Assembly (NCBI RefSeq): GCF_004801295.1
Contig: NZ_SSOC01000002.1
Location: 434,001-498,000, forward strand
Direction of reading: 5' to 3'
DNA length: 64,000 nt
Source: Pseudothauera nasutitermitis
GTDB lineage: Bacteria; Pseudomonadota; Gammaproteobacteria; Burkholderiales; Rhodocyclaceae
Below, one piece after another: positions 1-64,000 of the stretch (position 1 is the first letter of the stretch; each line of letters begins with the position of its first letter). A program made the translations under genes and the position numbers. The notes beneath the pieces were generated by a model. It saw only the letters and a list, made by a program, of their open reading frames with translations. It made no database searches and was not told the DNA's origin.

Positions 1-1358
<1,358 letters not shown>

Positions 1359-2015
1359 TCAGCGCGTAGCGTGCTGGCGGGCGATCAGATCGGCAATGTC
1401 GGTATTGCCGTTGGACAGCGCCCATTCCGCCGCCGTCAGCCCCCGGTCGTTGCGCAGCGTGCTGTCGGCGCCCTGTTCGAGCAGGCGGCGCACCACGGCG
1501 ATATGGCCGTTGCGCGCGGCGAGCATCAGCGCGGTGGCCTGCGCCGGGTTGCGCGCATCCACCCTGGCGCCGCGCGCGAGCAGCTTGTCGACCAGCGCCG
1601 TGTGCCCCTCGAAGGCGGCGTAGTGCAGCGGTGTCCAGCCGTCGTGGTCCACCGCCGCGCCGGCCTTGAGCAGTTGGTCGACCACGCGTCCGTGGTCGCG
1701 CAGCACGGCCAGCATCAGCGCGGATTCGCCGTTCAGGTTACGCGCATCCACCCCCGCACGATGGCTCAGCAGGGTTTCCACGGTCTGCGCGTGGCCGTCG
1801 CGCGCAGCGAGGATCAGCAGCGTGTTGCCCTGCGCATCCACGGTGTTCGGATCGATGCCACGCTGCAGCAGCGTGGCCAGTGCGCGCGTGTCGCCCAGGC
1901 GCGCCGCGCTCAGCGAGGCTTCGTAGCTGCCGCCCTGCGCGGCTGCGGCGGAAGTGATCAGCAGCGCGCCGGTGGCGGCCAGGACCTTACGCAGGATCGG
2001 GGAGACGTTCGGCAT
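1359..2015 (-). CDS. Exported ankyrin-repeat protein
   Basis: 218 residues from the ATG at 2015. The N-terminus (MPNVSPILRKVLAATGALL, then ITSAAAAQG) looks like a Sec signal peptide cleaved after AAA or AQ, so the protein is probably periplasmic. The rest is about five ankyrin repeats with typical phrases such as GNTLLILAARDGHAQTVETL, GWTPLHYAAFEGH and TALMLAARNGHIAVVRRLL. The start lies inside the 3' end of tatD (29-bp overlap in another frame), which suggests translational coupling. Ankyrin repeats bind proteins, but nothing shows the partner. Longer in-frame starts exist upstream but would bury the signal peptide. Confidence 0.85.
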   Translation of the reverse strand: MPNVSPILRKVLAATGALLITSAAAAQGGSYEASLSAARLGDTRALATLLQRGIDPNTVDAQGNTLLILAARDGHAQTVETLLSHRAGVDARNLNGESALMLAVLRDHGRVVDQLLKAGAAVDHDGWTPLHYAAFEGHTALVDKLLARGARVDARNPAQATALMLAARNGHIAVVRRLLEQGADSTLRNDRGLTAAEWALSNGNTDIADLIARQHATR

Positions 2016-2772
2016 GGCGGAATAACCTGAAAAAATTGTCGGTGGTGGCCCGGGCGATCTGCTCGACGGGGACACCGCGCAGGCGCGCGATCTCTTCCGC
2101 CACATGCACCACATAGGCCGGCTGGTTGGTCTTGCCGCGGTACGGCACCGGGGCGAGGTAGGGCGCGTCCGTCTCGATCAGCAGGCGGTCGAGCGGCACC
2201 TTCGCGGCCACTTCCTTGAGCGCCGTGGCGCTCTTGAAGGTGACGATGCCGGAGAACGAGACGTGGAAGCCCTGGTCGAGCGCATCTTCGGCCACTTCCC
2301 AGGATTCGGTGAAGCAATGCATCACGCCGCCGGCCTCGCCGGCGTTTTCCTCGCGCATCACGCGCAGGGTGTCGGCGGCAGCCTCGCGGGTGTGGATGAT
2401 CAGCGGCTTGCCGCAACTGCGCGCCGCGCGGATGTGCGTGCGGAAACGCGTGCGCTGCCATTCCGGCGCGTCCTTCTGCCAGTAGTAGTCCAGCCCGGTC
2501 TCGCCGATGGCCACCACACGCGGGTGGTCGGCGAGCGCCAGCAGGCGGTCCACATCCGGCTCCTCGCACCCGGCGTTGTCCGGATGCACGCCCACCGAGG
2601 CGAACAGCCCGGCATGGCGCTCGGCCAGTGCGCGCACCGCCGGAAAGGCTTCCAGGGTGACCGACACGCACAGCGCGTGGCGCACGCCGGCGGCGCGCAT
2701 GGCGGCGAGCACCTCGTCCTCGCGCGCGATGAGGTCCGGCAGATCGAGATGGCAGTGGGAATCGACGTACAT
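1987..2772 (-). CDS. tatD: TatD-family metal-dependent DNase
   Basis: 261 residues. TIM-barrel metal hydrolase of the TatD family (3'-5' DNA exonuclease or related phosphoesterase; the true substrate of this copy is unknown). Metal ligands are visible: the N-terminal HxH in MYVDSHCHLD, Glu in IGETGLDYYW, His in IIHTREA, and Asp in IETDAPYLAP. The start at 2772 is chosen because family members begin just before the DSHCHLD motif; in-frame codons further upstream give a non-homologous, Arg-rich extension. It follows pilZ in the same direction, the usual order in betaproteobacteria, and its 3' end overlaps the ankyrin gene. Confidence 0.95.
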   Translation of the reverse strand: MYVDSHCHLDLPDLIAREDEVLAAMRAAGVRHALCVSVTLEAFPAVRALAERHAGLFASVGVHPDNAGCEEPDVDRLLALADHPRVVAIGETGLDYYWQKDAPEWQRTRFRTHIRAARSCGKPLIIHTREAAADTLRVMREENAGEAGGVMHCFTESWEVAEDALDQGFHVSFSGIVTFKSATALKEVAAKVPLDRLLIETDAPYLAPVPYRGKTNQPAYVVHVAEEIARLRGVPVEQIARATTDNFFRLFRHAERLPDPA

Positions 2773-2854
2773 GAACGAATCGTGGCAATACAAAGAAAAA
2801 TGCCCCGCACCCGGCTCCGACCACGAGCGCGGCCGCCGGTTCGCGGGTGGCGGA

Positions 2855-3220
2855 TCAGAGGGTGTGGGTGGGACGGTTGGAACCCAGATGGCCGGCGAGG
2901 ATCTGCTCGATGCGATGCCTGACCGACTTGCCCGATTCCTCGCTGCTGAAATGCACGCCCACGCCCTGCGTCTTGCCGCCCTGGGCACCCTGCGGGGTCA
3001 CCCACACCACGGTGCCGGCCACCGGATGCTTGGTGGGGTCGTCCATCAGCTGCAGCAGCATGAAGACCTCATCACCCAGCGCATAGGACTTCGGCGTGGG
3101 CACGAAAATGCCGCCGTTGGCCAGGAAAGGCATGTAGGCGGCGTACAGCGCGGACTTGGAGTTGATGTTCAGCGACAGCACGCTCGGGCGTGCGACGTGC
3201 GGCCGGTTCTGCTCACTCAT
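2855..3220 (-). CDS. pilZ: PilZ-domain protein (type IV pilus assembly type)
   Basis: 121 residues, the usual size of the single-domain PilZ next to holB. Begins [19 protein letters not shown] and carries the beta-barrel core NGGIFVPTPKSYALGDEV and GTVVWVTPQGAQGG. The N-terminal RxxxR motif needed for cyclic-di-GMP binding is not evident. This matches the PilZ subfamily that acts in type IV pilus biogenesis by protein contacts rather than by binding the nucleotide (family knowledge). Its ATG overlaps the holB stop as ATGA at 3217-3220. Confidence 0.9.
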   Translation of the reverse strand: MSEQNRPHVARPSVLSLNINSKSALYAAYMPFLANGGIFVPTPKSYALGDEVFMLLQLMDDPTKHPVAGTVVWVTPQGAQGGKTQGVGVHFSSEESGKSVRHRIEQILAGHLGSNRPTHTL

Positions 3221-4296
3221 GGTCGGGGTCCGGTCAGGGCGCGGGCATAGCGCATCAGCATGTCTTCCAGCATCAGCCTGGCATTGAGCGGGTGCTGCGC
3301 AACCCGGCGGATCTGGGCGAACTCATTGTAGCAGTTGCACGCCGCGGCGACGCCGCAGCGCGCTGCCAGCGCGCTCAGCACCTCGTGCTGGGCAGGAAAG
3401 AAACGCACCCGCCCGCCCAGGCGCAGCGCGGCCAGATCGGCCACCCAGCGCTGCATCCAGTCCACCAGCTGCACCATGCCGAAGCCGGCGGCCAGCGCCT
3501 CCTTGGACTTCAGCCAGCTTTCCCACTGCCCGGCCAGGCGCAGCGGATCGGCCTCCGGCAACTGGGCGATCTCGCGGGTGAAGCGCGCCAGCAGGCCGTC
3601 CGCGCCCTGCTCCGCCAGACGCTGCGCTGCCAGCGGCAGGCCGCCGCTGAGGGCGAGCAGCCCGGGCGTGGCAGCGTTGCCGTGCGCGGCCAGCCAGGGC
3701 GCCACCTCGGCATCCGCCGGGCGGCCGAAGCTCCATTGCTGGCAGCGGCTGCGGATGGTCGGCAGCAGGCGGCGCGGCGCCGAGGACACCAGCAGGAACA
3801 CGCAGCCGGCCGGGGGTTCTTCCAGCAGCTTGAGCAGGGCATTGGCGGTGAACACGTTCATCGCCTCGGCCGGGTCGAGGATGACCACCCGGCGGCTGCC
3901 ATGATGCCCGGTGACCGACAGCGCCTCCTGCACCGCGCGCACCTGCTCGATGACGATCTGCGCGGACTTGGCCTTGCCCGCGGCCGGTTCGGCGGACGCG
4001 GCGCCTTCGCCCTCGCCGCTCTCCGCCGCCGCGGCATCGGCCGCCGGCACCACGCGCAGCAGATCGGGGTGGTTGCCCGACAGGCGCCACTGGCAGGCCG
4101 GGCAGGCGCCGCAGGCATGGCCGTCCGCGCCCGGCGCGTCGCACAGCAGGCGGGCGGCCAGCGCCTCGGCCAGATCGCGCTTGCCGACGCCCGGCGGGCC
4201 GACGAACAGCAGGGCGTGTGGCAGGCGCTCGCCCAGGTCGAGCAGGCGCCGCCAGGTGGCTTCCAGCCAGGGATGCAGGCGGGTGGACGCGCTCAT
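3217..4296 (-). CDS. holB: DNA polymerase III subunit delta'
   Basis: 359 residues. Clamp-loader subunit of the replicative polymerase. The AAA+ N-terminus has the P-loop-like [15 protein letters not shown], a four-Cys zinc module in the segment [17 protein letters not shown], and the [16 protein letters not shown] sensor-1/SRC region around residue 170. An acidic/Ala-rich insertion ([16 protein letters not shown]) sits between the zinc module and Walker B, and looks like a low-complexity linker. Start and stop both overlap neighbours by ATGA (tmk upstream, pilZ downstream), so the four genes are likely translationally coupled. Confidence 0.95.
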
Positions 4297-4925
4297 GCGA
4301 ACCAGCGCTCGCGCACGACGGCCTCGATCTCGGCGCGGATCGCCTCCGGGGGGCGCGTCGCGTCAATCACCCGGAAGCGTTCGGGCGCCCGCGCCGCGCG
4401 GGCCAGGTAACCGGCGCGCACGCGCTCGAAGAAATCCTGGCGCTCGCGCTCGAAGCGGTCCGGCGCGTTGCCGGTGCCGGCCACGCGCGCGGCGGCCACG
4501 GCCGGAGCCAGATCGAAGAGCAGCGTGAGATCGGGCTGGAAGCCGGGATGCACCCAGCGTTCCAGTGCATCGAACTTGTCCTCGGCCAGCCCGCGCCCGC
4601 TCACCTGATAGGCGTAGGTAGCGTCCGAAAAGCGATCGGAGACCACCCAGCGGCCGGCCTCCAGCGCCGGGAGGATGCGCGCGGCGAGGTGTTCGCGGCG
4701 CGCGGCGAACATCAGCATGGCTTCGGTTTCCAGATGCATGGGCTCGTGCAGCAGCACGTCGCGCAGGCGTTCGCCCAGCGGCGTGCCACCCGGCTCGCGG
4801 GTCTGCTCCACGGCGATGCCCCGTGCTTCCAGCAGGGCCACCAGGGCGGCGATCTGGCTGCTCTTGCCGGCGCCGTCGATGCCCTCGAAGGTGATGAAAC
4901 GCGGTGCGTGCGCGGTCTGCGTCAA
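4293..4925 (-). CDS. tmk: Thymidylate kinase
   Basis: 210 residues. Phosphorylates dTMP to dTDP. The P-loop [12 protein letters not shown] is at residues 14-25, the DR(F/S) motif is [14 protein letters not shown], and the substrate pocket [10 protein letters not shown] follows the P-loop; all are typical of bacterial Tmk. Placed between mltG and holB, an order shared by many proteobacteria. Its ATG overlaps the mltG stop (4922-4925). Confidence 0.97.
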
Positions 4926-5926
4926 CTGCCTCTCCCTGCGCGCTGATACCTGTTCACCGCCCGGTTGTGGTCGTTGAGGTTGCGCGAGAATTCACTGGTG
5001 CCGTCGCCACGGGCGACGAAGTAGAAGAAATCGGATTGCGCCGGGCGCAGCGCGGCCAGCAGCGAATCGCGCCCCGGCAGGGCAATCGGCGTGGGCGGCA
5101 GGCCGACGCGGGTATAGGTGTTCCACGGATGGTCGGTATCCAGATGGCGGCGGCGCAGGCGGCCTTCGAATTCCGCGCCGTAGCCGTAGATCACCGTGGG
5201 GTCGGTCTGCAGGCGCATGCCGATGCGCAGCCGGTTGACGAACACCGAGGCGACCAGCCCGCGCTCCTCGGCACGCCCGGTCTCCTTCTCAATGATGGAG
5301 GCGAGGATCAGCGCCTCGTAGGGCGAGGCCAGCGGCAGCCCCGGCTCGCGCGCCTCCCAGGCGCTCGCCAGTTGCGCCTGCATGGCCAGATAGGCGCGGC
5401 GGTACAGCGCCAGCGCGCTGGAATGCTTGTCGAACAGATAGGTGTCGGGGAAGAACAGGCCTTCCGGATGCGTCTCCCCGGCACCGATGCGCTGCAGGAT
5501 CTCCGCGTCCGACAATCCTGCGGCGTCCTGCGAGAGGAAGGCGTGCGCCTCCACCGCCGCGCGCAGCTGGCGGAAGTTCCAGCCCTCCACCACGGTCAGC
5601 CCGGCCTGCGACACGTCGCCGCTGGACAGCTTGAGGATCAGCTGCCACAGGGTCAGCCCATCATGCACCTCGTAGCTGCCCGCCAGGATGCGTTCCGCCT
5701 TGCCGGCGGCGCGGGCGATCCAGTACAGCTCCTCCGGGTGCACCGGCACGCCGGCGGCGGCGATCGTATTGGCCGCCTGGCGCATGTTCTGGCCGCGCTG
5801 CACGGTGAAATCGACCACCGGCCCGGGCAGCGGCAGCGGGCGCAGCGCGACCCACCAGTAGGCCCCGGCGAGCGCCGCGCAGACCAGCACGACCAGAAGG
5901 AATAGACGCAACAGCAGGAATTTCAT
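4922..5926 (-). CDS. mltG: Endolytic murein transglycosylase MltG (YceG)
   Basis: 334 residues from the ATG at 5926; a TTG two codons upstream is a less likely start. One N-terminal membrane anchor (about residues 3-24, [18 protein letters not shown]) then a periplasmic YceG domain. The conserved catalytic Glu segment [19 protein letters not shown] and the C-terminal [17 protein letters not shown] motif are present. The enzyme cuts nascent glycan strands and so sets their length. First gene of the mltG-tmk-holB-pilZ-tatD-ankyrin run; it diverges from ygfZ. Confidence 0.95.
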
Positions 5927-6005
5927 GGGCAAGCGGTCGGACGAAACGAGCGCCGGCCGGGCGCCGCCAGCCTTGCGGCGGCGGCCGCGCGGGCCGGCGG
6001 GACCC

Positions 6006-6011
6006 TATAAT
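6006..6011 (+). promoter_or_regulatory. Possible -10 element upstream of ygfZ
   Basis: A perfect TATAAT lies 44 bp before the ygfZ ATG in an otherwise very GC-rich divergent spacer. No TTGACA-like -35 is seen at 16-18 bp, so the call is tentative. Confidence 0.4.
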
Positions 6012-6054
6012 ACTTCATCCCCCGCCCCCACCCGACAACCTGGACCAAACCTAC

Positions 6055-7047
6055 ATGAACAACGCCTGGACCGACTTCCTGGCTCGCCAGGGCACCTTGC
6101 CGGCCCGTACCGCCGAAGGCGCCACGGTGGCCGTACCGCTCACCCAGCTCGGGCTGATCCGCAGCCGTGGAGAGGACTCCGCCCCCTTCCTGCACAACCT
6201 GCTGTCCAACGACATCAACAAGCTCGCGGCGGACGCCGCAGAGCTCAACAGCTTCAACACGCCCAAGGGCCGCATGCTGGCCAGCCTGCTGATCTGGCGC
6301 GAGGCCGACGGCCATCTGCTCGCGCTGTCGGCGGACATCCTGCCCGCCCTGCTGAAGAAGCTGTCGATGTACGTGCTGCGCAGCAAGGTGAAGCTCTCCG
6401 ACGCCAGCGCGGAACTCGCCCTGGCCGGCGTGGCCGGCCCGCGCACCGCCGAACTGCTCGCCGCCGCCGGCCTGCCGGTGCCGGCCGCGCCGCGCCGCCA
6501 CGCACCTGCCGGCGAGGGCCGGGTGATCCGCCTGGGCGACGAAACCTTCATCGTCGCCCTGCCGCCGGACGCCCTGCCGGCCGCCTTCGAGGCGCTGGCC
6601 GCCGCCGGCGCCCAACCGGCCGGCACCGACGCCTGGATGCTGGCCACCATCCGCGCCGGCCTGCCGCTGGTCACCGCCGCCACGCAGGAAGCCTTCGTCG
6701 CGCAGATGCTCAACTATGAGCTGATCGGCGGGGTGAGCTTCCAGAAGGGCTGCTACCCCGGCCAGGAAATCGTCGCGCGCACGCAATATCTCGGCAAGGT
6801 CAAGAAGCGCATGTTCCGCGTGCACATCGATGCCGCCGAGGCGCCCGCGCCCGGCGCCGACCTGTACGCGCCGGCTTTCGAAGAGCAGTCGGTCGGCCAG
6901 TTGGTCAACGTAGCGGCCGCCCCGCAAGGCGGTTTCGAGGCGCTCGCCGTGCTGCGCACCAGCAGCCGCGAAGCCGGCAAAGTGCATGTGGGCGCGCCGG
7001 ACGGCCCCGCGCTGCGCTTCCTCGACCTGCCCTATGCCCTGCCCTGA
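6055..7047 (+). CDS. ygfZ: Folate-binding protein YgfZ
   Basis: 330 residues. Member of the YgfZ/GcvT tetrahydrofolate-binding family that supports assembly or repair of certain Fe-S clusters. The family signature KGCYPGQEIVARTQYLGKVK is present at about residues 232-251, including the essential Cys. An N-terminal GcvT-like fold precedes it (SAPFLHNLLSNDINKL). Divergent from mltG; the NRDE gene follows after 51 bp in the same direction. Confidence 0.93.
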   Translation: MNNAWTDFLARQGTLPARTAEGATVAVPLTQLGLIRSRGEDSAPFLHNLLSNDINKLAADAAELNSFNTPKGRMLASLLIWREADGHLLALSADILPALLKKLSMYVLRSKVKLSDASAELALAGVAGPRTAELLAAAGLPVPAAPRRHAPAGEGRVIRLGDETFIVALPPDALPAAFEALAAAGAQPAGTDAWMLATIRAGLPLVTAATQEAFVAQMLNYELIGGVSFQKGCYPGQEIVARTQYLGKVKKRMFRVHIDAAEAPAPGADLYAPAFEEQSVGQLVNVAAAPQGGFEALAVLRTSSREAGKVHVGAPDGPALRFLDLPYALP

Positions 7048-7098
7048 GTCCAGCGGCTGCGCAACGGCAGGCCGGCGTTCACGCATGGAGCGCGCACG

Positions 7099-7869
7099 GT
7101 GTGCCTGATCGTCTTCGCCTGGCGGGTCCATCCGCGCTACCCGCTGGTGGTCGCCGCCAACCGCGATGAATTCCTCGTCCGCCCGGCGCAGGCCGCGCAC
7201 TGGTGGCCGGACCGCCCCGGCCTGCTCGCCGGGCGCGACCTGGAAGGCGGCGGCACCTGGCTGGGCCTGAGCCGCGGCGGACGCTTCGCGGCGCTGACCA
7301 ACTACCGCGACCCCAGCCGGCACAAGCCCGGTGCGCCGTCGCGCGGGCTGCTGGTGCGCGACGCGCTGGAAGCCGGCACGGATGCGGCCGCCACCCTGGA
7401 GGATCTGGCTGCGCGGGCCGCACCCTACGCCCCCTTCAACCTGCTGGTCGGCGACGGCGATGCGCTGGGCGTACTGGAAAGCATCACCGGCCGCGTGCGC
7501 ATGCTGGAGGCCGGGGTGTACGGCCTGTCCAACGGCGTGCTGGACACGCCCTGGCCCAAACTGCTCGCCGCGCGCGAACGCCTGGCCGCCACGCTGCGCG
7601 GCGGACTGGACGAAAACGCCTTGCTGGCGCTGCTGCGCGACGACACCCCGGCCGCCGACGAGCATCTGCCGGATACCGGCGTTTCACCCGAATGGGAGCG
7701 CTGGCTGTCGCCCGCCTTCATCCGCGCGCCCGGCTACGGCACGCGCTGTTCCACGCTGGTGCGCTTCGGCCGCGACGGCCAGGTGCGCCTGCGCGAATGG
7801 AGCTGGAACGAACGCGGGGAAGCCGCCGGGGAAATCGTCCACGACTTCCGGGTCGAGCCGCGAGGCTGA
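7099..7869 (+). CDS. NRDE-family protein (TANGO2-like)
   Basis: 256 residues from a GTG start at 7099, chosen because family members begin MC(L/I) and the nearby ATG is out of frame. The N-terminal motif is visible as VVAANRDEFLVRPA. NRDE proteins resemble Ntn hydrolases, with the Cys right after the initiator as candidate nucleophile; eukaryotic TANGO2 homologues have been linked to haem and lipid handling. No enzymatic activity can be assigned from sequence. The gene ends 2 bp from the convergent GNAT gene. Confidence 0.85.
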   Translation: MCLIVFAWRVHPRYPLVVAANRDEFLVRPAQAAHWWPDRPGLLAGRDLEGGGTWLGLSRGGRFAALTNYRDPSRHKPGAPSRGLLVRDALEAGTDAAATLEDLAARAAPYAPFNLLVGDGDALGVLESITGRVRMLEAGVYGLSNGVLDTPWPKLLAARERLAATLRGGLDENALLALLRDDTPAADEHLPDTGVSPEWERWLSPAFIRAPGYGTRCSTLVRFGRDGQVRLREWSWNERGEAAGEIVHDFRVEPRG

Positions 7870-7870
7870 A

Positions 7871-8311
7871 TCAGGCCCCCAGACGCAACCGCATGGCGCG
7901 GTGCTCGATGCCCGCGTCGAGAAACACCCCGCCCTCGGCGACGAAACCGTGGCGCGCGTAGAAGCCCAGCGCATGCACCTGGGCATTGAGCATCACCTCG
8001 GCCATGCCGCGTTCGCGCGCGCGTTCGATCAGGGCGCGCAGCAGCACGCCGCCCACGCCGCGCCCGCGCCATTCGGCATCCACCGCCATGCGGCCGATGT
8101 GCCCGTCGGGCAGCAGGCGCCCGGTGCCCACCACGCGGCCGTCCGGCAACTCGGCGAGCGCGTGTTCGCACACCGCGTCGGACTCGTCGCGCTCCAGTTC
8201 CGCCGGCACGCCCTGCTCGACGATGAACACCCGCTCGCGCACCGCCATGGCGCGTGCCTCGGCCTCGTTCCAGCCGAACACACGCACGGCGATCTGTTCA
8301 GTCTTCGACAA
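7871..8311 (-). CDS. GNAT-family N-acetyltransferase
   Basis: 146 residues from a TTG start. The acetyl-CoA-binding motif A is clear: GRMAVDAEWRGRGVGGVLLR, with R-G-R-G-V-G as the pyrophosphate loop. The N-terminal stretch AMAVRERVFIVEQGVPAELE is typical of the ElaA/YjcF-like subgroup, whose substrates are mostly unknown. The TTG at 8311 is preferred over the GTG codons at 8287 and 8281 because a full GGAGGT Shine-Dalgarno sits 5 bp before it. The start overlaps the 3' end of the L,D-transpeptidase gene by 14 bp, suggesting coupled translation. Confidence 0.85.
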   Translation of the reverse strand: MSKTEQIAVRVFGWNEAEARAMAVRERVFIVEQGVPAELERDESDAVCEHALAELPDGRVVGTGRLLPDGHIGRMAVDAEWRGRGVGGVLLRALIERARERGMAEVMLNAQVHALGFYARHGFVAEGGVFLDAGIEHRAMRLRLGA

Positions 8312-8780
8312 TGTCGACCTCCGTGCCGGCGGGCAGCAGATCGAACAGTTCGATGACCTCGCGGTTGCGCATGCGGATGCAGCCATGCGAGCGCGGCACG
8401 CCCATCGGCTGATCGTCGCCGGTGCCGTGGATGTAGATGTAGCGGCGCATGCTGTCCACCCCGCCCAGACGGTTGCGCCCCGGTTCCCGCCCGGACAGCC
8501 ACAGGATGCGCGACAGGATGTAGTCCCGCCCGGGCTGGGCGGCGGCCAGTTCCGCCGACCAGCACTCGCCGGTCGGCCGCCTGCCGCGGAAGATGGCGCC
8601 CGCCGGTGCGCCGGCGCCGATGCGCGCGCGCACCACGTGGCGGCCGCGCGGCGTGCATTCACTGCCGCTTTGCTCGCCCGCGCCGTTGCGCGCGGTGGAT
8701 ACCGTGTAGCGCCGGATGCAGGCGCCATCATCGCCGTACAGCGCAAGTTCCTGCCTGCCCAGATGGACGACGGCGCGCAT
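8298..8780 (-). CDS. L,D-transpeptidase-like protein (YkuD domain), no signal peptide
   Basis: 160 residues. The YkuD catalytic signature is present near the C-terminus: YIHGTGDDQPMGVPRSHGCI, with the nucleophile Cys in SHGCIRM and the upstream His in IHGT. YkuD enzymes form 3-3 cross-links or anchor proteins on peptidoglycan. This one begins MRAVVHLGRQELALYGDDG with no signal peptide or membrane segment, so the export route, or even a periplasmic role, is uncertain. It lies between tadA (7-bp gap) and the GNAT gene (overlap), probably as one unit. Confidence 0.85.
   Translation of the reverse strand: MRAVVHLGRQELALYGDDGACIRRYTVSTARNGAGEQSGSECTPRGRHVVRARIGAGAPAGAIFRGRRPTGECWSAELAAAQPGRDYILSRILWLSGREPGRNRLGGVDSMRRYIYIHGTGDDQPMGVPRSHGCIRMRNREVIELFDLLPAGTEVDIVED
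8317..8322 (-). promoter_or_regulatory. Ribosome binding site that fixes the TTG start of the GNAT gene
   Basis: Reads GGAGGT on the minus strand, 5 bp before the TTG at 8311, and lies inside the L,D-transpeptidase coding region. No comparable site precedes the downstream GTG candidates. Confidence 0.6.
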
Positions 8781-8787
8781 GGCAGCC

Positions 8788-9279
<492 letters not shown>

Positions 9280-9399
9280 CTAGTTTACCCGAGCCGGCCA
9301 GGCCCATCGAAGATGCCTGTCCACGATCTTTTCCCCCTCGCAGAGGAAGGGGTTTCCCGCACTCCCGCGCCATACGACCATCGTATTATCATCGCGCCC

Positions 9400-11562
9400 A
9401 TGAGCCCGCCCCTGACCGAACACGGGCAGGCGCAATCCACGGGCTTCGCCCCGCGCTTTCGCGGCCTGCTGATCTATGTTGCCACGGCGATCGTGTGGAC
9501 CATGCTGTCCACGCCGCTCGCCCCGCTGGTGTCCCCGAGCGTGGGCGAAGGTGTCTTCCAGCTGTGGGGCTTCGTGCTGCTCGCCCCGCTGGCGCTCTAT
9601 CTGGGTGGCTGCCTGGGGCCGCGCCGCATCGGCATTCCCGGCATCGACCTGCAGAGCCTGCGCCAGCAGGAAGCGCGCTACCTCACCCTGCTGGAAAGCC
9701 TGCCGGTGGGCATATTCCACTACGACCGCAAGCTGCGCATCACCGAGTTCAACGGCCGTTTCGCGGAAATCCTCCACGTGCCGATGAACACCCTGCGCCG
9801 GCTGGACATCGGCACGCTGCGCGACCAGCGCATCCTGGAACCGCTGCGCGCGGCGCTGGACGGCAAGCCGGCACGCTACGACGGCGAGTACCTGGGCACC
9901 TACACGATGCGCAAGATCCGCGTCACGCTGCGCACCGCGCCGGTGTTCGACGAGGAAGGCCAGGTCAGCGGCGGCGTGGGCATCGTCGAGGACGTCTCGG
10001 CGCAGTACGAGGCCGAGAGCATGCTGCGCGAAAGCGAGACGCGCTACGCGCTGGCCATGCGCGGCACCCACGAAGGGTTGTGGGACTGGAACCCGGAGAG
10101 CCACTCGCTGTTTCTCTCCAACCGCCTGCTGCTGGTGCTCGGCATCGAGGGCGATCACCTGCGCACCACCAGCGACGAGTGGCTGAAACTGATCCACCCG
10201 GACGACCGCAAGCTGTTCCAGAACATGCTGATCGACCACCTCAAGGGCCGCACGCCGCATTTCGAATGCGAGTACCGCGTGCGCCATCAGGGCGGCGACT
10301 ACCGCTGGGTGCTCGCGCGCGGGCTGGCGCTGCGCAACGAGCGCGGGCTGGCCTACCGCATGGTCGGCTCGATCGGCGACATCACCGGACGCAAGCGCGC
10401 CGAGGTACGCCTGAAGAACGAACTGGCGTTCACCCGCACGCTGATCGACAGCCTGCCCATCGCCCTGCTGGTGGTGCGCCCGGACGGCTCGATCTCCCTG
10501 TGGAACCGCTTCTTCGCGCAGATCCTGGGCTACAGCGACGACGACATCAACGGCATGCTGGCACTGCGCCTGGTCGCGCCGGAAGACAAGGCGCTGCTGG
10601 AACAGCGCCTGGAAGCCACGCTGCACGACGGCGAGGCCAGCGTGCGCGCCGCGCTGATCGCCCGCGACGGACGGCGCATTCCCTTCGATTTCTTCGCGCG
10701 CATCATCGAACTGGATGGCGAGCGTCGCGTGCTGTGCATCGCATCCGACATCTCCGAGCGGCTGGCCACCGAGGCACGCATGCGCGAGTTGAACCGCACG
10801 CTGGAATCGCGCGTGGCCGAGCGCACCGCCCAGCTGGCCTCCGCGCTGAAGGAACTGGAATCCTTCAGCTACTCGGTATCGCACGATCTGCGCGCGCCGC
10901 TGCGCGCCATCGACGGCTACAGCGTGATCCTCACCTCGGAATACGGCAGCGCGCTCGACGACGAGGCGCGCATGCTGCTCCAGCGCATGCGTGCGGCCGT
11001 GCAGCGCATGGGCATGCTGATCGACGATCTGCTCAATCTGGCGCGCGTCTCGCGCCAGCCACTGGAACGCCAGACGGTCCGACTGAACCCGCTGATCGAG
11101 GAAATCGTCGCCGAACTGCGCCAGCGCGAACCGGAGCGCCGGGTGCGCATCGAGGTGGCGCCGGATCTGCAGGTGCGTGCGGACCCCAATCTGATGCGCA
11201 TCGCGCTGGAGAACCTGCTGGGCAACGCCTGGAAATTCACCGCCAGACACGAGGACGCGCTGATCCGTGTCACCCAGACGCACGATCCCGAGGGCCAGGA
11301 GGTGTTCTGCGTGGAAGACAACGGCGCCGGCTTCGACATGCGCTACGTGGACAAACTGTTCGGCGCCTTCCAGCGCCTGCACCACGAACGCGACTTCCAG
11401 GGCACCGGCATCGGCCTGGCCACCGTGGCGCGCATCGTGCAGCGCCACGGCGGGGAAATCTGGGCGCATGGCGAACCCGACCAGGGTGCGCGTTTCTGCT
11501 TCACCCTGGGCTCCCCCTTGTCGGACGGCGGCACGACGGCGGCGGACCACCCCGCCGCATAG
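9400..11562 (+). CDS. Membrane-associated multi-PAS sensor histidine kinase (orphan)
   Basis: 720 residues. Two N-terminal membrane segments (about 22-42 and 52-71), then three PAS domains (about 90-205, 218-335 and 345-455), a HisKA domain with the phosphoacceptor His495 in FSYSVSHDLRAPLRAIDGYS, and a HATPase domain with N-box NLLGNAWKF, G1 DNGAGFDM and G2 FQGTGIGLAT. The SHDLRAPLRAIDG form is typical of phytochrome-like kinases, though no GAF or PHY domain is present. No response regulator is adjacent, so its partner and signal are unknown. An in-frame ATG at 9313 is possible, but MSPPL at 9400 gives a normal short cytoplasmic lead. Confidence 0.88.
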   Translation: MSPPLTEHGQAQSTGFAPRFRGLLIYVATAIVWTMLSTPLAPLVSPSVGEGVFQLWGFVLLAPLALYLGGCLGPRRIGIPGIDLQSLRQQEARYLTLLESLPVGIFHYDRKLRITEFNGRFAEILHVPMNTLRRLDIGTLRDQRILEPLRAALDGKPARYDGEYLGTYTMRKIRVTLRTAPVFDEEGQVSGGVGIVEDVSAQYEAESMLRESETRYALAMRGTHEGLWDWNPESHSLFLSNRLLLVLGIEGDHLRTTSDEWLKLIHPDDRKLFQNMLIDHLKGRTPHFECEYRVRHQGGDYRWVLARGLALRNERGLAYRMVGSIGDITGRKRAEVRLKNELAFTRTLIDSLPIALLVVRPDGSISLWNRFFAQILGYSDDDINGMLALRLVAPEDKALLEQRLEATLHDGEASVRAALIARDGRRIPFDFFARIIELDGERRVLCIASDISERLATEARMRELNRTLESRVAERTAQLASALKELESFSYSVSHDLRAPLRAIDGYSVILTSEYGSALDDEARMLLQRMRAAVQRMGMLIDDLLNLARVSRQPLERQTVRLNPLIEEIVAELRQREPERRVRIEVAPDLQVRADPNLMRIALENLLGNAWKFTARHEDALIRVTQTHDPEGQEVFCVEDNGAGFDMRYVDKLFGAFQRLHHERDFQGTGIGLATVARIVQRHGGEIWAHGEPDQGARFCFTLGSPLSDGGTTAADHPAA

Positions 11563-11888
11563 GCCGCCGCGCCTTCGCGGCCGTTCCCGGACGGACCCGC
11601 GCCCCGGGGAGTGCCTTCACGCTCCTGTCCGGCACCGCTTCCCGCTCTCCCTTCCCGGTGAATCACATCGGGGACATGGCGTTCGCCCATCCGCCGCGTC
11701 GCGTCAATAGACGAAAGCATCTACCCTCCTAGCCCAACGTACCGATTTCTGGGGTTCCGGCCGGTTTCTAGACTATGCCCACTGCGCTGGAGTGGTTATC
11801 GACGCTGGGCGCAGCCCCTGCAGCGGCCAGCGTCCGCCGATCCTCGGCAGGCCGGCCGCTCAAACCACAAGGGAAATCGGACCCGAAG
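11563..11888. other. Intergenic region between histidine kinase and cytochrome genes
   Basis: 326 bp without a convincing gene. A GC-rich hairpin (GGCCGC/GCGGCC, 11562-11582) follows the kinase stop but lacks a T-run. The stretch around 11720-11785 is the least GC-rich part and is the likeliest place for the cytochrome promoter; no clear -35/-10 pair was found. An ATG at 11775 is in frame with the cytochrome but would precede its signal anchor. Confidence 0.5.
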
Positions 11889-13232
11889 ATGAACACACTG
11901 AAAAAGATCCTGCTGGCTGGCGCGGCGGCCTTCGCCGCGGCCTTCCTGATCGCCTGGTCCACGCCGTACTGGTACGTGCCCAGGCTGGAGGCCGAGGTCG
12001 ACTTCGCCGACCGCGAATTGATCGCCAGGGGGCGCTACCTGGCCCATGCCGGCGACTGTGCGGCCTGCCACACGGCGCCCGGCGGCAAACCGTTCGCCGG
12101 CGGGCTGGGCATGCAGACCCCGCTCGGCACCATCTACTCCACCAACATCACCCCGGACAAGGACTCGGGTATCGGCCACTACAGCTATGCTGATTTCGAA
12201 CGGGCCGTGCGCCGCGGGCTGCGGCCGGACGGCGTGCATCTGTACCCCGCGATGCCCTACCCGTCCTACGTGATCGTCGAGGACGAGGACATCCAGGCGC
12301 TGTACGCCTACTTCATGTCCGAGGTCGCCGCCGTCAGCAAGGCCAACCAGCCCTCGACCATCCCCTGGCCGCTGAACATGCGCTGGCCGCTCGGCTGGTG
12401 GCAGCTCGCCTACGCCCGGCCGCGCAGCTTCGAACCGGATCCCGAGCATGATGCCAGCGTGCGGCGCGGCGCCTATCTGGTGGAGGGGCTCGCCCATTGC
12501 GGCGCGTGCCACACGCCGCGCGGCATCGGCTTCCAGGAAACCGCCCTGCGCGACGATGCCTCCGGCCGCTTCCTGTCCGGCTCGGTGCTCGAAGGCTGGT
12601 ATGCGAAGAACCTGCGAGGGGAGGACCGCGGCCTGTCCACCTGGAGCGCGGACGAGATCGTCAACTTCCTGAAGACCGGCCGCACGGCGCGCTCGGCGGC
12701 ATTCGGCAGCATGGCCGACGTCATCGCCCACAGTACCCGGCATCTGCACGACGGCGACCTGCGGGCCATCGCCGATTACCTGAAGCAGTTGCCACCGCGC
12801 AAGGGACGCGAGGCGCGCTGGACGCCCCGCGAGGACACCACGACCGCCGCCCTGCGCGCCGGCGACTACGCGGCGCGTGGCGCCCTGCAGTACGTCGAGC
12901 ACTGCGCCCTGTGCCACCGTCTGGACGGCCGCGGGGCGCCGCGCATCTTCCCCGCGCTGGCCGACAACTCCATCGTATTCGCCGAGGATCCGAGCTCGCT
13001 GATCCAGGTCACCCTGGCCGGCGGTTCGATGCCGCGCACGCCGCACGACCGCATGGCCTTCACCATGCCGGGCTTCGCGCACCTGGCTGACCGCGAACTG
13101 GCCGACCTCCTCACCTTCATCCGCAACGGCTGGGGCAACCACGCCAGCGGTGTCAGCGTTCGGGACATCCATCAGATGCGCAGGGAAATCGCCCACAAGC
13201 CCACCCACTATGCACCGGAGGCGCAACAATGA
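11889..13232 (+). CDS. Triheme c-type cytochrome (dehydrogenase cytochrome-subunit type)
   Basis: 447 residues from ATG 11889. An N-terminal hydrophobic signal or anchor (residues 5-24) is followed by three c-type haem sites: CAACH at 57-61, CGACH at 204-208 and CALCH at 339-343. This triple layout matches the membrane cytochrome subunit of alcohol, gluconate or aldehyde dehydrogenases, which passes electrons to quinone or an oxidase. No such dehydrogenase gene is adjacent. Instead the stop codon overlaps the ATG of a TsdA-like cytochrome (ATGA, 13229-13232), so its natural partner may be that enzyme. It should act in the periplasm, anchored to the inner membrane. Confidence 0.88.
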   Translation: MNTLKKILLAGAAAFAAAFLIAWSTPYWYVPRLEAEVDFADRELIARGRYLAHAGDCAACHTAPGGKPFAGGLGMQTPLGTIYSTNITPDKDSGIGHYSYADFERAVRRGLRPDGVHLYPAMPYPSYVIVEDEDIQALYAYFMSEVAAVSKANQPSTIPWPLNMRWPLGWWQLAYARPRSFEPDPEHDASVRRGAYLVEGLAHCGACHTPRGIGFQETALRDDASGRFLSGSVLEGWYAKNLRGEDRGLSTWSADEIVNFLKTGRTARSAAFGSMADVIAHSTRHLHDGDLRAIADYLKQLPPRKGREARWTPREDTTTAALRAGDYAARGALQYVEHCALCHRLDGRGAPRIFPALADNSIVFAEDPSSLIQVTLAGGSMPRTPHDRMAFTMPGFAHLADRELADLLTFIRNGWGNHASGVSVRDIHQMRREIAHKPTHYAPEAQQ

Positions 13233-14140
13233 AAACGCTCCCATCCGTTCTCATCGCCGCGGGCGCCCTGCTCGGCCTGTCCATGCTGGCCTGGAGCCAG
13301 AGCGGCGCGCCGGCCGATCCCGCCGCGGGCACGCCGCAGAGCTTCGCCCTGCTGGACCCGGACAACCAGGTCGTCGGCCGCTACAGCATTCCGCCGGACA
13401 GCGACATCCTCAGGCACGCCAACGCGGAGGAAATCCTCTACGGCAAGCGCCTGCTCAACGAAACCGCGCGTCTGCTGCCGGACAACGTCGGCGGCGGGCT
13501 GAACTGCAACAGCTGTCACCTTTCCCAGGGCAAGACCGACCACGGCGCCAACTACTTCAACACCATCAACAGCTATCCCAAGGTGATGCCGCGCGCGGCC
13601 GCGATGGTGGATATGGCCGGGCGCGTCAACGGCTGCTTCATGCGCTCGATGAACGGCAAGCCGCTGCCGGTCGATTCGGCAGAAATGCGCGCGATCATCG
13701 CCTACTTCACCTGGCTGCGCGAGGACGTGCCCAAGGCGCTGCGCGTGGATACGCCCAGCGAAGGCAAGATCGACACCTCCCTGGTGCCCGATCCGGTACG
13801 CGGCAAGGCCCTCTACGCCGCGCAATGCGCCACCTGCCACGGCGACGACGGCGAAGGCATGAAGGACCAGTTCGGCGACTACATCTTCCCGCCGCTGTGG
13901 GGCGACGAATCGTTCAACATCGGCGCCGGCATGGCGCGCACCTACAAGGCCGCCGCGTTCGTGTTCTACAACATGCCGATGGGCGTGAACCACAAGCTGC
14001 CGATCGGCCAGGGCGGCGCGCTGACCCAGCAGGAAGCGGTCGACGTGGCGGAGTACTTCACCCACATGCCCCGCCCGGACTTCGCCCCCAAGGGCAACGA
14101 CTGGCCCAAGGGCAACAAGCCCAAGGACGCCCGCTACTGA
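13229..14140 (+). CDS. Diheme cytochrome c, thiosulfate dehydrogenase (TsdA)-like
   Basis: 303 residues with a Sec signal (residues 1-24, LLGLSMLAWSQS). Two haem sites: CNSCH at 93-97 and CATCH at 200-204. Between them lies GRVNGCFMRSMNG, with Cys136 in the position of the Cys haem ligand that is diagnostic of TsdA (thiosulfate to tetrathionate, or the reverse). This supports a TsdA-family assignment, but the thiosulfate substrate is inferred. Translationally coupled to the triheme cytochrome upstream, which could be its electron acceptor in place of TsdB. A terminator follows 62 bp after the stop. Confidence 0.8.
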   Translation: MKTLPSVLIAAGALLGLSMLAWSQSGAPADPAAGTPQSFALLDPDNQVVGRYSIPPDSDILRHANAEEILYGKRLLNETARLLPDNVGGGLNCNSCHLSQGKTDHGANYFNTINSYPKVMPRAAAMVDMAGRVNGCFMRSMNGKPLPVDSAEMRAIIAYFTWLREDVPKALRVDTPSEGKIDTSLVPDPVRGKALYAAQCATCHGDDGEGMKDQFGDYIFPPLWGDESFNIGAGMARTYKAAAFVFYNMPMGVNHKLPIGQGGALTQQEAVDVAEYFTHMPRPDFAPKGNDWPKGNKPKDARY

Positions 14141-14202
14141 GGCGATGCCGGCGCATGGGCGGATACCCCCCGTGCGCCGGCTGAAATTGCGGTTCCCCAT
14201 TC

Positions 14203-14229
14203 AGGAGCGGCGCATGCCGCTCCTTTTTC
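14203..14229 (+). terminator. Intrinsic terminator after the TsdA-like gene
   Basis: Perfect 9-bp stem AGGAGCGGC / GCCGCTCCT with a GCAT loop, followed by TTTTT on the plus strand. Confidence 0.85.
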
Positions 14230-14295
14230 ATTCCGGCGGGAACCCCTCCGCCCCGCCATCCGCCGGCGATCCTTGCCCGGCGTGTCTCTGCCCGT

Positions 14296-14691
14296 TCAAG
14301 CCGCCGCGTCGAACCGCCGGCGCGCGGCGCGGATGTAGTCGTGGTGCGCCTCCGCCCAGCGCAGTAGCGGCCCCAGCGCCTCCAGCAGGGCGAAGCCCTG
14401 CGGCGTCAGCGCGTACTCCACGCTGGGCGGGCGCGTGGGATGCACCGTGCGCGTGGCCAGGCCGTTGCGTGTCAGATCGCGCAGGGTCTGGGTGAGCATG
14501 CGCTGGGAGATGTCCGGCAGTTCGCGGCGCAGTTCGCCGAAGCGCCTGGCGCCGCTGGCGAGCAGGAAGATCAGCAGCATGCTCCATTTGTCGCCGAGCT
14601 GGTCGAGCACGTCGCGGATCGGACAGGCGCCCTCCTCCACGCGCCCGCCGTCCTCGCGCATACGCGCCACCACGGTGTCGATATCGCCCAT
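14296..14691 (-). CDS. HxlR-family transcriptional regulator
   Basis: 131 residues. Winged-helix HxlR/MarR-like protein: [20 protein letters not shown] at about 23-42 is the family hallmark, followed by the wing region [18 protein letters not shown]. The Cys in CPIRD is the residue that, in relatives such as YodB and QorR, senses quinones, diamide or other electrophiles. It is divergent from an operon of three predicted reductases, which fits local control of electrophile detoxification. That role is inferred from the Cys and the neighbours. Confidence 0.88.
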
Positions 14692-14716
14692 TCAAGTTCC
14701 CGAAAAGTAACCACGT

Positions 14717-14748
14717 ATGGAAAAGGTGCCGCCTTACATGTTTTCCAT
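14717..14748. promoter_or_regulatory. Candidate HxlR operator in the divergent spacer
   Basis: Perfect inverted repeat ATGGAAAA (14717-14724) and TTTTCCAT (14741-14748) with 16 bp between, in the AT-rich gap between hxlR and the aldo-keto reductase gene. Location and symmetry suit a dimeric repressor controlling both directions. Confidence 0.5.
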
Positions 14749-14862
14749 TATAACCCTACAATGCACGAGCTCTCTTTTTGAGAGTTTGATTCAAATAAAT
14801 CCTTATATCCAGTTCTGCTTTAGACAAGACATCCCGCCCCCGGGCGGAAAGGATCGCCTCCC

Positions 14863-15837
14863 ATGAGCCATCTCACCGCCCCCTCACCACGCCCGCTGGG
14901 CCTTTCCGGCCTGAACATCGCCCCGCTGGTGTTCGGCGGCAACGTCTTCGGCTGGACCGTGGACCAGCCCACCTCCTTCGCCCTGCTGGACCGCTTCGTG
15001 GACGCCGGCCTCAACGCCATCGACACCGCCGACGTCTACTCGGCCTGGGTGCCAGGCAACCAGGGCGGTGAATCGGAAACCATCATCGGCCAATGGCTCA
15101 AGGCCCGCCCTTCGCGCCGCGACCAGGTGGTGCTGATCACCAAGGTCGGCGCGGCCATCGGCCCCATCACCGGCGGCCTGAAAGCGAAGTACATCGCCGA
15201 GAGCGTGGAAGGATCGCTGCGCCGCCTGCACACCGACCACATCGACCTGTACCTGAGCCACTACCCAGACCCCGCCACCCCGGCCGAGGAAACCCTGCGC
15301 GCCTATGACGGCCTGATCCGCCAGGGCAAGGTGCGCGCCATCGGCGCCTCCAACCACAATGCCGCACAACTGCGCGCCGCACTGGACGCCGCCGGGCGCG
15401 ACGGCCTGCCGCGCTATACCGTCATCCAGCCCGAATACAACCTCTATGACCGCGCCAGCTACGAAGGCCCGTTGCGCGACCTTGCCATCGCCGAAGGGCT
15501 GGGCGTGATCACCTACTACAGCCTCGCCTCCGGCTTCCTGAGCGGCAAGTACCGCAGCGCCGCCGACCTGGGCAAGAGCGTGCGCGGCGAAGGCATCGCC
15601 AAGTACCTGGACGCACGCGGGCTGCGCATCCTCGACGCCCTCGACGGCGTGGCGCGCAAGCACCAGGCCCGGCCGGCGGAAGTCGCCCTGGCCTGGCTGA
15701 TCGCGCGCGCGGGGGTGAGCGCGCCGATCGCTAGCGCCACCTCGCTGGACCAGCTCGACAGCCTGATCCGCGCCACCCGCCTCACCCTGGACGCCGACGA
15801 CCTCGCCGCGCTGGAACAGGCCAGCGCCCCGGCCTGA
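14863..15837 (+). CDS. Aldo-keto reductase
   Basis: 324 residues, the usual AKR length. NAD(P)H-dependent reduction of aldehydes or ketones; substrate unknown. Motifs: NAIDTADVYSAWVPGNQGGE with the catalytic Asp-Tyr pair, the active-site segment DHIDLYLSHYPDP (His present), IGASNHNAAQL, and the coenzyme region APIASATSLDQLDSL near the C-terminus. First gene of a three-gene run with the flavodoxin-like gene (59-bp gap) and the NmrA-nitroreductase fusion. Its start (MSHLTAPSP) has a GGAAAGGA-like ribosome site upstream. Confidence 0.9.
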   Translation: MSHLTAPSPRPLGLSGLNIAPLVFGGNVFGWTVDQPTSFALLDRFVDAGLNAIDTADVYSAWVPGNQGGESETIIGQWLKARPSRRDQVVLITKVGAAIGPITGGLKAKYIAESVEGSLRRLHTDHIDLYLSHYPDPATPAEETLRAYDGLIRQGKVRAIGASNHNAAQLRAALDAAGRDGLPRYTVIQPEYNLYDRASYEGPLRDLAIAEGLGVITYYSLASGFLSGKYRSAADLGKSVRGEGIAKYLDARGLRILDALDGVARKHQARPAEVALAWLIARAGVSAPIASATSLDQLDSLIRATRLTLDADDLAALEQASAPA

Positions 15838-15852
15838 TCCCCGCCGTTTTCA

Positions 15853-15863
15853 CCCCCCCCCCC
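15853..15863 (+). repeat. Homopolymer tract of 11 C
   Basis: An uninterrupted C11 run in the gap before the flavodoxin-like gene. Such tracts slip during replication and are also prone to sequencing error. Its place 34 bp before the ATG could alter leader length or spacing. Confidence 0.6.
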
Positions 15864-15896
15864 GCTCCCAACCCGGAAACAGAAAGGAAAACAAGC

Positions 15897-16463
15897 ATGT
15901 CCGACATCGCCATCGTCTATCACAGCGGCTACGGCCACAACGAAGTCATCGCCCAGGCCGTGGCGCGCGGCGCCGAAAAGGTGCCGGGCACGCGGGTCAA
16001 GCTGCTCCCCGTGGCCGAGGTGGACGGCCAGTGGGATTACCTCAACGGCCAGGCCGACGCCATCGTGTTCGGCGCGCCCACCTACATGGGCAGCGCGTCC
16101 GCGCAGTTCAAGGCCTTCATGGACGCCTCGTCCAAGCAGTGGGGCAAGTGGCGCGACAAACTGGCGGCGGGCTTCACCACCTCCGCCTCGCGCAGCGGCG
16201 ACAAGCTGAACACCCTGCAGCAACTGGCCGTCTTCGCCGCCCAGCACCAGATGCTGTGGGTCAGCCTGGGGCTGATGCCCGGCAACAACAGCAGCACCGG
16301 CACGGAAGACGACCTCAACCGCCTGGGCTCCTTCCTGGGCGCCATGGCGCAGGCCAATGCCGACCAGGGCGCGGAGGGCGTGCGGGCCAGCGACCAGCGC
16401 ACCGCCGAATACCTCGGCGAGCGCGTGGCCCAGGCCGCGGCGCGCTGGAAGAAAGGCGCCTGA
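15897..16463 (+). CDS. Flavodoxin-like FMN-dependent NAD(P)H oxidoreductase (WrbA-related)
   Basis: 188 residues. Flavodoxin fold with the FMN phosphate loop at the N-terminus (IVYHSGYGHNEVIAQAVA) and the second FMN loop FGAPTYMGSASAQFKAFMD. WrbA-type proteins carry out two-electron reduction of quinones; this one is related in motif but shorter in some loops, so the exact subgroup is uncertain. It is placed between a reductase and an NmrA-nitroreductase fusion under a HxlR regulator, consistent with a quinone or electrophile response. A strong AGAAAGGAAAA site precedes the ATG. Confidence 0.85.
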   Translation: MSDIAIVYHSGYGHNEVIAQAVARGAEKVPGTRVKLLPVAEVDGQWDYLNGQADAIVFGAPTYMGSASAQFKAFMDASSKQWGKWRDKLAAGFTTSASRSGDKLNTLQQLAVFAAQHQMLWVSLGLMPGNNSSTGTEDDLNRLGSFLGAMAQANADQGAEGVRASDQRTAEYLGERVAQAAARWKKGA

Positions 16464-16528
16464 GCCGGCCTGATCTACCCGCCCCGGCGGGGCCTCGTTC
16501 AATCGTTCGACCTCTACGGAAACCACTC

Positions 16529-17971
16529 ATGACACACATCACCATCACCATCACCGCCGCCAGCGGCAAGCTCGGCCAGGCCGTGGCCGCCGAACTGGCC
16601 GCACGCGGACTGGCCGCGCACACTCGCCTGGCCGCGCGCACCCCGGACAAGCTCGCCGCGCAGCGCGCCCAGGGCTTCGCCACCGTGGCCGCCGACTACG
16701 ACGACCCCGCCAGCCTGCGCGCCGCCTTCGCCGGCACCGACGCGCTGCTGCTGATCTCCGGCATGGGCACCAACGCGCAGCGCGCCGCCCAGCACAAGGC
16801 CGCCATCGACGCCGCCAAGGCGGCCGGCGTGCGCCACATCGTCTACACCAGCACCACCAACCCCTCGCACGGCAGCCGCTTCGAATGGTCCGGCGCGCAC
16901 GCGGATACCGAGGCTTATCTGCAGGCCGCCGGCGTGCCTTACACCATCCTGCGGGACAACGCCTACTTCTCCAACAACGACGCGCTGTTCGCCCAGGCCG
17001 TGGCCAGCGGCACGCTGGCCTTCCCGGACATCGACGCCAAGGTCGGCTACGTCGCGCACGAGGATGTCGCGGCCGCGGCCGCCGGCGTGCTCACCGGCCC
17101 GGCCACCAACGCGGTGTTCGAGATTTCCGGCGCGCAGGCCTACAGCGCCCGCGAACTGGCTGCCGAACTGAGCCACCTCGCCGGCCGCCCCGTCGAAGCG
17201 GTCCAGGTGCCGCTGCAGGCCTTCACCGACCAGTTCCGCGCGCTCGGTCTGCCGGAATTCGTCGTCAGCGGCGTGACCAGCTTCTACGCCGCGCTGGCCG
17301 CGGGCGAATTCGCCCTGATCTCGCAGGACGTCGAACGCCTGGGCGGACGCACGACCACCAGCGCGCGCGAATACCTGCGCCGCTTCACGTCGGCCGACAC
17401 GGCAACGCTGGAACGCGTGTTCCTCAACGCGCGCAGCTTCAACGCCTTCACCGAGCGCCCGGTGCCGGACGAACTGCTGCAGCGTCTCTACGACCTCGCC
17501 AAGTGGGGGCCGACCTCGATGAACTCGCAGCCGGCGCGCTTCGTCTTCATCCGCACGCCGGAAGCCAAGGCCCGCCTGCTGCCCGCGCTGTCACCGGGCA
17601 ACGTGGAGAAGACGCGCAAGGCCCCGGTGACCGTCATCGTGGCGCAGGACACGCGCTTCTTCGAACACCTGCCCACGCAGTTCCCAGCCTACGACGCCCG
17701 CCCGCTGTTCGAGAACAACGCGGCGCTGGCCCAGGCCACCGCGCTGCGCAACAGCAGCCTGCAGGGCGCCTACCTGATCGTCGCCGCCCGCCTGCTGGGC
17801 CTGGACGCCGGCCCGATGAGCGGCTTCGATCCCGCCGCGCTCAACGCCGAGTTCTTCCCGGACGGCCGCTGGCAGGCCAACTTCATCATCAACCTGGGCT
17901 ACGGCGACCCGGCCGGCAACCATCCGCGCGGCCCGCGCCTGGACACGGACGAGGCCGTACGCTTCCTCTGA
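16529..17971 (+). CDS. Fusion: NmrA/QorB-like NAD(P)H quinone reductase + RutE/HadB-like nitroreductase
   Basis: 480 residues in one uninterrupted frame. Residues 1-286 are an atypical short-chain (NmrA/QorB) domain: Rossmann segment ITAASGKLGQAVAAELAARG, then VRHIVYTSTTNP and VPYTILRDNAYF, closing with SAREYLRRF where free-standing QorB proteins end. Residues about 292-480 are a complete nitroreductase of the RutE/HadB type: ARSFNAFTERPVPDELL, LAKWGPTSMNSQPARFVFI, LRNSSLQGAYLIVAARLLGL, GPMSGFDPAALNAEFF. The domains are usually separate proteins. Fusion suggests two-step NAD(P)H/FMN reduction of one class of substrate such as quinones or nitro compounds; this is inference. Start ATG 16529 lies 65 bp after the flavodoxin-like gene. 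Confidence 0.88.
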   Translation: MTHITITITAASGKLGQAVAAELAARGLAAHTRLAARTPDKLAAQRAQGFATVAADYDDPASLRAAFAGTDALLLISGMGTNAQRAAQHKAAIDAAKAAGVRHIVYTSTTNPSHGSRFEWSGAHADTEAYLQAAGVPYTILRDNAYFSNNDALFAQAVASGTLAFPDIDAKVGYVAHEDVAAAAAGVLTGPATNAVFEISGAQAYSARELAAELSHLAGRPVEAVQVPLQAFTDQFRALGLPEFVVSGVTSFYAALAAGEFALISQDVERLGGRTTTSAREYLRRFTSADTATLERVFLNARSFNAFTERPVPDELLQRLYDLAKWGPTSMNSQPARFVFIRTPEAKARLLPALSPGNVEKTRKAPVTVIVAQDTRFFEHLPTQFPAYDARPLFENNAALAQATALRNSSLQGAYLIVAARLLGLDAGPMSGFDPAALNAEFFPDGRWQANFIINLGYGDPAGNHPRGPRLDTDEAVRFL

Positions 17972-17996
17972 TCGCCCGCCTCCGCCCCGCCGCCCA

Positions 17997-18911
17997 TCAC
18001 ACCACGGGTGGCGGGCACGCGGCGTCCGCCGTCTCCAGCAGATGCGCGAGCAGTTCGCGCATGGGGGCGGACAAGCCCTCCCAGTCGCGATAGCAAAGGC
18101 ACAGCCGGCGGCGCGTCCACGCATCGGCAAGGCGCAGCACGCGCAGCGGATGGCGCCTGCGCAGGCGGCACGCGGCGCGCTCCGGCACGATGCCGACGCC
18201 CACGCCGTGGGCGACCAGCTCGCACAGGCCTTCCATGGTCTGCATACGCGCGCGGTAGGCCGGCACACGCCCGATGCGCCGGGCCTGTTCCTCCACCAGT
18301 TCCTGCAAGGCGCTGCCGGCGGCCAGCCCGACGAAGGCTTCGCCCAGCACCTCGGCAAAGCCCGCCCTGCGCTGCGCCGCGCGCGCATGGCCGGGCGGCA
18401 CCACCAGCACCAGGCGGTCCTCCACCAGCGGGCGCACCACCAGACTACCCGCGTCCACCGCGTCGGAAACGATACCCGCTTCGATCAGCCCGGCGGATAC
18501 CGCCTGGACGATCTCCGCGCTGCTGCGTTCGCGCAGATCCACATCGACACGCGGCCGGGCGGCCAGCCACGGCGCCAGCCGCGCGGGCAGGAAATCGCTC
18601 AGCGCGGCGGTGTTGGCGTGCAGGCACACGGTGCCGCGCAGGCCGCTGGCGAACTCGCGCAGTTCGCCCTGCATGCGTTCGCGCTGGCGCAGGATCAGGC
18701 GGGCGTGATGGGCCAGCGCCTCGCCCGCTGGCGTCAGCGCCACCCCGCGCGGCAGGCGTTCCAGCAGGCGCACGCCGGCGTCGGCCTCGATGGCGCGCAG
18801 GCGCTCGCTGGCCGAGGCCAGCGCCAGATGGGCGCGTGCCGCGCCCTGGGTGATGCTGCCGGCGTCGACGACGCTGAGGAACAGCCGGAGGTCGGCCAGA
18901 TCGAGTCGCAT
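17997..18911 (-). CDS. LysR-family transcriptional regulator
   Basis: 304 residues. N-terminal winged helix (residues 3-62; LRLFLSVVDAGSITQGAARA is the recognition region) and a C-terminal periplasmic-binding-like effector domain. It is divergent from a TauE/SafE-type permease with a 93-bp shared spacer, the standard layout for a LysR protein controlling its neighbour. Effector unknown. Confidence 0.92.
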   Translation of the reverse strand: MRLDLADLRLFLSVVDAGSITQGAARAHLALASASERLRAIEADAGVRLLERLPRGVALTPAGEALAHHARLILRQRERMQGELREFASGLRGTVCLHANTAALSDFLPARLAPWLAARPRVDVDLRERSSAEIVQAVSAGLIEAGIVSDAVDAGSLVVRPLVEDRLVLVVPPGHARAAQRRAGFAEVLGEAFVGLAAGSALQELVEEQARRIGRVPAYRARMQTMEGLCELVAHGVGVGIVPERAACRLRRRHPLRVLRLADAWTRRRLCLCYRDWEGLSAPMRELLAHLLETADAACPPPVV

Positions 18912-19004
18912 GGAAGCTCCCGCATGCAGTGCCTTCGGAAAAACCGAAGGCCATGAGGATGGTTCCGCATTGTGCCAGCGCGCCGCCCGAGGCCCAATCG
19001 GCGC

Positions 19005-19760
19005 ATGGAAAACATCATCTCCGGTACAACCTTATTCGCGCTCATCGGCGCGGTGTTCATCGCTGCCGGGCTGGTCAAGGGCATCAGCGGCATGGGCCTG
19101 CCCACCGTGGCCATGGGCCTGCTCGGCGGCCTGCTGACGCCGGTCGCGGCCGCCGCGCTGCTGGTCGTGCCCTCCTTCGTCACCAACGTCTGGCAACTGC
19201 TGGACGGCGCCCGTACCGCCGCCCTGCTGCGTCGCCTGGCGCCGATGATGGCGGGCGTGCTGCTCGGCACGGTGCCGGGCACGCTGCTGCTAACGCGCGT
19301 CGACGCGCGCTGGTCCGCCTGCGCGCTCGGGCTGGCGCTGGCCGCCTACGCCCTGTATGCGCTGTGCGCGCCGCCGCTGTCGATTCCAGCGCGCGCGGAG
19401 CGCTGGCTGTCGCCCGTCGTCGGCCTGGCGACGGGGATCGTCACCGGTGCCACCGGGGTGTTCGTCATCCCCGCCGTGCCCTACCTGCAGGCGCTCGGGC
19501 TGGAGAAGGACGAACTGGTGCAGGCGCTGGGGCTGTCCTTCACCATCTCGACCGTCGCCCTCGCCTTCGGGCTGGCCCTGCACGGCGCATTCCGCGTCGA
19601 CCAGCTCGGCCTGTCCACGCTGGCCGTGCTGCCGGCCCTGGCCGGCATGTGGCTGGGGCAGAAGATCCGCCGGCGCATCGGCGCGCAGACTTTCCGCCGC
19701 GCCTTCCTGGCGCTCCTGCTGCTGCTCGGCCTGGAACTGATGTCCCGCCCCTTCGTCTAG
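19005..19760 (+). CDS. TauE/SafE-family membrane permease
   Basis: 251 residues from ATG 19005 with about eight hydrophobic segments. The two-fold repeat of the family is visible in AGLVKGISGMGLPTVAMGLL and VVGLATGIVTGATGVFVIPA. Relatives export sulfite, sulfoacetate or other organic anions, but substrates vary widely. Paired with the divergent LysR gene. A start at 18972 would add 11 Arg/Pro-rich residues and is less likely. Confidence 0.88.
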   Translation: MENIISGTTLFALIGAVFIAAGLVKGISGMGLPTVAMGLLGGLLTPVAAAALLVVPSFVTNVWQLLDGARTAALLRRLAPMMAGVLLGTVPGTLLLTRVDARWSACALGLALAAYALYALCAPPLSIPARAERWLSPVVGLATGIVTGATGVFVIPAVPYLQALGLEKDELVQALGLSFTISTVALAFGLALHGAFRVDQLGLSTLAVLPALAGMWLGQKIRRRIGAQTFRRAFLALLLLLGLELMSRPFV

Positions 19761-19806
19761 GCGCGCGCTGGCCTCCGCGGCACCGATCGGGTAGGATGGC
19801 CTGCAC

Positions 19807-19853
19807 TGAGGACGACCTCACCCACCGCGGGAACCACGTCCGGGACGGCCCGG
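19807..19853 (+). promoter_or_regulatory. Guanidine-II (mini-ykkC) riboswitch
   Basis: Two small hairpins with the class-defining ACGR loops: TGAGG-ACGA-CCTCA (19807-19820) and CCGGG-ACGG-CCCGG (19840-19853), separated by 19 bp. Both stems are perfectly paired. The AAGGAG ribosome site (19866-19871) and the ATG of a small SMR-family exporter follow at once. Known mini-ykkC riboswitches bind free guanidinium and raise translation of exporters of this type. Confidence 0.9.
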
Positions 19854-19877
19854 CTCTTGCATCGCAAGGAGAGCCAC

Positions 19878-20192
19878 ATGGCTTGGATTCTGTTGACCTT
19901 GGCCGGCCTGCTCGAAGTCATCTGGGCGTTTTCCATGAAGCTGTCGCAGGGCTTCACCCGGCTCGGCCCCTCCCTCATCACCCTCGTCACCATGGCCGCC
20001 AGCTTCGCGCTGCTGTCCATCTCGATGAAGACCCTGCCGCTGGGCACCGCCTACACGATCTGGACCGGCATCGGCGCGGTTGGCGCCTTCGTGGTCGGCA
20101 TCCTGTTCCTGCACGAACCGGCCAGCGCCATGCGGATCACCGCCGCCGTGCTGATCGTCTCCGGCATCGTGCTGATGAAGCTGTCGTCCTGA
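19878..20192 (+). CDS. gdx: Guanidinium exporter (SMR family, Gdx/SugE)
   Basis: 104 residues, four transmembrane helices, small multidrug resistance fold. Begins MAWILLTLAGLLEVIWAFSM, with the essential helix-1 Glu (position 13) in LLEVIWA. GTAYTIWTGIGAVGAF and EPASAMRI are typical of the SugE/Gdx subgroup rather than EmrE. A guanidine-II riboswitch directly upstream makes guanidinium/H+ exchange the most likely role. The ATG at 19878, 6 bp after AAGGAG, is preferred over the in-frame TTG at 19857. A terminator follows. Confidence 0.93.
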   Translation: MAWILLTLAGLLEVIWAFSMKLSQGFTRLGPSLITLVTMAASFALLSISMKTLPLGTAYTIWTGIGAVGAFVVGILFLHEPASAMRITAAVLIVSGIVLMKLSS

Positions 20193-20195
20193 ACG

Positions 20196-20228
20196 AAAAG
20201 CCCTGCCCGGTATCGGACAGGGCTTTTT
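20196..20228 (+). terminator. Intrinsic terminator after gdx
   Basis: Ten-bp stem AAAAGCCCTG / CAGGGCTTTT with a 12-nt loop, ending in a T-run, starting 3 bp after the gdx stop. Confidence 0.9.
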
Positions 20229-20307
20229 CATTGCGCCATGATTCCCGTGCCGCATTTCAGCGGCCACCGCACGATGTGCAGGCACTCGGCGGCGCGGGCG
20301 AAACCGG

Positions 20308-20490
20308 CTATGCCAGACTGGCGCTGTCGATGACGAAGCGGTACTTCACATCGCCCTTCAGCATGCGCTCGTAGGCGCCATTGATTTCATCGGCACGGAT
20401 CAGTTCGATGTCGGCCACAATGTCGAGCACGCGGGTGTCGATGCCCTCCATCGGCGTGGCCTGGATGCCCAGCGATCCGGCACCGACCAC
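20308..20490 (-). pseudogene. C-terminal remnant of a zinc-type alcohol dehydrogenase (YahK/CAD-like)
   Basis: 60 codons survive. The end ADIELIRADEIN, then GAYERMLKGDVKYRFVID, is the characteristic C-terminus of YahK-type NADP-dependent alcohol dehydrogenases, which are about 350 residues long. The part before it (GAGSLGIQATPMEGIDTR) only partly resembles the expected sequence, so it is degraded. The remaining ~290 codons are absent: guaA's 3' end begins 10 bp upstream. A deletion relic of a once intact gene. Confidence 0.75.
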
Positions 20491-20500
20491 CCGGCGGGGG

Positions 20501-22066
20501 TCACTCCCACTCGATCGTCGCCGGCGGCTTGCCCGAGATGTCGTACACCACCCGGTTGATGCCGCGCACTTCGTTGATGATGCGATTGCTGACCTTGCCC
20601 AGCAGGCTGTGCGGCAGTTCGGCCCAGTGGGCGGTCATGAAGTCCTGGGTCTGCACGGCGCGCAGCGCCACCACGTATTCGTAGGTGCGCCCGTCGCCCA
20701 TCACGCCCACGCTCTTCACCGGCAGAAACACGGCGAAGGCCTGGCTGGTCTTGTCGTACCAGTCGGCGGCGCGCAATTCGTCGATGAAGATGGCGTCAGC
20801 GCGGCGCAGCAGGTCGGCGTATTCCTGTTTCACTTCGCCGAGGATACGCACGCCCAGGCCCGGCCCCGGGAAGGGGTGGCGGTACACCATGTCGTGCGGC
20901 AGGCCGAGGGCCACGCCCAGTTCGCGCACTTCGTCCTTGAACAGGTCGCGCAGCGGTTCGAGCAGCTTCAGGCCCAGGGTTTCCGGCAGGCCGCCAACGT
21001 TGTGATGGCTCTTGATGGTGTGCGCCTTCTTGCTCTTGGCGCCGCCGGACTCGATCACGTCCGGGTAGATGGTGCCTTGCGCCAGCCACTTCGCGTTCGG
21101 AAGCTTCTTCGCCTCGGCCTGGAACACCTCGACGAACTCGCGGCCGATGATCTTGCGTTTCTGTTCGGGGTCGGTGACCCCTTTCAGATGCCCCATGAAC
21201 TGTTCGGTGGCATCCACATGCACGACCTTGGCGTGCAGGCGGCCGGCGAACATTTCCATGACCAGCTTGCCTTCGTTGAGGCGCAGCAGGCCGTGGTCGA
21301 CGAACACGCAGGTGAGCTGGTCGCCAATGGCGCGGTGGATCAGCGCGGCAGCCACGGAGGAATCCACACCGCCGGACAGGCCGAGGATGACCTCCTCGTC
21401 GCCGACCTGCTCGCGGATCTTCTGCACGGCCTCCTCGATGTAGCCCGGCATGTTCCAGTCGTTGCCGCAGCCGCAGATCTCATGCACGAAGCGTGCGATG
21501 ATCTCCTTGCCCTTGATGGTGTGGGTGACCTCGGGGTGGAACTGCACGCCGTAGAAGCCGCGCGCCTCGTCGGCCATCGCGGCGATGGGAGTGGATTCGT
21601 TGCTGCCGATTACCTTGAAGCCCGGCGGCAGGCCGGTGACCTTGTCGCCGTGGCTCATCCACACGTCGAGCAGGCCGTGGCCCTCGGCGTTGGTCCGATC
21701 CTCGATGCCCTCGAACAGTTTCGAATGGCCGCGTGCGCGCATCTCGGCGTAGCCGAACTCGCGCTTGGTGGAGCCTTCCACCTTGCCGCCGAGCTGGCTA
21801 GCCATGGTCTGCATGCCGTAGCAGATGCCCAGCACCGGCACGCCGAGTTCGAACACGGCCTGCGGGGCACGCCAGTCCTGCGCCTCGTACACCGAGTTCG
21901 GCCCGCCCGAGAGGATCACGCCCTGCGCGCCGAATTCACGCACGAAGTCGTCGGACACGTCGAAGGGGTGCAGTTCGCAATACACCTGCTGCTCGCGCAC
22001 GCGGCGGGCGATGAGCTGCGAGACCTGGGAACCGAAATCGAGGATGAGGATTTTCTGGTGGGACAT
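20501..22066 (-). CDS. guaA: GMP synthase (glutamine-hydrolysing)
   Basis: 521 residues, full length. N-terminal class I glutamine amidotransferase (nucleophile Cys in GICYGMQTM, His-Glu in FHPEVTHT), then the PP-loop ATP pyrophosphatase [10 protein letters not shown], and the dimerisation domain ending [10 protein letters not shown]. Converts XMP to GMP. Lies 63 bp after guaB in the same direction; a hairpin sits in the gap. Confidence 0.98.
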
Positions 22067-22093
22067 GGGAATCGTCCTGTGGAAAAGAAGAAA

Positions 22094-22109
22094 GGCGGCC
22101 GCAGCCGCC
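22094..22109 (-). terminator. Hairpin between guaB and guaA, attenuator-like
   Basis: Six-bp GC stem (GGCGGC / GCCGCC) with a CGCA loop, followed on the minus strand by TTTCTTCTTTT. The T-rich tail is interrupted, so it may reduce rather than stop read-through into guaA. Confidence 0.45.
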
Positions 22110-22129
22110 TCGAATGCAGGCAGGGCCGA

Positions 22130-23590
22130 TCAATCGACGTGGTAGTTCGGCGCTTCCTTGGTGATCTGCACGTCGTGCACGTGCGACTCGCGCACGCCCG
22201 CCGAGGTGATTTCGACGAACTGCGCGCGCTGGTGCATGGCCTCGACGCTTTCGCAGCCCAGGTAGCCCATCGACGCGCGCAGGCCGCCGATCAATTGATG
22301 GATCACCGCGTTGACCGGCCCCTTGTAGGGCACGCGGCCTTCGATGCCTTCCGGCACCAGTTTCTCGACGTTGGCGGTGCTGTCCTGGAAATAGCGGTCC
22401 GCCGCGCCCTGCTGCATGGCGCCCAGCGAGCCCATGCCGCGATAGGACTTGTACGAGCGCCCCTGGAACAGCACGGTCTCGCCCGGCGCTTCCTCGGTGC
22501 CGGCGAACAGGCCGCCGAGCATCACGCAGTTGGCGCCGGCAGCGATCGCCTTGGCGATGTCGCCGGAGAAGCGGATGCCGCCATCGGCGATCAGCGGAAC
22601 GTCCGGGCTGGCCAGCGCGCCGGCGACGTTGTCGATGGCGGTGATCTGCGGCACGCCCACGCCGGCGATGATGCGCGTGGTGCAGATCGAGCCGGGACCG
22701 ATGCCGACCTTGACGGCGTCCGCGCCGGCATCGGCCAGCGCACGCGCGGCGTCACCGGTGGCGATGTTGCCGCCGATGACTTCGATGCGCGGAAAACGCT
22801 TCTTGACCCAGTTGACGCGCTCGAGCACGCCCTGCGAATGGCCGTGCGCGGTATCCACCACGATCACGTCCACCCCGGCCTCGGCGAGCAGTTCAGCCCG
22901 TTCCTCGGTGCCCTCGCCCACGCCGATCGCCGCGCCCACGCGCAGGCGGCCCTGCTCGTCCTTGGCGGCCTCGGGGTGCTCGGTGGCCTTCATCATGTCC
23001 TTGACGGTGATCAGGCCGCGCAGGTCGCCGGCCTCATTGACCACCAGCACGCGCTCGAGGCGATGCACGCGGAGCAGTTCGCGGGCCTCGTCCAGGCTGG
23101 CGCCCTCGCGCACGGTCACCAGGCGCTCCTGCGGGGTCATGATGGCGGAAACCGGCTGGTCCAGATTGGTCTCGAAACGCAGGTCGCGGTTGGTGACGAT
23201 GCCCACCACCTTGCTGCCTTCGACCACCGGCACGCCGGAGAACTTGTTCTGCCGGGTGAGCGCGACCACTTCACGCACGCTCATGGTCGGCGGAATGGTC
23301 AGCGGATCCTTCAGCACACCGGACTCGAAACGCTTCACCTTGAGCACTTCGGCGGCCTGCTGCTTGGCGGTGAGATTCTTGTGAACGATGCCGATCCCGC
23401 CTTCCTGCGCCAGCGCAATGGCCAGACGCGCCTCGGTGACCGTATCCATGGCCGCGGAGACGAGCGGAAGATTGATGCGGATGTTGCGGGTGAGGCGGGT
23501 TTGCAGGCGAACGTCCCGGGGCAGGACGTTGGAATGGGCGGGGATGAGAAGGACGTCATCGAACGTCAGCGCCTTCTGGATCACTCGCAT
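22130..23590 (-). CDS. guaB: Inosine-5'-monophosphate dehydrogenase
   Basis: 486 residues from ATG 23590. TIM barrel begins [20 protein letters not shown]. Two CBS domains are inserted at about residues 90-205, and the catalytic Cys loop is [17 protein letters not shown]. Flap residues and the C-terminal [10 protein letters not shown] are in place. Converts IMP to XMP, the committed step of GMP synthesis. In-frame codons continue upstream, but this start agrees with the family, and a promoter lies about 30-55 bp before it. Confidence 0.98.
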
Positions 23591-23617
23591 GGCTTCTATC
23601 CTTTCGACCAAATCCGT

Positions 23618-23646
23618 ATTATACAGACCGCCCTGTGTCTTGTAAG
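23618..23646 (-). promoter_or_regulatory. Sigma-70 promoter of guaBA
   Basis: Minus strand: -35 CTTACA (23641-23646), 17-bp spacer, -10 TATAAT (23618-23623), about 28 bp before the guaB ATG. Confidence 0.65.
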
Positions 23647-23674
23647 CAGGGCGCCATCCGGGAAATCCGCAGCC

Positions 23675-24244
23675 ATGACGCAGAAACGCCCCGCTCCGTT
23701 CGCCGTGCCCGCCCTGCTGGGCGCGCTGCTCGCCCTCGTGTTCGCCACCGCCGCGCAGGCGCAGATCTACACCTGGAAGGACCGCGACGGGCGCGTGCAT
23801 TACTCCGACACTCCGCCGCCCGCCGGCGAGGTGAAGACCATGGGCCCGGCCCGCCGCACGGCCCCGCCCCCCGCCGCCGAAGCGGAAGGCAGCGCAGCCG
23901 GTAACGGCGGCGCCGAAGGCGAAGGCGGCGAAGCACCCGTGGTGGCCACGCCCCCGCCCGCCAATGCGCAGGACGACGAACCCACGCTGGCCGAGCGCGA
24001 ACTGGAGTTCCGCCAGCGCCGCGCGGCGGAAGAAGAGGCCCGCGCCAAGGCGGAAGAGGAAAGCCGACGCCAGGCCGAGCGTTCACGCGCCTGCGAGCAG
24101 GCGCGCAACCAGCTTGCCGCCCTGCAGTCGGGCCAGCGCGTGGCGCGCTTCAATGCCAAGGGCGAACGCGAGTTCATGGACGACGCCACGCGCGCCGCGG
24201 AAATCCAGCGCGCGCAGGAATTCGTCAGCGCCCAGTGCAATTGA
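23675..24244 (+). CDS. DUF4124-domain exported protein
   Basis: 189 residues. Signal peptide (about 1-30, ending ATAAQA), then a short DUF4124 domain with the motif [19 protein letters not shown], followed by a Pro/Ala/Gly linker and a charged, probably coiled-coil region ([20 protein letters not shown]). Two C-terminal Cys (in ACEQARN and QCN) could form a disulfide. Likely periplasmic; the function of DUF4124 proteins is unknown. It diverges from guaB across an 84-bp spacer. Confidence 0.85.
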
Positions 24245-24289
24245 GCCGACGGATGGTCGTGGCGCGTGCATGGGCACGCCCGCGGACGA

Positions 24290-24613
24290 TCAGCCCTCGG
24301 CCTCTCCGCCGCCCTTCTTCATCGCCTTGCCTTCATCGGCGCGCTTCTTGCGTACCGCCTTGGGATCGGCGATGAGCGGGCGGTAGATCTCTACCCGGTC
24401 GCAGTCGCGCAGCACGGCATCGCCTTTCACCAGCCTGGCGAAGATGCCCAGTTTGCTGGGGCCATCCACATCGATTTCCGGATATCTGCCCAGCAGGCCG
24501 GAAGCCTCCACCGCCTCGCGCACCGTCGCGCCGGCGGGCAGGCTCAGCCGCACCAGCTCCTGGCGCCGGGGCAAGGCGTAGACCACTTCCACATGGATGA
24601 GTCCGGCGGCCAC
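24290..24613 (-). CDS. rnfH: RnfH family protein (UPF0125)
   Basis: 107 residues from a GTG start at 24613, two bases after the ratA stop. Ubiquitin-like fold: HVEVVYALPRRQELVRLSLP, then GATVREAVEASGLL and VEIYRPLIADPKAVRKKRAD. The C-terminal tail is Lys/Glu/Gly-rich. Co-occurs with ratA in most proteobacteria; the molecular function is not established. No in-frame ATG exists nearby, so GTG is the best start. Confidence 0.88.
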   Translation of the reverse strand: MAAGLIHVEVVYALPRRQELVRLSLPAGATVREAVEASGLLGRYPEIDVDGPSKLGIFARLVKGDAVLRDCDRVEIYRPLIADPKAVRKKRADEGKAMKKGGGEAEG

Positions 24614-24615
24614 GT

Positions 24616-25053
24616 TCAGACCTTCGGGTACACCAGCGCGGCGCGCTTGACGAAGGAATCCACGAAGGTGTTGGCGATGTGGCTGAACACCGGCCCCAGC
24701 GCCTTTTCGAGCAGCCTGCTGGAAAACTCGTAGCGCAGGCCGAATTCGATCTTGCACGCCGTGTCGCCCAGCGCGATGAAGCGCCAGTGGCCGTTCAGAT
24801 GCTTGAACGGGCCTTCCTTCAGGCGGATCAGCATTTCCTCGGGCCGGCGCTTTGCGTTCTCGGTGCTGAACTGCGCCTTGATGCCGTGGTAGTTGATGTG
24901 CAGCGTGGCGGCGGTGTGGGTGTCGTTGCGCACATGCACCTCGGCCCCGCCGCACCAGGGCAGGAAGGCCGGGTAATCCTCGCAGCGGTCGACCAGGTCG
25001 AACATCTGCGCGGGGGTGAATTCGATCAGAACGGTCTTGTTGACTTCGGCCAT
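24616..25053 (-). CDS. ratA: RatA-family START-domain protein (CoQ10-binding / ribosome-association type)
   Basis: 145 residues from ATG 25053. START/Coq10-like fold: [36 protein letters not shown] and a C-terminal [16 protein letters not shown] helix. E. coli RatA was described as blocking 70S formation, while the fold resembles CoQ10-binding proteins; both are family knowledge. Divergent from smpB, the standard arrangement. Confidence 0.92.
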
Positions 25054-25151
25054 CTTGGGGGAGACTCGGGCGCCATGGCGAACTGCTAGAATGCCCGATT
25101 CTACCGCAAAGGCGCGAGCGCCCGCCCGCACGCGCCGGACGATCCAGAACC

Positions 25152-25598
25152 ATGAGCATCATCGACAACCGCAAGGCCTTCCACGACTACTTCATCGAGG
25201 AAAAGCACGAGGCCGGCATCGTCCTCGAAGGCTGGGAGGTGAAGGCCATCCGCGCGGGGCGCGCGAACATCAAGGAATCCTACGTGGTGATCCGCAATGG
25301 GGAGATCTTTCTTTTCGGCATGCACATCACCCCGCTGGCCAGCGCCTCCACGCACATCCATGCCGACCCCACGCGCACGCGCAAGCTGCTGCTGCACGCC
25401 CACGAGATCGACAAGCTGATCGGCAAGGTGGAACGTGCCGGCTACTCGCTGATCCCGCTCGACCTGCACTACAGCAAAGGCCGCGTGAAGGCCACCGTGG
25501 GCCTCGCCAAGGGCAAGAAACAGTACGACAAGCGCGAGGACGAGAAGAAGCGCGACTGGGAGCGCGAGAAGCAGCGCCTGATGCGCGTGAAGGCCTGA
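25152..25598 (+). CDS. smpB: SsrA-binding protein SmpB
   Basis: 148 residues. Binds tmRNA and delivers it to stalled ribosomes. Typical start [16 protein letters not shown], the oligonucleotide-binding core [19 protein letters not shown], and the Lys-rich C-terminal tail [20 protein letters not shown] that mimics an mRNA/anticodon. No tmRNA gene (ssrA) is within the window. Confidence 0.98.
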
Positions 25599-25645
25599 GC
25601 CCCCACCGGCTTGCGACCCACCGAACCTCACAAGGAGCACCCCGC

Positions 25646-26227
25646 ATGACCCTGTTGATTCTCGGCCTCGCGCTGTTCCTCGCCGTGCATTCTGTGCGTC
25701 TCTTCGCCGACGGCTGGCGTACCCGGCAGATCGCCCGCGTGGGCACGCTGCAGTACCGCATCGGCCATTCCGTGCTGGCGCTCGCCGGGCTGGTGCTGAT
25801 CGTCATCGGCTACGCGCAGGCCCGCCTGGATCCGCTGTGGCTGTGGCAGACGCCGATCTGGACGCGCCACCTGGCCGCCCTGCTCACCCTGCCGGCCTTC
25901 CTCCTGCTGGCCGCGGCCTGTGTGCCGGGCACGCACCTGAAGGCGCGCATCAGTCATCCGCTGCTGGCCGCCGTGAAGCTGTGGGCGCTGGCGCACCTGC
26001 TGGCCAACAACACGCTGGCCGACCTGCTGCTGTTCGGCGGCTTCCTGGTCTGGTCGGTGGCGGCCTTCGCGGTCTCACGCCGGCGCGACCGCCGCGAGGG
26101 CAAGGCGCGCCCGGCGGCTGCCGTGCGCAACGACGCGATCGCGGTGGTGCTCGGCGTGCTGGCCTGGGGCGTCATGGCGCGCTTCCTCCACGCCCCGCTG
26201 TTCGGCGTCGCGCCGTTCGGCGGCTGA
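25646..26227 (+). CDS. NnrU-family membrane protein
   Basis: 193 residues with five or six hydrophobic segments. MTLLILGLALFLAVHSVRLF and VGTLQYRIGHSVLALAGLVL are hallmarks of the NnrU family, first named for a protein needed for nitrite/NO reduction in denitrifiers. No denitrification genes are nearby, so that role is not shown here. CAAGGAG precedes the ATG by 8 bp. Ends 13 bp from the convergent selO. Confidence 0.85.
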   Translation: MTLLILGLALFLAVHSVRLFADGWRTRQIARVGTLQYRIGHSVLALAGLVLIVIGYAQARLDPLWLWQTPIWTRHLAALLTLPAFLLLAAACVPGTHLKARISHPLLAAVKLWALAHLLANNTLADLLLFGGFLVWSVAAFAVSRRRDRREGKARPAAAVRNDAIAVVLGVLAWGVMARFLHAPLFGVAPFGG

Positions 26228-26240
26228 AATACCCGACGGC

Positions 26241-27803
26241 TCAGGAACTGCAGGACAGCATCGAGCAGCCGGCGCGCTCGCGCGCCCAGTCCGGCCGGCG
26301 CGCGGCATGGGCTTGCGCGCCGGGCTGTTCCTCGTAGGGCCGGCGCAGCACTTCCATCAGCATCCTGGTCGGCGCCAGATCGCCCTGCTCCGCCGCGTCG
26401 ATGGCCTGCTGGGCCAGCCAGTTGCGCGGCACGTAGAGCGGATTGGCGGCGTGCATGCGCGCCACGCGTTCGGCAACTGGGCGGTTTTCCATACGCAGGC
26501 GAGCGGCGTGCGTGCCGAGCCAAGCAAGCAACTCCTCGCCGTACTCGGCCCGCCGCTGCGGGGAATAGAAAGCCTCTTCCAGCGGGGCCAGCGAGGGCGT
26601 GCCGATATCCACGTCCGCCAGGTAGCGGAAAAACAAGGTCATGTCGATTTCCGCGCGCGTCATCAGCCGGTGCAGCGCGTCGAGACGGTCGGCATCGTCG
26701 TCGTTCAGGGCCTCGGCCAGCCCCAGCTTGTCGGCCTGCATGCGCCGGCTGGCGGCCTCGTAGCTCGCCACATAATGCTCCAGCCCGGCATGCAGCGGCT
26801 TCACATCGCCGAACAGCGGATACAGCGCATTGGCCAGTTGCAGCAGATTCCAGTGCGCCACGCGCGGCTGGTGGCCGAAGCGGTAGCGCCGCCCGCCGGC
26901 ATCGGTGGTGTTGGGCGTCCAGCCCGGATCGAAGTTGTCGATCCAGCCATACGGGCCGTAATCGATGGTCAGGCCCAGGATGGACATGTTGTCGGTGTTC
27001 ATCACCCCATGCACGAAGCCCACGCGCATCCAGTGCGCCACCATGCGCGCGGTGCGCTCGCAGACCTCCAGGAACCACGCTGCGCGGCGCTCCGCCGGGC
27101 TGCCGTCGATCCACGGAAAATCGCGCGCGATGACGAAGTCGGCCAGCCGTTCGAGCACCTCCAGTTCGCCGCGCGCGGTGAAGATCTCGAAGTTGCCGAA
27201 GCGCACGAAGGATGGCGCCAGCCGGCACACCACCGCGCCCGGTTCCGGGCGCGGATGACCGTCGTAGAACATGTCGCGCACTACCTCCTCGCCGGTGCCC
27301 ACCAGGCACAGGGCCCGCGTGGTGGGCACGCCGAGATGGTGCATGGCCTCGCTGCACAGGAATTCGCGCAACGAGGAACGCAGCACCGCGCGGCCATCGG
27401 CATGGCGCGCGTAGGGCGTGGGGCCGGCGCCCTTCAGTTGCAGCTCCTGGCGGCCGTGGCGGGCGGTGAGCACCTCGCCCAGGCTGATCGCCCGGCCGTC
27501 GCCCAACTGCCCTGCCCACTGGCCGAACTGGTGGCCGCCGTAGCACGCGGCGTAGGGCTGCATGCCGGGCAGCAGGCGGTTGCCGGCGAACACCTCGGCG
27601 AAGGCCGGCGAGTGCCCCCCGACCTCGTCGAAGCCGAGCATGTCCGCCACTTCGCGCGACCAGGCGAGCAATTCCGGCGCGGCCACCGGCGTGGGCAATA
27701 CGCGCGAGTAGCACGCGCCGGATACCTGGCGCACGCCCGGCGCCGCGCTGGGGTCGGCGGGCAGTTCGCGCACGAAACGGTTGTCGAAGACGAGATGGTC
27801 CAT
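26241..27803 (-). CDS. selO: Protein adenylyltransferase SelO (YdiU)
   Basis: 520 residues. Pseudokinase-fold enzyme that AMPylates proteins on Ser/Thr/Tyr. Family blocks: [80 protein letters not shown]. Many SelO proteins outside enterobacteria end with a selenocysteine or Cys-rich tail; this one ends CSMLSCSS. It follows the DinG-like gene by 69 bp. Confidence 0.95.
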
Positions 27804-27872
27804 CGGGGTCGGAGGCAGGATCGTTATGGTTGATGTGATTGAGAGTGGCGCCCCCGCGCGCCGGTTCTCCGC

Positions 27873-29828
27873 TCAACGGCTGGGCGGTGGCGGGAGACGC
27901 TCCAGGAAGGCCACCGCGTCGGCCTCCACGCGGCTGCGGCGCATCGGCGGCAGGCTGCGCCACACCACCTTGCCGTAGGGCTTGTCGATCATGCGCGGGT
28001 CGCAGATGCACAGCACGCCCAGATCCCGCTCGCTGCGGATGAGCCGCCCGGCGCCCTGCTTCATGTTGATCACTGTACGCGGCAATTGATAGTGCATGAA
28101 CGGGCTGTGGCCGCTCTTCTGCAGGTGCTCGATGCGCGCAGCGAGCACCGGATCGTCCGGCGGCGCGAACGGCAGCTTGTCGATGATCACCAGCGACAGT
28201 GCGTCGCCCGGCACATCCACGCCTTCCCAGAAGCTCTGGCTGGCCACCAGCACGGCGTTGCCGAGGCGGCGGAAACGGTCCAGCAATTCACTGCGCGAGC
28301 CTTCGCCCTGCAGCAGCACCGGCAAGTCTTCGTTGGCATCTTCCAGGCCGGCGACGATCAGTTCGTGGATGCGCCGCATCGCGCGCAGCGAAGTGCACAG
28401 CACGAAGGTGCGCCCGCGCGCCGCGCGGATCAACGGCAAGGCGCGCCGGGCCACGGCCTCGGCATAGGTCGGCGCGTTGGGGTCGGGCATGCCTTCGGGG
28501 GCGTAGAGCAAGGCCTGCTCGGCGTAATCGAAGGGGCTGCCCCACACGGCGGTGAGCGGCGGTGGTTCCAGCCAGGCCAGGCCGAGCTCGCGGCAGTAGT
28601 GGCCGAAATCCTGCCCCACCGCGAGCGTGGCGGAGGTGAAGATCCACGCGCGCGGATGCCCTTCCAGTTGGCGGCGGAACACGTTGGCGACGTGCAGCGG
28701 CGTGGCGTTGAGTGCGATGGACTGGGCGAACACTTCCACCCAGCGGATCACCTCGGTTTCTTCCGGGGAGCGCCAGCGCTGCAGGCATTCGCCCGCTTCC
28801 TGGGTGCGCCGCAGGCAGGCGGCGAGCCCCTCGGAACGTTCGGCCTGCAAGGCCAGGATGGTTTCCAGCCGTGCGAACTCCTCGGCCAGCGCTTCCACCC
28901 GGGCGCCAAACTCCGGTTTGCCCTCGGCCTGCGCGGCGGCCATGCGCGCGCTTTCGGCGCCGAACACCAGGCGCAGATCGCGCGCGGCCTTTTCCAGTGA
29001 CCGGCTGGCATCGATGAGATCACGGCAGTCGGGGGCCCCGGCGATGGTTTCCGAGCGCGTGTCGCGCGCCAGGTCGAGCACCTGCCCGGTGGACAGGCTT
29101 TCGCCGAAGAACAGGCTGGCGGTTTCCGGCAGTTGGTGGGCCTCGTCGAAGATCACCGCGTTGCAGGCCGGCAGCAGCTCCCCGGCGCCTTCGTCGCGCA
29201 GCACCAGATCAGCGAAGAACAGATGGTGGTTGACCACCACCACGTCCGCCTCCATGGCCGTGCGGCGGGCGGCGAGTACGAAGCATTCCTTGACGTCCGG
29301 GCATTCCTGCCCCAGGCAGTTGTCGCGCGTGGAGGTGGCCGCCATCCAGGCCGGCGAATCCTCGCGCACATCGGTGCATTCGGCCTTGTCGCCGGTCTGC
29401 GTGACGCGCGCGAAGCGCGCGATGGCGCGCAGGTCGGCGGCGTCCTGCGGACTCTGGAAGCGGCCATCCTGGGCGTTGCGCGCCAGATGATAGGGGCACA
29501 CGTAGTTGGCCCGCCCCTTCAGCAGGGCGATGCTCACCGGCACCTTGAGGGCGGCGCGCACCACCGGCAGGTCGCGGTTGAAGAGCTGATCCTGCAGGGT
29601 CTTGGTGCCGGTGGAGACAATCACCTTGCCGCCGGACAGCAGCGCGGGCACCAGATAGGCGAAGGTCTTGCCCGTGCCGGTGCCGGCTTCGGCGACCAGC
29701 ACGCGGTTTTCGCGCAGCGCTTCGTCGATCCGTTGCGCCATCTCGATCTGCTGCGCGCGCGCGCTGAAAGACGGGATGGCGCTCGCCAGCGGGCCATCCG
29801 GCGAGAAAGCCTGGTCGACAGCACTCAT
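27873..29828 (-). CDS. ATP-dependent DNA helicase, YoaA/DinG family
   Basis: 651 residues, closer to YoaA (~636) than to DinG (716). XPD-like superfamily 2 helicase. Walker [24 protein letters not shown] box [10 protein letters not shown], motif VI-like [14 protein letters not shown]. The Fe-S domain Cys are in [14 protein letters not shown] and [14 protein letters not shown]. YoaA works in DNA repair with the clamp-loader chi subunit. Start at ATG 29828; upstream in-frame codons give an unrelated extension. Divergent from the chemoreceptor. Confidence 0.92.
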
Positions 29829-29936
29829 ATGGCATGAATCAGGATTACGGCGGAGCCGCAATCCTACCATCGCGGAGCCCTGTTCCGCGCCCCGTGCCGG
29901 GATCGATCCGCAGCGGCCCGGCAACACGCATGGAAT

Positions 29937-29962
29937 TAAAGTATCCGCTAATACGCCGATAT
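29937..29962 (+). promoter_or_regulatory. FliA (sigma-28) type promoter of the chemoreceptor
   Basis: TAAAG (29937-29941) and GCCGATAT (29955-29962) match the flagellar sigma-28 consensus TAAA-N15-GCCGATAA, with a 14-bp instead of 15-bp gap and one mismatch. It lies about 90 bp before a methyl-accepting chemotaxis gene, the class sigma-28 usually controls. The embedded TATAAT could also serve sigma-70. Confidence 0.65.
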
Positions 29963-30049
29963 AATGAACATGCACCCGCCCCGTTACGCATGGCCGGCAG
30001 AACGGCAAGGACGGCGGGCAATCCGACGGCCCCTCCAGAAGAAGAAATC

Positions 30050-31684
30050 ATGCAGACAAAACAATCATCCGTCCGTGCCCAGTTGCTCTTTCTCGCCGCC
30101 GTCACCTGCGGCCTGTTCATTGCGGCCCTTGCCGGCTCACTGTGGCAGATGCGCGGCAGCCAGGACAAGCTGCTCGATTTCGTCGATGTGGAACTGGCCG
30201 TGGAGCGCGACCTCACCACGCTCTACTCCCAAGCACTGCAGAAAGGCCAGGCGGTACGCAACATCCTGCTGGACCCGAGCAACCAGCGCGCCTACAGCAA
30301 TTTCGACAATGCCCGCAAGCGCTTCGAAGAAGCCCTCGCCCGGCTCGGGCAGCGGCCGGAGATTCTCCAGGGTGGCAGCGCGGCGCTGGCCGACGTGGAG
30401 GAAATCTACCGCCGCTGGGGGCCCCTGCAGGACAACGTGATCGCACGGGTACGCGCCGGCGACCTGGACGGCGCGAAGGACATCCTGGTGCGCAGCGAAA
30501 CCCCCGCATGGCGCGAGATGCGCACCATCCTGCTGGAGCAGATATCCCATCTGGAAAATCTCTCCGGCGAGGTCAAGGGCGAGGCGCTGCGCGGGCTCGA
30601 ACGCGCCAACCTGATTGCGCTGGCGCTGGCGCTGGTCGCGCTGGGCGCCTGCATCGGCGTCTTGCTGTACGTCATGCGCGGCCTGTTCCGCCAGCTCGGC
30701 GGCGAGCCCGCCTATGCCGTCGAGGTGGCGCAGCGCATCGCCGCCGGGCGCCTGGACGAGGATGTACGGGTACAGGCGACGGACCGCGACAGTCTGCTGT
30801 CCACGATGAACACCATGCAGAGCGGACTGATCGCGACCATCGGGGAAATCCGCCGGCTCGCCGGCCAGGTGGCTTCATCCATGTCCACCCTGTGCGCCAA
30901 CGAGGAACACATCGCCGATGCATCGCTGCAGCAGAGCGAGGCCGGCAACGCCATCGCCGCGGCGGTGGAAGAAATGACCGTGAGCATCTCACAGGTCTCC
31001 GAACATGCCGACGATGCCAACCGGCTCAGCGAGGAAGCCGCCGGGCAGCTCCAGCACAGCATGCGGGTGATCCACGAGGCTGCCGACACCATCGGCAAGA
31101 TCGCCGCGCGCATGTCCGCCTCGACCCAGGTCATGACCGATCTGGGCGCCAGTGCGGAAGGCATCTCCGACATCGTCAAGGTCATCCAGGAGGTCGCCGA
31201 GCAGACCAACCTGCTGGCCCTGAATGCGGCCATCGAGGCGGCGCGCGCCGGCGACCACGGACGCGGCTTCGCGGTGGTTGCCGACGAAGTGCGCAAACTG
31301 GCCGAACGCACGGCGCAATCCACCCATGAGATCACCCGTATGATCCAGCGCGTGCAGGCCAGCACCACCGAGGCCATACACAGCATGGAAGAAGGCCGCG
31401 AACTCGCCGACCAGGGCGCACGCAGTGCCGAAGAGGCCCGCGATGCCGTCCTCGCCCTGGAGAACGGCTCCGCTCAGGTACGTGCGGCGGTCGCATCGAT
31501 CGATGGCGCGCTGCGCGAACAGCGCTCCGCGAGCAACGAGATCGCGCAAAGCATCGAACACATCGCACAGATGAGTGAACAGAACCACACCGCCACGCGC
31601 GATTCACTCGCCCGCGCGGATGAACTGAGGGGCCTCGCCCAATCGTTGGAGGCCAGCGTGGGGCGTTTCCACCTGAAATCGTGA
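30050..31684 (+). CDS. Methyl-accepting chemotaxis protein
   Basis: 544 residues. TM1 about 11-31, a periplasmic four-helix-bundle-like sensor domain (about 35-183), TM2 about 185-207, a HAMP linker ([20 protein letters not shown]), then the signalling domain with the highly conserved tip: [20 protein letters not shown], then [19 protein letters not shown]. No C-terminal pentapeptide for CheR/CheB binding is seen (ends GRFHLKS). The ligand is unknown. A FliA-type promoter precedes it and a motility-associated YjfB-like gene follows, supporting a link to flagellar motility. Confidence 0.95.
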
Positions 31685-31778
31685 CCGGCGCCGAGCATCC
31701 CTGATACACCATGCGGCGCCCCAGGCCGGGCGGGGATCGGTATACTGGCCCGGTCAGTTTGCTCAAAGGAGCCCCGAG

Positions 31779-31970
31779 ATGGACGTCTCCAGCATCGCCA
31801 GCCTGTCCACCGATCTCGCCCAGGCGCGCGTCGGCGACGCCGTGGGCCTGACCGTGCTCAAGAAAGCACTGGATATCCAGGAACAGCACGCCCTGCAATT
31901 GATCGCGGCCCTGCCGCAGGTCCCCTCCAACCCGCCGCATCTTGGCCAGAACATCGACGTACGCGCCTGA
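31779..31970 (+). CDS. YjfB-family putative motility protein
   Basis: 63 residues: MDVSSIASLSTDLAQARVGD and AVGLTVLKKALDIQEQHALQ, the typical YjfB pattern. Relatives are small sigma-D or flagellar-regulon proteins of unknown mechanism. A good AAAGGAG ribosome site precedes the ATG, and a TATACT at 31741-31746 may be its -10. A strong terminator follows directly. Confidence 0.8.
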   Translation: MDVSSIASLSTDLAQARVGDAVGLTVLKKALDIQEQHALQLIAALPQVPSNPPHLGQNIDVRA

Positions 31971-31992
31971 CTTTCCGGCCGGACCTGCAAAT

Positions 31993-32027
31993 GAAAACGC
32001 CGCATTTCTCTGCGGCGTTTTCGTTTT
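31993..32027. terminator. Strong terminator between yjfB-like gene and zapE
   Basis: Twelve-bp perfect stem (GAAAACGCCGCA / TGCGGCGTTTTC) with a 6-nt loop. Flanking T/A runs allow termination in both directions: yjfB from the left and zapE from the right. Confidence 0.85.
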
Positions 32028-32052
32028 TCCAGCCAGCCAGTCGCGGAACAGC

Positions 32053-33165
32053 TCAGGCCATCCGGTGCGCCTCGGCCAGATAGTCGCGCGTGCGCATCTC
32101 GATCAGACGGCTGACCGTGCGGGTGAATTCATGGGCATTGTGCCCTTCGGTGTAGAGCTCATGGGCCTCCACCGCCGCGCTCATCACCAGCTTGACCCGG
32201 TGGTCGTACAGTACGTCGATCAACCAGGTGAAACGGCGCGCTTCCGAAGCGTGGCGAGCGTCCATCTTCGGCACATCCGAAAGCAGCAGCGTATGGTGCT
32301 CGCGGGCGATCTCCAGATAGTCGTTCTGCGAGCGCGGACCGCCGCACAGCGTGGCGAAGTCGAACCAGATCACCCCCGGCGCCCGGCGCAGCACCGGCAG
32401 GCTGCGCTCCAGCACCTCCAGTTCGCCGGCTTCGCCCTCCACGCCGGCCAGACGGCGGAAATCCTGCGCCATGCGCTGCTCGGCGGCCGCATCGTGCGGC
32501 ACCAGATAGATTTCCATTTTCTCCAGCGTACGCAGACGGTAGTCGGTGCCGTGGTCGACTTCCAGCACGTCGAAGCGGCGCTTGAGCATCTCGATGGTGG
32601 GCAGGAAGTTGATGCGCATCAGCCCGTTCGGATACAGGCCGTCCGGCGGATAGTTGGAGGTCATCACGAAGATCACCCCGCGAGCGAGCAGCGCATCGAG
32701 GAGCCGCCCGAGAATCATCGCGTCGGCGATGTCCGAGACGTGGAACTCGTCGAAACACAGCAGACGGGTCTGCCGGGCGATGCGGTCGGCCACCTTCTGC
32801 AGCGGATCGGGCTCGTGATTGAGCTGGCGCAGATCGTTCTGCACTTCCTGCATGAAGGCATGAAAGTGCACGCGCCGCTTGCGCTGGTAGGGGACCGAGT
32901 CGAAGAAGCAGTCCATCAGGAAGCTCTTGCCGCGCCCCACTCCGCCCCAGAAATACACGCTGCGCGGCATGCGCGGACGGGCGAACACCTTGCGCAGGGC
33001 CGTCCGGCGGGCCGCCTTGAAGGCGACAAGCTCGGTATACAGCTGCTGCAGGCGTTGTGCCGCGGCGCGTTGCGCCGGGTCGGATTTGTAGCCGCGCGCC
33101 TTGAGCTGGGATTCGTAGGCATTCAGCATGCCGTTTTCGGCAACATCGAGAATACGGTGGGGCAT
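32053..33165 (-). CDS. zapE: Cell division protein ZapE (AFG1-like ATPase)
   Basis: 370 residues. AFG1-type AAA ATPase: Walker A YFWGGVGRGKSFLMDCFF, Walker B RLLCFDEFHVSDIADAM, and sensor region FVMTSNYPPDGLYPNGL. In E. coli it acts at the Z-ring under stress. Placed after lpdA at the end of the TCA cluster, as in many betaproteobacteria, but a terminator lies in the 90-bp gap, so it may have its own expression. Start at 33165 or at Met13 (33129). Confidence 0.93.
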   Translation of the reverse strand: MPHRILDVAENGMLNAYESQLKARGYKSDPAQRAAAQRLQQLYTELVAFKAARRTALRKVFARPRMPRSVYFWGGVGRGKSFLMDCFFDSVPYQRKRRVHFHAFMQEVQNDLRQLNHEPDPLQKVADRIARQTRLLCFDEFHVSDIADAMILGRLLDALLARGVIFVMTSNYPPDGLYPNGLMRINFLPTIEMLKRRFDVLEVDHGTDYRLRTLEKMEIYLVPHDAAAEQRMAQDFRRLAGVEGEAGELEVLERSLPVLRRAPGVIWFDFATLCGGPRSQNDYLEIAREHHTLLLSDVPKMDARHASEARRFTWLIDVLYDHRVKLVMSAAVEAHELYTEGHNAHEFTRTVSRLIEMRTRDYLAEAHRMA

Positions 33166-33189
33166 GGTGGCGAAAACCTGGCGAAGATG

Positions 33190-33235
33190 AAAAAGGGAGA
33201 AGCTCCCGGGCCGAACCGCGCCCGAAGCTTCTCCC
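33190..33235 (-). terminator. Terminator after lpdA
   Basis: Ten-bp stem (GGGAGAAGCT / AGCTTCTCCC) with a GC-rich inner part, followed on the minus strand by CCCTTTTTC. It probably closes the odhA-odhB-lpdA transcript. Confidence 0.8.
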
Positions 33236-33255
33236 CTGTGCTGCCGTAGCGCGTA

Positions 33256-34680
33256 TCAGGCGTGCAGCGGACGCTTGTCCACCGCCAGCGCGGCTTCGTG
33301 CAGCACTTCCGACAGCGTCGGGTGGGCGTGGCAGATGCGCGCCAGGTCTTCCGAGGCCGCGGAGAACTCGATGGCTACCACGCCTTCGGCGATCAGGTCC
33401 GAGGCGCCCGCGCCGATGATGTGCACGCCCAGCACGCGGTCGGTGGCCGCGTCGGCGAGGATCTTCACGAAGCCGTCGGTCGCCGCCATGCCCATCGCCC
33501 GGCCGTTGAAGGCGAACGGGATCTTGCCCGCCTTGTAGGCCACGCCGGCCGCCTTGAGCTCCTGCTCGGTCTTGCCGACCCAGGCGATCTCGGGGCTGGT
33601 GTAGAGGACGTAGGGGATGGCGTCGAAGTTGATGTGGCCGGCCTGCCCGGCGATGGTCTCGGCCACCGCCACGGCTTCTTCCATGGCCTTGTGCGCCAGC
33701 ATCGGGCCGCGCACCACGTCGCCCACCGCCCATACGCCGGGCAGGTTGGTACGACCGTGGCCGTCGACTTCGATCTGCCCGCGCTCGTTGAGCTTCAGGC
33801 CCACCGCCTCGGCGTTCAGGCCGTCGGTGTTGGGCACGCGGCCTACCGAGACGATCAGGCGGTCGGCGTCCAGCTTCTGCGCCGCGCCGTCCTTGTCGGT
33901 GTAGGCGATGCTCACGCCCTTCTTGCCGGTCTTCACTTCGCCGATCTTCACACCCAGGCTGATCTTCAGGCCCTGCTTGGTGAGCAGCTTGAGCGCTTCC
34001 TTGGCGACGTCCTGATCGGCTGCGGCGAGGAACTCCGGCAGGCCTTCCAGCACGGTCACCTCGGCGCCCAGGCGGCGCCACACCGAGCCGAGTTCGAGGC
34101 CGATCACGCCGGCACCGATGACCGCAAGCTTCTTCGGTACGGTGTCGAAATCGAGCGCGCCGACGTTGTCGCAGATCACCTTGTTATCCACCGGAATCCC
34201 CGGCAGATGGCGAGCCTTGGAACCGGTGGAAACGATGACCTGCTTGGCCAGCACGGTCTCCTCGCCCACCTTCAGTTCCCAGCCGTCCGGCGCCTGCTTG
34301 ACGAAGGAGCCGTGGCCGTTGATCAGGGTGACCTTGTTCTTCTTGAACAGCCCCTTGATGCCGCCGGTGAGCTGGTCGACGATGCCGTTCTTGCGCGCCA
34401 GCATCTTGCCGACCTCGATCTTCGGCGTGCCCACGCTGATGCCTTGCTCGGCGAAGGCGTGGCCGGCCTCCTCGAACAGGTGCGAGGTGTGCAGCAGCGC
34501 CTTCGAGGGGATGCAGCCGACGTTCAGGCAGGTGCCGCCCAGACGCGGTTCGCCCTTGGGATCGGCGTAGGGATTGGATTCGCAGCAGGCGACCTTGAAG
34601 CCGAGCTGGGCCGCGCGGATGGCGGCGGCGTAGCCGCCGGGGCCCCCGCCGATGACGAGGACGTCGAATTGCTTGGACAT
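33256..34680 (-). CDS. lpdA: Dihydrolipoamide dehydrogenase (E3)
   Basis: 474 residues. FAD enzyme that reoxidises dihydrolipoyl groups, here for the 2-oxoglutarate dehydrogenase complex. FAD-binding [17 protein letters not shown], redox-active disulfide in [19 protein letters not shown]-binding [13 protein letters not shown], and the C-terminal [18 protein letters not shown] with the active His-Glu. Third gene of odhA-odhB-lpdA. The active-site Cys pair and the His are intact. Confidence 0.98.
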
Positions 34681-34708
34681 TGGGTTCTCTCCCTTTGAGG
34701 ATGCGCGC

Positions 34709-34729
34709 GGGGCGCGCGGCGCGCGCCCC
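34709..34729 (-). repeat. GC hairpin between odhB and lpdA
   Basis: Nine-bp perfect stem GGGGCGCGC / GCGCGCCCC with a 3-nt loop in the 61-bp gap; no T-run follows. It could stabilise or segment the mRNA. Confidence 0.5.
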
Positions 34730-34741
34730 GTCCGGCGTGGG

Positions 34742-35932
34742 TTACACGTCGAGGATCAGGCGGGCCGGATCTTCCAGCGCTTCCTTCATGGTCACCAGGC
34801 CGAGCACCGCTTCGCGGCCGTCGATGATGCGGTGGTCGTAGGACATCGCCAGGTAGTTGATCGGGCGGATGACGATCTGGCCGTTCTCCACCACCGGGCG
34901 GTCCTTGGTGGCGTGGATGCCGAGGATGGCCGACTGCGGCGGGTTGATGATCGGGGTGGACATCATGGAGCCGAACACGCCGCCGTTGGAGATCGAGAAG
35001 GTGCCGCCGGAGAGCTCTTCCAGCGACAGCTTGCCGTCCTTGGCCTTCTGGCCGAACTCGGCGATCTTCAGCTCGATCTCGGCGATCGACAGGGATTCGG
35101 CGCTGCGCAGGATGGGCACCACCAGGCCGCGCGGCGAACCCACCGCGATACCGATGTCGATGTAGCCGTGGTAGACGATGTCGTTGCCGTCGACCGAGGC
35201 GTTGAGGATGGGGAACTTCTTCAGCGCGGCCACGGCGGCCTTGACGAAAAAGCCCATGAAGCCCAGGCGTACGCCGTGGGCCTTCTCGAACTTCTCGCCG
35301 TACTGCTTGCGCAGGGCCATCACCGGCGCCATGTTCACCTCGTTGAAGGTGGTCAGGATGGCGTTCTCGTTCTTCGACTGCAGCAGGCGCTCGGCAATGC
35401 GCGCGCGCAGACGGGTCATCGGCACGCGCTCTTCCGGACGGTCGCCGGTCAGCGTGACGGCGGCCGGCGCGGCGGCGGGCCGGGACTGGGCGGCCACGGC
35501 GTCTTCCTTGGTGACCCGGCCGCCACGGCCGGAACCCGCTACGTCGGCGGCGGCAATGCCCTTTTCTTCCAGGATCTTGCGCGCGGCCGGGCTGGCGGCG
35601 CCCGCCGGCGCGGCGGCTGCGGCAGCCGGGGCGGCCGGCGGCGGGGTCACCGCCTGTACCGGCGCGGCCGGCTTGGCACCGGCGGCGGCCTTGGCTTCGG
35701 TGTCGATCTGCGCGATCAGATCGCCGGAGGCAACGGTTTCCCCATCGCCCTTGATGATCTTGACCAGCACGCCGTCGGCCGGCGCGGGGGTTTCGAGCAC
35801 GACCTTGTCGGTCTCGATGTCGATCAGGTTCTCGTCACGAGAAACGGCCTCGCCCTCCTTCTTGTGCCACGACACCAGCGTGGCTTCGGAAACGGACTCG
35901 GACAGCTGCGGTACCTTGACTTCGATCAGCAT
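34742..35932 (-). CDS. odhB: Dihydrolipoyl succinyltransferase (E2 of 2-oxoglutarate dehydrogenase)
   Basis: 396 residues. One lipoyl domain (1-77) with the lipoylated Lys in [11 protein letters not shown], an Ala/Pro linker, an E3/E1-binding domain (about 108-145), and a catalytic domain ending with [19 protein letters not shown] (HxxxDG). The single lipoyl domain and the C-terminus fit the succinyl-transferring subgroup. 27 bp after odhA. Confidence 0.97.
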
Positions 35933-35959
35933 GATGGAATTCTCTCCCGGTGTGCGTCG

Positions 35960-38812
35960 TTATTGATTGGGGGTCTGCGGCGTGGTGTCCTTGATCGGAC
36001 CGAAAGCGTGCTCGATGACGGACTTCTGCTGCGCGTTGTGCTTGGCGTAGTAGCCCACCGCCGGCGAGGCGGCCGCCGGGCGGCTGACCAGCAGCAGCTT
36101 GCGCTTGCCGAGCACGTTGACCAGATGCTGGCGCGAGGCGAGCCAGTACCAGGCACCCTGGTTGCGCGGCTCTTCCTGAACCCACACCACTTCCTTGGCG
36201 TTGGGGAACTCGCTGATCGCCTTGGCGAATTCCTCGGCCGGGAAGGGATAGAGCTGTTCGATGCGCACCAGGGCGGTGTCCTTGATGCCCTGCTCGCGGC
36301 GGTGCGCCAGCAGTTCGTAGTAGATCTTGCCCTGGCACAGCACGATGCGCTTGACCTTCTTGGGATCGAGCGCCTCGGTTTCGCCGATCACCGTACGGAA
36401 GCGGCCCTGGGCCAGTTCGTCGATGGAAGACACCGCTTCCTTGTGGCGCAGCAGCGACTTCGGCGTGATGATCACCAGCGGCTTGCGCACCGGGCGGATC
36501 ATCTGGCGGCGCAGCAGGTGGAAGATCTGGCTGGGCGTGGTGGGCACGCAGATCTGCCAGTTATTTTCCGCCGCGTTGTTCATCAGGCGCTCCAGACGCG
36601 CGGAGGAGTGCTCCGGCCCCTGCCCTTCGTAGCCGTGCGGCAGCATCAGCGTGAGGCCGGTCAAGCGGCCCCACTTGGCCTCGCCGGAGCTGATGAACTG
36701 GTCGAGCACGACCTGGGCGCCGTTCACGAAGTCGCCGAACTGTGCTTCCCAGATCACCAGCTCATTGGGCTCGGCGGTGGAATAACCATACTCGAAGGCC
36801 AGCACGGCTTCTTCGGAAAGCACCGAGTCGAAGCACTGGAACGCTGCCTGGCCATCCTGGATGTGATCCAGCGGACGGTAGCTGCCCTCGGCCCAATTCT
36901 CGCGCTTCTGGTCGTGCAGCACGGCATGGCGGTGGAAGAAGGTGCCGCGGCCGACGTCCTCGCCGGAGATGCGCACCGGATAACCCTGCGCCAGCAGGCT
37001 GGCGTAGGCCAGATTCTCGCCCATGCCCCAGTCCAGCGGCAGTTCGCCCTTGCCCATGGCGGCGCGGTCTTCGATGATCTTCTTGACCCGCGAGTGCAGC
37101 GTGAAGCCTTCCGGCAGCGTGGTCAGACGCTCGGACAGGCGGCGGATCTCCTGCACCGGAATGGCGGTATCGGCCTCGTCGGTATAGGGCTGCTTGTGGA
37201 ACGGCGACCAATCCACCGAGAACTGGCGGCTGTGCCCGGACAGCACCGGGTTGTACAGCAGTTCGCCCTTGTCCAGATGCTCGCGGTACTCCTTGATCAT
37301 CTGCTCGGGTTCATCGGCGGCCAGCGTGCCCTCGGCGACCAGGCGATCGGCGTACAGCTTGCGGGTGCCCGGATGTTGATTGACCTTGCGGTACATCAGC
37401 GGCTGGGTGACCATCGGCTCGTCCTGCTCGTTGTGGCCGAGCTTGCGGAAGCAGACGATATCGACCACCACGTCCTTCTTGAATTCCTGGCGGAATTCCA
37501 CGGCCAGCGCGGTGACGAAGGCCACCGCTTCCGGATCGTCGCCATTGACGTGGAAGATCGGCGCCTCGACCATCTTGAAGATCTCGGTGCAGTACAGCCC
37601 GGAGCGGTAGTCGCGCGGATCGGAGGTGGTGAAGCCGATCTGGTTGTTGATGACGATGTGCACCGTGCCGCCGGTGCCGTAGCCGCGCGTCTGGGAGAAG
37701 TTGAGCATCTCCTGGTTCACGCCCTGGCCGGCCACCGCGGAGTCGCCGTGGATCAGCACCGGCACGACCTGGATCTTCTCGGTGTCCTTGCGGCGCACCT
37801 GGCGAGCATATACCGAGCCTTCGACCACCGGGTTGATGATTTCCAGGTGGGAGGGGTTGAACGCCAGGGTGAGGTGCACCGGGCCACCCGGGCTCATCAC
37901 GTCGGACGAGAAGCCCATGTGGTACTTCACATCGCCGGCGGAGAGATCGCCGCCGGCCTTGCCCTCGAACTCGGCGAACAGCATCTTGGGCGACTTGCCC
38001 AGGGTGTTGACCAGCACGTTGAGGCGGCCGCGGTGGGCCATGCCGATGACGATTTCCTGCGCGCCCAGGCCGCCGGCCACGCGGATCACCTCGTCCATCG
38101 CCACGATGGTCGATTCGCCGCCTTCCAGCGAGAAGCGCTTCTGGCCGACGTAGCGGGTATGCAGATACTTCTCCAGGGTTTCCGCGGCGGTGGTGCGCTC
38201 GAGGATGCGGCGCTTGGTTTCCACCGAGAAACGCGGCGTGGCGCGAATGCTTTCCAGGCGGCTCTGGATCCAGCGCTTCTGCTGGATGTCGGAGATGTAC
38301 ATGTACTCCGAGCCGACCGAACCGCAGTAGGTCTGGCGCAGCGCTTCGAGGATCTCGCGCAGGGTGGCGTGATCGGTGGAGAAGCCGTGGAAGGAGCCGA
38401 CGTTGAACTGCTGGTTCAGATCGGCTTCGGTGAAGCCGTAGTAGGACGGCTCCAGTTCGGCGATCTGCGGACGTTCGGTGCGCTTGAGCGGATCCAGGTT
38501 GGCCCAGCGGTTGCCCAGGAAGCGGTAGGCATTGATCAGTTGCAGCGTGCTGACCTGGCGCTTCTCGCCACCATCGGCGGAAACCACGGTGCGCACCGGG
38601 CCGCGCTTGGCCATCTGCTCGAAGGCGGCGATGACCGGGCCATGCGCCACGTCGCGCACGGCGGCGCCGGCCTGGGCCTGCAGCTGGTCGAAATAGGTCC
38701 GCCAGTTTTCCGGCACCGAGGCCGGATCGGCGAGGTAATTCTCGTAGAGCTCTTCGATGAACGGTGCGTTGGCGCCGAACAGATGCGAAGTGGAAAGATG
38801 CTGCTTCATCAT
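35960..38812 (-). CDS. odhA: 2-Oxoglutarate dehydrogenase E1 component
   Basis: 950 residues from ATG 38812 (an adjacent ATG at 38809 and a GTG at 38824 are alternatives). The family typically begins with a short lead before the block HLFGANAPFIEELYENYL; an AGGTGG site lies upstream. ThDP enzyme: GMAHRGRLNVLVNTLGKSPK, the HGDSAVAGQGVNQEM motif, and the transketolase-like pyrimidine domain VLSEEAVLAFEYGYSTAEPN. It decarboxylates 2-oxoglutarate and passes the succinyl group to OdhB. Follows gltA by 174 bp. Confidence 0.97.
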   Translation of the reverse strand: MMKQHLSTSHLFGANAPFIEELYENYLADPASVPENWRTYFDQLQAQAGAAVRDVAHGPVIAAFEQMAKRGPVRTVVSADGGEKRQVSTLQLINAYRFLGNRWANLDPLKRTERPQIAELEPSYYGFTEADLNQQFNVGSFHGFSTDHATLREILEALRQTYCGSVGSEYMYISDIQQKRWIQSRLESIRATPRFSVETKRRILERTTAAETLEKYLHTRYVGQKRFSLEGGESTIVAMDEVIRVAGGLGAQEIVIGMAHRGRLNVLVNTLGKSPKMLFAEFEGKAGGDLSAGDVKYHMGFSSDVMSPGGPVHLTLAFNPSHLEIINPVVEGSVYARQVRRKDTEKIQVVPVLIHGDSAVAGQGVNQEMLNFSQTRGYGTGGTVHIVINNQIGFTTSDPRDYRSGLYCTEIFKMVEAPIFHVNGDDPEAVAFVTALAVEFRQEFKKDVVVDIVCFRKLGHNEQDEPMVTQPLMYRKVNQHPGTRKLYADRLVAEGTLAADEPEQMIKEYREHLDKGELLYNPVLSGHSRQFSVDWSPFHKQPYTDEADTAIPVQEIRRLSERLTTLPEGFTLHSRVKKIIEDRAAMGKGELPLDWGMGENLAYASLLAQGYPVRISGEDVGRGTFFHRHAVLHDQKRENWAEGSYRPLDHIQDGQAAFQCFDSVLSEEAVLAFEYGYSTAEPNELVIWEAQFGDFVNGAQVVLDQFISSGEAKWGRLTGLTLMLPHGYEGQGPEHSSARLERLMNNAAENNWQICVPTTPSQIFHLLRRQMIRPVRKPLVIITPKSLLRHKEAVSSIDELAQGRFRTVIGETEALDPKKVKRIVLCQGKIYYELLAHRREQGIKDTALVRIEQLYPFPAEEFAKAISEFPNAKEVVWVQEEPRNQGAWYWLASRQHLVNVLGKRKLLLVSRPAAASPAVGYYAKHNAQQKSVIEHAFGPIKDTTPQTPNQ

Positions 38813-38986
38813 GATGAAAGCCACCTGTATGTCTTGTGTTCCGTCCAGAGGAATCGTTGCGCCTCAGAGCGCGACAATGCCCAGCCGAAGGAAAAACGGG
38901 ATGGCCACGCTCGCGCTGGACCACCCCGGAATGCGGTTCTTGTTTACCGCTGTTCGTATCTCCCTACCCTCTCCACCTCCGCATCC

Positions 38987-40282
38987 TTACTGACGCTGCG
39001 CGAGTTCCGGAACGTCGCGCCGCGCCGCGCCGATGTACAGCTGGCGCGGACGGCCGATCTTGTATTCCGGATCGGTGATCATCTCTTCCCACTGGGTGAT
39101 CCAGCCCACCGTGCGCGCCAGCGCGAAGATGCAGGTGAACATGGAGGTCGGGATGCCCAGGGCCTTCTGCACGATGCCGGAGTAGAAGTCCACGTTGGGA
39201 TAGAGCTTCTTCTCGACGAAGTACTCGTCTTCCAGCGCGATCTTTTCCAGTTCCTTGGCGAGCTTGAACAGGCGGTCGTTCTCCAGGCCCAGCTCGCCCA
39301 GCACCTCGGCGCACACCGTGCCCATCAGCTTGGCGCGCGGGTCGAAGTTCTTGTACACGCGGTGGCCGAAGCCCATCAGCTTGAAGCTGTCGTTCTTGTC
39401 CTTGGCGCGCTTGATGTATTCGCCGACGCGGGAGACGTCACCGATCTCTTCCAGCATCTGCAGGCAGGCCTCGTTGGCGCCGCCGTGGGCCGGACCCCAC
39501 AGGCAGGCGATGCCGGCCGAGATGCAGGCGAAGGGATTGGCGCCCGAGGAACCGGCCAGACGCACCGTGGAGGTAGAGGCGTTCTGCTCGTGGTCGGCGT
39601 GCAGCGTGAAGATCACGTCCAGCGCGCGCACCAGTACCGGGTTCGGCTCATAGCGTTCGCACGGCGTGCCGAACATCATGTGCATGAAGTTGGCGGTGTA
39701 GTCCAGATCGTTGCGCGGGTACATGAAGGGCTCGCCCTTGTTGTACTTGTAGGCCATCGCGACGATCGTCGGCAGCTTGGCGATCAGGCGGTTGATCGAG
39801 ATGCTGCGGTGCTCGGCGTCGGAGAAGTCCATCGCATCGTGGTAGAAGGCCGACAGCGCGCCGACCACGCCCACCATGACCGCCATCGGGTGTGCGTCGC
39901 GACGGAAGCCCGAGTAGAACTTGGTCATCTGATCGTGCAGCATGGTGTGCTGCTTGATCGTGGTCTCGAAATTGACCTTCTGCTCGGCGTTCGGCAGTTC
40001 GCCGTTCTTCAGCAGATAGGCCACTTCCAGGAAGTTGCACTTGTCCGCCAGTTGCTCGATGGGGTAGCCGCGGTACAGCAATTCGCCCTTGTCGCCGTCG
40101 ATGAAGGTGATCTTGGACTTGCAGCTGGCCGTCGACAGGAAGCCGGAATCGTAGGTGAACAGCCCGGTCTTGCCGCCCAGGGTGCGGATGTCGATGACGT
40201 CCTGCCCATGGGTGCCAACCATCACCGGGAATTCCACGGTCTTGCCGTCGACGCTCAGGGTTGCGGTGCGTTCAGTGCTCAT
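38987..40282 (-). CDS. gltA: Citrate synthase (type II)
   Basis: 431 residues from ATG 40282. Condenses acetyl-CoA and oxaloacetate. Catalytic motifs: [50 protein letters not shown], and Asp in the C-terminal [18 protein letters not shown]. The long hexameric, NADH-sensitive class is expected from length and N-terminal domain. An upstream in-frame start at 40318 is less likely. Lies between sdhE and odhA. Confidence 0.98.
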
Positions 40283-40372
40283 AGTTTGTCTCTCTTCCAT
40301 GCCCGTTAGACTATTCACAAACCCGCAGCCGCAGCCGCGGGCCGACTCCCTGTGGATGACTCCCTTGCCGCG

Positions 40373-40609
40373 CTAGCGTTCGCGCAGCAGGGCAATCATT
40401 TCTTGCCAGCGCTCCTGTCCGCACTCCTTGCTGCCGTTGACCATGGCCCACAGGTCGTAGTCGTCGCAGCGCAGCAGGTCGTCCAGATCCGCCAGTTGAT
40501 CGTCGGACAGACGATCGAAATGCCGCTCCAGAAAGCGCGTGAACACTAGGTCGAGCTCGAGCAAAGCCCGCCTGCACTGCCAGCGCACGCGCCCCCGGTT
40601 GATCGTCAT
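40373..40609 (-). CDS. sdhE: FAD assembly factor SdhE
   Basis: 78 residues. Small helical factor that promotes covalent FAD attachment to SdhA. The sequence RVRWQCRRALLELDLVFTRF corresponds to the family's RGxxE region, but the usual Gly is Ala (RALLE). The Arg and Glu are kept. Overlaps the sdhB stop by ATGA (40606-40609) and sits between sdhB and gltA, as in other betaproteobacteria. Confidence 0.9.
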   Translation of the reverse strand: MTINRGRVRWQCRRALLELDLVFTRFLERHFDRLSDDQLADLDDLLRCDDYDLWAMVNGSKECGQERWQEMIALLRER

Positions 40610-41316
40610 ACAGCCCGCCGCACCATCTGCTCCTTGATCTTGCCGATGGCGCGGGTCGGGTTGAGACCCTTCGGACAGACGTCGACGCAGTTCATGATGG
40701 TGTGGCAGCGGAACAGACGATACGGGTCCTCGAGGTTGTCAAGGCGCTCGTTGGTCGCCTGGTCACGCGTGTCGGCAATGAAACGGTAGGCCGCCAGCAG
40801 GCCCGCCGGGCCGACGAACTTGTCCGGGTTCCACCAGAACGACGGGCAGGAAGTCGAGCAGCACGCACACAGGATGCACTCGTACAGACCGTTGAGTTCC
40901 TCGCGGTCGTCCGGGCTCTGCAGGCGCTCGCGCTCCGGCGCCGGGTCGTTGTTGACCAGGTAGGGCTTGATGGAGTGGTACTGCTTGAAGAACTGCGTCA
41001 TGTCCACGATCAGGTCGCGGATCACCGGCAGCCCCGGCAGCGGGCGCAGCACGACGGGCTGCGGCAGGCCGTCGATGTCGGTCAGGCAGGCCAGGCCGTT
41101 CTTGCCGTTGATGTTCATCGCGTCCGAACCGCACACGCCTTCGCGGCAGGAACGGCGGAAGGACAGCGAATCGTCCTTGGTCTTCAGGCGCACCAGGGCA
41201 TCGAGCAGCTTCTTGTCGGAAGCTTCCAGCTCCACGCTGATGTCCTGCATGTACGGCTTTTCGTCCTTGTCCGGATCGTAGCGGTAGATCTTGAATTGAA
41301 CGGTACGCTTGCTCAT
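40606..41316 (-). CDS. sdhB: Succinate dehydrogenase iron-sulfur subunit
   Basis: 236 residues from ATG 41316. Carries the [2Fe-2S] site SCREGVCGSDAMNINGKNGL, and the C-terminal [4Fe-4S]/[3Fe-4S] sites CILCACCSTSCPSFWWN and CHTIMNCVDVCPKGLNP. Transfers electrons from SdhA FAD to quinone. 19 bp after sdhA. Confidence 0.98.
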   Translation of the reverse strand: MSKRTVQFKIYRYDPDKDEKPYMQDISVELEASDKKLLDALVRLKTKDDSLSFRRSCREGVCGSDAMNINGKNGLACLTDIDGLPQPVVLRPLPGLPVIRDLIVDMTQFFKQYHSIKPYLVNNDPAPERERLQSPDDREELNGLYECILCACCSTSCPSFWWNPDKFVGPAGLLAAYRFIADTRDQATNERLDNLEDPYRLFRCHTIMNCVDVCPKGLNPTRAIGKIKEQMVRRAV

Positions 41317-41335
41317 TTGTGCTGTTCTCCCGCGC

Positions 41336-43129
41336 TCAGTAGGTGCGCTTGGCGAGCGCGATGGGGTCCACGTCATCGGACAGGGGCTTCAGGTTCACCG
41401 GCTTGTAGTCGAGGCGGTTGCCCTCGGAGTACCACAGGGTGTGCTTGAGCCAGTTCTTGTCGTCGCGGCCGTTGGGATTCTCGGCGGTATCCGGCGCATC
41501 GTCGCGCACGTGGGCGCCGCGCGATTCCTTGCGCGCCTCGGCGGAGATCATCGTCGCCTTGGCGACCTCGATCAGGTTGTCGAGCTCCAGCGCTTCGGTA
41601 CGCGCGGTGTTCCACACCTTGGACTTGTCGCCGATCTGGGTGGTCTTGGCCTGCTCGGCCACTTCCTTGATCTTTTCCACGCCTTCGACCAGCAGGTCGT
41701 TGAAGCGGAACACGCCGGCATGCTTCTGCATGGTGCGCTGCATGTCGAGGCGCACGTCATGCACCTCGGTGCCGCCCTTCTGCGTTTCCAGGCGGTTGAT
41801 GCGCGCCAGCGAGACGTCGGCGGCATCGGCGGGCAGCGGCTTCAGCGTCAGGTTGCCGGACTTGAAGTCCTCGACCACGGTTTCGCCCGCGGACTTGCCG
41901 AACACCAGCAGATCGAGCAGCGAGTTGGTGCCGAGGCGGTTGGCACCGTGCACCGAGGCGCAGGCGCATTCGCCGGCGGCGTAGAAGCCGGACACCGGGA
42001 CGTTCGGATTGCCGTCCTTGGGCACCACGACCTGGCCCTTGTAGTTGGTCGGAATGCCGCCCATCTGGTAGTGGCAGGTCGGCACCACCGGGATCGGCGC
42101 CTTGATCGGGTCCACACCGGCAAACTGGATGGAGATCTCGCGAATGCCAGGCAGGCGCTTCAGGATGGTCTCGGGCGACAGGTGGGTGATGTCCAGCAGC
42201 ACGTGATCCTTGTCCGGACCGCAACCACGCCCTTCATTGATCTCGGTGACCATGGAGCGGGACACGACGTCGCGCGAGGCCAGATCCTTCAGATTGGGCG
42301 CATAGCGCTCCATGAAGCGCTCGCCCGAGGCGTTGCGCAGAATGCCGCCTTCGCCGCGCACCCCTTCGGTGATCAGCACACCGGCACCGGCCACGCCGGT
42401 CGGGTGGAACTGCCAGAACTCCATGTCTTCCAGCGGGATGCCCGCACGCGCGGCCATGCCGACACCGTCGCCGGTATTGATGAAGGCGTTGGTGGAGCTG
42501 TAATAGATGCGGCCGGCACCGCCGGTGGCGAAGATGGTGGCCTTGGCGTGGAAGATGGAGACCTCGCCGGTTTCCATTTCGATCGCGGTCACGCCGACGA
42601 CATCGCCCTCGCTGTTGCGGATCAGGTCGAGCGCCATCCATTCGACGAAGAACTGGGTGTTGGCGCGCACGTTGCGCTGATACAGCGCGTGCAGCATGGC
42701 GTGGCCGGTACGGTCGGCGGCGGCACAGGAGCGCATCACCGGTGCCTGGCCGTAGTTCATCGAATGGCCGCCGAACGGACGCTGATAGATCTTGCCGTTG
42801 TCGGTACGGTCGAACGGCATGCCGTAGTGTTCGAGCTCGACCACCACCTCGTTGGCCTTGCGGACCATGAACTCGATGGCGTCCTGGTCACCCAGCCAGT
42901 CCGACCCCTTCACGGTGTCGTACATGTGCCAGTGCCAGTTGTCCTCGGTGGAGTTGCCCAGGGAAGCAGCCACCCCGCCCTGCGCCGCCACGGTGTGCGA
43001 GCGGGTCGGGAAGACCTTGGTGAGCACGGCGGTCTTCAGACCCGCCTCGGACAGTTGCAGCGCGGCGCGCAGACCGGCGCCACCAGCGCCGACGATGACC
43101 GCGTCAAAGGTACGCTTTGCGACGTTCAC
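41336..43129 (-). CDS. sdhA: Succinate dehydrogenase flavoprotein subunit
   Basis: 597 residues from a GTG at 43129, preferred over the GTG at 43144 because a GGAGG ribosome site lies 8 bp before it. FAD-binding VIVGAGGAGLRAALQLSEAG; flavinylated His in SHTVAAQGGVAA; substrate/active-site segments GEGGILRNASGERFMERYAP and SVHGANRLGTNSLLDLLVFG. Gap from sdhD is 2 bp. Confidence 0.97.
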   Translation of the reverse strand: MNVAKRTFDAVIVGAGGAGLRAALQLSEAGLKTAVLTKVFPTRSHTVAAQGGVAASLGNSTEDNWHWHMYDTVKGSDWLGDQDAIEFMVRKANEVVVELEHYGMPFDRTDNGKIYQRPFGGHSMNYGQAPVMRSCAAADRTGHAMLHALYQRNVRANTQFFVEWMALDLIRNSEGDVVGVTAIEMETGEVSIFHAKATIFATGGAGRIYYSSTNAFINTGDGVGMAARAGIPLEDMEFWQFHPTGVAGAGVLITEGVRGEGGILRNASGERFMERYAPNLKDLASRDVVSRSMVTEINEGRGCGPDKDHVLLDITHLSPETILKRLPGIREISIQFAGVDPIKAPIPVVPTCHYQMGGIPTNYKGQVVVPKDGNPNVPVSGFYAAGECACASVHGANRLGTNSLLDLLVFGKSAGETVVEDFKSGNLTLKPLPADAADVSLARINRLETQKGGTEVHDVRLDMQRTMQKHAGVFRFNDLLVEGVEKIKEVAEQAKTTQIGDKSKVWNTARTEALELDNLIEVAKATMISAEARKESRGAHVRDDAPDTAENPNGRDDKNWLKHTLWYSEGNRLDYKPVNLKPLSDDVDPIALAKRTY

Positions 43130-43131
43130 GC

Positions 43132-43479
43132 TTACAGCCTCCACAGAATCTGGGCAGCCCAGCCGGCGTAGCCGACGAGCAGGAAGATGGTGACCACGTG
43201 CAGGGCCAGACGCAGGCCGACCGGTTTCACGTAATCCATCCAGATGTCCCGCACCCCGATCCAGGCGTGGAAGAACAGCGCCAGGAAGAACAGGAAGGTG
43301 AGGAACTTGAACACACCGTTGGCGAACAGCGCGGACCAGGCTTCATGGCTGAATTCCGGCAGCGACAGCGCACAGGCGGCGAAGATCAGCGTATAGATCG
43401 CCATATAGACGGCGGTGGCACGCTGGGCGATCCAATCCTTGAGGCCGTAATGGGCCCCGACGACGATGCGATTTACCAT
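43132..43479 (-). CDS. sdhD: Succinate dehydrogenase membrane anchor subunit
   Basis: 115 residues from ATG 43479, three transmembrane helices. RATAVYMAIYTLIFAAC and the haem/quinone-site region FHAWIGVRDIWMDYVKP (His-Ala-x-x-G-x-R-D) are typical of SdhD. Overlaps sdhC by 7 bp. Confidence 0.93.
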   Translation of the reverse strand: MVNRIVVGAHYGLKDWIAQRATAVYMAIYTLIFAACALSLPEFSHEAWSALFANGVFKFLTFLFFLALFFHAWIGVRDIWMDYVKPVGLRLALHVVTIFLLVGYAGWAAQILWRL

Positions 43480-43859
43480 AGTGCCACCCCGATGACGGCG
43501 GTGAGCGCGAGGCTCACGATCAGAACGATGCGCGACGAATTGCGCGCTGGCTGCAGGTCGATGCCTTTGTGCAGATCGAGCAGCAGGAAGCGGATGCCCG
43601 CACAGAAGTGGTGCAGATAGGCCCACAGCAGCCCCAGCAGGACCAGCTTCGCCAAGGGGTGGCCCACTACCGCGCTGAAGGTAGCAAAGCTGTCCTGGCC
43701 GAGACTCAGATCGAACAGGTACAGCAGAAAAGGCAACAGCAGGAACAGCCCTGCCCCGCTGACCCGGTGAAGGATCGACACGATACTCGGCAATGGCATC
43801 CGGATCTCGTGGACGGCCAGATGCTTCGGCCTAGGTTTGCGCACACTCACTTCTGACAT
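43473..43859 (-). CDS. sdhC: Succinate dehydrogenase cytochrome b556 subunit
   Basis: 128 residues, three membrane helices. SdhC signature SIVSILHRVSGAGLFLLLPF (quinone-site Ser/Arg) and haem-ligand His region LLWAYLHHFCAGIRFLLLDL. First gene of sdhCDAB-sdhE, 108 bp downstream of the gntR stop on the same strand. Confidence 0.95.
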   Translation of the reverse strand: MSEVSVRKPRPKHLAVHEIRMPLPSIVSILHRVSGAGLFLLLPFLLYLFDLSLGQDSFATFSAVVGHPLAKLVLLGLLWAYLHHFCAGIRFLLLDLHKGIDLQPARNSSRIVLIVSLALTAVIGVALW

Positions 43860-43917
43860 GAAGTTTCCCCTCTTACATGTGCGGCGAGTTTTCCGCCGCT
43901 GCTCCCAAAATCGCCGG

Positions 43918-43923
43918 ATTATA
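43918..43923 (-). promoter_or_regulatory. Possible -10 element of the sdh operon
   Basis: Minus-strand TATAAT 58 bp before the sdhC start in an otherwise GC-rich gap. No good -35 is seen. A TCTTACATG stretch nearby (43871-43879) only weakly resembles half of the proposed GntR site. Confidence 0.4.
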
Positions 43924-43967
43924 TCCGTGCCACCGCCCGATCCCGCGCTGACGCGGCATCGGTTCGG

Positions 43968-44696
43968 TCAACTCAATTCATTCAGATAAAAATGTTCCGC
44001 GGTGGAATACAGCCCGCGCCGCCATTCGACCGGCTTGTCGCCATAGGTATAGGTCACCCGCTCCACGGACAGCAGCGGCGTTCCCTCAGCGACCTTCAGC
44101 GCCTCGCCGGTGGAACGGTCGGCGGCCACGGCGCGGATGCGCTCCTGCGCGCGGATCATGCGCAGCCCGAAGCGCGTCTCGAACAGGCTGTACAGCGAAC
44201 CGCTCCAGCCCTGCAGGGTTTCCATGGAAAGCCCCTGGAAGATTTCCCCGGGCAGATAGATTTCATCGATCACCACCGGCTTGGTGCCGAACCTGAGCAG
44301 GCGGCGCAGGATGATGATCGGTGCGCCCTGCTCGATGCCGAGCATGCGCGAGGCCTCCTGGCCGGCCTTGGCACGCCAGCAATCCAGCGGCACACTCTGC
44401 GGATGCGACAGATCGCCATCCATCGGCACCAGCCGCAGGAAACGGAACATTGCGCGGGGATCGTTGTGCGAGGCCACGTAGGTGCCCTTGCCCTGCTTGC
44501 GCACCAGCAGATTTTCGGCGGCCATCTCGTCGATCGCCTTGCGCACGGTGCCTTGCGACACGCTGAAGCGCGTAGCCAGTTCCTGTTCGCTCGGGATGAC
44601 CTGTCCGGGACGCCATTCCCCGGATTCAAGCGCCTGAAGGATCAGACTCTTGATCTGCCGATAGAGAGGGCTGAAGGTGGGCGATTCCTGGCTCAT
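43968..44696 (-). CDS. GntR-family (HutC/UTRA) transcriptional regulator
   Basis: 242 residues. Winged-helix domain 10-75 (SEQELATRFSVSQGTVRKAI, VRKQGKGTYVASH), then a UTRA ligand-binding domain ending VERVTYTYGDKPVEWRRGLY. It sits between the sdh operon and the divergent mdh gene, so it is a natural candidate for a local TCA-cycle regulator; the effector might be a TCA acid or CoA ester, which is speculation. A palindromic site lies in the spacer shared with mdh. Confidence 0.9.
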   Translation of the reverse strand: MSQESPTFSPLYRQIKSLILQALESGEWRPGQVIPSEQELATRFSVSQGTVRKAIDEMAAENLLVRKQGKGTYVASHNDPRAMFRFLRLVPMDGDLSHPQSVPLDCWRAKAGQEASRMLGIEQGAPIIILRRLLRFGTKPVVIDEIYLPGEIFQGLSMETLQGWSGSLYSLFETRFGLRMIRAQERIRAVAADRSTGEALKVAEGTPLLSVERVTYTYGDKPVEWRRGLYSTAEHFYLNELS

Positions 44697-44742
44697 CCGC
44701 GTATTGGAGCATAAAAAATCGATAACGTCTATGTATGGTCTT

Positions 44743-44767
44743 ATGTCTTATATATGATGTAAGACAT
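44743..44767. promoter_or_regulatory. Candidate GntR operator between gntR and mdh
   Basis: ATGTCTTA (44743-44750) and TAAGACAT (44760-44767) are perfect inverted 8-bp arms with 9 bp between. The left 14 bp (GTCTTATATATGAT) also nearly match GTCTTATATAAGAC, the symmetric form suggested by the acnB site at 55984. It lies 3 bp upstream of the mdh -35 element. Confidence 0.6.
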
Positions 44768-44770
44768 GAA

Positions 44771-44799
44771 TTGACAGGCCGCTCGCTTGCTTCTAACAT
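44771..44799 (+). promoter_or_regulatory. Sigma-70 promoter of mdh
   Basis: Perfect -35 TTGACA (44771-44776), 17-bp spacer, -10 TAACAT (44794-44799), followed by a leader of about 105 bp to the mdh ATG. Confidence 0.75.
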
Positions 44800-44911
44800 C
44801 CTGTGGCCCCGAGTTCTGCCCATCGCCCCGCCGGACTTAACCGCCCAAGGCGCGCAACCCCGGGCGCACGACCGAACCCACCGTACCGTCTTCTCTAGAG
44901 GGAGAATATCC

Positions 44912-45904
44912 ATGAGCAAAGCCCCCGTCCGCGTCGCCGTCACCGGTGCCGCCGGCCAGATCGGCTACAGCCTGCTGTTCCGCATCGCTTCCGGTGAAAT
45001 GCTGGGCAAGGACCAGCCTGTCATCCTGCAACTGCTCGACCTGCCCCAGGCCCAGAAGGCGGTCAAGGGCGTGATCATGGAACTGGAAGACTGCGCCTTC
45101 CCGCTGCTCGCCGGCGTGATCGCCACCGACGACCCCAACGTCGCCTTCAAGGACGCCCAGGTCGCCCTGCTGGTCGGCGCCCGTCCGCGCGGCCCCGGCA
45201 TGGAGCGCAAGGATCTGCTCACCGAAAACGCCAAGATCTTCACCGTCCAGGGCGCGGCCATCGGCCAGTACGCCGATCCGGACGTCAAGGTGCTGGTGGT
45301 CGGCAACCCCTGCAACACCAACGCCTACATCGCCAAGGAAGTGGCGGTGAAGTACGGCCGCGTGAAGGCCGGGAACTTCACCGGCATGCTGCGTCTGGAC
45401 CACAACCGCGCCCTGTCACAACTGGCCGCCAAGACCGGCCGCGACGTCGCCAGCCTGAAGAACCTGGTGGTGTGGGGCAACCACTCGCCCACCATGTACG
45501 CCGACTACCGCTTCGTGAAGTCCGGCGCCGACAGCGTCAAGAGCCTGATCAACGACGAAGCCTGGAACAAGGACGTCTTCCTGCCCACCGTCGGCAAGCG
45601 CGGCGCCGCCATCATCGAAGCGCGCGGCCTGTCCTCCGCCGCCTCGGCCGCCAACGCCGCCATCGACCACATCCGCGACTGGGTGCTGGGCTCCAACGGC
45701 GAGTGGGTCACCATGGGCATTCCGTCCGACGGTTCCTACGGCATCCCGGAAGGCATCATCTACGGCTTCCCGGTGACCACCGAGAATGGCGAATACAAGA
45801 TCGTCCAGGGCCTGGAAATCGACGCGTTCTCGCGCGAGCGCATGACCCACACGCTCAACGAACTGCTCGAAGAGCGCGAAGGCGTGAAGGACCTGCTCGC
45901 CTGA
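44912..45904 (+). CDS. mdh: Malate dehydrogenase
   Basis: 330 residues from ATG 44912, preceded by AGAGGGAGA. NAD-dependent oxidation of malate to oxaloacetate. Nucleotide-binding [20 protein letters not shown], mobile-loop arginines [16 protein letters not shown], catalytic His in [14 protein letters not shown]. The length (about 330) and the [10 protein letters not shown] motif place it in the class found in betaproteobacteria, distinct from E. coli Mdh (312). Divergent from gntR; a strong terminator follows. Confidence 0.97.
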
Positions 45905-45929
45905 CCGGCACGCAGCGCACGTGATGCAG

Positions 45930-45960
45930 GGCGCGCGGCTTCCGGCCGCGCGCCTTTTTT
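45930..45960 (+). terminator. Intrinsic terminator after mdh
   Basis: Ten-bp perfect stem GGCGCGCGGC / GCCGCGCGCC with a 5-nt loop and a T6 tail. Confidence 0.9.
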
Positions 45961-46018
45961 CTTTCATCGTCCCACTTGCTATGCTTGAACGCTTCCAAGA
46001 TCAAGCGCACCGAACCCG

Positions 46019-47014
46019 ATGAGTACAGCCCAGCACCCGCGTGACGTTCTGTTCGCCGGCGAAAAACCCTTCCCGGCCCTGCCCGTGGTCGACCACTACG
46101 CCGGCTCCGAAAAGCTGATGTGCAAGGCGCTCTCGCTGCAGCACGAATTCGGCCCCCTGTTCGATCTGACCTGCGACTGCGAGGACGGCGCGCGCGCCGG
46201 CGCGGAAGCCGAGCACGCGCAGATGGTCGTCGAAGTGGTCAACAGCGCGGACAACCGCCACGGCAGAGTCGGCGCGCGCATCCATGACATCACCCATCCC
46301 CACTGGCGGGCGGACCTCGACATCCTGGTGCGCGGCGCCGGTGCACGGCTGGCCTTCATCACCCTTCCCAAGGCCCGTTCGGCGGCCGACGCGGCCGAGC
46401 AGATCGCCGAACTGCGGCGCATCGAGGCCGAGATCGGCCTGGCCCGTGCCCTGCCGGTGCACGTGCTCATCGAAACCCACGGCGCCCTGCGCGAAGTCTG
46501 GCAGATCGGCGCGCTCGACGGCGTGGAGTCCCTGGATTTCGGCCTGATGGATTTCGTCTCTGCGCACCACGGCGCGATTCCCAGCAAGGCGATGACCAGC
46601 CCCGGGCAGTTCGAACATCCGCTGGTCGTGCGCGCCAAGGCGGATATCGCCGCCGCCGCGCTGGGCTGCGGCGTGGTGCCGACCCACAACGTCACCACCG
46701 AGCTCCAGGATGCCTGGGTGATCCGCATCGATGCCGAACGCGCGCGACGCGAATTCGGCTACCTGCGCATGTGGAGCATCCACCCCAGGCAGATTCTGCC
46801 CATTGTCGAGGCCATGCGCCCCGACTTCTCCGAGGTGGAAGACGCGGCGGGCATCCTGGGCGCTGCGCAGGATGCCAACTGGGGACCAATCCGCTACACA
46901 GGCCGCCTGCACGACCGGGCCTCCTACCGCTATTACTGGGAACTGCTGCAGCGCGCCCGCCAGACCGGCATGAATCTGCCGGACGACGTGACGCGCCGCT
47001 TCTTCGCCGACTGA
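46019..47014 (+). CDS. HpcH/HpaI aldolase / citrate-lyase (CitE-like) family protein
   Basis: 331 residues. TIM-barrel CoA-thioester lyase: DLTCDCEDGARAGAEAEHAQ (metal-binding acidic loop), FITLPKARSAADA, VHVLIETHGALREVWQI and the C-terminal MWSIHPRQILPIVEA. Relatives cleave malyl-CoA, citramalyl-CoA or methylmalyl-CoA. No other citrate lyase subunit is present, so it is not classical citrate lyase. It follows mdh but is behind a terminator, so it is probably transcribed separately. Confidence 0.88.
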   Translation: MSTAQHPRDVLFAGEKPFPALPVVDHYAGSEKLMCKALSLQHEFGPLFDLTCDCEDGARAGAEAEHAQMVVEVVNSADNRHGRVGARIHDITHPHWRADLDILVRGAGARLAFITLPKARSAADAAEQIAELRRIEAEIGLARALPVHVLIETHGALREVWQIGALDGVESLDFGLMDFVSAHHGAIPSKAMTSPGQFEHPLVVRAKADIAAAALGCGVVPTHNVTTELQDAWVIRIDAERARREFGYLRMWSIHPRQILPIVEAMRPDFSEVEDAAGILGAAQDANWGPIRYTGRLHDRASYRYYWELLQRARQTGMNLPDDVTRRFFAD

Positions 47015-47041
47015 AGCGCTGCTCAGCCGGCCGAGGGGCTT

Positions 47042-48007
47042 TCAGCCCTTTGCCGGCGGAGCCTTGCGCGCCGTACGCGGCCTGGCCGCAGGCTTGGCAG
47101 CCGCCTGCGCGGCGGAAGCCTCGGCCGCCGCCTTCACCTGTGCGGCTGCAGACGGCACCGCACTCGGCACTGCCGGTTTCGGAACGGCCGGTTTGGCCGC
47201 CGCCGGTTTCGATGCGGCCGGCTTGCCTGCCGGCGCCTTGGCTGCGGCTGGTTTCGGCGTTGCCGCCTTCTTCGCTACGCCCGCCTTCGCGGCCGTCACT
47301 GCCTTGGGTTTCGCCGCAGGCTTGGCGGCAGCTGCCGTGGGAGTCGAAACGGGCTGCGTTGCCGCCACCGGCGCCGGAACGGGTTTCGCCTTCACCGCAG
47401 CCGCCTTGGGGAGGCTTGCGGACTTGGGCGGGGCTGCAGGCTTGGCTGCTTTGGGCGCTGCCTTGGCGGCGGGTTTGGCCGTCACCGTACCGGCGGCCTT
47501 CTGCGGCACACCTCGCACGGCCCTCGACGGTGCGGCCCCGGCCGGAGCGCCAGCCGCCTTGGGCGTGGTGCCCGAAGCGGCCTTCTTCACCGTAGCAGCC
47601 GCGGGCTTGGCGGCCGCCACGGGTTTCTTCACGGCGGCTTTCGGCTTGCTCGCGGTTTTGGGCTTGACCACCGCTACGGGTGTCTTCGCCGCGGCAGCCG
47701 GCACCTTGGCGGGCGGGGGCACCGGGCGCTTGCGCACCGGGGCGGACTCCGAGAAGGCCGACAGCCAGGGCAGGAAGAAGTCGATCGCGGGCGGCTGGTC
47801 CTTGCGATCCTCGGCAAGTGCCGGCAGCCAGGGACTGGGCCGATTCGCCACGGAATCGAGCCATTCGCGCCACTGCTCGCCAACATAGGCGGCCCAGTCC
47901 TGCCAGGCGGACATGGGTCTGGCCCAGGCCGAAACGAACAGGCCGGACAACTCTGAATAGGGGGCGAAAAACGCCTTGCCGCCCTCGGAATCATCATTCC
48001 ATTTCAT
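47042..48007 (-). CDS. Trp-rich protein with long Ala/Lys/Pro (histone H1-like) tail
   Basis: 321 residues from ATG 48007. The first ~90 residues are unusual: eight Trp (at 3, 28, 35, 38, 46, 49, 60 and 81) in amphipathic stretches such as SAWQDWAAYVGEQWREWLD. The remaining ~230 residues are low-complexity Ala/Lys/Pro with repeats such as AAKPAAKPKA and PAAAKAPAGKPAASKPAAAK. Such tails bind DNA or polyanions (compare AlgP, histone-like proteins, PHA-granule PhaM). The N-terminus was not recognised. Phasin-like or nucleoid-associated roles are possible but unproven. Codon use is normal, and Ala/Lys/Pro wording is not a frame artefact, since the stop and start fit. Convergent with the citrate-lyase-like gene. 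Confidence 0.8.
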   Translation of the reverse strand: MKWNDDSEGGKAFFAPYSELSGLFVSAWARPMSAWQDWAAYVGEQWREWLDSVANRPSPWLPALAEDRKDQPPAIDFFLPWLSAFSESAPVRKRPVPPPAKVPAAAAKTPVAVVKPKTASKPKAAVKKPVAAAKPAAATVKKAASGTTPKAAGAPAGAAPSRAVRGVPQKAAGTVTAKPAAKAAPKAAKPAAPPKSASLPKAAAVKAKPVPAPVAATQPVSTPTAAAAKPAAKPKAVTAAKAGVAKKAATPKPAAAKAPAGKPAASKPAAAKPAVPKPAVPSAVPSAAAQVKAAAEASAAQAAAKPAARPRTARKAPPAKG

Positions 48008-48212
48008 CCTGCGCTCCTTCTCGGGACAGTACAAACGGATAGAGCTTACCGCAGACCCCGCACCGTTTGTGTAAACGTGCACGAAATACGCCCGAAAACC
48101 CCGCCGGACGCGAGGAACAGCCCTGTAGCGGCGCGCTGCGCGCGATGATATGGTTGCACGCGGGGAGACGTTCCCCGGCAACGACCGGCCTGGGCACACC
48201 CCGGCCCGCACG

Positions 48213-50750
48213 ATGGACGACACTCCCGCCCAATCCGATCCGGCCCAAGAAACCCTGCTCAGCGCATTGATCTCCTCGGAAGTGTCCGTCGGCCAGATCG
48301 TGCGGCCGAGCATCCTGGAGTGCGCTCCCGATCTGCCCCTGTTCGAGGCCGCCGAGCGCATGAGCTGCACCCGGGTGAGTTCCATCCTGGTGGTCGAGGA
48401 TGATCAGGCGGTGGGCATCTGGACCGAGCGCGATGCGCTCGCCGTGGATTTCGACAATCCGGCCAGCTTCAACCGCCCGATCCGCGAGGCGATGAGCGCG
48501 CCGGTGCGCGCCATCACGCGCGATCTCAGCCTGCAGGAACTGGCCGTCCGCTTCCGTGACGAGCAGGTCCGCCACTATCTGGTGGTGGACGACGAGGGCC
48601 GGCGCTGCGGCATCGTCTCGCAGACCGACGTGGTGCTCAACCAGGGCATCGAGCATTACCTGAAGCTGCGCAAGCTCGACTCCGTGGTCAAGGGCAGCCT
48701 CAATCCCCTGCCCGCCAGCGCGCCGCTCAACGAGGCGGCGAGGCGCATGCGCAGTTCGGCGGTGGATGCCGTGGTGATCGCCTTCGACGACGGCGAATAC
48801 GGCATCCTCACCGAACGCGACCTGACCCGCCTGGTGGCCAACCGCTCCGGCAACAGCCCGGTCGGGGAACTGGCCAGCCGGCCGCTGATCACCGTCAGCG
48901 AGGAAGCCAGCCTGTACCACGTGCGCTGCCTGCTCGCCGACCGCCGCGTACGCCACGTCGGCGTGCAGCGCGAGGATGGCAGCCTGGCCGATCTGGTCAG
49001 CTTCAGCGACATCCTGTCGGGCATGGAGCTGGTCTACGTACACGAGCTGCAGCACGCCCTGCGCGAGCGCGACATGGCGCTCAACGCCTCGCAGCGCAAC
49101 CTGCACCTGGCCGAGAAGGTCATCGAAACCTCGCTGGAAGGCATCCTGATCACCGACGAGAACGTGCGCATCATCTCGGTCAATCCGGCCTTCACGCGGC
49201 TCACCGGCTACAGCCCGGAAGAAGTGCTGGGACGCAATCCCTCGCTGCTCAATTCCGGCCGCCAGAATGCCGAGTTCTATCAGCGCATGTGGACCCACTT
49301 GAGGGCCGAGGACCACTGGCAGGGCGAGATCTGGAACCGCCGCAAGAATGGCGAACTGTACCCGGAACTGCTGACCATCACCGCCATCCGCGACCGCGAG
49401 GGGCGGCTGACCAACTACGCGGCGGTGTTCAGCGACATCAGCCAGTTGAAGGAAAACGAGGCGCACATCCGCCACCTCGCCTACTTCGACCCGCTCACCG
49501 GCCTGCCCAACCGCCGCCTGCTCGAGGACCGTCTGCAGGTCGCCCTGGCCCACGCGCACCGCAACCGCAGCCGCGCGGCGGTGCTGTTCATCGATCTCGA
49601 CCGCTTCAAGCGCATCAACGACAGCCTCGGCCACGAGGTCGGCGATCAGTTGCTGGTGGAAATCTCCCGCCGCCTGTGCGCCTGTCTGCGCGAGGACGAC
49701 ACCGTGGCGCGCATGGGTGGCGACGAGTTCATCGTCGTGCTCAGCGACCTGGTCGATCCGGACGACGCCGCCTATACCGCCAGCCGCATCATCGATGCGC
49801 TGCGCGCGCCGGTATACGTCGACGAACACGAACTGACGGTGACCACGAGCATCGGCATCAGCATCTTCCCCGATGACAGCCGGGAGGCCGCCGCGCTGAT
49901 CAAGAACGCCGACATCGCCATGTATCGCGCCAAGGACGAGGGGCGCGACAGCTTCCAGCTCTACCAGCCGGCGATGAATGCCCGCTCGCTCGAACATCTT
50001 GCGCTGGAGAGCGCCCTGCACCGCGCCCTGGAGCGCGAGGAACTGGTGCTCCACTACCAGCCGCTGATCGACATCGCGCGTGCACGGATCGTCGCCTCCG
50101 AGGCCCTGCTGCGCTGGCAGCATCCCGATCTCGGCCTGGTCGCGCCCGGCGATTTCATCTCGCTGGCCGAGGAAACCGGCCTGATCGTCGACATCGGCGA
50201 ATGGGTGCTGCGCAACGCCTGTCTGCAGCACCGCCGCTGGCGCGAGGCCGGTCACGGCGAGTTGCGCATGCTGGTCAATATTTCCGCGCGCCAGTTCCGC
50301 GACGACAACCTCCCGCGCCTGGTCGCCCAGGTCATGGCAGAAACCAGCATGCCGACGGGTCAGCTCACCCTTGAACTGACCGAAAGCATGCTGATGGAAG
50401 ACAGCAGCCGCAGCATCGATGTGCTCGAAGAACTGCGTGGCCAGGGCGTACGCCTGGCGCTCGACGATTTCGGCACCGGCTACTCCTCGCTGGCCTATCT
50501 GAAGCGTTTCCCCATCGATGAACTGAAGATCGACCGCCTGTTCATCCGCGACATCGATCGCAACCCGGACGACGCGGCGATCGCCGACGCCATCATCAAG
50601 CTCGCCCACAGCCTGGGGCTGCGCGTCGTCGCCGAAGGGGTGGAAACCGCCGAGCAGTTGGAAATCCTGACGCGCCACGGCTGCAATTTTGCGCAGGGTT
50701 TCTACTACAGCCGGCCGGTGCCCGCCGCCCAGTTTCCCCTGCCGGATTGA
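48213..50750 (+). CDS. CBS-PAS-GGDEF-EAL cyclic-di-GMP turnover protein
   Basis: 845 residues. Two CBS pairs (about 30-150 and 160-280), a PAS domain (about 300-415), GGDEF (about 425-590) with intact ARMGGDEF and a REDD inhibitory site five residues before it, and EAL (about 600-845) with ASEALLRW, ELTES, DDFGTGYSSL, KIDRLFI and AEGVET. Both domains look catalytically competent (synthesis and hydrolysis of c-di-GMP). The CBS domains suggest sensing of adenine nucleotides or a related ligand. No membrane segment. Start at ATG 48213; the in-frame ATG at 48150 is possible. Confidence 0.93.
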   Translation: MDDTPAQSDPAQETLLSALISSEVSVGQIVRPSILECAPDLPLFEAAERMSCTRVSSILVVEDDQAVGIWTERDALAVDFDNPASFNRPIREAMSAPVRAITRDLSLQELAVRFRDEQVRHYLVVDDEGRRCGIVSQTDVVLNQGIEHYLKLRKLDSVVKGSLNPLPASAPLNEAARRMRSSAVDAVVIAFDDGEYGILTERDLTRLVANRSGNSPVGELASRPLITVSEEASLYHVRCLLADRRVRHVGVQREDGSLADLVSFSDILSGMELVYVHELQHALRERDMALNASQRNLHLAEKVIETSLEGILITDENVRIISVNPAFTRLTGYSPEEVLGRNPSLLNSGRQNAEFYQRMWTHLRAEDHWQGEIWNRRKNGELYPELLTITAIRDREGRLTNYAAVFSDISQLKENEAHIRHLAYFDPLTGLPNRRLLEDRLQVALAHAHRNRSRAAVLFIDLDRFKRINDSLGHEVGDQLLVEISRRLCACLREDDTVARMGGDEFIVVLSDLVDPDDAAYTASRIIDALRAPVYVDEHELTVTTSIGISIFPDDSREAAALIKNADIAMYRAKDEGRDSFQLYQPAMNARSLEHLALESALHRALEREELVLHYQPLIDIARARIVASEALLRWQHPDLGLVAPGDFISLAEETGLIVDIGEWVLRNACLQHRRWREAGHGELRMLVNISARQFRDDNLPRLVAQVMAETSMPTGQLTLELTESMLMEDSSRSIDVLEELRGQGVRLALDDFGTGYSSLAYLKRFPIDELKIDRLFIRDIDRNPDDAAIADAIIKLAHSLGLRVVAEGVETAEQLEILTRHGCNFAQGFYYSRPVPAAQFPLPD

Positions 50751-50826
50751 ACCGGGGCACGACCGCCGATTGCGGATGAGCGGGATTGTATTTCCGACAG
50801 GTTTCTGTAAGCTTGCACCCGGGTGT

Positions 50827-50847
50827 CCGTTCCAGACCAACGAACGG
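50827..50847 (+). promoter_or_regulatory. Hairpin in the leader of the antiporter gene
   Basis: Perfect 6-bp stem CCGTTC / GAACGG with a 9-nt loop, 130 bp before the antiporter ATG in a 226-bp leader. The sequence CAGGTTTCT occurs twice around it (50798-50806 and 50849-50857). Could be part of a structured 5' leader; no known class is recognised. Confidence 0.35.
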
Positions 50848-50976
50848 GCAGGTTTCTCGTGCTGGTCGGGCCGCCGCACGGCGTACGGACGCGCCCATGC
50901 ACACCTGCACACCCGGCCAGGCCCCGTCTTCACGGCCTCTCCGACCCTCCCCTTTCCCCTTTTCCGGTAGACATGC

Positions 50977-52245
50977 ATGAACCCGACGACGATCCAGGTC
51001 ATCGGCGCGGTGCTGTTCGCGCTCGCCGTATTGCACACCTTCTCCACCAAGTTCTTCGAACGCCTCGCCCACAGCCGCCCCAGGCACGCCGGCCTGTGGC
51101 ATCTGCTGGGCGAGGTCGAGGCCGTGTTCGGCTTCTGGGCGATCGTGCTGATCGTGTTCATGGCCTTCACGGTCGGCAAGGATCAGGCCGTCGAGTACCT
51201 GGACACGCGCAACTACACCGAGCCGCTGTTCGTCTTCGCGATCATGGTGGTGGCTGCCAGCAAGCCGGTACTGCAGGCGGCCTCCGCCATCGTTCGGGTA
51301 TTTGCGCGCTCGCTGCCGTTCAGCGAGCAGGTGGCGGTGTATTTCACCATCATGGCGGTGGTGCCGCTGCTCGGCTCCTTCATCACCGAACCGGCGGCGA
51401 TGACCCTGGCCGCGATGATGCTGCGCGAGCGCTACTATGCACGTGGGTTGTCCAACCAGCTCATGTACGTGACCATCGGCGCACTGTTCGTGAACATCTC
51501 CATTGGCGGCACACTGACCAACTTCGCCGCGCCGCCGGTGCTGATGGTCGCCGCCACCTGGGGCTGGGATACGCTGTTCATGTTCTCCCACTTCGGCTGG
51601 AAGGCCGCCATCGCCGTGGTCATCAACGCTGCCGCGGCCACGCTGCTCTTCCGTGAGGAACTGACCCGGCTCGCCGGGCAGAAACTGCATCCAGAAGGTG
51701 AAGCGCGTGACGCCGTTCCCGCGCTGATGGTCGGCATCCACCTGTTCCTGCTGTTCCTGATCGTGCTGTTCGCCCACCACCCGCCGGTGTTCCTCGGCGT
51801 GTTCCTGCTGTTCATGGGCCTGGCCACCGCCTACCCGGCCTGCCAGGAACGCCTGATCCTGCGTGAAGGGCTGATGGTGGCCTTCTTCCTCGCCGGGCTG
51901 GTGATCCTCGGCGGGCAGCAGGCCTGGTGGCTGGAGCCGCTGTTGAAGAGCATGGATGCCACCACGGTGTATTTCGGCGCCACCGCGCTCACCGCGATCA
52001 CCGACAACGCCGCGCTGACCTACCTGGCCTCGCTGGTCGATGGCCTGTCGGACGAGTTCAAGTACGCGGTGGTGTCCGGCGCGGTCACCGGCGGCGGCCT
52101 CACGGTGATCGCCAACGCCCCCAACCCCGCCGGCATGTCCATCCTGCGCCGCCATTTCAATGACGGCGCGGTGAACCCGCTGAAGCTCCTCCTTGCCGCG
52201 CTGCCGCCCACGCTGGTGACCATCCTGGCCTTCCGGCTGCTGTAA
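50977..52245 (+). CDS. Putative Na+/H+ antiporter family membrane protein
   Basis: 422 residues, about eleven hydrophobic segments. Resembles the ion-transporter-fold family of putative Na+/H+ antiporters, with NISIGGTLTNFAAPPVLMVA and TAITDNAALTYLASLVDGLS as paired re-entrant-like motifs (Thr/Asn/Asp). VVSGAVTGGGLTVIANAPNP near the C-terminus is strongly family-like. The exported ion is uncertain. The long leader and neighbouring c-di-GMP gene offer no direct clue to control. Confidence 0.85.
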   Translation: MNPTTIQVIGAVLFALAVLHTFSTKFFERLAHSRPRHAGLWHLLGEVEAVFGFWAIVLIVFMAFTVGKDQAVEYLDTRNYTEPLFVFAIMVVAASKPVLQAASAIVRVFARSLPFSEQVAVYFTIMAVVPLLGSFITEPAAMTLAAMMLRERYYARGLSNQLMYVTIGALFVNISIGGTLTNFAAPPVLMVAATWGWDTLFMFSHFGWKAAIAVVINAAAATLLFREELTRLAGQKLHPEGEARDAVPALMVGIHLFLLFLIVLFAHHPPVFLGVFLLFMGLATAYPACQERLILREGLMVAFFLAGLVILGGQQAWWLEPLLKSMDATTVYFGATALTAITDNAALTYLASLVDGLSDEFKYAVVSGAVTGGGLTVIANAPNPAGMSILRRHFNDGAVNPLKLLLAALPPTLVTILAFRLL

Positions 52246-52260
52246 GACAGCAGCGCACGC

Positions 52261-53133
52261 TCAGTCGGCCGCCGGGCGTTCCCCGCCGGCGGCCAGCAGG
52301 GCGCGGATTTCACGCAATTTGGCCTTGATCTTGCGGGCGTTCTCCGGCCCCATGCGGATCATGATCTTCTGCCCGGCGGACAGTGCTTCCAGCCTGGGAT
52401 CGGCGAACAGGTAGCGGATCTTGGGCTGTACCAGTTCGATCGGACCACTGATCTCCGGAGCGGCCACCACATGGTCGATCACCGCCACCAGCCGGTCGTT
52501 GAAGCGTGCCGACGGATAGCCCAGCTCCTCGTAGGCCTCCTGGAACAGCGGGTAGAAGCGCGCGTACAGCGCCACCAGCGCCTGGGCGGGCACCGCCTCG
52601 GCCAGGCGCACATACGGTGTGTAGCGCGCCGCATTGTCGGCGGCGATGGTGAATGCGCCGGTTTCCGCCGTGACGCGGAACGCCCCCTCGGCCTGCCGCA
52701 AGGGCGCGCGCGCGATGGGCAGACGCTCGCCCGGCAGGTTGTCGACGGTAACGACGATGCGTCGCACCAGATTGCCGCTGATCAGCAGGCGCAGGTGCTC
52801 GCCCAGGCCCGGCAGTCCGGCGAGCGCGGATTGCAGCGCCGCGTCGCTCTCATCCAGCGCCGGCAGCGGTTCCACGTCGTCCTCGGGCTCGGGCTGCGGC
52901 GGCGGATAACCGGGCGCGGGCTCGATCAGGCCGCTTGCCGTGCCGGGCTCGGCTGGTACGTCGGGCAGTGGAGGCGGCGGGGGCGCGGGCACCTCCACGC
53001 CGGCAACCGGCGGGGGTGGAGCCTCTTTGCTCCCGGTCCACAGAAAATAGCCCACTACCGCCACCACCACGAGCAGCAGCGCGGCGATCCATCCGCCGCG
53101 CCCGGACGTGACGCGCTTCGCTTCCTTCACCAT
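52261..53133 (-). CDS. DUF3014-domain membrane-anchored protein
   Basis: 290 residues from ATG 53133. One N-terminal membrane anchor (about 14-32, GWIAALLLVVVAVVGYFLW), a Pro-rich linker, then a DUF3014 domain: LLISGNLVRRIVVTVDNLPG, YARFYPLFQEAYEELGYPSA, FNDRLVAVIDHVVAAPEISG, then ELVQPKIRYLFADPRLEALS. Function unknown; probably periplasmic. Convergent with the antiporter gene. Confidence 0.87.
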   Translation of the reverse strand: MVKEAKRVTSGRGGWIAALLLVVVAVVGYFLWTGSKEAPPPPVAGVEVPAPPPPPLPDVPAEPGTASGLIEPAPGYPPPQPEPEDDVEPLPALDESDAALQSALAGLPGLGEHLRLLISGNLVRRIVVTVDNLPGERLPIARAPLRQAEGAFRVTAETGAFTIAADNAARYTPYVRLAEAVPAQALVALYARFYPLFQEAYEELGYPSARFNDRLVAVIDHVVAAPEISGPIELVQPKIRYLFADPRLEALSAGQKIMIRMGPENARKIKAKLREIRALLAAGGERPAAD

Positions 53134-53218
53134 GTCGCCTCTCCAGCGTCCAACATCGGGATAAGAGTCATACACCCGTCGGCGCGTTCAATCAAATCGC
53201 GCGCATCCTCCCCAACGA

Positions 53219-53252
53219 AAACGCCCCCGCCGGTTTCCCGGAAGGGGGCGTT
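53219..53252 (-). terminator. Terminator after acnB
   Basis: Nine-bp stem AACGCCCCC / GGGGGCGTT with a 15-nt loop, followed on the minus strand by TTTCGTT. It lies 56 bp past the acnB stop. Confidence 0.7.
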
Positions 53253-53307
53253 GTCCTGCTGAATGGACGGGCGCTTCGAAGTGGCGCCCTGCTCCAGTCT
53301 CCCTACC

Positions 53308-55917
53308 TCAAACTTCAACCGTATCGGCGACGCTCCTGAACTCCTCGATCTGATCGAAGTTCATGTAGCGGTAGATGTCGCCGGCCTTCTTGTTGACGAT
53401 CTCGACCTGCTCCAGGTACTCGGCCACCGTCGGAATCTTGCCCAGCAGCGCGCACACCGCCGCCAGTTCCGCCGAGCCCAGATACACGCGGGTATCCAGC
53501 CCCAAGCGGTTGGGGAAGTTGCGCGTGGAGGTGGACATGGCCGTGCTGCCCTTGCGGATCTGCGCCTGGTTGCCCATGCACAGCGAGCAGCCCGGCATCT
53601 CCATGCGTGCGCCGGAGCGGCCCAGCACGCCGTAGTAGCCTTCCTCGTTGAGGATCATCGCGTCCATCTTGGTGGGCGGGGCGATCCACAGGCGGGTCGG
53701 GATGTCGGACTTGCCGTCCAGCACCTTGCCGGCGGCGCGGAAGTGGCCGATGTTGGTCATGCACGAACCGATGAAGACTTCGTCGATCTTGTCGCCGGCC
53801 ACTTCGGAGAGCAGCTTCACGTCGTCCGGGTCGTTCGGGCAGGCGACGATGGGCTCCTTGATGTCGGCCAGATCGATCTCGATCACCGCGGCGTATTCGG
53901 CATCGTCATCGCCCTTGAGCAGTTCGCCGTTGGCGATCCACGCTTCCATGGCCTTGATGCGGCGCTTCAGCGTGCGGGCATCCTCGTAGCCGTTGGCGAT
54001 CATCCACTTCATCAGGGTGATGTTCGAGTTCATGTACTCGACGATCGGCGCCTTGTTCAGATGCACCGTGCAGCCGGCGGCGGAGCGCTCGGCCGAGGCA
54101 TCGGTGAGTTCGAAGGCCTGTTCCACCTTGAGGTCCGGCAGCCCTTCGATTTCCAGGATGCGGCCGGAAAAGACGTTCTTCTTGCCCTTCTTCTCCACGG
54201 TCAGCAGACCCTGGCGGATGGCGTACAGCGGAATGGCGTTGACCAGGTCGCGCAGGGTGACGCCCGGCTGCAGCGTACCCTTGAAGCGCACCAGCACCGA
54301 TTCCGGCATATCCAGCGGCATCACCCCGGTGGCGGCGGCAAAGGCCACCAGGCCGGAGCCGGCCGGGAAGGAGATGCCGATGGGGAAGCGGGTGTGGCTG
54401 TCGCCGCCGGTGCCCACGGTGTCCGGCAGCAGCAGGCGGTTGAGCCAGGAGTGGATCACGCCGTCGCCCGGACGCAGGGCCACGCCGCCGCGGGTGGAGA
54501 TGAAGGACGGCAGTTCGCGGTGCATGCGCACGTCCACCAGCTTCGGATAGGCCGCGGTGTGGCAGAAGGACTGCATCACCAGGTCGGCGGAGAAACCCAG
54601 GCAGGCCAGATCCTTCAGTTCGTCGCGGGTCATCGGGCCGGTGGTGTCCTGGCTGCCCACGGTGGTCATCCTGGGTTCGCAGTAGGTGCCCGGGCGGATG
54701 CCCTGGCCTTCCGGCAGGCCGCAGGCGCGGCCGACCATCTTCTGCGCCAGGCTGAAGCCCTTGCCGGTGTCGGCCGGGTTCTGCGGCAGACGGAACAGGG
54801 TGGAGGGCGGCAGGCCCAGCGCCTCGCGCGCCTTGGCGGTCAGGCCGCGGCCGATGATCAGCGGAATGCGGCCGCCAGCACGGACTTCGTCGAGGATCAC
54901 CAGGGTCTTGAGCTGCGATTCGGCGATCACCGCACCGTTCTTCAGCGCGGTGACCTTGCCGCTGGCCTGGTCGACCTGCAGCTCGATCTCATCGCCCATG
55001 TCCATCTGGCCGGCGTCGATCTCGATCGGCAGCGCGCCCGCGTCTTCCATGGTGTTGAAGAAGATCGGCGCGATCTTGGAGCCCAGGCACACGCCGCCGA
55101 AGCGCTTGTTCGGCACGTAGGGGATGTCCTCGCCGGTGAACCACAGCACCGAGTTGGTCGCGGACTTGCGGGAAGAGCCGGTGCCGACCACGTCGCCGAC
55201 GTAGGCCACCAAGTTGCCCTTGGCCTTGAGGTCTTCGAGGAACTTCACCGGGCCGCGCACGCCCGGCTCTTCCGGGGTGATGCCCGGACGCGGGTTCTTC
55301 AGCATGGCCAGCGCGTGCAGCGGGATGTCCGGGCGGGACCAGGCATCCGGCGCCGGGGAGAGGTCGTCGGTATTGGTTTCGCCGGTGACCTTGAACACGG
55401 TGAGCTTCTGCGAGGCCGGCACTTCCGGGCGGCTGGTGAACCACTCGGCATCGGCCCAGGACTGCAGCACCGCCTTGGCGTTGGCGTTGCCCTTGTCGGC
55501 CAGTTCCTTCACGTCGTGGAAGTAGTCGAACATCAGCAGGGTCTTCTTCAGGCCCTCGGCGGCGATGCCGCCGACCGCGCCCTCATTCCCCGAACTCGCC
55601 AGCAGGTCGATCAGCGGCTTGATGTTGAAGCCACCCAGCATGGTGCCCAGCAGTTCGGTGGCCAGGGCAGCGGACACCAGTCCACAGGCTTCTTCGCCCT
55701 TGGCGACCTTGGCGAGGAACTCGGCCTTGACCTTGGCCGCGTCATCCACGCCGGCGGGCACGCGGTGCGTCAGCAGTTCGACCAGAAAAGCCTCCTCGCC
55801 AGCGGGCGGATTCTTCAGCAGGGCGACCAGATCGATGGTCTGCTGCTTGTTCAGGGGCAGCGGCGGGATGCCGAGGGCGGCACGCTCTGCGACATGGGCA
55901 CGGTAGGCTTCAAGCAC
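53308..55917 (-). CDS. acnB: Aconitate hydratase B
   Basis: 869 residues, the AcnB layout: N-terminal HEAT-like domain ([20 protein letters not shown]), then the swivel domain before the Fe-S core, the reverse of AcnA. Cluster-ligand Cys are in [12 protein letters not shown] and [30 protein letters not shown] carries active-site residues. Isomerises citrate and isocitrate. Divergent from acnA over 320 bp. Confidence 0.97.
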
Positions 55918-56237
55918 GGCGTCTTCCTTTATCGTGACGTTGACTGGAGACCGGGGATCGCCCGGTGACGGTTGAGATTATATGTCTTTTATAAGACTTG
56001 CGGTGCAACGCAGCATCGCGGCAAACATCAGGGCGCGATTCTACGCTCGGGCAGGCCCCCACGCATCCGCGCCGGCGCGCTTTTTTACCATTCCACACTC
56101 GCCGTTTCGGCCCGTCTGCGCTAAGAAGAAACGACATGCCTGGAGTCGCCCTCCGGGAACGCGGACCGCGGGAAAACGGTCCGACACAGCACAGAACCAC
56201 ACCCCACCACCATCGATCGCGCTCAGGGAGAATCGCC
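55918..56237. other. Divergent regulatory region between acnB and acnA
   Basis: 320 bp without a gene. The acnB-proximal part holds the -10 TATAAT and the GTCTT palindrome. The rest is GC-rich with an ACGACATG stretch and no clear acnA promoter. Confidence 0.55.
55977..55997 (-). promoter_or_regulatory. acnB promoter -10 with overlapping GntR-type operator
   Basis: Minus-strand -10 TATAAT (55977-55982). Directly upstream is GTCTTTTATAAGAC (55984-55997), a 14-bp palindrome with one mismatch that would lie in the -10/-35 spacer, a repressor position. It resembles the site between gntR and mdh. Confidence 0.6.
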
Positions 56238-58946
<2,709 letters not shown>

Positions 58947-58954
58947 AGCCCTCC

Positions 58955-58979
58955 CCGCGCCGTGCCGGCAACGGCGCGG
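58955..58979 (+). repeat. Hairpin after acnA without a T-run
   Basis: Nine-bp stem CCGCGCCGT / ACGGCGCGG with a 7-nt loop, 9 bp past the acnA stop. Could protect the 3' end or aid termination with Rho. Confidence 0.45.
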
Positions 58980-59048
58980 CGCGGGCCATGCGCGGCGGGC
59001 GGCGGACGTTTATGATGCCGGGCGTCCGCACCACCGCCCTGCCCCACA

Positions 59049-59447
59049 ATGCCGCGCAAGACCCAAGCTCCCTGCCCCTGCGAATCCGGCCAGCCCTACG
59101 CCGACTGCTGCGGCCCCGCCCACGACGGCCGGCGCCCGCCCACAAGTGCCGAGGCCCTGATGCGTTCGCGCTACAGCGCCTTCGCACTCGGCCGCGCGGA
59201 CTGGCTTCTGGCGAGTTGGCATGCCAGCACCCGCCCGGCCACCCTGGATCTCGCCGAAGATCCCGCGCCCAAATGGATCGGCCTGCGCGTACTGCGCCAC
59301 GAGCAGCGCGATGAAAACCACGCCATCGTCGAGTTCGTCGCGCGCTACCGGCTCGGCGGACGGGCCGCCCGCCTGCACGAACTCAGCCGCTTCGTGCGCG
59401 AGGACGGGCACTGGTATTACGTGGATGGCGATCCGCGCGAGGACTGA
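59049..59447 (+). CDS. YchJ-family SEC-C zinc-binding protein
   Basis: 132 residues. N-terminal SEC-C zinc motif PCPCESGQPYADCCGP and the YchJ signature EALMRSRYSAFALGRADWLL; C-terminal NTF2-like fold ending HWYYVDGDP. Function unknown. Single gene, separated from acnA by 102 bp. Confidence 0.9.
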   Translation: MPRKTQAPCPCESGQPYADCCGPAHDGRRPPTSAEALMRSRYSAFALGRADWLLASWHASTRPATLDLAEDPAPKWIGLRVLRHEQRDENHAIVEFVARYRLGGRAARLHELSRFVREDGHWYYVDGDPRED

Positions 59448-59514
59448 GTTCCCCGGTTATCGGGGCAGTCGCGTCCACCGCATCCGTCCTCTTTCGAGCG
59501 CCCCGGCCGTTCCC

Positions 59515-59702
59515 GGAGTTGATGGGCATGGCTGTCGGCTCATACGCTCCCGCCCTTCGGGTTCCCGCGCCGTGGGGCGCGCTGCCGTCCGGGCCGGAAC
59601 TCGGGCGCTGCGCGCCCTCAGACAGCCGGCCCGGACTTCCCCGGCAGCGCGCCCCACGACGCGGCGGGAGCGAAATCGCCGACAGCCATGCCCATCAACT
59701 CC
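59515..59702. repeat. 188-bp long imperfect palindrome (possible miniature mobile element)
   Basis: Nested inverted repeats that would fold into one long hairpin. Outer arms 25/25 perfect (59515-59539 and 59678-59702, starting GGAGTTGATGGG), then 10/10 (59545-59554 and 59663-59672), 17/17 (59571-59587 and 59642-59658), 10/10 (59588-59597 and 59626-59635), and a terminal GGGCGC-TGC-GCGCCC. In total 68 base pairs. The element is flanked by TCCC on both sides (59511-59514 and 59703-59706), like a short target duplication. It lies in the 391-bp gap between ychJ and a DUF6394 gene and codes for nothing convincing. A non-autonomous transposable element or a structured RNA are the main options. Confidence 0.8.
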
Positions 59703-59838
59703 TCCCCACATGCCCGCTGGAACTTCGGCAGCCCCCCCCGGCACCTGCATGCACCGATATGGACTCGCCCAGGCCACCGGCATCCGCATGCAATGCCTAT
59801 AATCGACCCTCATCTCCCCGGCCCTGCGGACCCTCGCC

Positions 59839-60222
59839 GTGAATCTCGAAAAAGTCATCTTCGGTTTCTTCATCGTCCTTGCCGCCACGCTCAACTTCGG
59901 CTTCTTCACCGGCGACATCGACAACCCGGCGCATCACGACGTCTATGAGCTGTTCGCCGCCATCGTGGTCAGCCTGATCGCCACCGTGCTGAAGTTCGGC
60001 GACCGCACGCAGATCGGCGCGGTGCATCTGTCCACCAGCCTGGTGGCCGACCTGCAGCTGATCGCCGCCGCCATGGTGTGGGGCTATGCCGCCCACGTCT
60101 CGCCGGCCGGGCTGACACCGGAAATGGTGGCCCGCGTGGTCTCGCTGTCCGGCGGCGCGCTGCTGGCCAACGGCGTCTCGGTGGTCATCCTGATTGCCGA
60201 AACCATCATGCAGCGCCGCTGA
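59839..60222 (+). CDS. DUF6394-family membrane protein
   Basis: 127 residues from a GTG start; three or four hydrophobic segments (KVIFGFFIVLAATLNFGFF, LFAAIVVSLIATVLKFGD, LLANGVSVVILIAETIM). It sits 19 bp before a K+-channel gene, the context in which this family is usually found (as I recall), suggesting a shared role in ion transport. Function unknown. Confidence 0.75.
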   Translation: MNLEKVIFGFFIVLAATLNFGFFTGDIDNPAHHDVYELFAAIVVSLIATVLKFGDRTQIGAVHLSTSLVADLQLIAAAMVWGYAAHVSPAGLTPEMVARVVSLSGGALLANGVSVVILIAETIMQRR

Positions 60223-60241
60223 ACACCCTGGCCCGGCGACC

Positions 60242-61972
60242 ATGACGCCGCTGCAACGCCACCACGGCATCTTCTTCCTGGTCCTGCGGCGCCTGCGCGC
60301 GCCGCTGATCGTACTGATCACCATTCTCGCGGTGTCGGTGCTCGGGCTCACCCTCGCGCCCGGCCTGGACGGCGCCGGGCGGCTGAGCTTCTTCCACGCC
60401 TTCTACTTCATCAGCTATACCGCCACCACCATCGGCTTCGGCGAAATCCCCGTCGAATTCTCCAACCAGCAGCGCATGTGGGTCACCATCTGCATCTATC
60501 TGTCGGTGATCGGCTGGGCCTATACGCTGGGCACCGTGTTCACCCTGCTGGCCGACCGCAACCTGCACCTGGCCATCCGCACCCAGCGCTTCGCACGCGC
60601 GGTGCGCCGGCTGCGCGAACCGTTCTATCTGGTGTGCGGCTACGGCGAAACCGGCCGGCTGATCTGCAGCGCGCTCGACCGCATGGGCGTGCGCGCGGTG
60701 GTGGTCGAGCTGGACGACGCCAAGGTCGGCGAACTCGACCTGCACGGCTACACCGCCGACGTGCCGGCGCTGGCAGCCGATGCCGGCAACCCGGAAACCC
60801 TGAGCTTCGCCGGGCTGACCAGCCCGCACTGCGCCGGGGTGATCGCGCTCACCGACGACGACTCGGCCAACCTCGCCATCGCCATCACCGCGCGCCTGCT
60901 CGCGCCGCGACTGCCCGCGCTGTGCCGCGCGGAAAGCCCGGAAACCGCGGCCAACATGGCCTCCTTCGGCACCCGGCACATCATCAATCCGTTCGAGAAG
61001 TTCAGCGAATACATGGCGCTCGCCGTGCAGTCGCCGGCGGCCTGGCAACTGCTCGCCTGGCTCACCAGCCTGCCCGGCAGCACTGTCGAGCATCACCGCG
61101 ATCCGCCGCGCGGGCACTGGATCCTGTGCGGCCACGGGCGCTTCGGCAAGGCCATGTTGTCCACGTTGTCGCGCGAGTCGATGCCGGTCACCGTGATCGA
61201 CCGCCAGCCTCCCGGCGACGCGCCGCACCGCTGGGTGCAGGGCGACGGCACCGGCGCCGAGGCGCTGCTCGCCGCCGACGTGCGCCAGGCGGTGGGCCTC
61301 ATCGCCGCCACCAGTTCGGACGTGGACAACCTGTCGGCCGCGGTCACCGCGCGCGGGCTGAATCCGGGGCTGTTCGTCGTATTGCGGCAGAACCACTACA
61401 GCAACCACGCGCTGTTCGATGCTTTCGACGCCGACTTCAACATGGTGCCCAGCGAGATCATCGCGCACGAGTGCCTCGCCGTCTTGTCGACACCGCTGCT
61501 CGCCCCCTTCCTGCGCGAGATGAAGGCGCGCGACGAGGAATGGCGCGTCTGGCTGCTGAAACGCCTCACCGGGCGCTTCGGCTGGGAGGCCCCCACGGTG
61601 TGGAGCGAACGCATCAACATCGCACGCGCGCCGGCCCTGCACCGCCGCCTGATGGCCGGCGAGGAAGTCGGCCTGGACACCCTGCTGCGCTCGCCGCAGA
61701 AACGCGCCGAATACCTGCCCTGCGAAGTGCTCTACATCCAGCGCGACGACAGCGACCATCTGGTCATGCCGCTGGGCGACACCCTGGTGCGCCCGGGCGA
61801 TGAACTGCTGCTCGCCGGACGCCGGCGCGCGCGCGGCGCGCTCGGCCTCAGCCTGGCCAACGAACAGGCGCTGGCCTACCTGCTCAGCGGCGTCGACCTG
61901 CCCGGCGGCTGGATCTGGGAACGCCTGGCCAGGCGCAAGCAGATCCGCAAGGAACGCCGGCTGCCCGGCTGA
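60242..61972 (+). CDS. Ion channel with two TrkA-type (RCK) regulatory domains
   Basis: 576 residues from ATG 60242. Two-TM pore module: TM1 about 20-42, filter-like SYTATTIGFGEIP (60-70), TM2 about 78-102. Then two NAD-binding RCK domains: FYLVCGYGETGRLICSALDR near 140 and WILCGHGRFGKAMLSTLSRE near 290. A C-terminal TrkA-C-like segment ends the protein. The filter has TIGFGE, a K+-channel variant, so K+ selectivity is likely but not certain. 19 bp downstream of the DUF6394 gene. Confidence 0.88.
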   Translation: MTPLQRHHGIFFLVLRRLRAPLIVLITILAVSVLGLTLAPGLDGAGRLSFFHAFYFISYTATTIGFGEIPVEFSNQQRMWVTICIYLSVIGWAYTLGTVFTLLADRNLHLAIRTQRFARAVRRLREPFYLVCGYGETGRLICSALDRMGVRAVVVELDDAKVGELDLHGYTADVPALAADAGNPETLSFAGLTSPHCAGVIALTDDDSANLAIAITARLLAPRLPALCRAESPETAANMASFGTRHIINPFEKFSEYMALAVQSPAAWQLLAWLTSLPGSTVEHHRDPPRGHWILCGHGRFGKAMLSTLSRESMPVTVIDRQPPGDAPHRWVQGDGTGAEALLAADVRQAVGLIAATSSDVDNLSAAVTARGLNPGLFVVLRQNHYSNHALFDAFDADFNMVPSEIIAHECLAVLSTPLLAPFLREMKARDEEWRVWLLKRLTGRFGWEAPTVWSERINIARAPALHRRLMAGEEVGLDTLLRSPQKRAEYLPCEVLYIQRDDSDHLVMPLGDTLVRPGDELLLAGRRRARGALGLSLANEQALAYLLSGVDLPGGWIWERLARRKQIRKERRLPG

Positions 61973-61986
61973 CGCCGCGCGACGCC

Positions 61987-62217
61987 TTACTCCGTTTCAT
62001 CTCCCTCGCCGACCAGCAGCACGCTCTGCCCGGCGAAGGCCACGCGTTGCCCTGCATGCAGCTTGGCGCGCTTGCGCTGCTCCACCCGTCCATCGACATG
62101 CACCTGCCCGGCCTCCACCGCCGCATGCGCGGCGCCGCCGGAGTCCGCCCAGCCGAGCGCCTTGAGCAATTGATCGAGTTGAATGGTCTCGCCACGCACG
62201 GCAAAACGTTGGGACAT
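61987..62217 (-). CDS. S4-domain RNA-binding protein (YbcJ-like)
   Basis: 76 residues from ATG 62217. S4 fold: IQLDQLLKALGWADSGGAAH, AVEAGQVHVDGRVEQRKRAK, LHAGQRVAFAGQSVLLV. Small free-standing S4 proteins bind RNA; target unknown. A longer start at 62265 would add 16 Pro-rich residues. Convergent with the channel gene. Confidence 0.85.
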   Translation of the reverse strand: MSQRFAVRGETIQLDQLLKALGWADSGGAAHAAVEAGQVHVDGRVEQRKRAKLHAGQRVAFAGQSVLLVGEGDETE

Positions 62218-62323
62218 GCGGATCTCCGGCACCGCCAGGGCTGGCGGGTAGAATTTCGGTGGCACGGCCGCGCCGCGCGGCCGCCTGAAACCGATATTTT
62301 CCCCGAGAAACCGCTACCCCGCC

Positions 62324-63172
62324 ATGCCCGCCCCAGCGCTGACCCCGGACACCCTGCTGCCCCGCATCGCCGCCACCCGCCTGGCGGCCCTCGCCAGTGG
62401 CGCCCTGCAGCCCATCCATACCGAACACACCGAGATCGACGAACACGGCACCCGCTTCGCCGTGCGCTGGCTGTCCACCGTGGAAGCCAAACACACCGAA
62501 CGCGAACGCGCCGCCGGGCACCGCCGGGTGGACTTCAACCCCTTTCTGCCGCCGGACCCCGCCCTCACCGTCGGCGCGCTGGGAGCGGCCCATCTGGCGG
62601 TGCTCAACAAATACCCGGTGATCGACCGCCACCTGTTGATCATCACCCGCGCCTTCGAGGCCCAGCACACCCCGCTCGGCACCAGCGACCTGGGTGCGCT
62701 GGCGTGCGTGCTCGGGCCGCATGGCGGCCTGGGTTTCTACAACGGCGGCGAAGTGGCCGGCGCCAGCCAGCGCCACAAGCACCTGCAGTGGATTCCGCAC
62801 ACCCCCGGCGAAGCGCAGTTGGGCACGCTGGCAGGCTGCGGCGCACTTCCTTTCCGGCATGCCTGGATCGCGCTCGACGGCGTGGATTGGGATGCGCCGG
62901 AACAGGCCGGCGAAGGCCTGCGCCAGGCCCTGCGGTCAGCCTGCGCGCAACTGGGCATGCCGGACGCCGCCGATCCGATGCCGCCCTACAACCTGCTGCT
63001 CGACCGCCAACGCCTGCTGCTGGTGCCGCGCCGCCGCGAGCATTGGGAAGACATCTCGGTGAACGCGCTGGGCTTCGCCGGCTCCCTGTTCGTGCGCCGC
63101 CCGGCACAGATCGACGCCATCCGGCGCATCGGCCCGCTGCAACTGCTGGCCGAAGTGGGTTTTCCGCGCTGA
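62324..63172 (+). CDS. ATP adenylyltransferase / Ap4A phosphorylase-like protein
   Basis: 282 residues. Apa2-like HIT-superfamily fold: VDFNPFLPPDPALTVGAL, VLNKYPVIDRHLLIITRAFE, then the catalytic HxHxQ form GASQRHKHLQWIP, and the C-terminal YNLLLDRQRLLLVPRR. The family splits diadenosine tetraphosphate phosphorolytically to ADP and ATP. Divergent from the S4 gene. Confidence 0.87.
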   Translation: MPAPALTPDTLLPRIAATRLAALASGALQPIHTEHTEIDEHGTRFAVRWLSTVEAKHTERERAAGHRRVDFNPFLPPDPALTVGALGAAHLAVLNKYPVIDRHLLIITRAFEAQHTPLGTSDLGALACVLGPHGGLGFYNGGEVAGASQRHKHLQWIPHTPGEAQLGTLAGCGALPFRHAWIALDGVDWDAPEQAGEGLRQALRSACAQLGMPDAADPMPPYNLLLDRQRLLLVPRRREHWEDISVNALGFAGSLFVRRPAQIDAIRRIGPLQLLAEVGFPR

Positions 63173-63179
63173 AAGGTGT

Positions 63180-63539
63180 TCAGGCCGCCCTGGGCAGCGG
63201 CGAGAAAGGCAGCGGCGGCAGGCCGATGGTGGCGCGCAGCTCGTCGCACTTGGGATTGGGCGTGCCGTCGTCGAAATACACCGGGAACTCGCGGCACGGC
63301 GTCGGCCGGTTCTCGTAGATCGTGCAGGACACCGCCTCGCCCACCGTGCCGGAAAGCGCGGCGCAGCGCCGGGGCATGCTGTTGCTGCCCTTCATGCAGC
63401 GCAGATAGGGGGTGAGCCGCTCGGTCATCCCCGCGGGGACGAAGCCGCCCGGCGCGTCGTCCGCCTCGGCCCAGTAGAACGAGATGCGGAAATGCGTGCA
63501 GCAGATGCCGCACTCGATACAGGGATTCCAGGTTTCCAT
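63180..63539 (-). CDS. YkgJ-family Cys-cluster protein
   Basis: 119 residues from ATG 63539. Zinc/iron-chelating YkgJ domain: NPCIECGICCTHFRISF at the N-terminus, CMKGSNSMPRRCAALSG, and CTIYENRPTPCREF. Eight or so Cys support a metal-binding role, function unknown. Tail-to-tail with the Ap4A gene (7 bp). A second YkgJ gene follows upstream on the same strand. Confidence 0.87.
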   Translation of the reverse strand: METWNPCIECGICCTHFRISFYWAEADDAPGGFVPAGMTERLTPYLRCMKGSNSMPRRCAALSGTVGEAVSCTIYENRPTPCREFPVYFDDGTPNPKCDELRATIGLPPLPFSPLPRAA

Positions 63540-63703
63540 GCCCAACGCGCCCTCGGATGCACCAGGGCGGAGCGATGGCCCGGCCCTCCGGATCGGCGGC
63601 GCGCCCGCCATGGGGACGCCGGACTCGGCGCGCGGATTCTAGCGCCTCCATGGCCGGAATCAAGCCCCGCGAAAAATCCGCAAGCAGCTGTTATGAAACA
63701 ATT

Positions 63704-63728
63704 TTCATGGAAAAAATATTTCCATGAA
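63704..63728. repeat. AT-rich palindrome between two ykgJ-like genes
   Basis: Perfect 10-bp arms TTCATGGAAA / TTTCCATGAA with an AAATA loop, in a strikingly AT-rich patch. It could terminate the upstream gene or be an operator for the downstream one. Confidence 0.55.
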
Positions 63729-63744
63729 GATACCAGACGGGCAT

Positions 63745-64000
63745 TCATAGCGGCGCCATGCCATGGCGCCGCCGCGCGCGCTCGCAGCCCGCATCGCCGA
63801 TGCCCAGTGGCGCGTAGGGTGCGAAGTCCCGGCACGGCGGCGGACGGCGCGTGTAGATGGTGCATTCCACCGCCACACCCACTTCGCCGCGCAGGGCCAC
63901 GCAACGCGGCGCGGCCTCGTCAGTGCCACGCATGCGCACGAGTTGCGCGGTCACCGGCAGGGTGAGTTCGTCGGGTACGCCACCGCTTTCCCGGCTGGCC
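63745..64000 (-). CDS. YkgJ-family Cys-cluster protein, partial (5' end beyond window)
   Basis: The last ~85 codons of a second YkgJ-like protein; the start lies past 64000. Visible Cys-cluster pieces: PRCVALRGEVGVAVECTIYT, RPPPCRDFAPYAPLGIGDAG and CERARRR. Compared with its neighbour it has RPPPCRDF in place of RPTPCREF. The Met at 63954 is internal, since homologous sequence continues upstream. Confidence 0.8.
   Translation of the reverse strand, partial: ASRESGGVPDELTLPVTAQLVRMRGTDEAAPRCVALRGEVGVAVECTIYTRRPPPCRDFAPYAPLGIGDAGCERARRRHGMAPL

Follow-up and report, generated by a model that had tools for sequence, protein, structure and literature searches.

Several kinds of dispersed element share features with the palindrome analysed here. 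MIC, tIS and TIME have two inverted ends around passenger genes, lack a transposase of their own and are presumed to be moved in trans. Integron attC sites conserve structure rather than sequence, with one strand preferred, and are associated with accessory and defence cargo. REP/RAYT elements are dispersed intergenic hairpins that form inverted pairs. ERIC is a long imperfect intergenic palindrome in several copies, for which we know of no paired, cargo-bracketing layout. The BRE is a betaproteobacterial chromosomal repeat of ~90 bp that is usually intergenic, often occurs in several copies at one locus (VNTR), and has some features of mobile elements (PMC3110155).

The repeat described here is likewise chromosomal and intergenic, with some mobile-element features. 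From BRE as described, it is set apart by its length of 188 bp and by its arrangement, with one same-strand neighbour pair in 24 among the matches listed rather than several ~90-bp copies per locus. As in MIC, tIS and TIME, its inward pairs enclose genes, and the cargo has no transposase, except at one locus (L191). Its ends differ in being folded modules of 190-250 bp whose stems covary and one of whose strands is preferred, no target duplication was seen, and we know of no parent transposon or enzyme for them. The conserved structure, preferred strand and accessory or defence cargo recall attC, whereas the repeat units have two inverted ends against one site per cassette; the canonical RYYYAAC/GTTRRRY box is absent near the ends, on either strand, in all eight copies of the host genome. 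With REP/RAYT elements the repeat shares dispersed intergenic hairpins and inverted pairs, although it is far longer, its pairs bracket genes, and the Y1 enzyme is absent from nine of 16 carriers. Its likeness to ERIC, compared by description only, lies in being a long, imperfect, multi-copy intergenic palindrome. Among open-licence PubMed Central articles (preprints excluded, short sequence words included in the queries), we recognised no publication describing it. The repeat is dispersed, inserted and structurally constrained, and is mostly paired inward around accessory genes. We favour, with moderate confidence, the reading that the palindrome belongs to a family of structured, dispersed repeats, each acting as an end module for mobile units that carry cargo and are non-autonomous.

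The palindrome lies in a 64,000-nucleotide stretch of the Pseudothauera nasutitermitis genome (4.72 Mb in 20 contigs; C2:434001-498000), hereafter the window, and heads the list of 22 inverted-repeat pairs given by a scan of the window. Feature coordinates are collected in Table 1. The original prediction, made by reading the sequence, described a 188-bp palindrome with five stems of 25, 10, 17, 10 and 6 bp around a GGGCGC-TGC-GCGCCC tip, and all of these were recovered. Its figure of 68 paired bases in 188 is correct as a count of base pairs; the paired bases number 136. The statement that random GC-rich DNA does not fold in this way is borne out by a DNA fold of positions 59505-59712 at -100.1 kcal/mol, compared with -50.0 +/- 3.4 kcal/mol for 200 dinucleotide shuffles (z -14.6), none of which folded as well. 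The sole tRNA gene found in the window is a tRNA-Leu (cag) at 10840-10927.

Table 1. Features of the palindrome and its surroundings, in window coordinates.
Feature	Position	Strand	Evidence
Whole imperfect palindrome, 188 bp	59515-59702	- (putative folding strand)	Fold z -14.6; copies; strand skew of mismatches
Outer stem, left arm, 25 bp (partner 59678-59702)	59515-59539	.	Recomputed stem; helix 1 covariation
Outer stem, right arm	59678-59702	.	Pairs with 59515-59539; covariation
10-bp stem	59545-59554/59663-59672		Sequence reading
Left arm of middle stem, 23 nt with a single mismatch (partner 59642-59664)	59565-59587	.	Helix 3
17-bp perfect stem inside middle stem	59571-59587/59642-59658
10-bp stem	59588-59597/59626-59635
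6-bp tip stem, GGGCGC-TGC-GCGCCC	59603-59608/59612-59617
Conserved left box, CTCATACGCTCCCGCCCTTCGGGTTCCCG	59539-59567	+	Own-genome pattern matches; alignments A1, A5
Conserved right box, GCGAAATCGCCG, facing the left box to give an asymmetric internal loop	59670-59681	+	Alignments A1, A5
Tip core, CGGGGAAGTCCGG...TGTCTGAG-hairpin-CGAGTT, conserved asymmetric internal loop	59598-59643	-	Pattern match; 40-copy alignment A6
Left neighbour ORF, 132 aa, flank of empty-site comparison	59049-59447	+	ORF reading; relatives
Right neighbour ORF, 127 aa, flank of empty-site comparison	59839-60222	+	ORF reading; relatives

The host genome contains eight full copies of the element and a left half copy. 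Its left box, with at most one mismatch, occurs at nine places in this genome, and the reversed control at none. Within the matched part, the remaining copies share 80-89% identity with the window element, and all copies are intergenic by ORF reading. Most are solos that border no cargo. The single close pair, whose inverted ends consist of the palindrome alone (189 bp, 84% identity), encloses a DUF1016_N fragment, which is eroded cargo. Perfect 25-bp terminal inverted repeats and the lack of coding capacity (the ORFs over the element are mechanical only) agree with a MITE. TCCC does abut both edges, as first noted, and its suggested role as a target duplication is rejected because only one of the eight copies has an abutting direct repeat of 4 bp; one has 3 bp, one has 1 bp and five have none, and the matching flanks that would mark a mobile element were not found among the copies. 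The half copy (L160:5035-5276, contig C4) is found ~70 bp upstream of the gene for tRNA-Sec and ends abruptly inside the middle stem. By eye, a flank motif near GGAAC(C)GGCTG stands beside about seven of the nine copies.

Comparison with relatives indicates that the element was inserted. The spacer between the two neighbour genes, the left of which we take by eye to be YchJ-like, is 391 bp in the window, compared with 49 and 45 bp in two sister species (G001 and G002) that lack the element at this site, so the 188-bp palindrome and ~150 bp of unalignable sequence are extra here. The expectation of many copies at unrelated sites is thus borne out. The corresponding site in G005 holds a different gene block, and in G003, G004 and G014 the left neighbour gene was not found within the locus. 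A second empty-site comparison in the host genome used a gene that proved not to be conserved in the sister species.

A covariance model (R1), built from the eight own copies and three relatives, had matches in 81 of the 297 genomes from the Rhodocyclaceae, broadly defined, and in 27 of 68 genera; among five genomes of the same genus, it matched only G003. The genomes compared are mostly drafts, in which a copy that stands alone at a contig edge may have been separated from its partner. A strict core pattern matched three of the 399 genomes of an order-level sample, all among its 13 genomes of the same family, and only the host genome among 398 of a phylum-level sample; the reversed pattern matched none. 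The strict pattern misses many carriers recognised by R1 and therefore delimits the core of one form rather than the outer limit of the family. Among named genomes, the left-box pattern gave nine stretches, eight from Rhodocyclaceae/Rhodocyclales MAGs and Candidatus Nitricoxidireducens and one from an unclassified MAG. The window element had no match in plasmids or phages, and two end or core patterns had none in viral contigs; a plasmid, phage or viral origin is rejected on these collections. One end from G129 gave two partial matches, on replicons of Comamonas and Variovorax that are catalogued as plasmids, in neighbourhoods without a transposase, so parts of a wider hairpin module exist outside the family. 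The outer part of the ends of L115 (1100-1330), L113 and L117 has a TTTCTTGC...GCAAGAAAG hairpin, and similar stretches occur on those Comamonas and Variovorax replicons.

For structural comparison, 94 repeat matches were reduced to 61 copies by dropping weak matches and repeats of one place. Alignment A5 holds 31 of these 61; cores were kept for 57 (four lack the motif), of which 40 form alignment A6. Compensatory changes between copies, the expected mark of a conserved structure, are present both in the own copies and in A5. Among the eight own copies, both partners have changed in 28 of the 73 predicted pairs. In the outer stem (helix 1), 20 of 25 pairs show a change on both sides; its sequence varies between copies while pairing is kept. 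In A5, 85.5% of cells are paired, compared with 68.9% after shuffling, and double-change cells number 332, compared with 116.3 in shuffles and 44-67 in slid structures. The covariation score is 0.376 against 0.104, where relatedness inflates scores relative to shuffles, the slid controls retain relatedness, and the structure derives from one of the sequences. RNAalifold returned only seven pairs for the 40-copy core alignment because of gap placement.

The mismatches that remain in the stems indicate which strand folds. Strand-blind mutation of a palindrome should yield C.A and G.U mismatches in equal numbers. On the core strand, however, A5 contains 20 G.U cells and 114 C.A/A.C cells, the own copies contain 2 and 19, and pairs that are at least 75% Watson-Crick contain 10 and 48. 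When the 61 copies were folded without G.U pairs, isolated mismatches comprised 85 C.A/A.C and 18 G.U, and counted per copy, 38 lean one way, five the other way and 18 are tied. P-values for this skew are too small, owing to shared ancestry and to one variable column (31/164 of A5). Because C.A on one strand reads as G.U on its complement, it is apparently the fold of the complementary strand that is under selection; this is the minus strand in the window and is probably the folding strand. Part of the skew could also arise from a C-to-T bias on that strand. At column pair 8/187, which is mostly A-U, the mismatches are again C.A rather than G.U (5 to 0), and these speak weakly for selection. 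An excess of C.A over G.U offers a simple test of which strand of a palindrome folds.

These observations also bear on a structured RNA, the second possibility raised by the original prediction. In such an explanation the minus strand would be transcribed, an RNA with a TGTYYGAG-hairpin-CGAGTT internal loop would act in cis or trans, and dispersal would be secondary. The covariation of the stems, the conserved internal loop and the mismatch skew, which amounts to an excess of G.U when the minus strand is read (114 versus 20 in A5; 85 versus 18 across copies), all accord with it. Against it, there is no promoter-like site in 59300-59900, Rfam models gave no match up to E 10 in the same interval (and on eight further loci only a tRNA), and the orientation of own-genome copies to their neighbour genes is mixed by eye, because of which a plain 3'-UTR RNA was rejected. 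Nor does RNA alone explain inward pairs around cargo. We consider this account unlikely, at roughly one chance in five; the mismatch pattern points to the folding strand and does not distinguish RNA from single-stranded DNA.

The arrangement of neighbouring copies argues for the end-module reading. In 13 genomes, 18 pairs of neighbouring copies are separated by less than 6 kb. Of these, 16 (nine of ten leaving out G032) have their cores pointing inward and two outward, both of which lie between two units; none are on the same strand. This count used 90 of 105 low-threshold matches (E up to 0.0012), the 15 weaker ones being left out, which include reverse-strand self-matches of own copies and two further would-be inward pairs (G075 C1:262615+ and G034 C14:74470+). 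Among the matches listed for other genomes, read by eye, four pairs are inward (G159, G065 twice and G122), one is outward (G019) and one is same-strand (G281), giving 20 inward of 24 for both sets together, among the matches listed. It follows from the orientation of the copies that, at either end of an inward pair, the putative folding strand points away from the cargo. Outer stems fall into two subtypes in the genera of G034/G116/G159 and of G075/G129, and five pairs examined by eye have one of each.

The two ends of a unit also resemble one another. The mean likeness of end cores is 0.92 within a unit and 0.87 between units of one genome (10/11 units), and the within-unit value ranks first of 96 stratified permutations (eight units). 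In two G034 units the left and right end cores are identical, and three G034 units have inverted ends of 209-216 bp with 93-98% identity and a common terminus near TTGCCGGGWCTCGCC. In G032, seven units of ~750 bp (L103-L109) have long inverted ends and a short spacer with no cargo; most of these spacers contain a CGTCATTCCCGCGAAAGCGGGAATCCAG repeat, which we take to resemble the neisserial dRS3. By eye, there is no target duplication at unit ends with long inverted repeats, and cargo units flanked by hslU and by an FAD-protein gene gave one-sided empty sites only, with no clean two-sided site. The flanks of L116, L045, L048, L055 and L080, all from one genus, carry a second repeat, AAAGTCGGCGCTGGCGGGACGG or its complement, with a T-run end that looks terminator-like by eye.

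Cargo was examined at 19 loci, 12 inside pairs and seven on the tip side of single ends; these were gathered by following matches, come from few genera, and leave out L083-L088, L193 and many single copies. Defence-type proteins are present at ten of the 19 loci. They comprise a CAP12/Pycsar TIR protein with a kinase and DUF3010 (L078), a TIR protein (L114), Mrr_cat proteins (L119 and the second unit of L113), DUF4238 (L081), GmrSD (L122/L197), AbiLi with AbiLii/RloB (L195), an N6-methyltransferase of the type IIG kind (L196) and PD-Lambda-4 A (L121). At the tenth of these loci, L120 (6725-9429), a CARF-type protein (HFX_2341_N) and an ORC-CDC6-like ATPase beside one end are possibly an undescribed defence pair. 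Among the other nine loci, L079 carries an iron-permease set, L115 a PNPOx protein, and L080, the first unit of L113, L116, L117, L190 and L118/L192 carry proteins that belong to other families or to none. L191, at a contig start, contains a protein without an assigned family and the only cargo transposase, a DDE enzyme that presumably belongs to an ordinary insertion sequence. PADLOC at 1e-10 matched seven of 14 cargo loci and one of ten outward neighbours; this sole outward match is a helicase labelled DpdF by PADLOC, which we take by eye to be RecQ. Housekeeping genes predominate among the outward neighbours (dnaB, lgt, accD, recR and an RNB-domain nuclease). Gene names given without a family search, such as YchJ, RecQ, HslU and MetB, are readings by eye. 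The bracketed proteins at L116:1973-2443, L117:1459-3548 and L190:1623-2087 have no Pfam match and are candidates for new accessory or defence genes.

The end-module reading draws together the multiple copies, the absence at the sister-species site, the covariation, the asymmetric loops, the inward pairs, the alike end cores, the long inverted ends and the defence cargo. Folding would involve a single strand of the repeat, the minus strand in the window, whose bulges and loops would be read by a recombinase or transposase encoded elsewhere. This trans-acting enzyme would move or copy the unit into intergenic sites, and solo copies may be cargo-less units or single ends left behind. The window copy, with no cargo alongside, reads as a solo end or a minimal unit. 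The original suggestion of a miniature element thus survives as regards dispersal, while in relatives the element is more than miniature, forming the inward-facing end modules of cargo units. Counted against the reading are the moving enzyme, which was not found (PF01797 was searched for, and a cargo transposase occurs only in L191), the same-strand pair of G281, the outward pair of G019 and the two outward pairs between units, and the nine of 19 cargo loci without defence-type proteins. The missing target duplication, the one-sided empty sites of the cargo units and the preponderance of solo copies in the host genome, whose sole close pair has only an eroded fragment, weigh against it as well.

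Copies also sit between genes and at cargo borders, as would suit a passive boundary element, namely an insulator or a terminator of transcription in both directions, kept on either side of acquired genes. An intrinsic terminator (a G+C-rich stem with a T run) was rejected, as there is no terminator-like site in 59300-59900 and the longest T run in the eight own copies and their 20-bp flanks is 4. Neither the conserved loops nor the strand skew would be needed for a boundary role, and most own-genome copies have no adjoining cargo; we regard such a role as improbable.

Copying between the arms of a palindrome, termed quasipalindrome correction, keeps them complementary, and the repeat could in principle be a decayed and now functionless sequence maintained in this way. 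On the core strand, almost every change in the repeat is a double one that preserves Watson-Crick pairing, as this process would produce. The most conserved parts of the repeat are, however, its asymmetric loops (CTCATACG against CGAAATCG, the bulge at GACTTCCCC, and AACTCG-hairpin-CTCRRACA at the tip), which copying between the arms should have evened out, and copying alone is therefore unlikely to account for them. It also predicts neither a mismatch skew nor inward pairing, and we consider this explanation quite improbable. A REP-like element moved by a RAYT/Y1 transposase is highly improbable: the inverted hairpin pairs are similar in layout to paired REPs and a past enzyme is conceivable, but 188 bp is far longer than REPs, a resident enzyme is rejected for the host genome (no PF01797 match), and PF01797 is missing from nine of 16 carriers, the host included (81 genomes searched), so a resident Y1 transposase is not required.

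Taken as end modules, the repeats may form an integron-like but unrelated system for mobilising cargo, with two inward ends per cassette, the cassette often being an anti-phage gene or operon, and with a folded single strand of fixed polarity (RNA or DNA) that an undiscovered enzyme would recognise in trans; this would spread defence genes among the chromosomes of one family; we offer this as a speculative and rather unlikely extension. The vehicles of many defence genes that move often are not known, and a polarised repeat that brackets single defence operons between housekeeping genes provides a handle on them. The core pattern of the repeat can be used to list cassettes, to flag new defence genes by their position, and to help the search for the enzyme.
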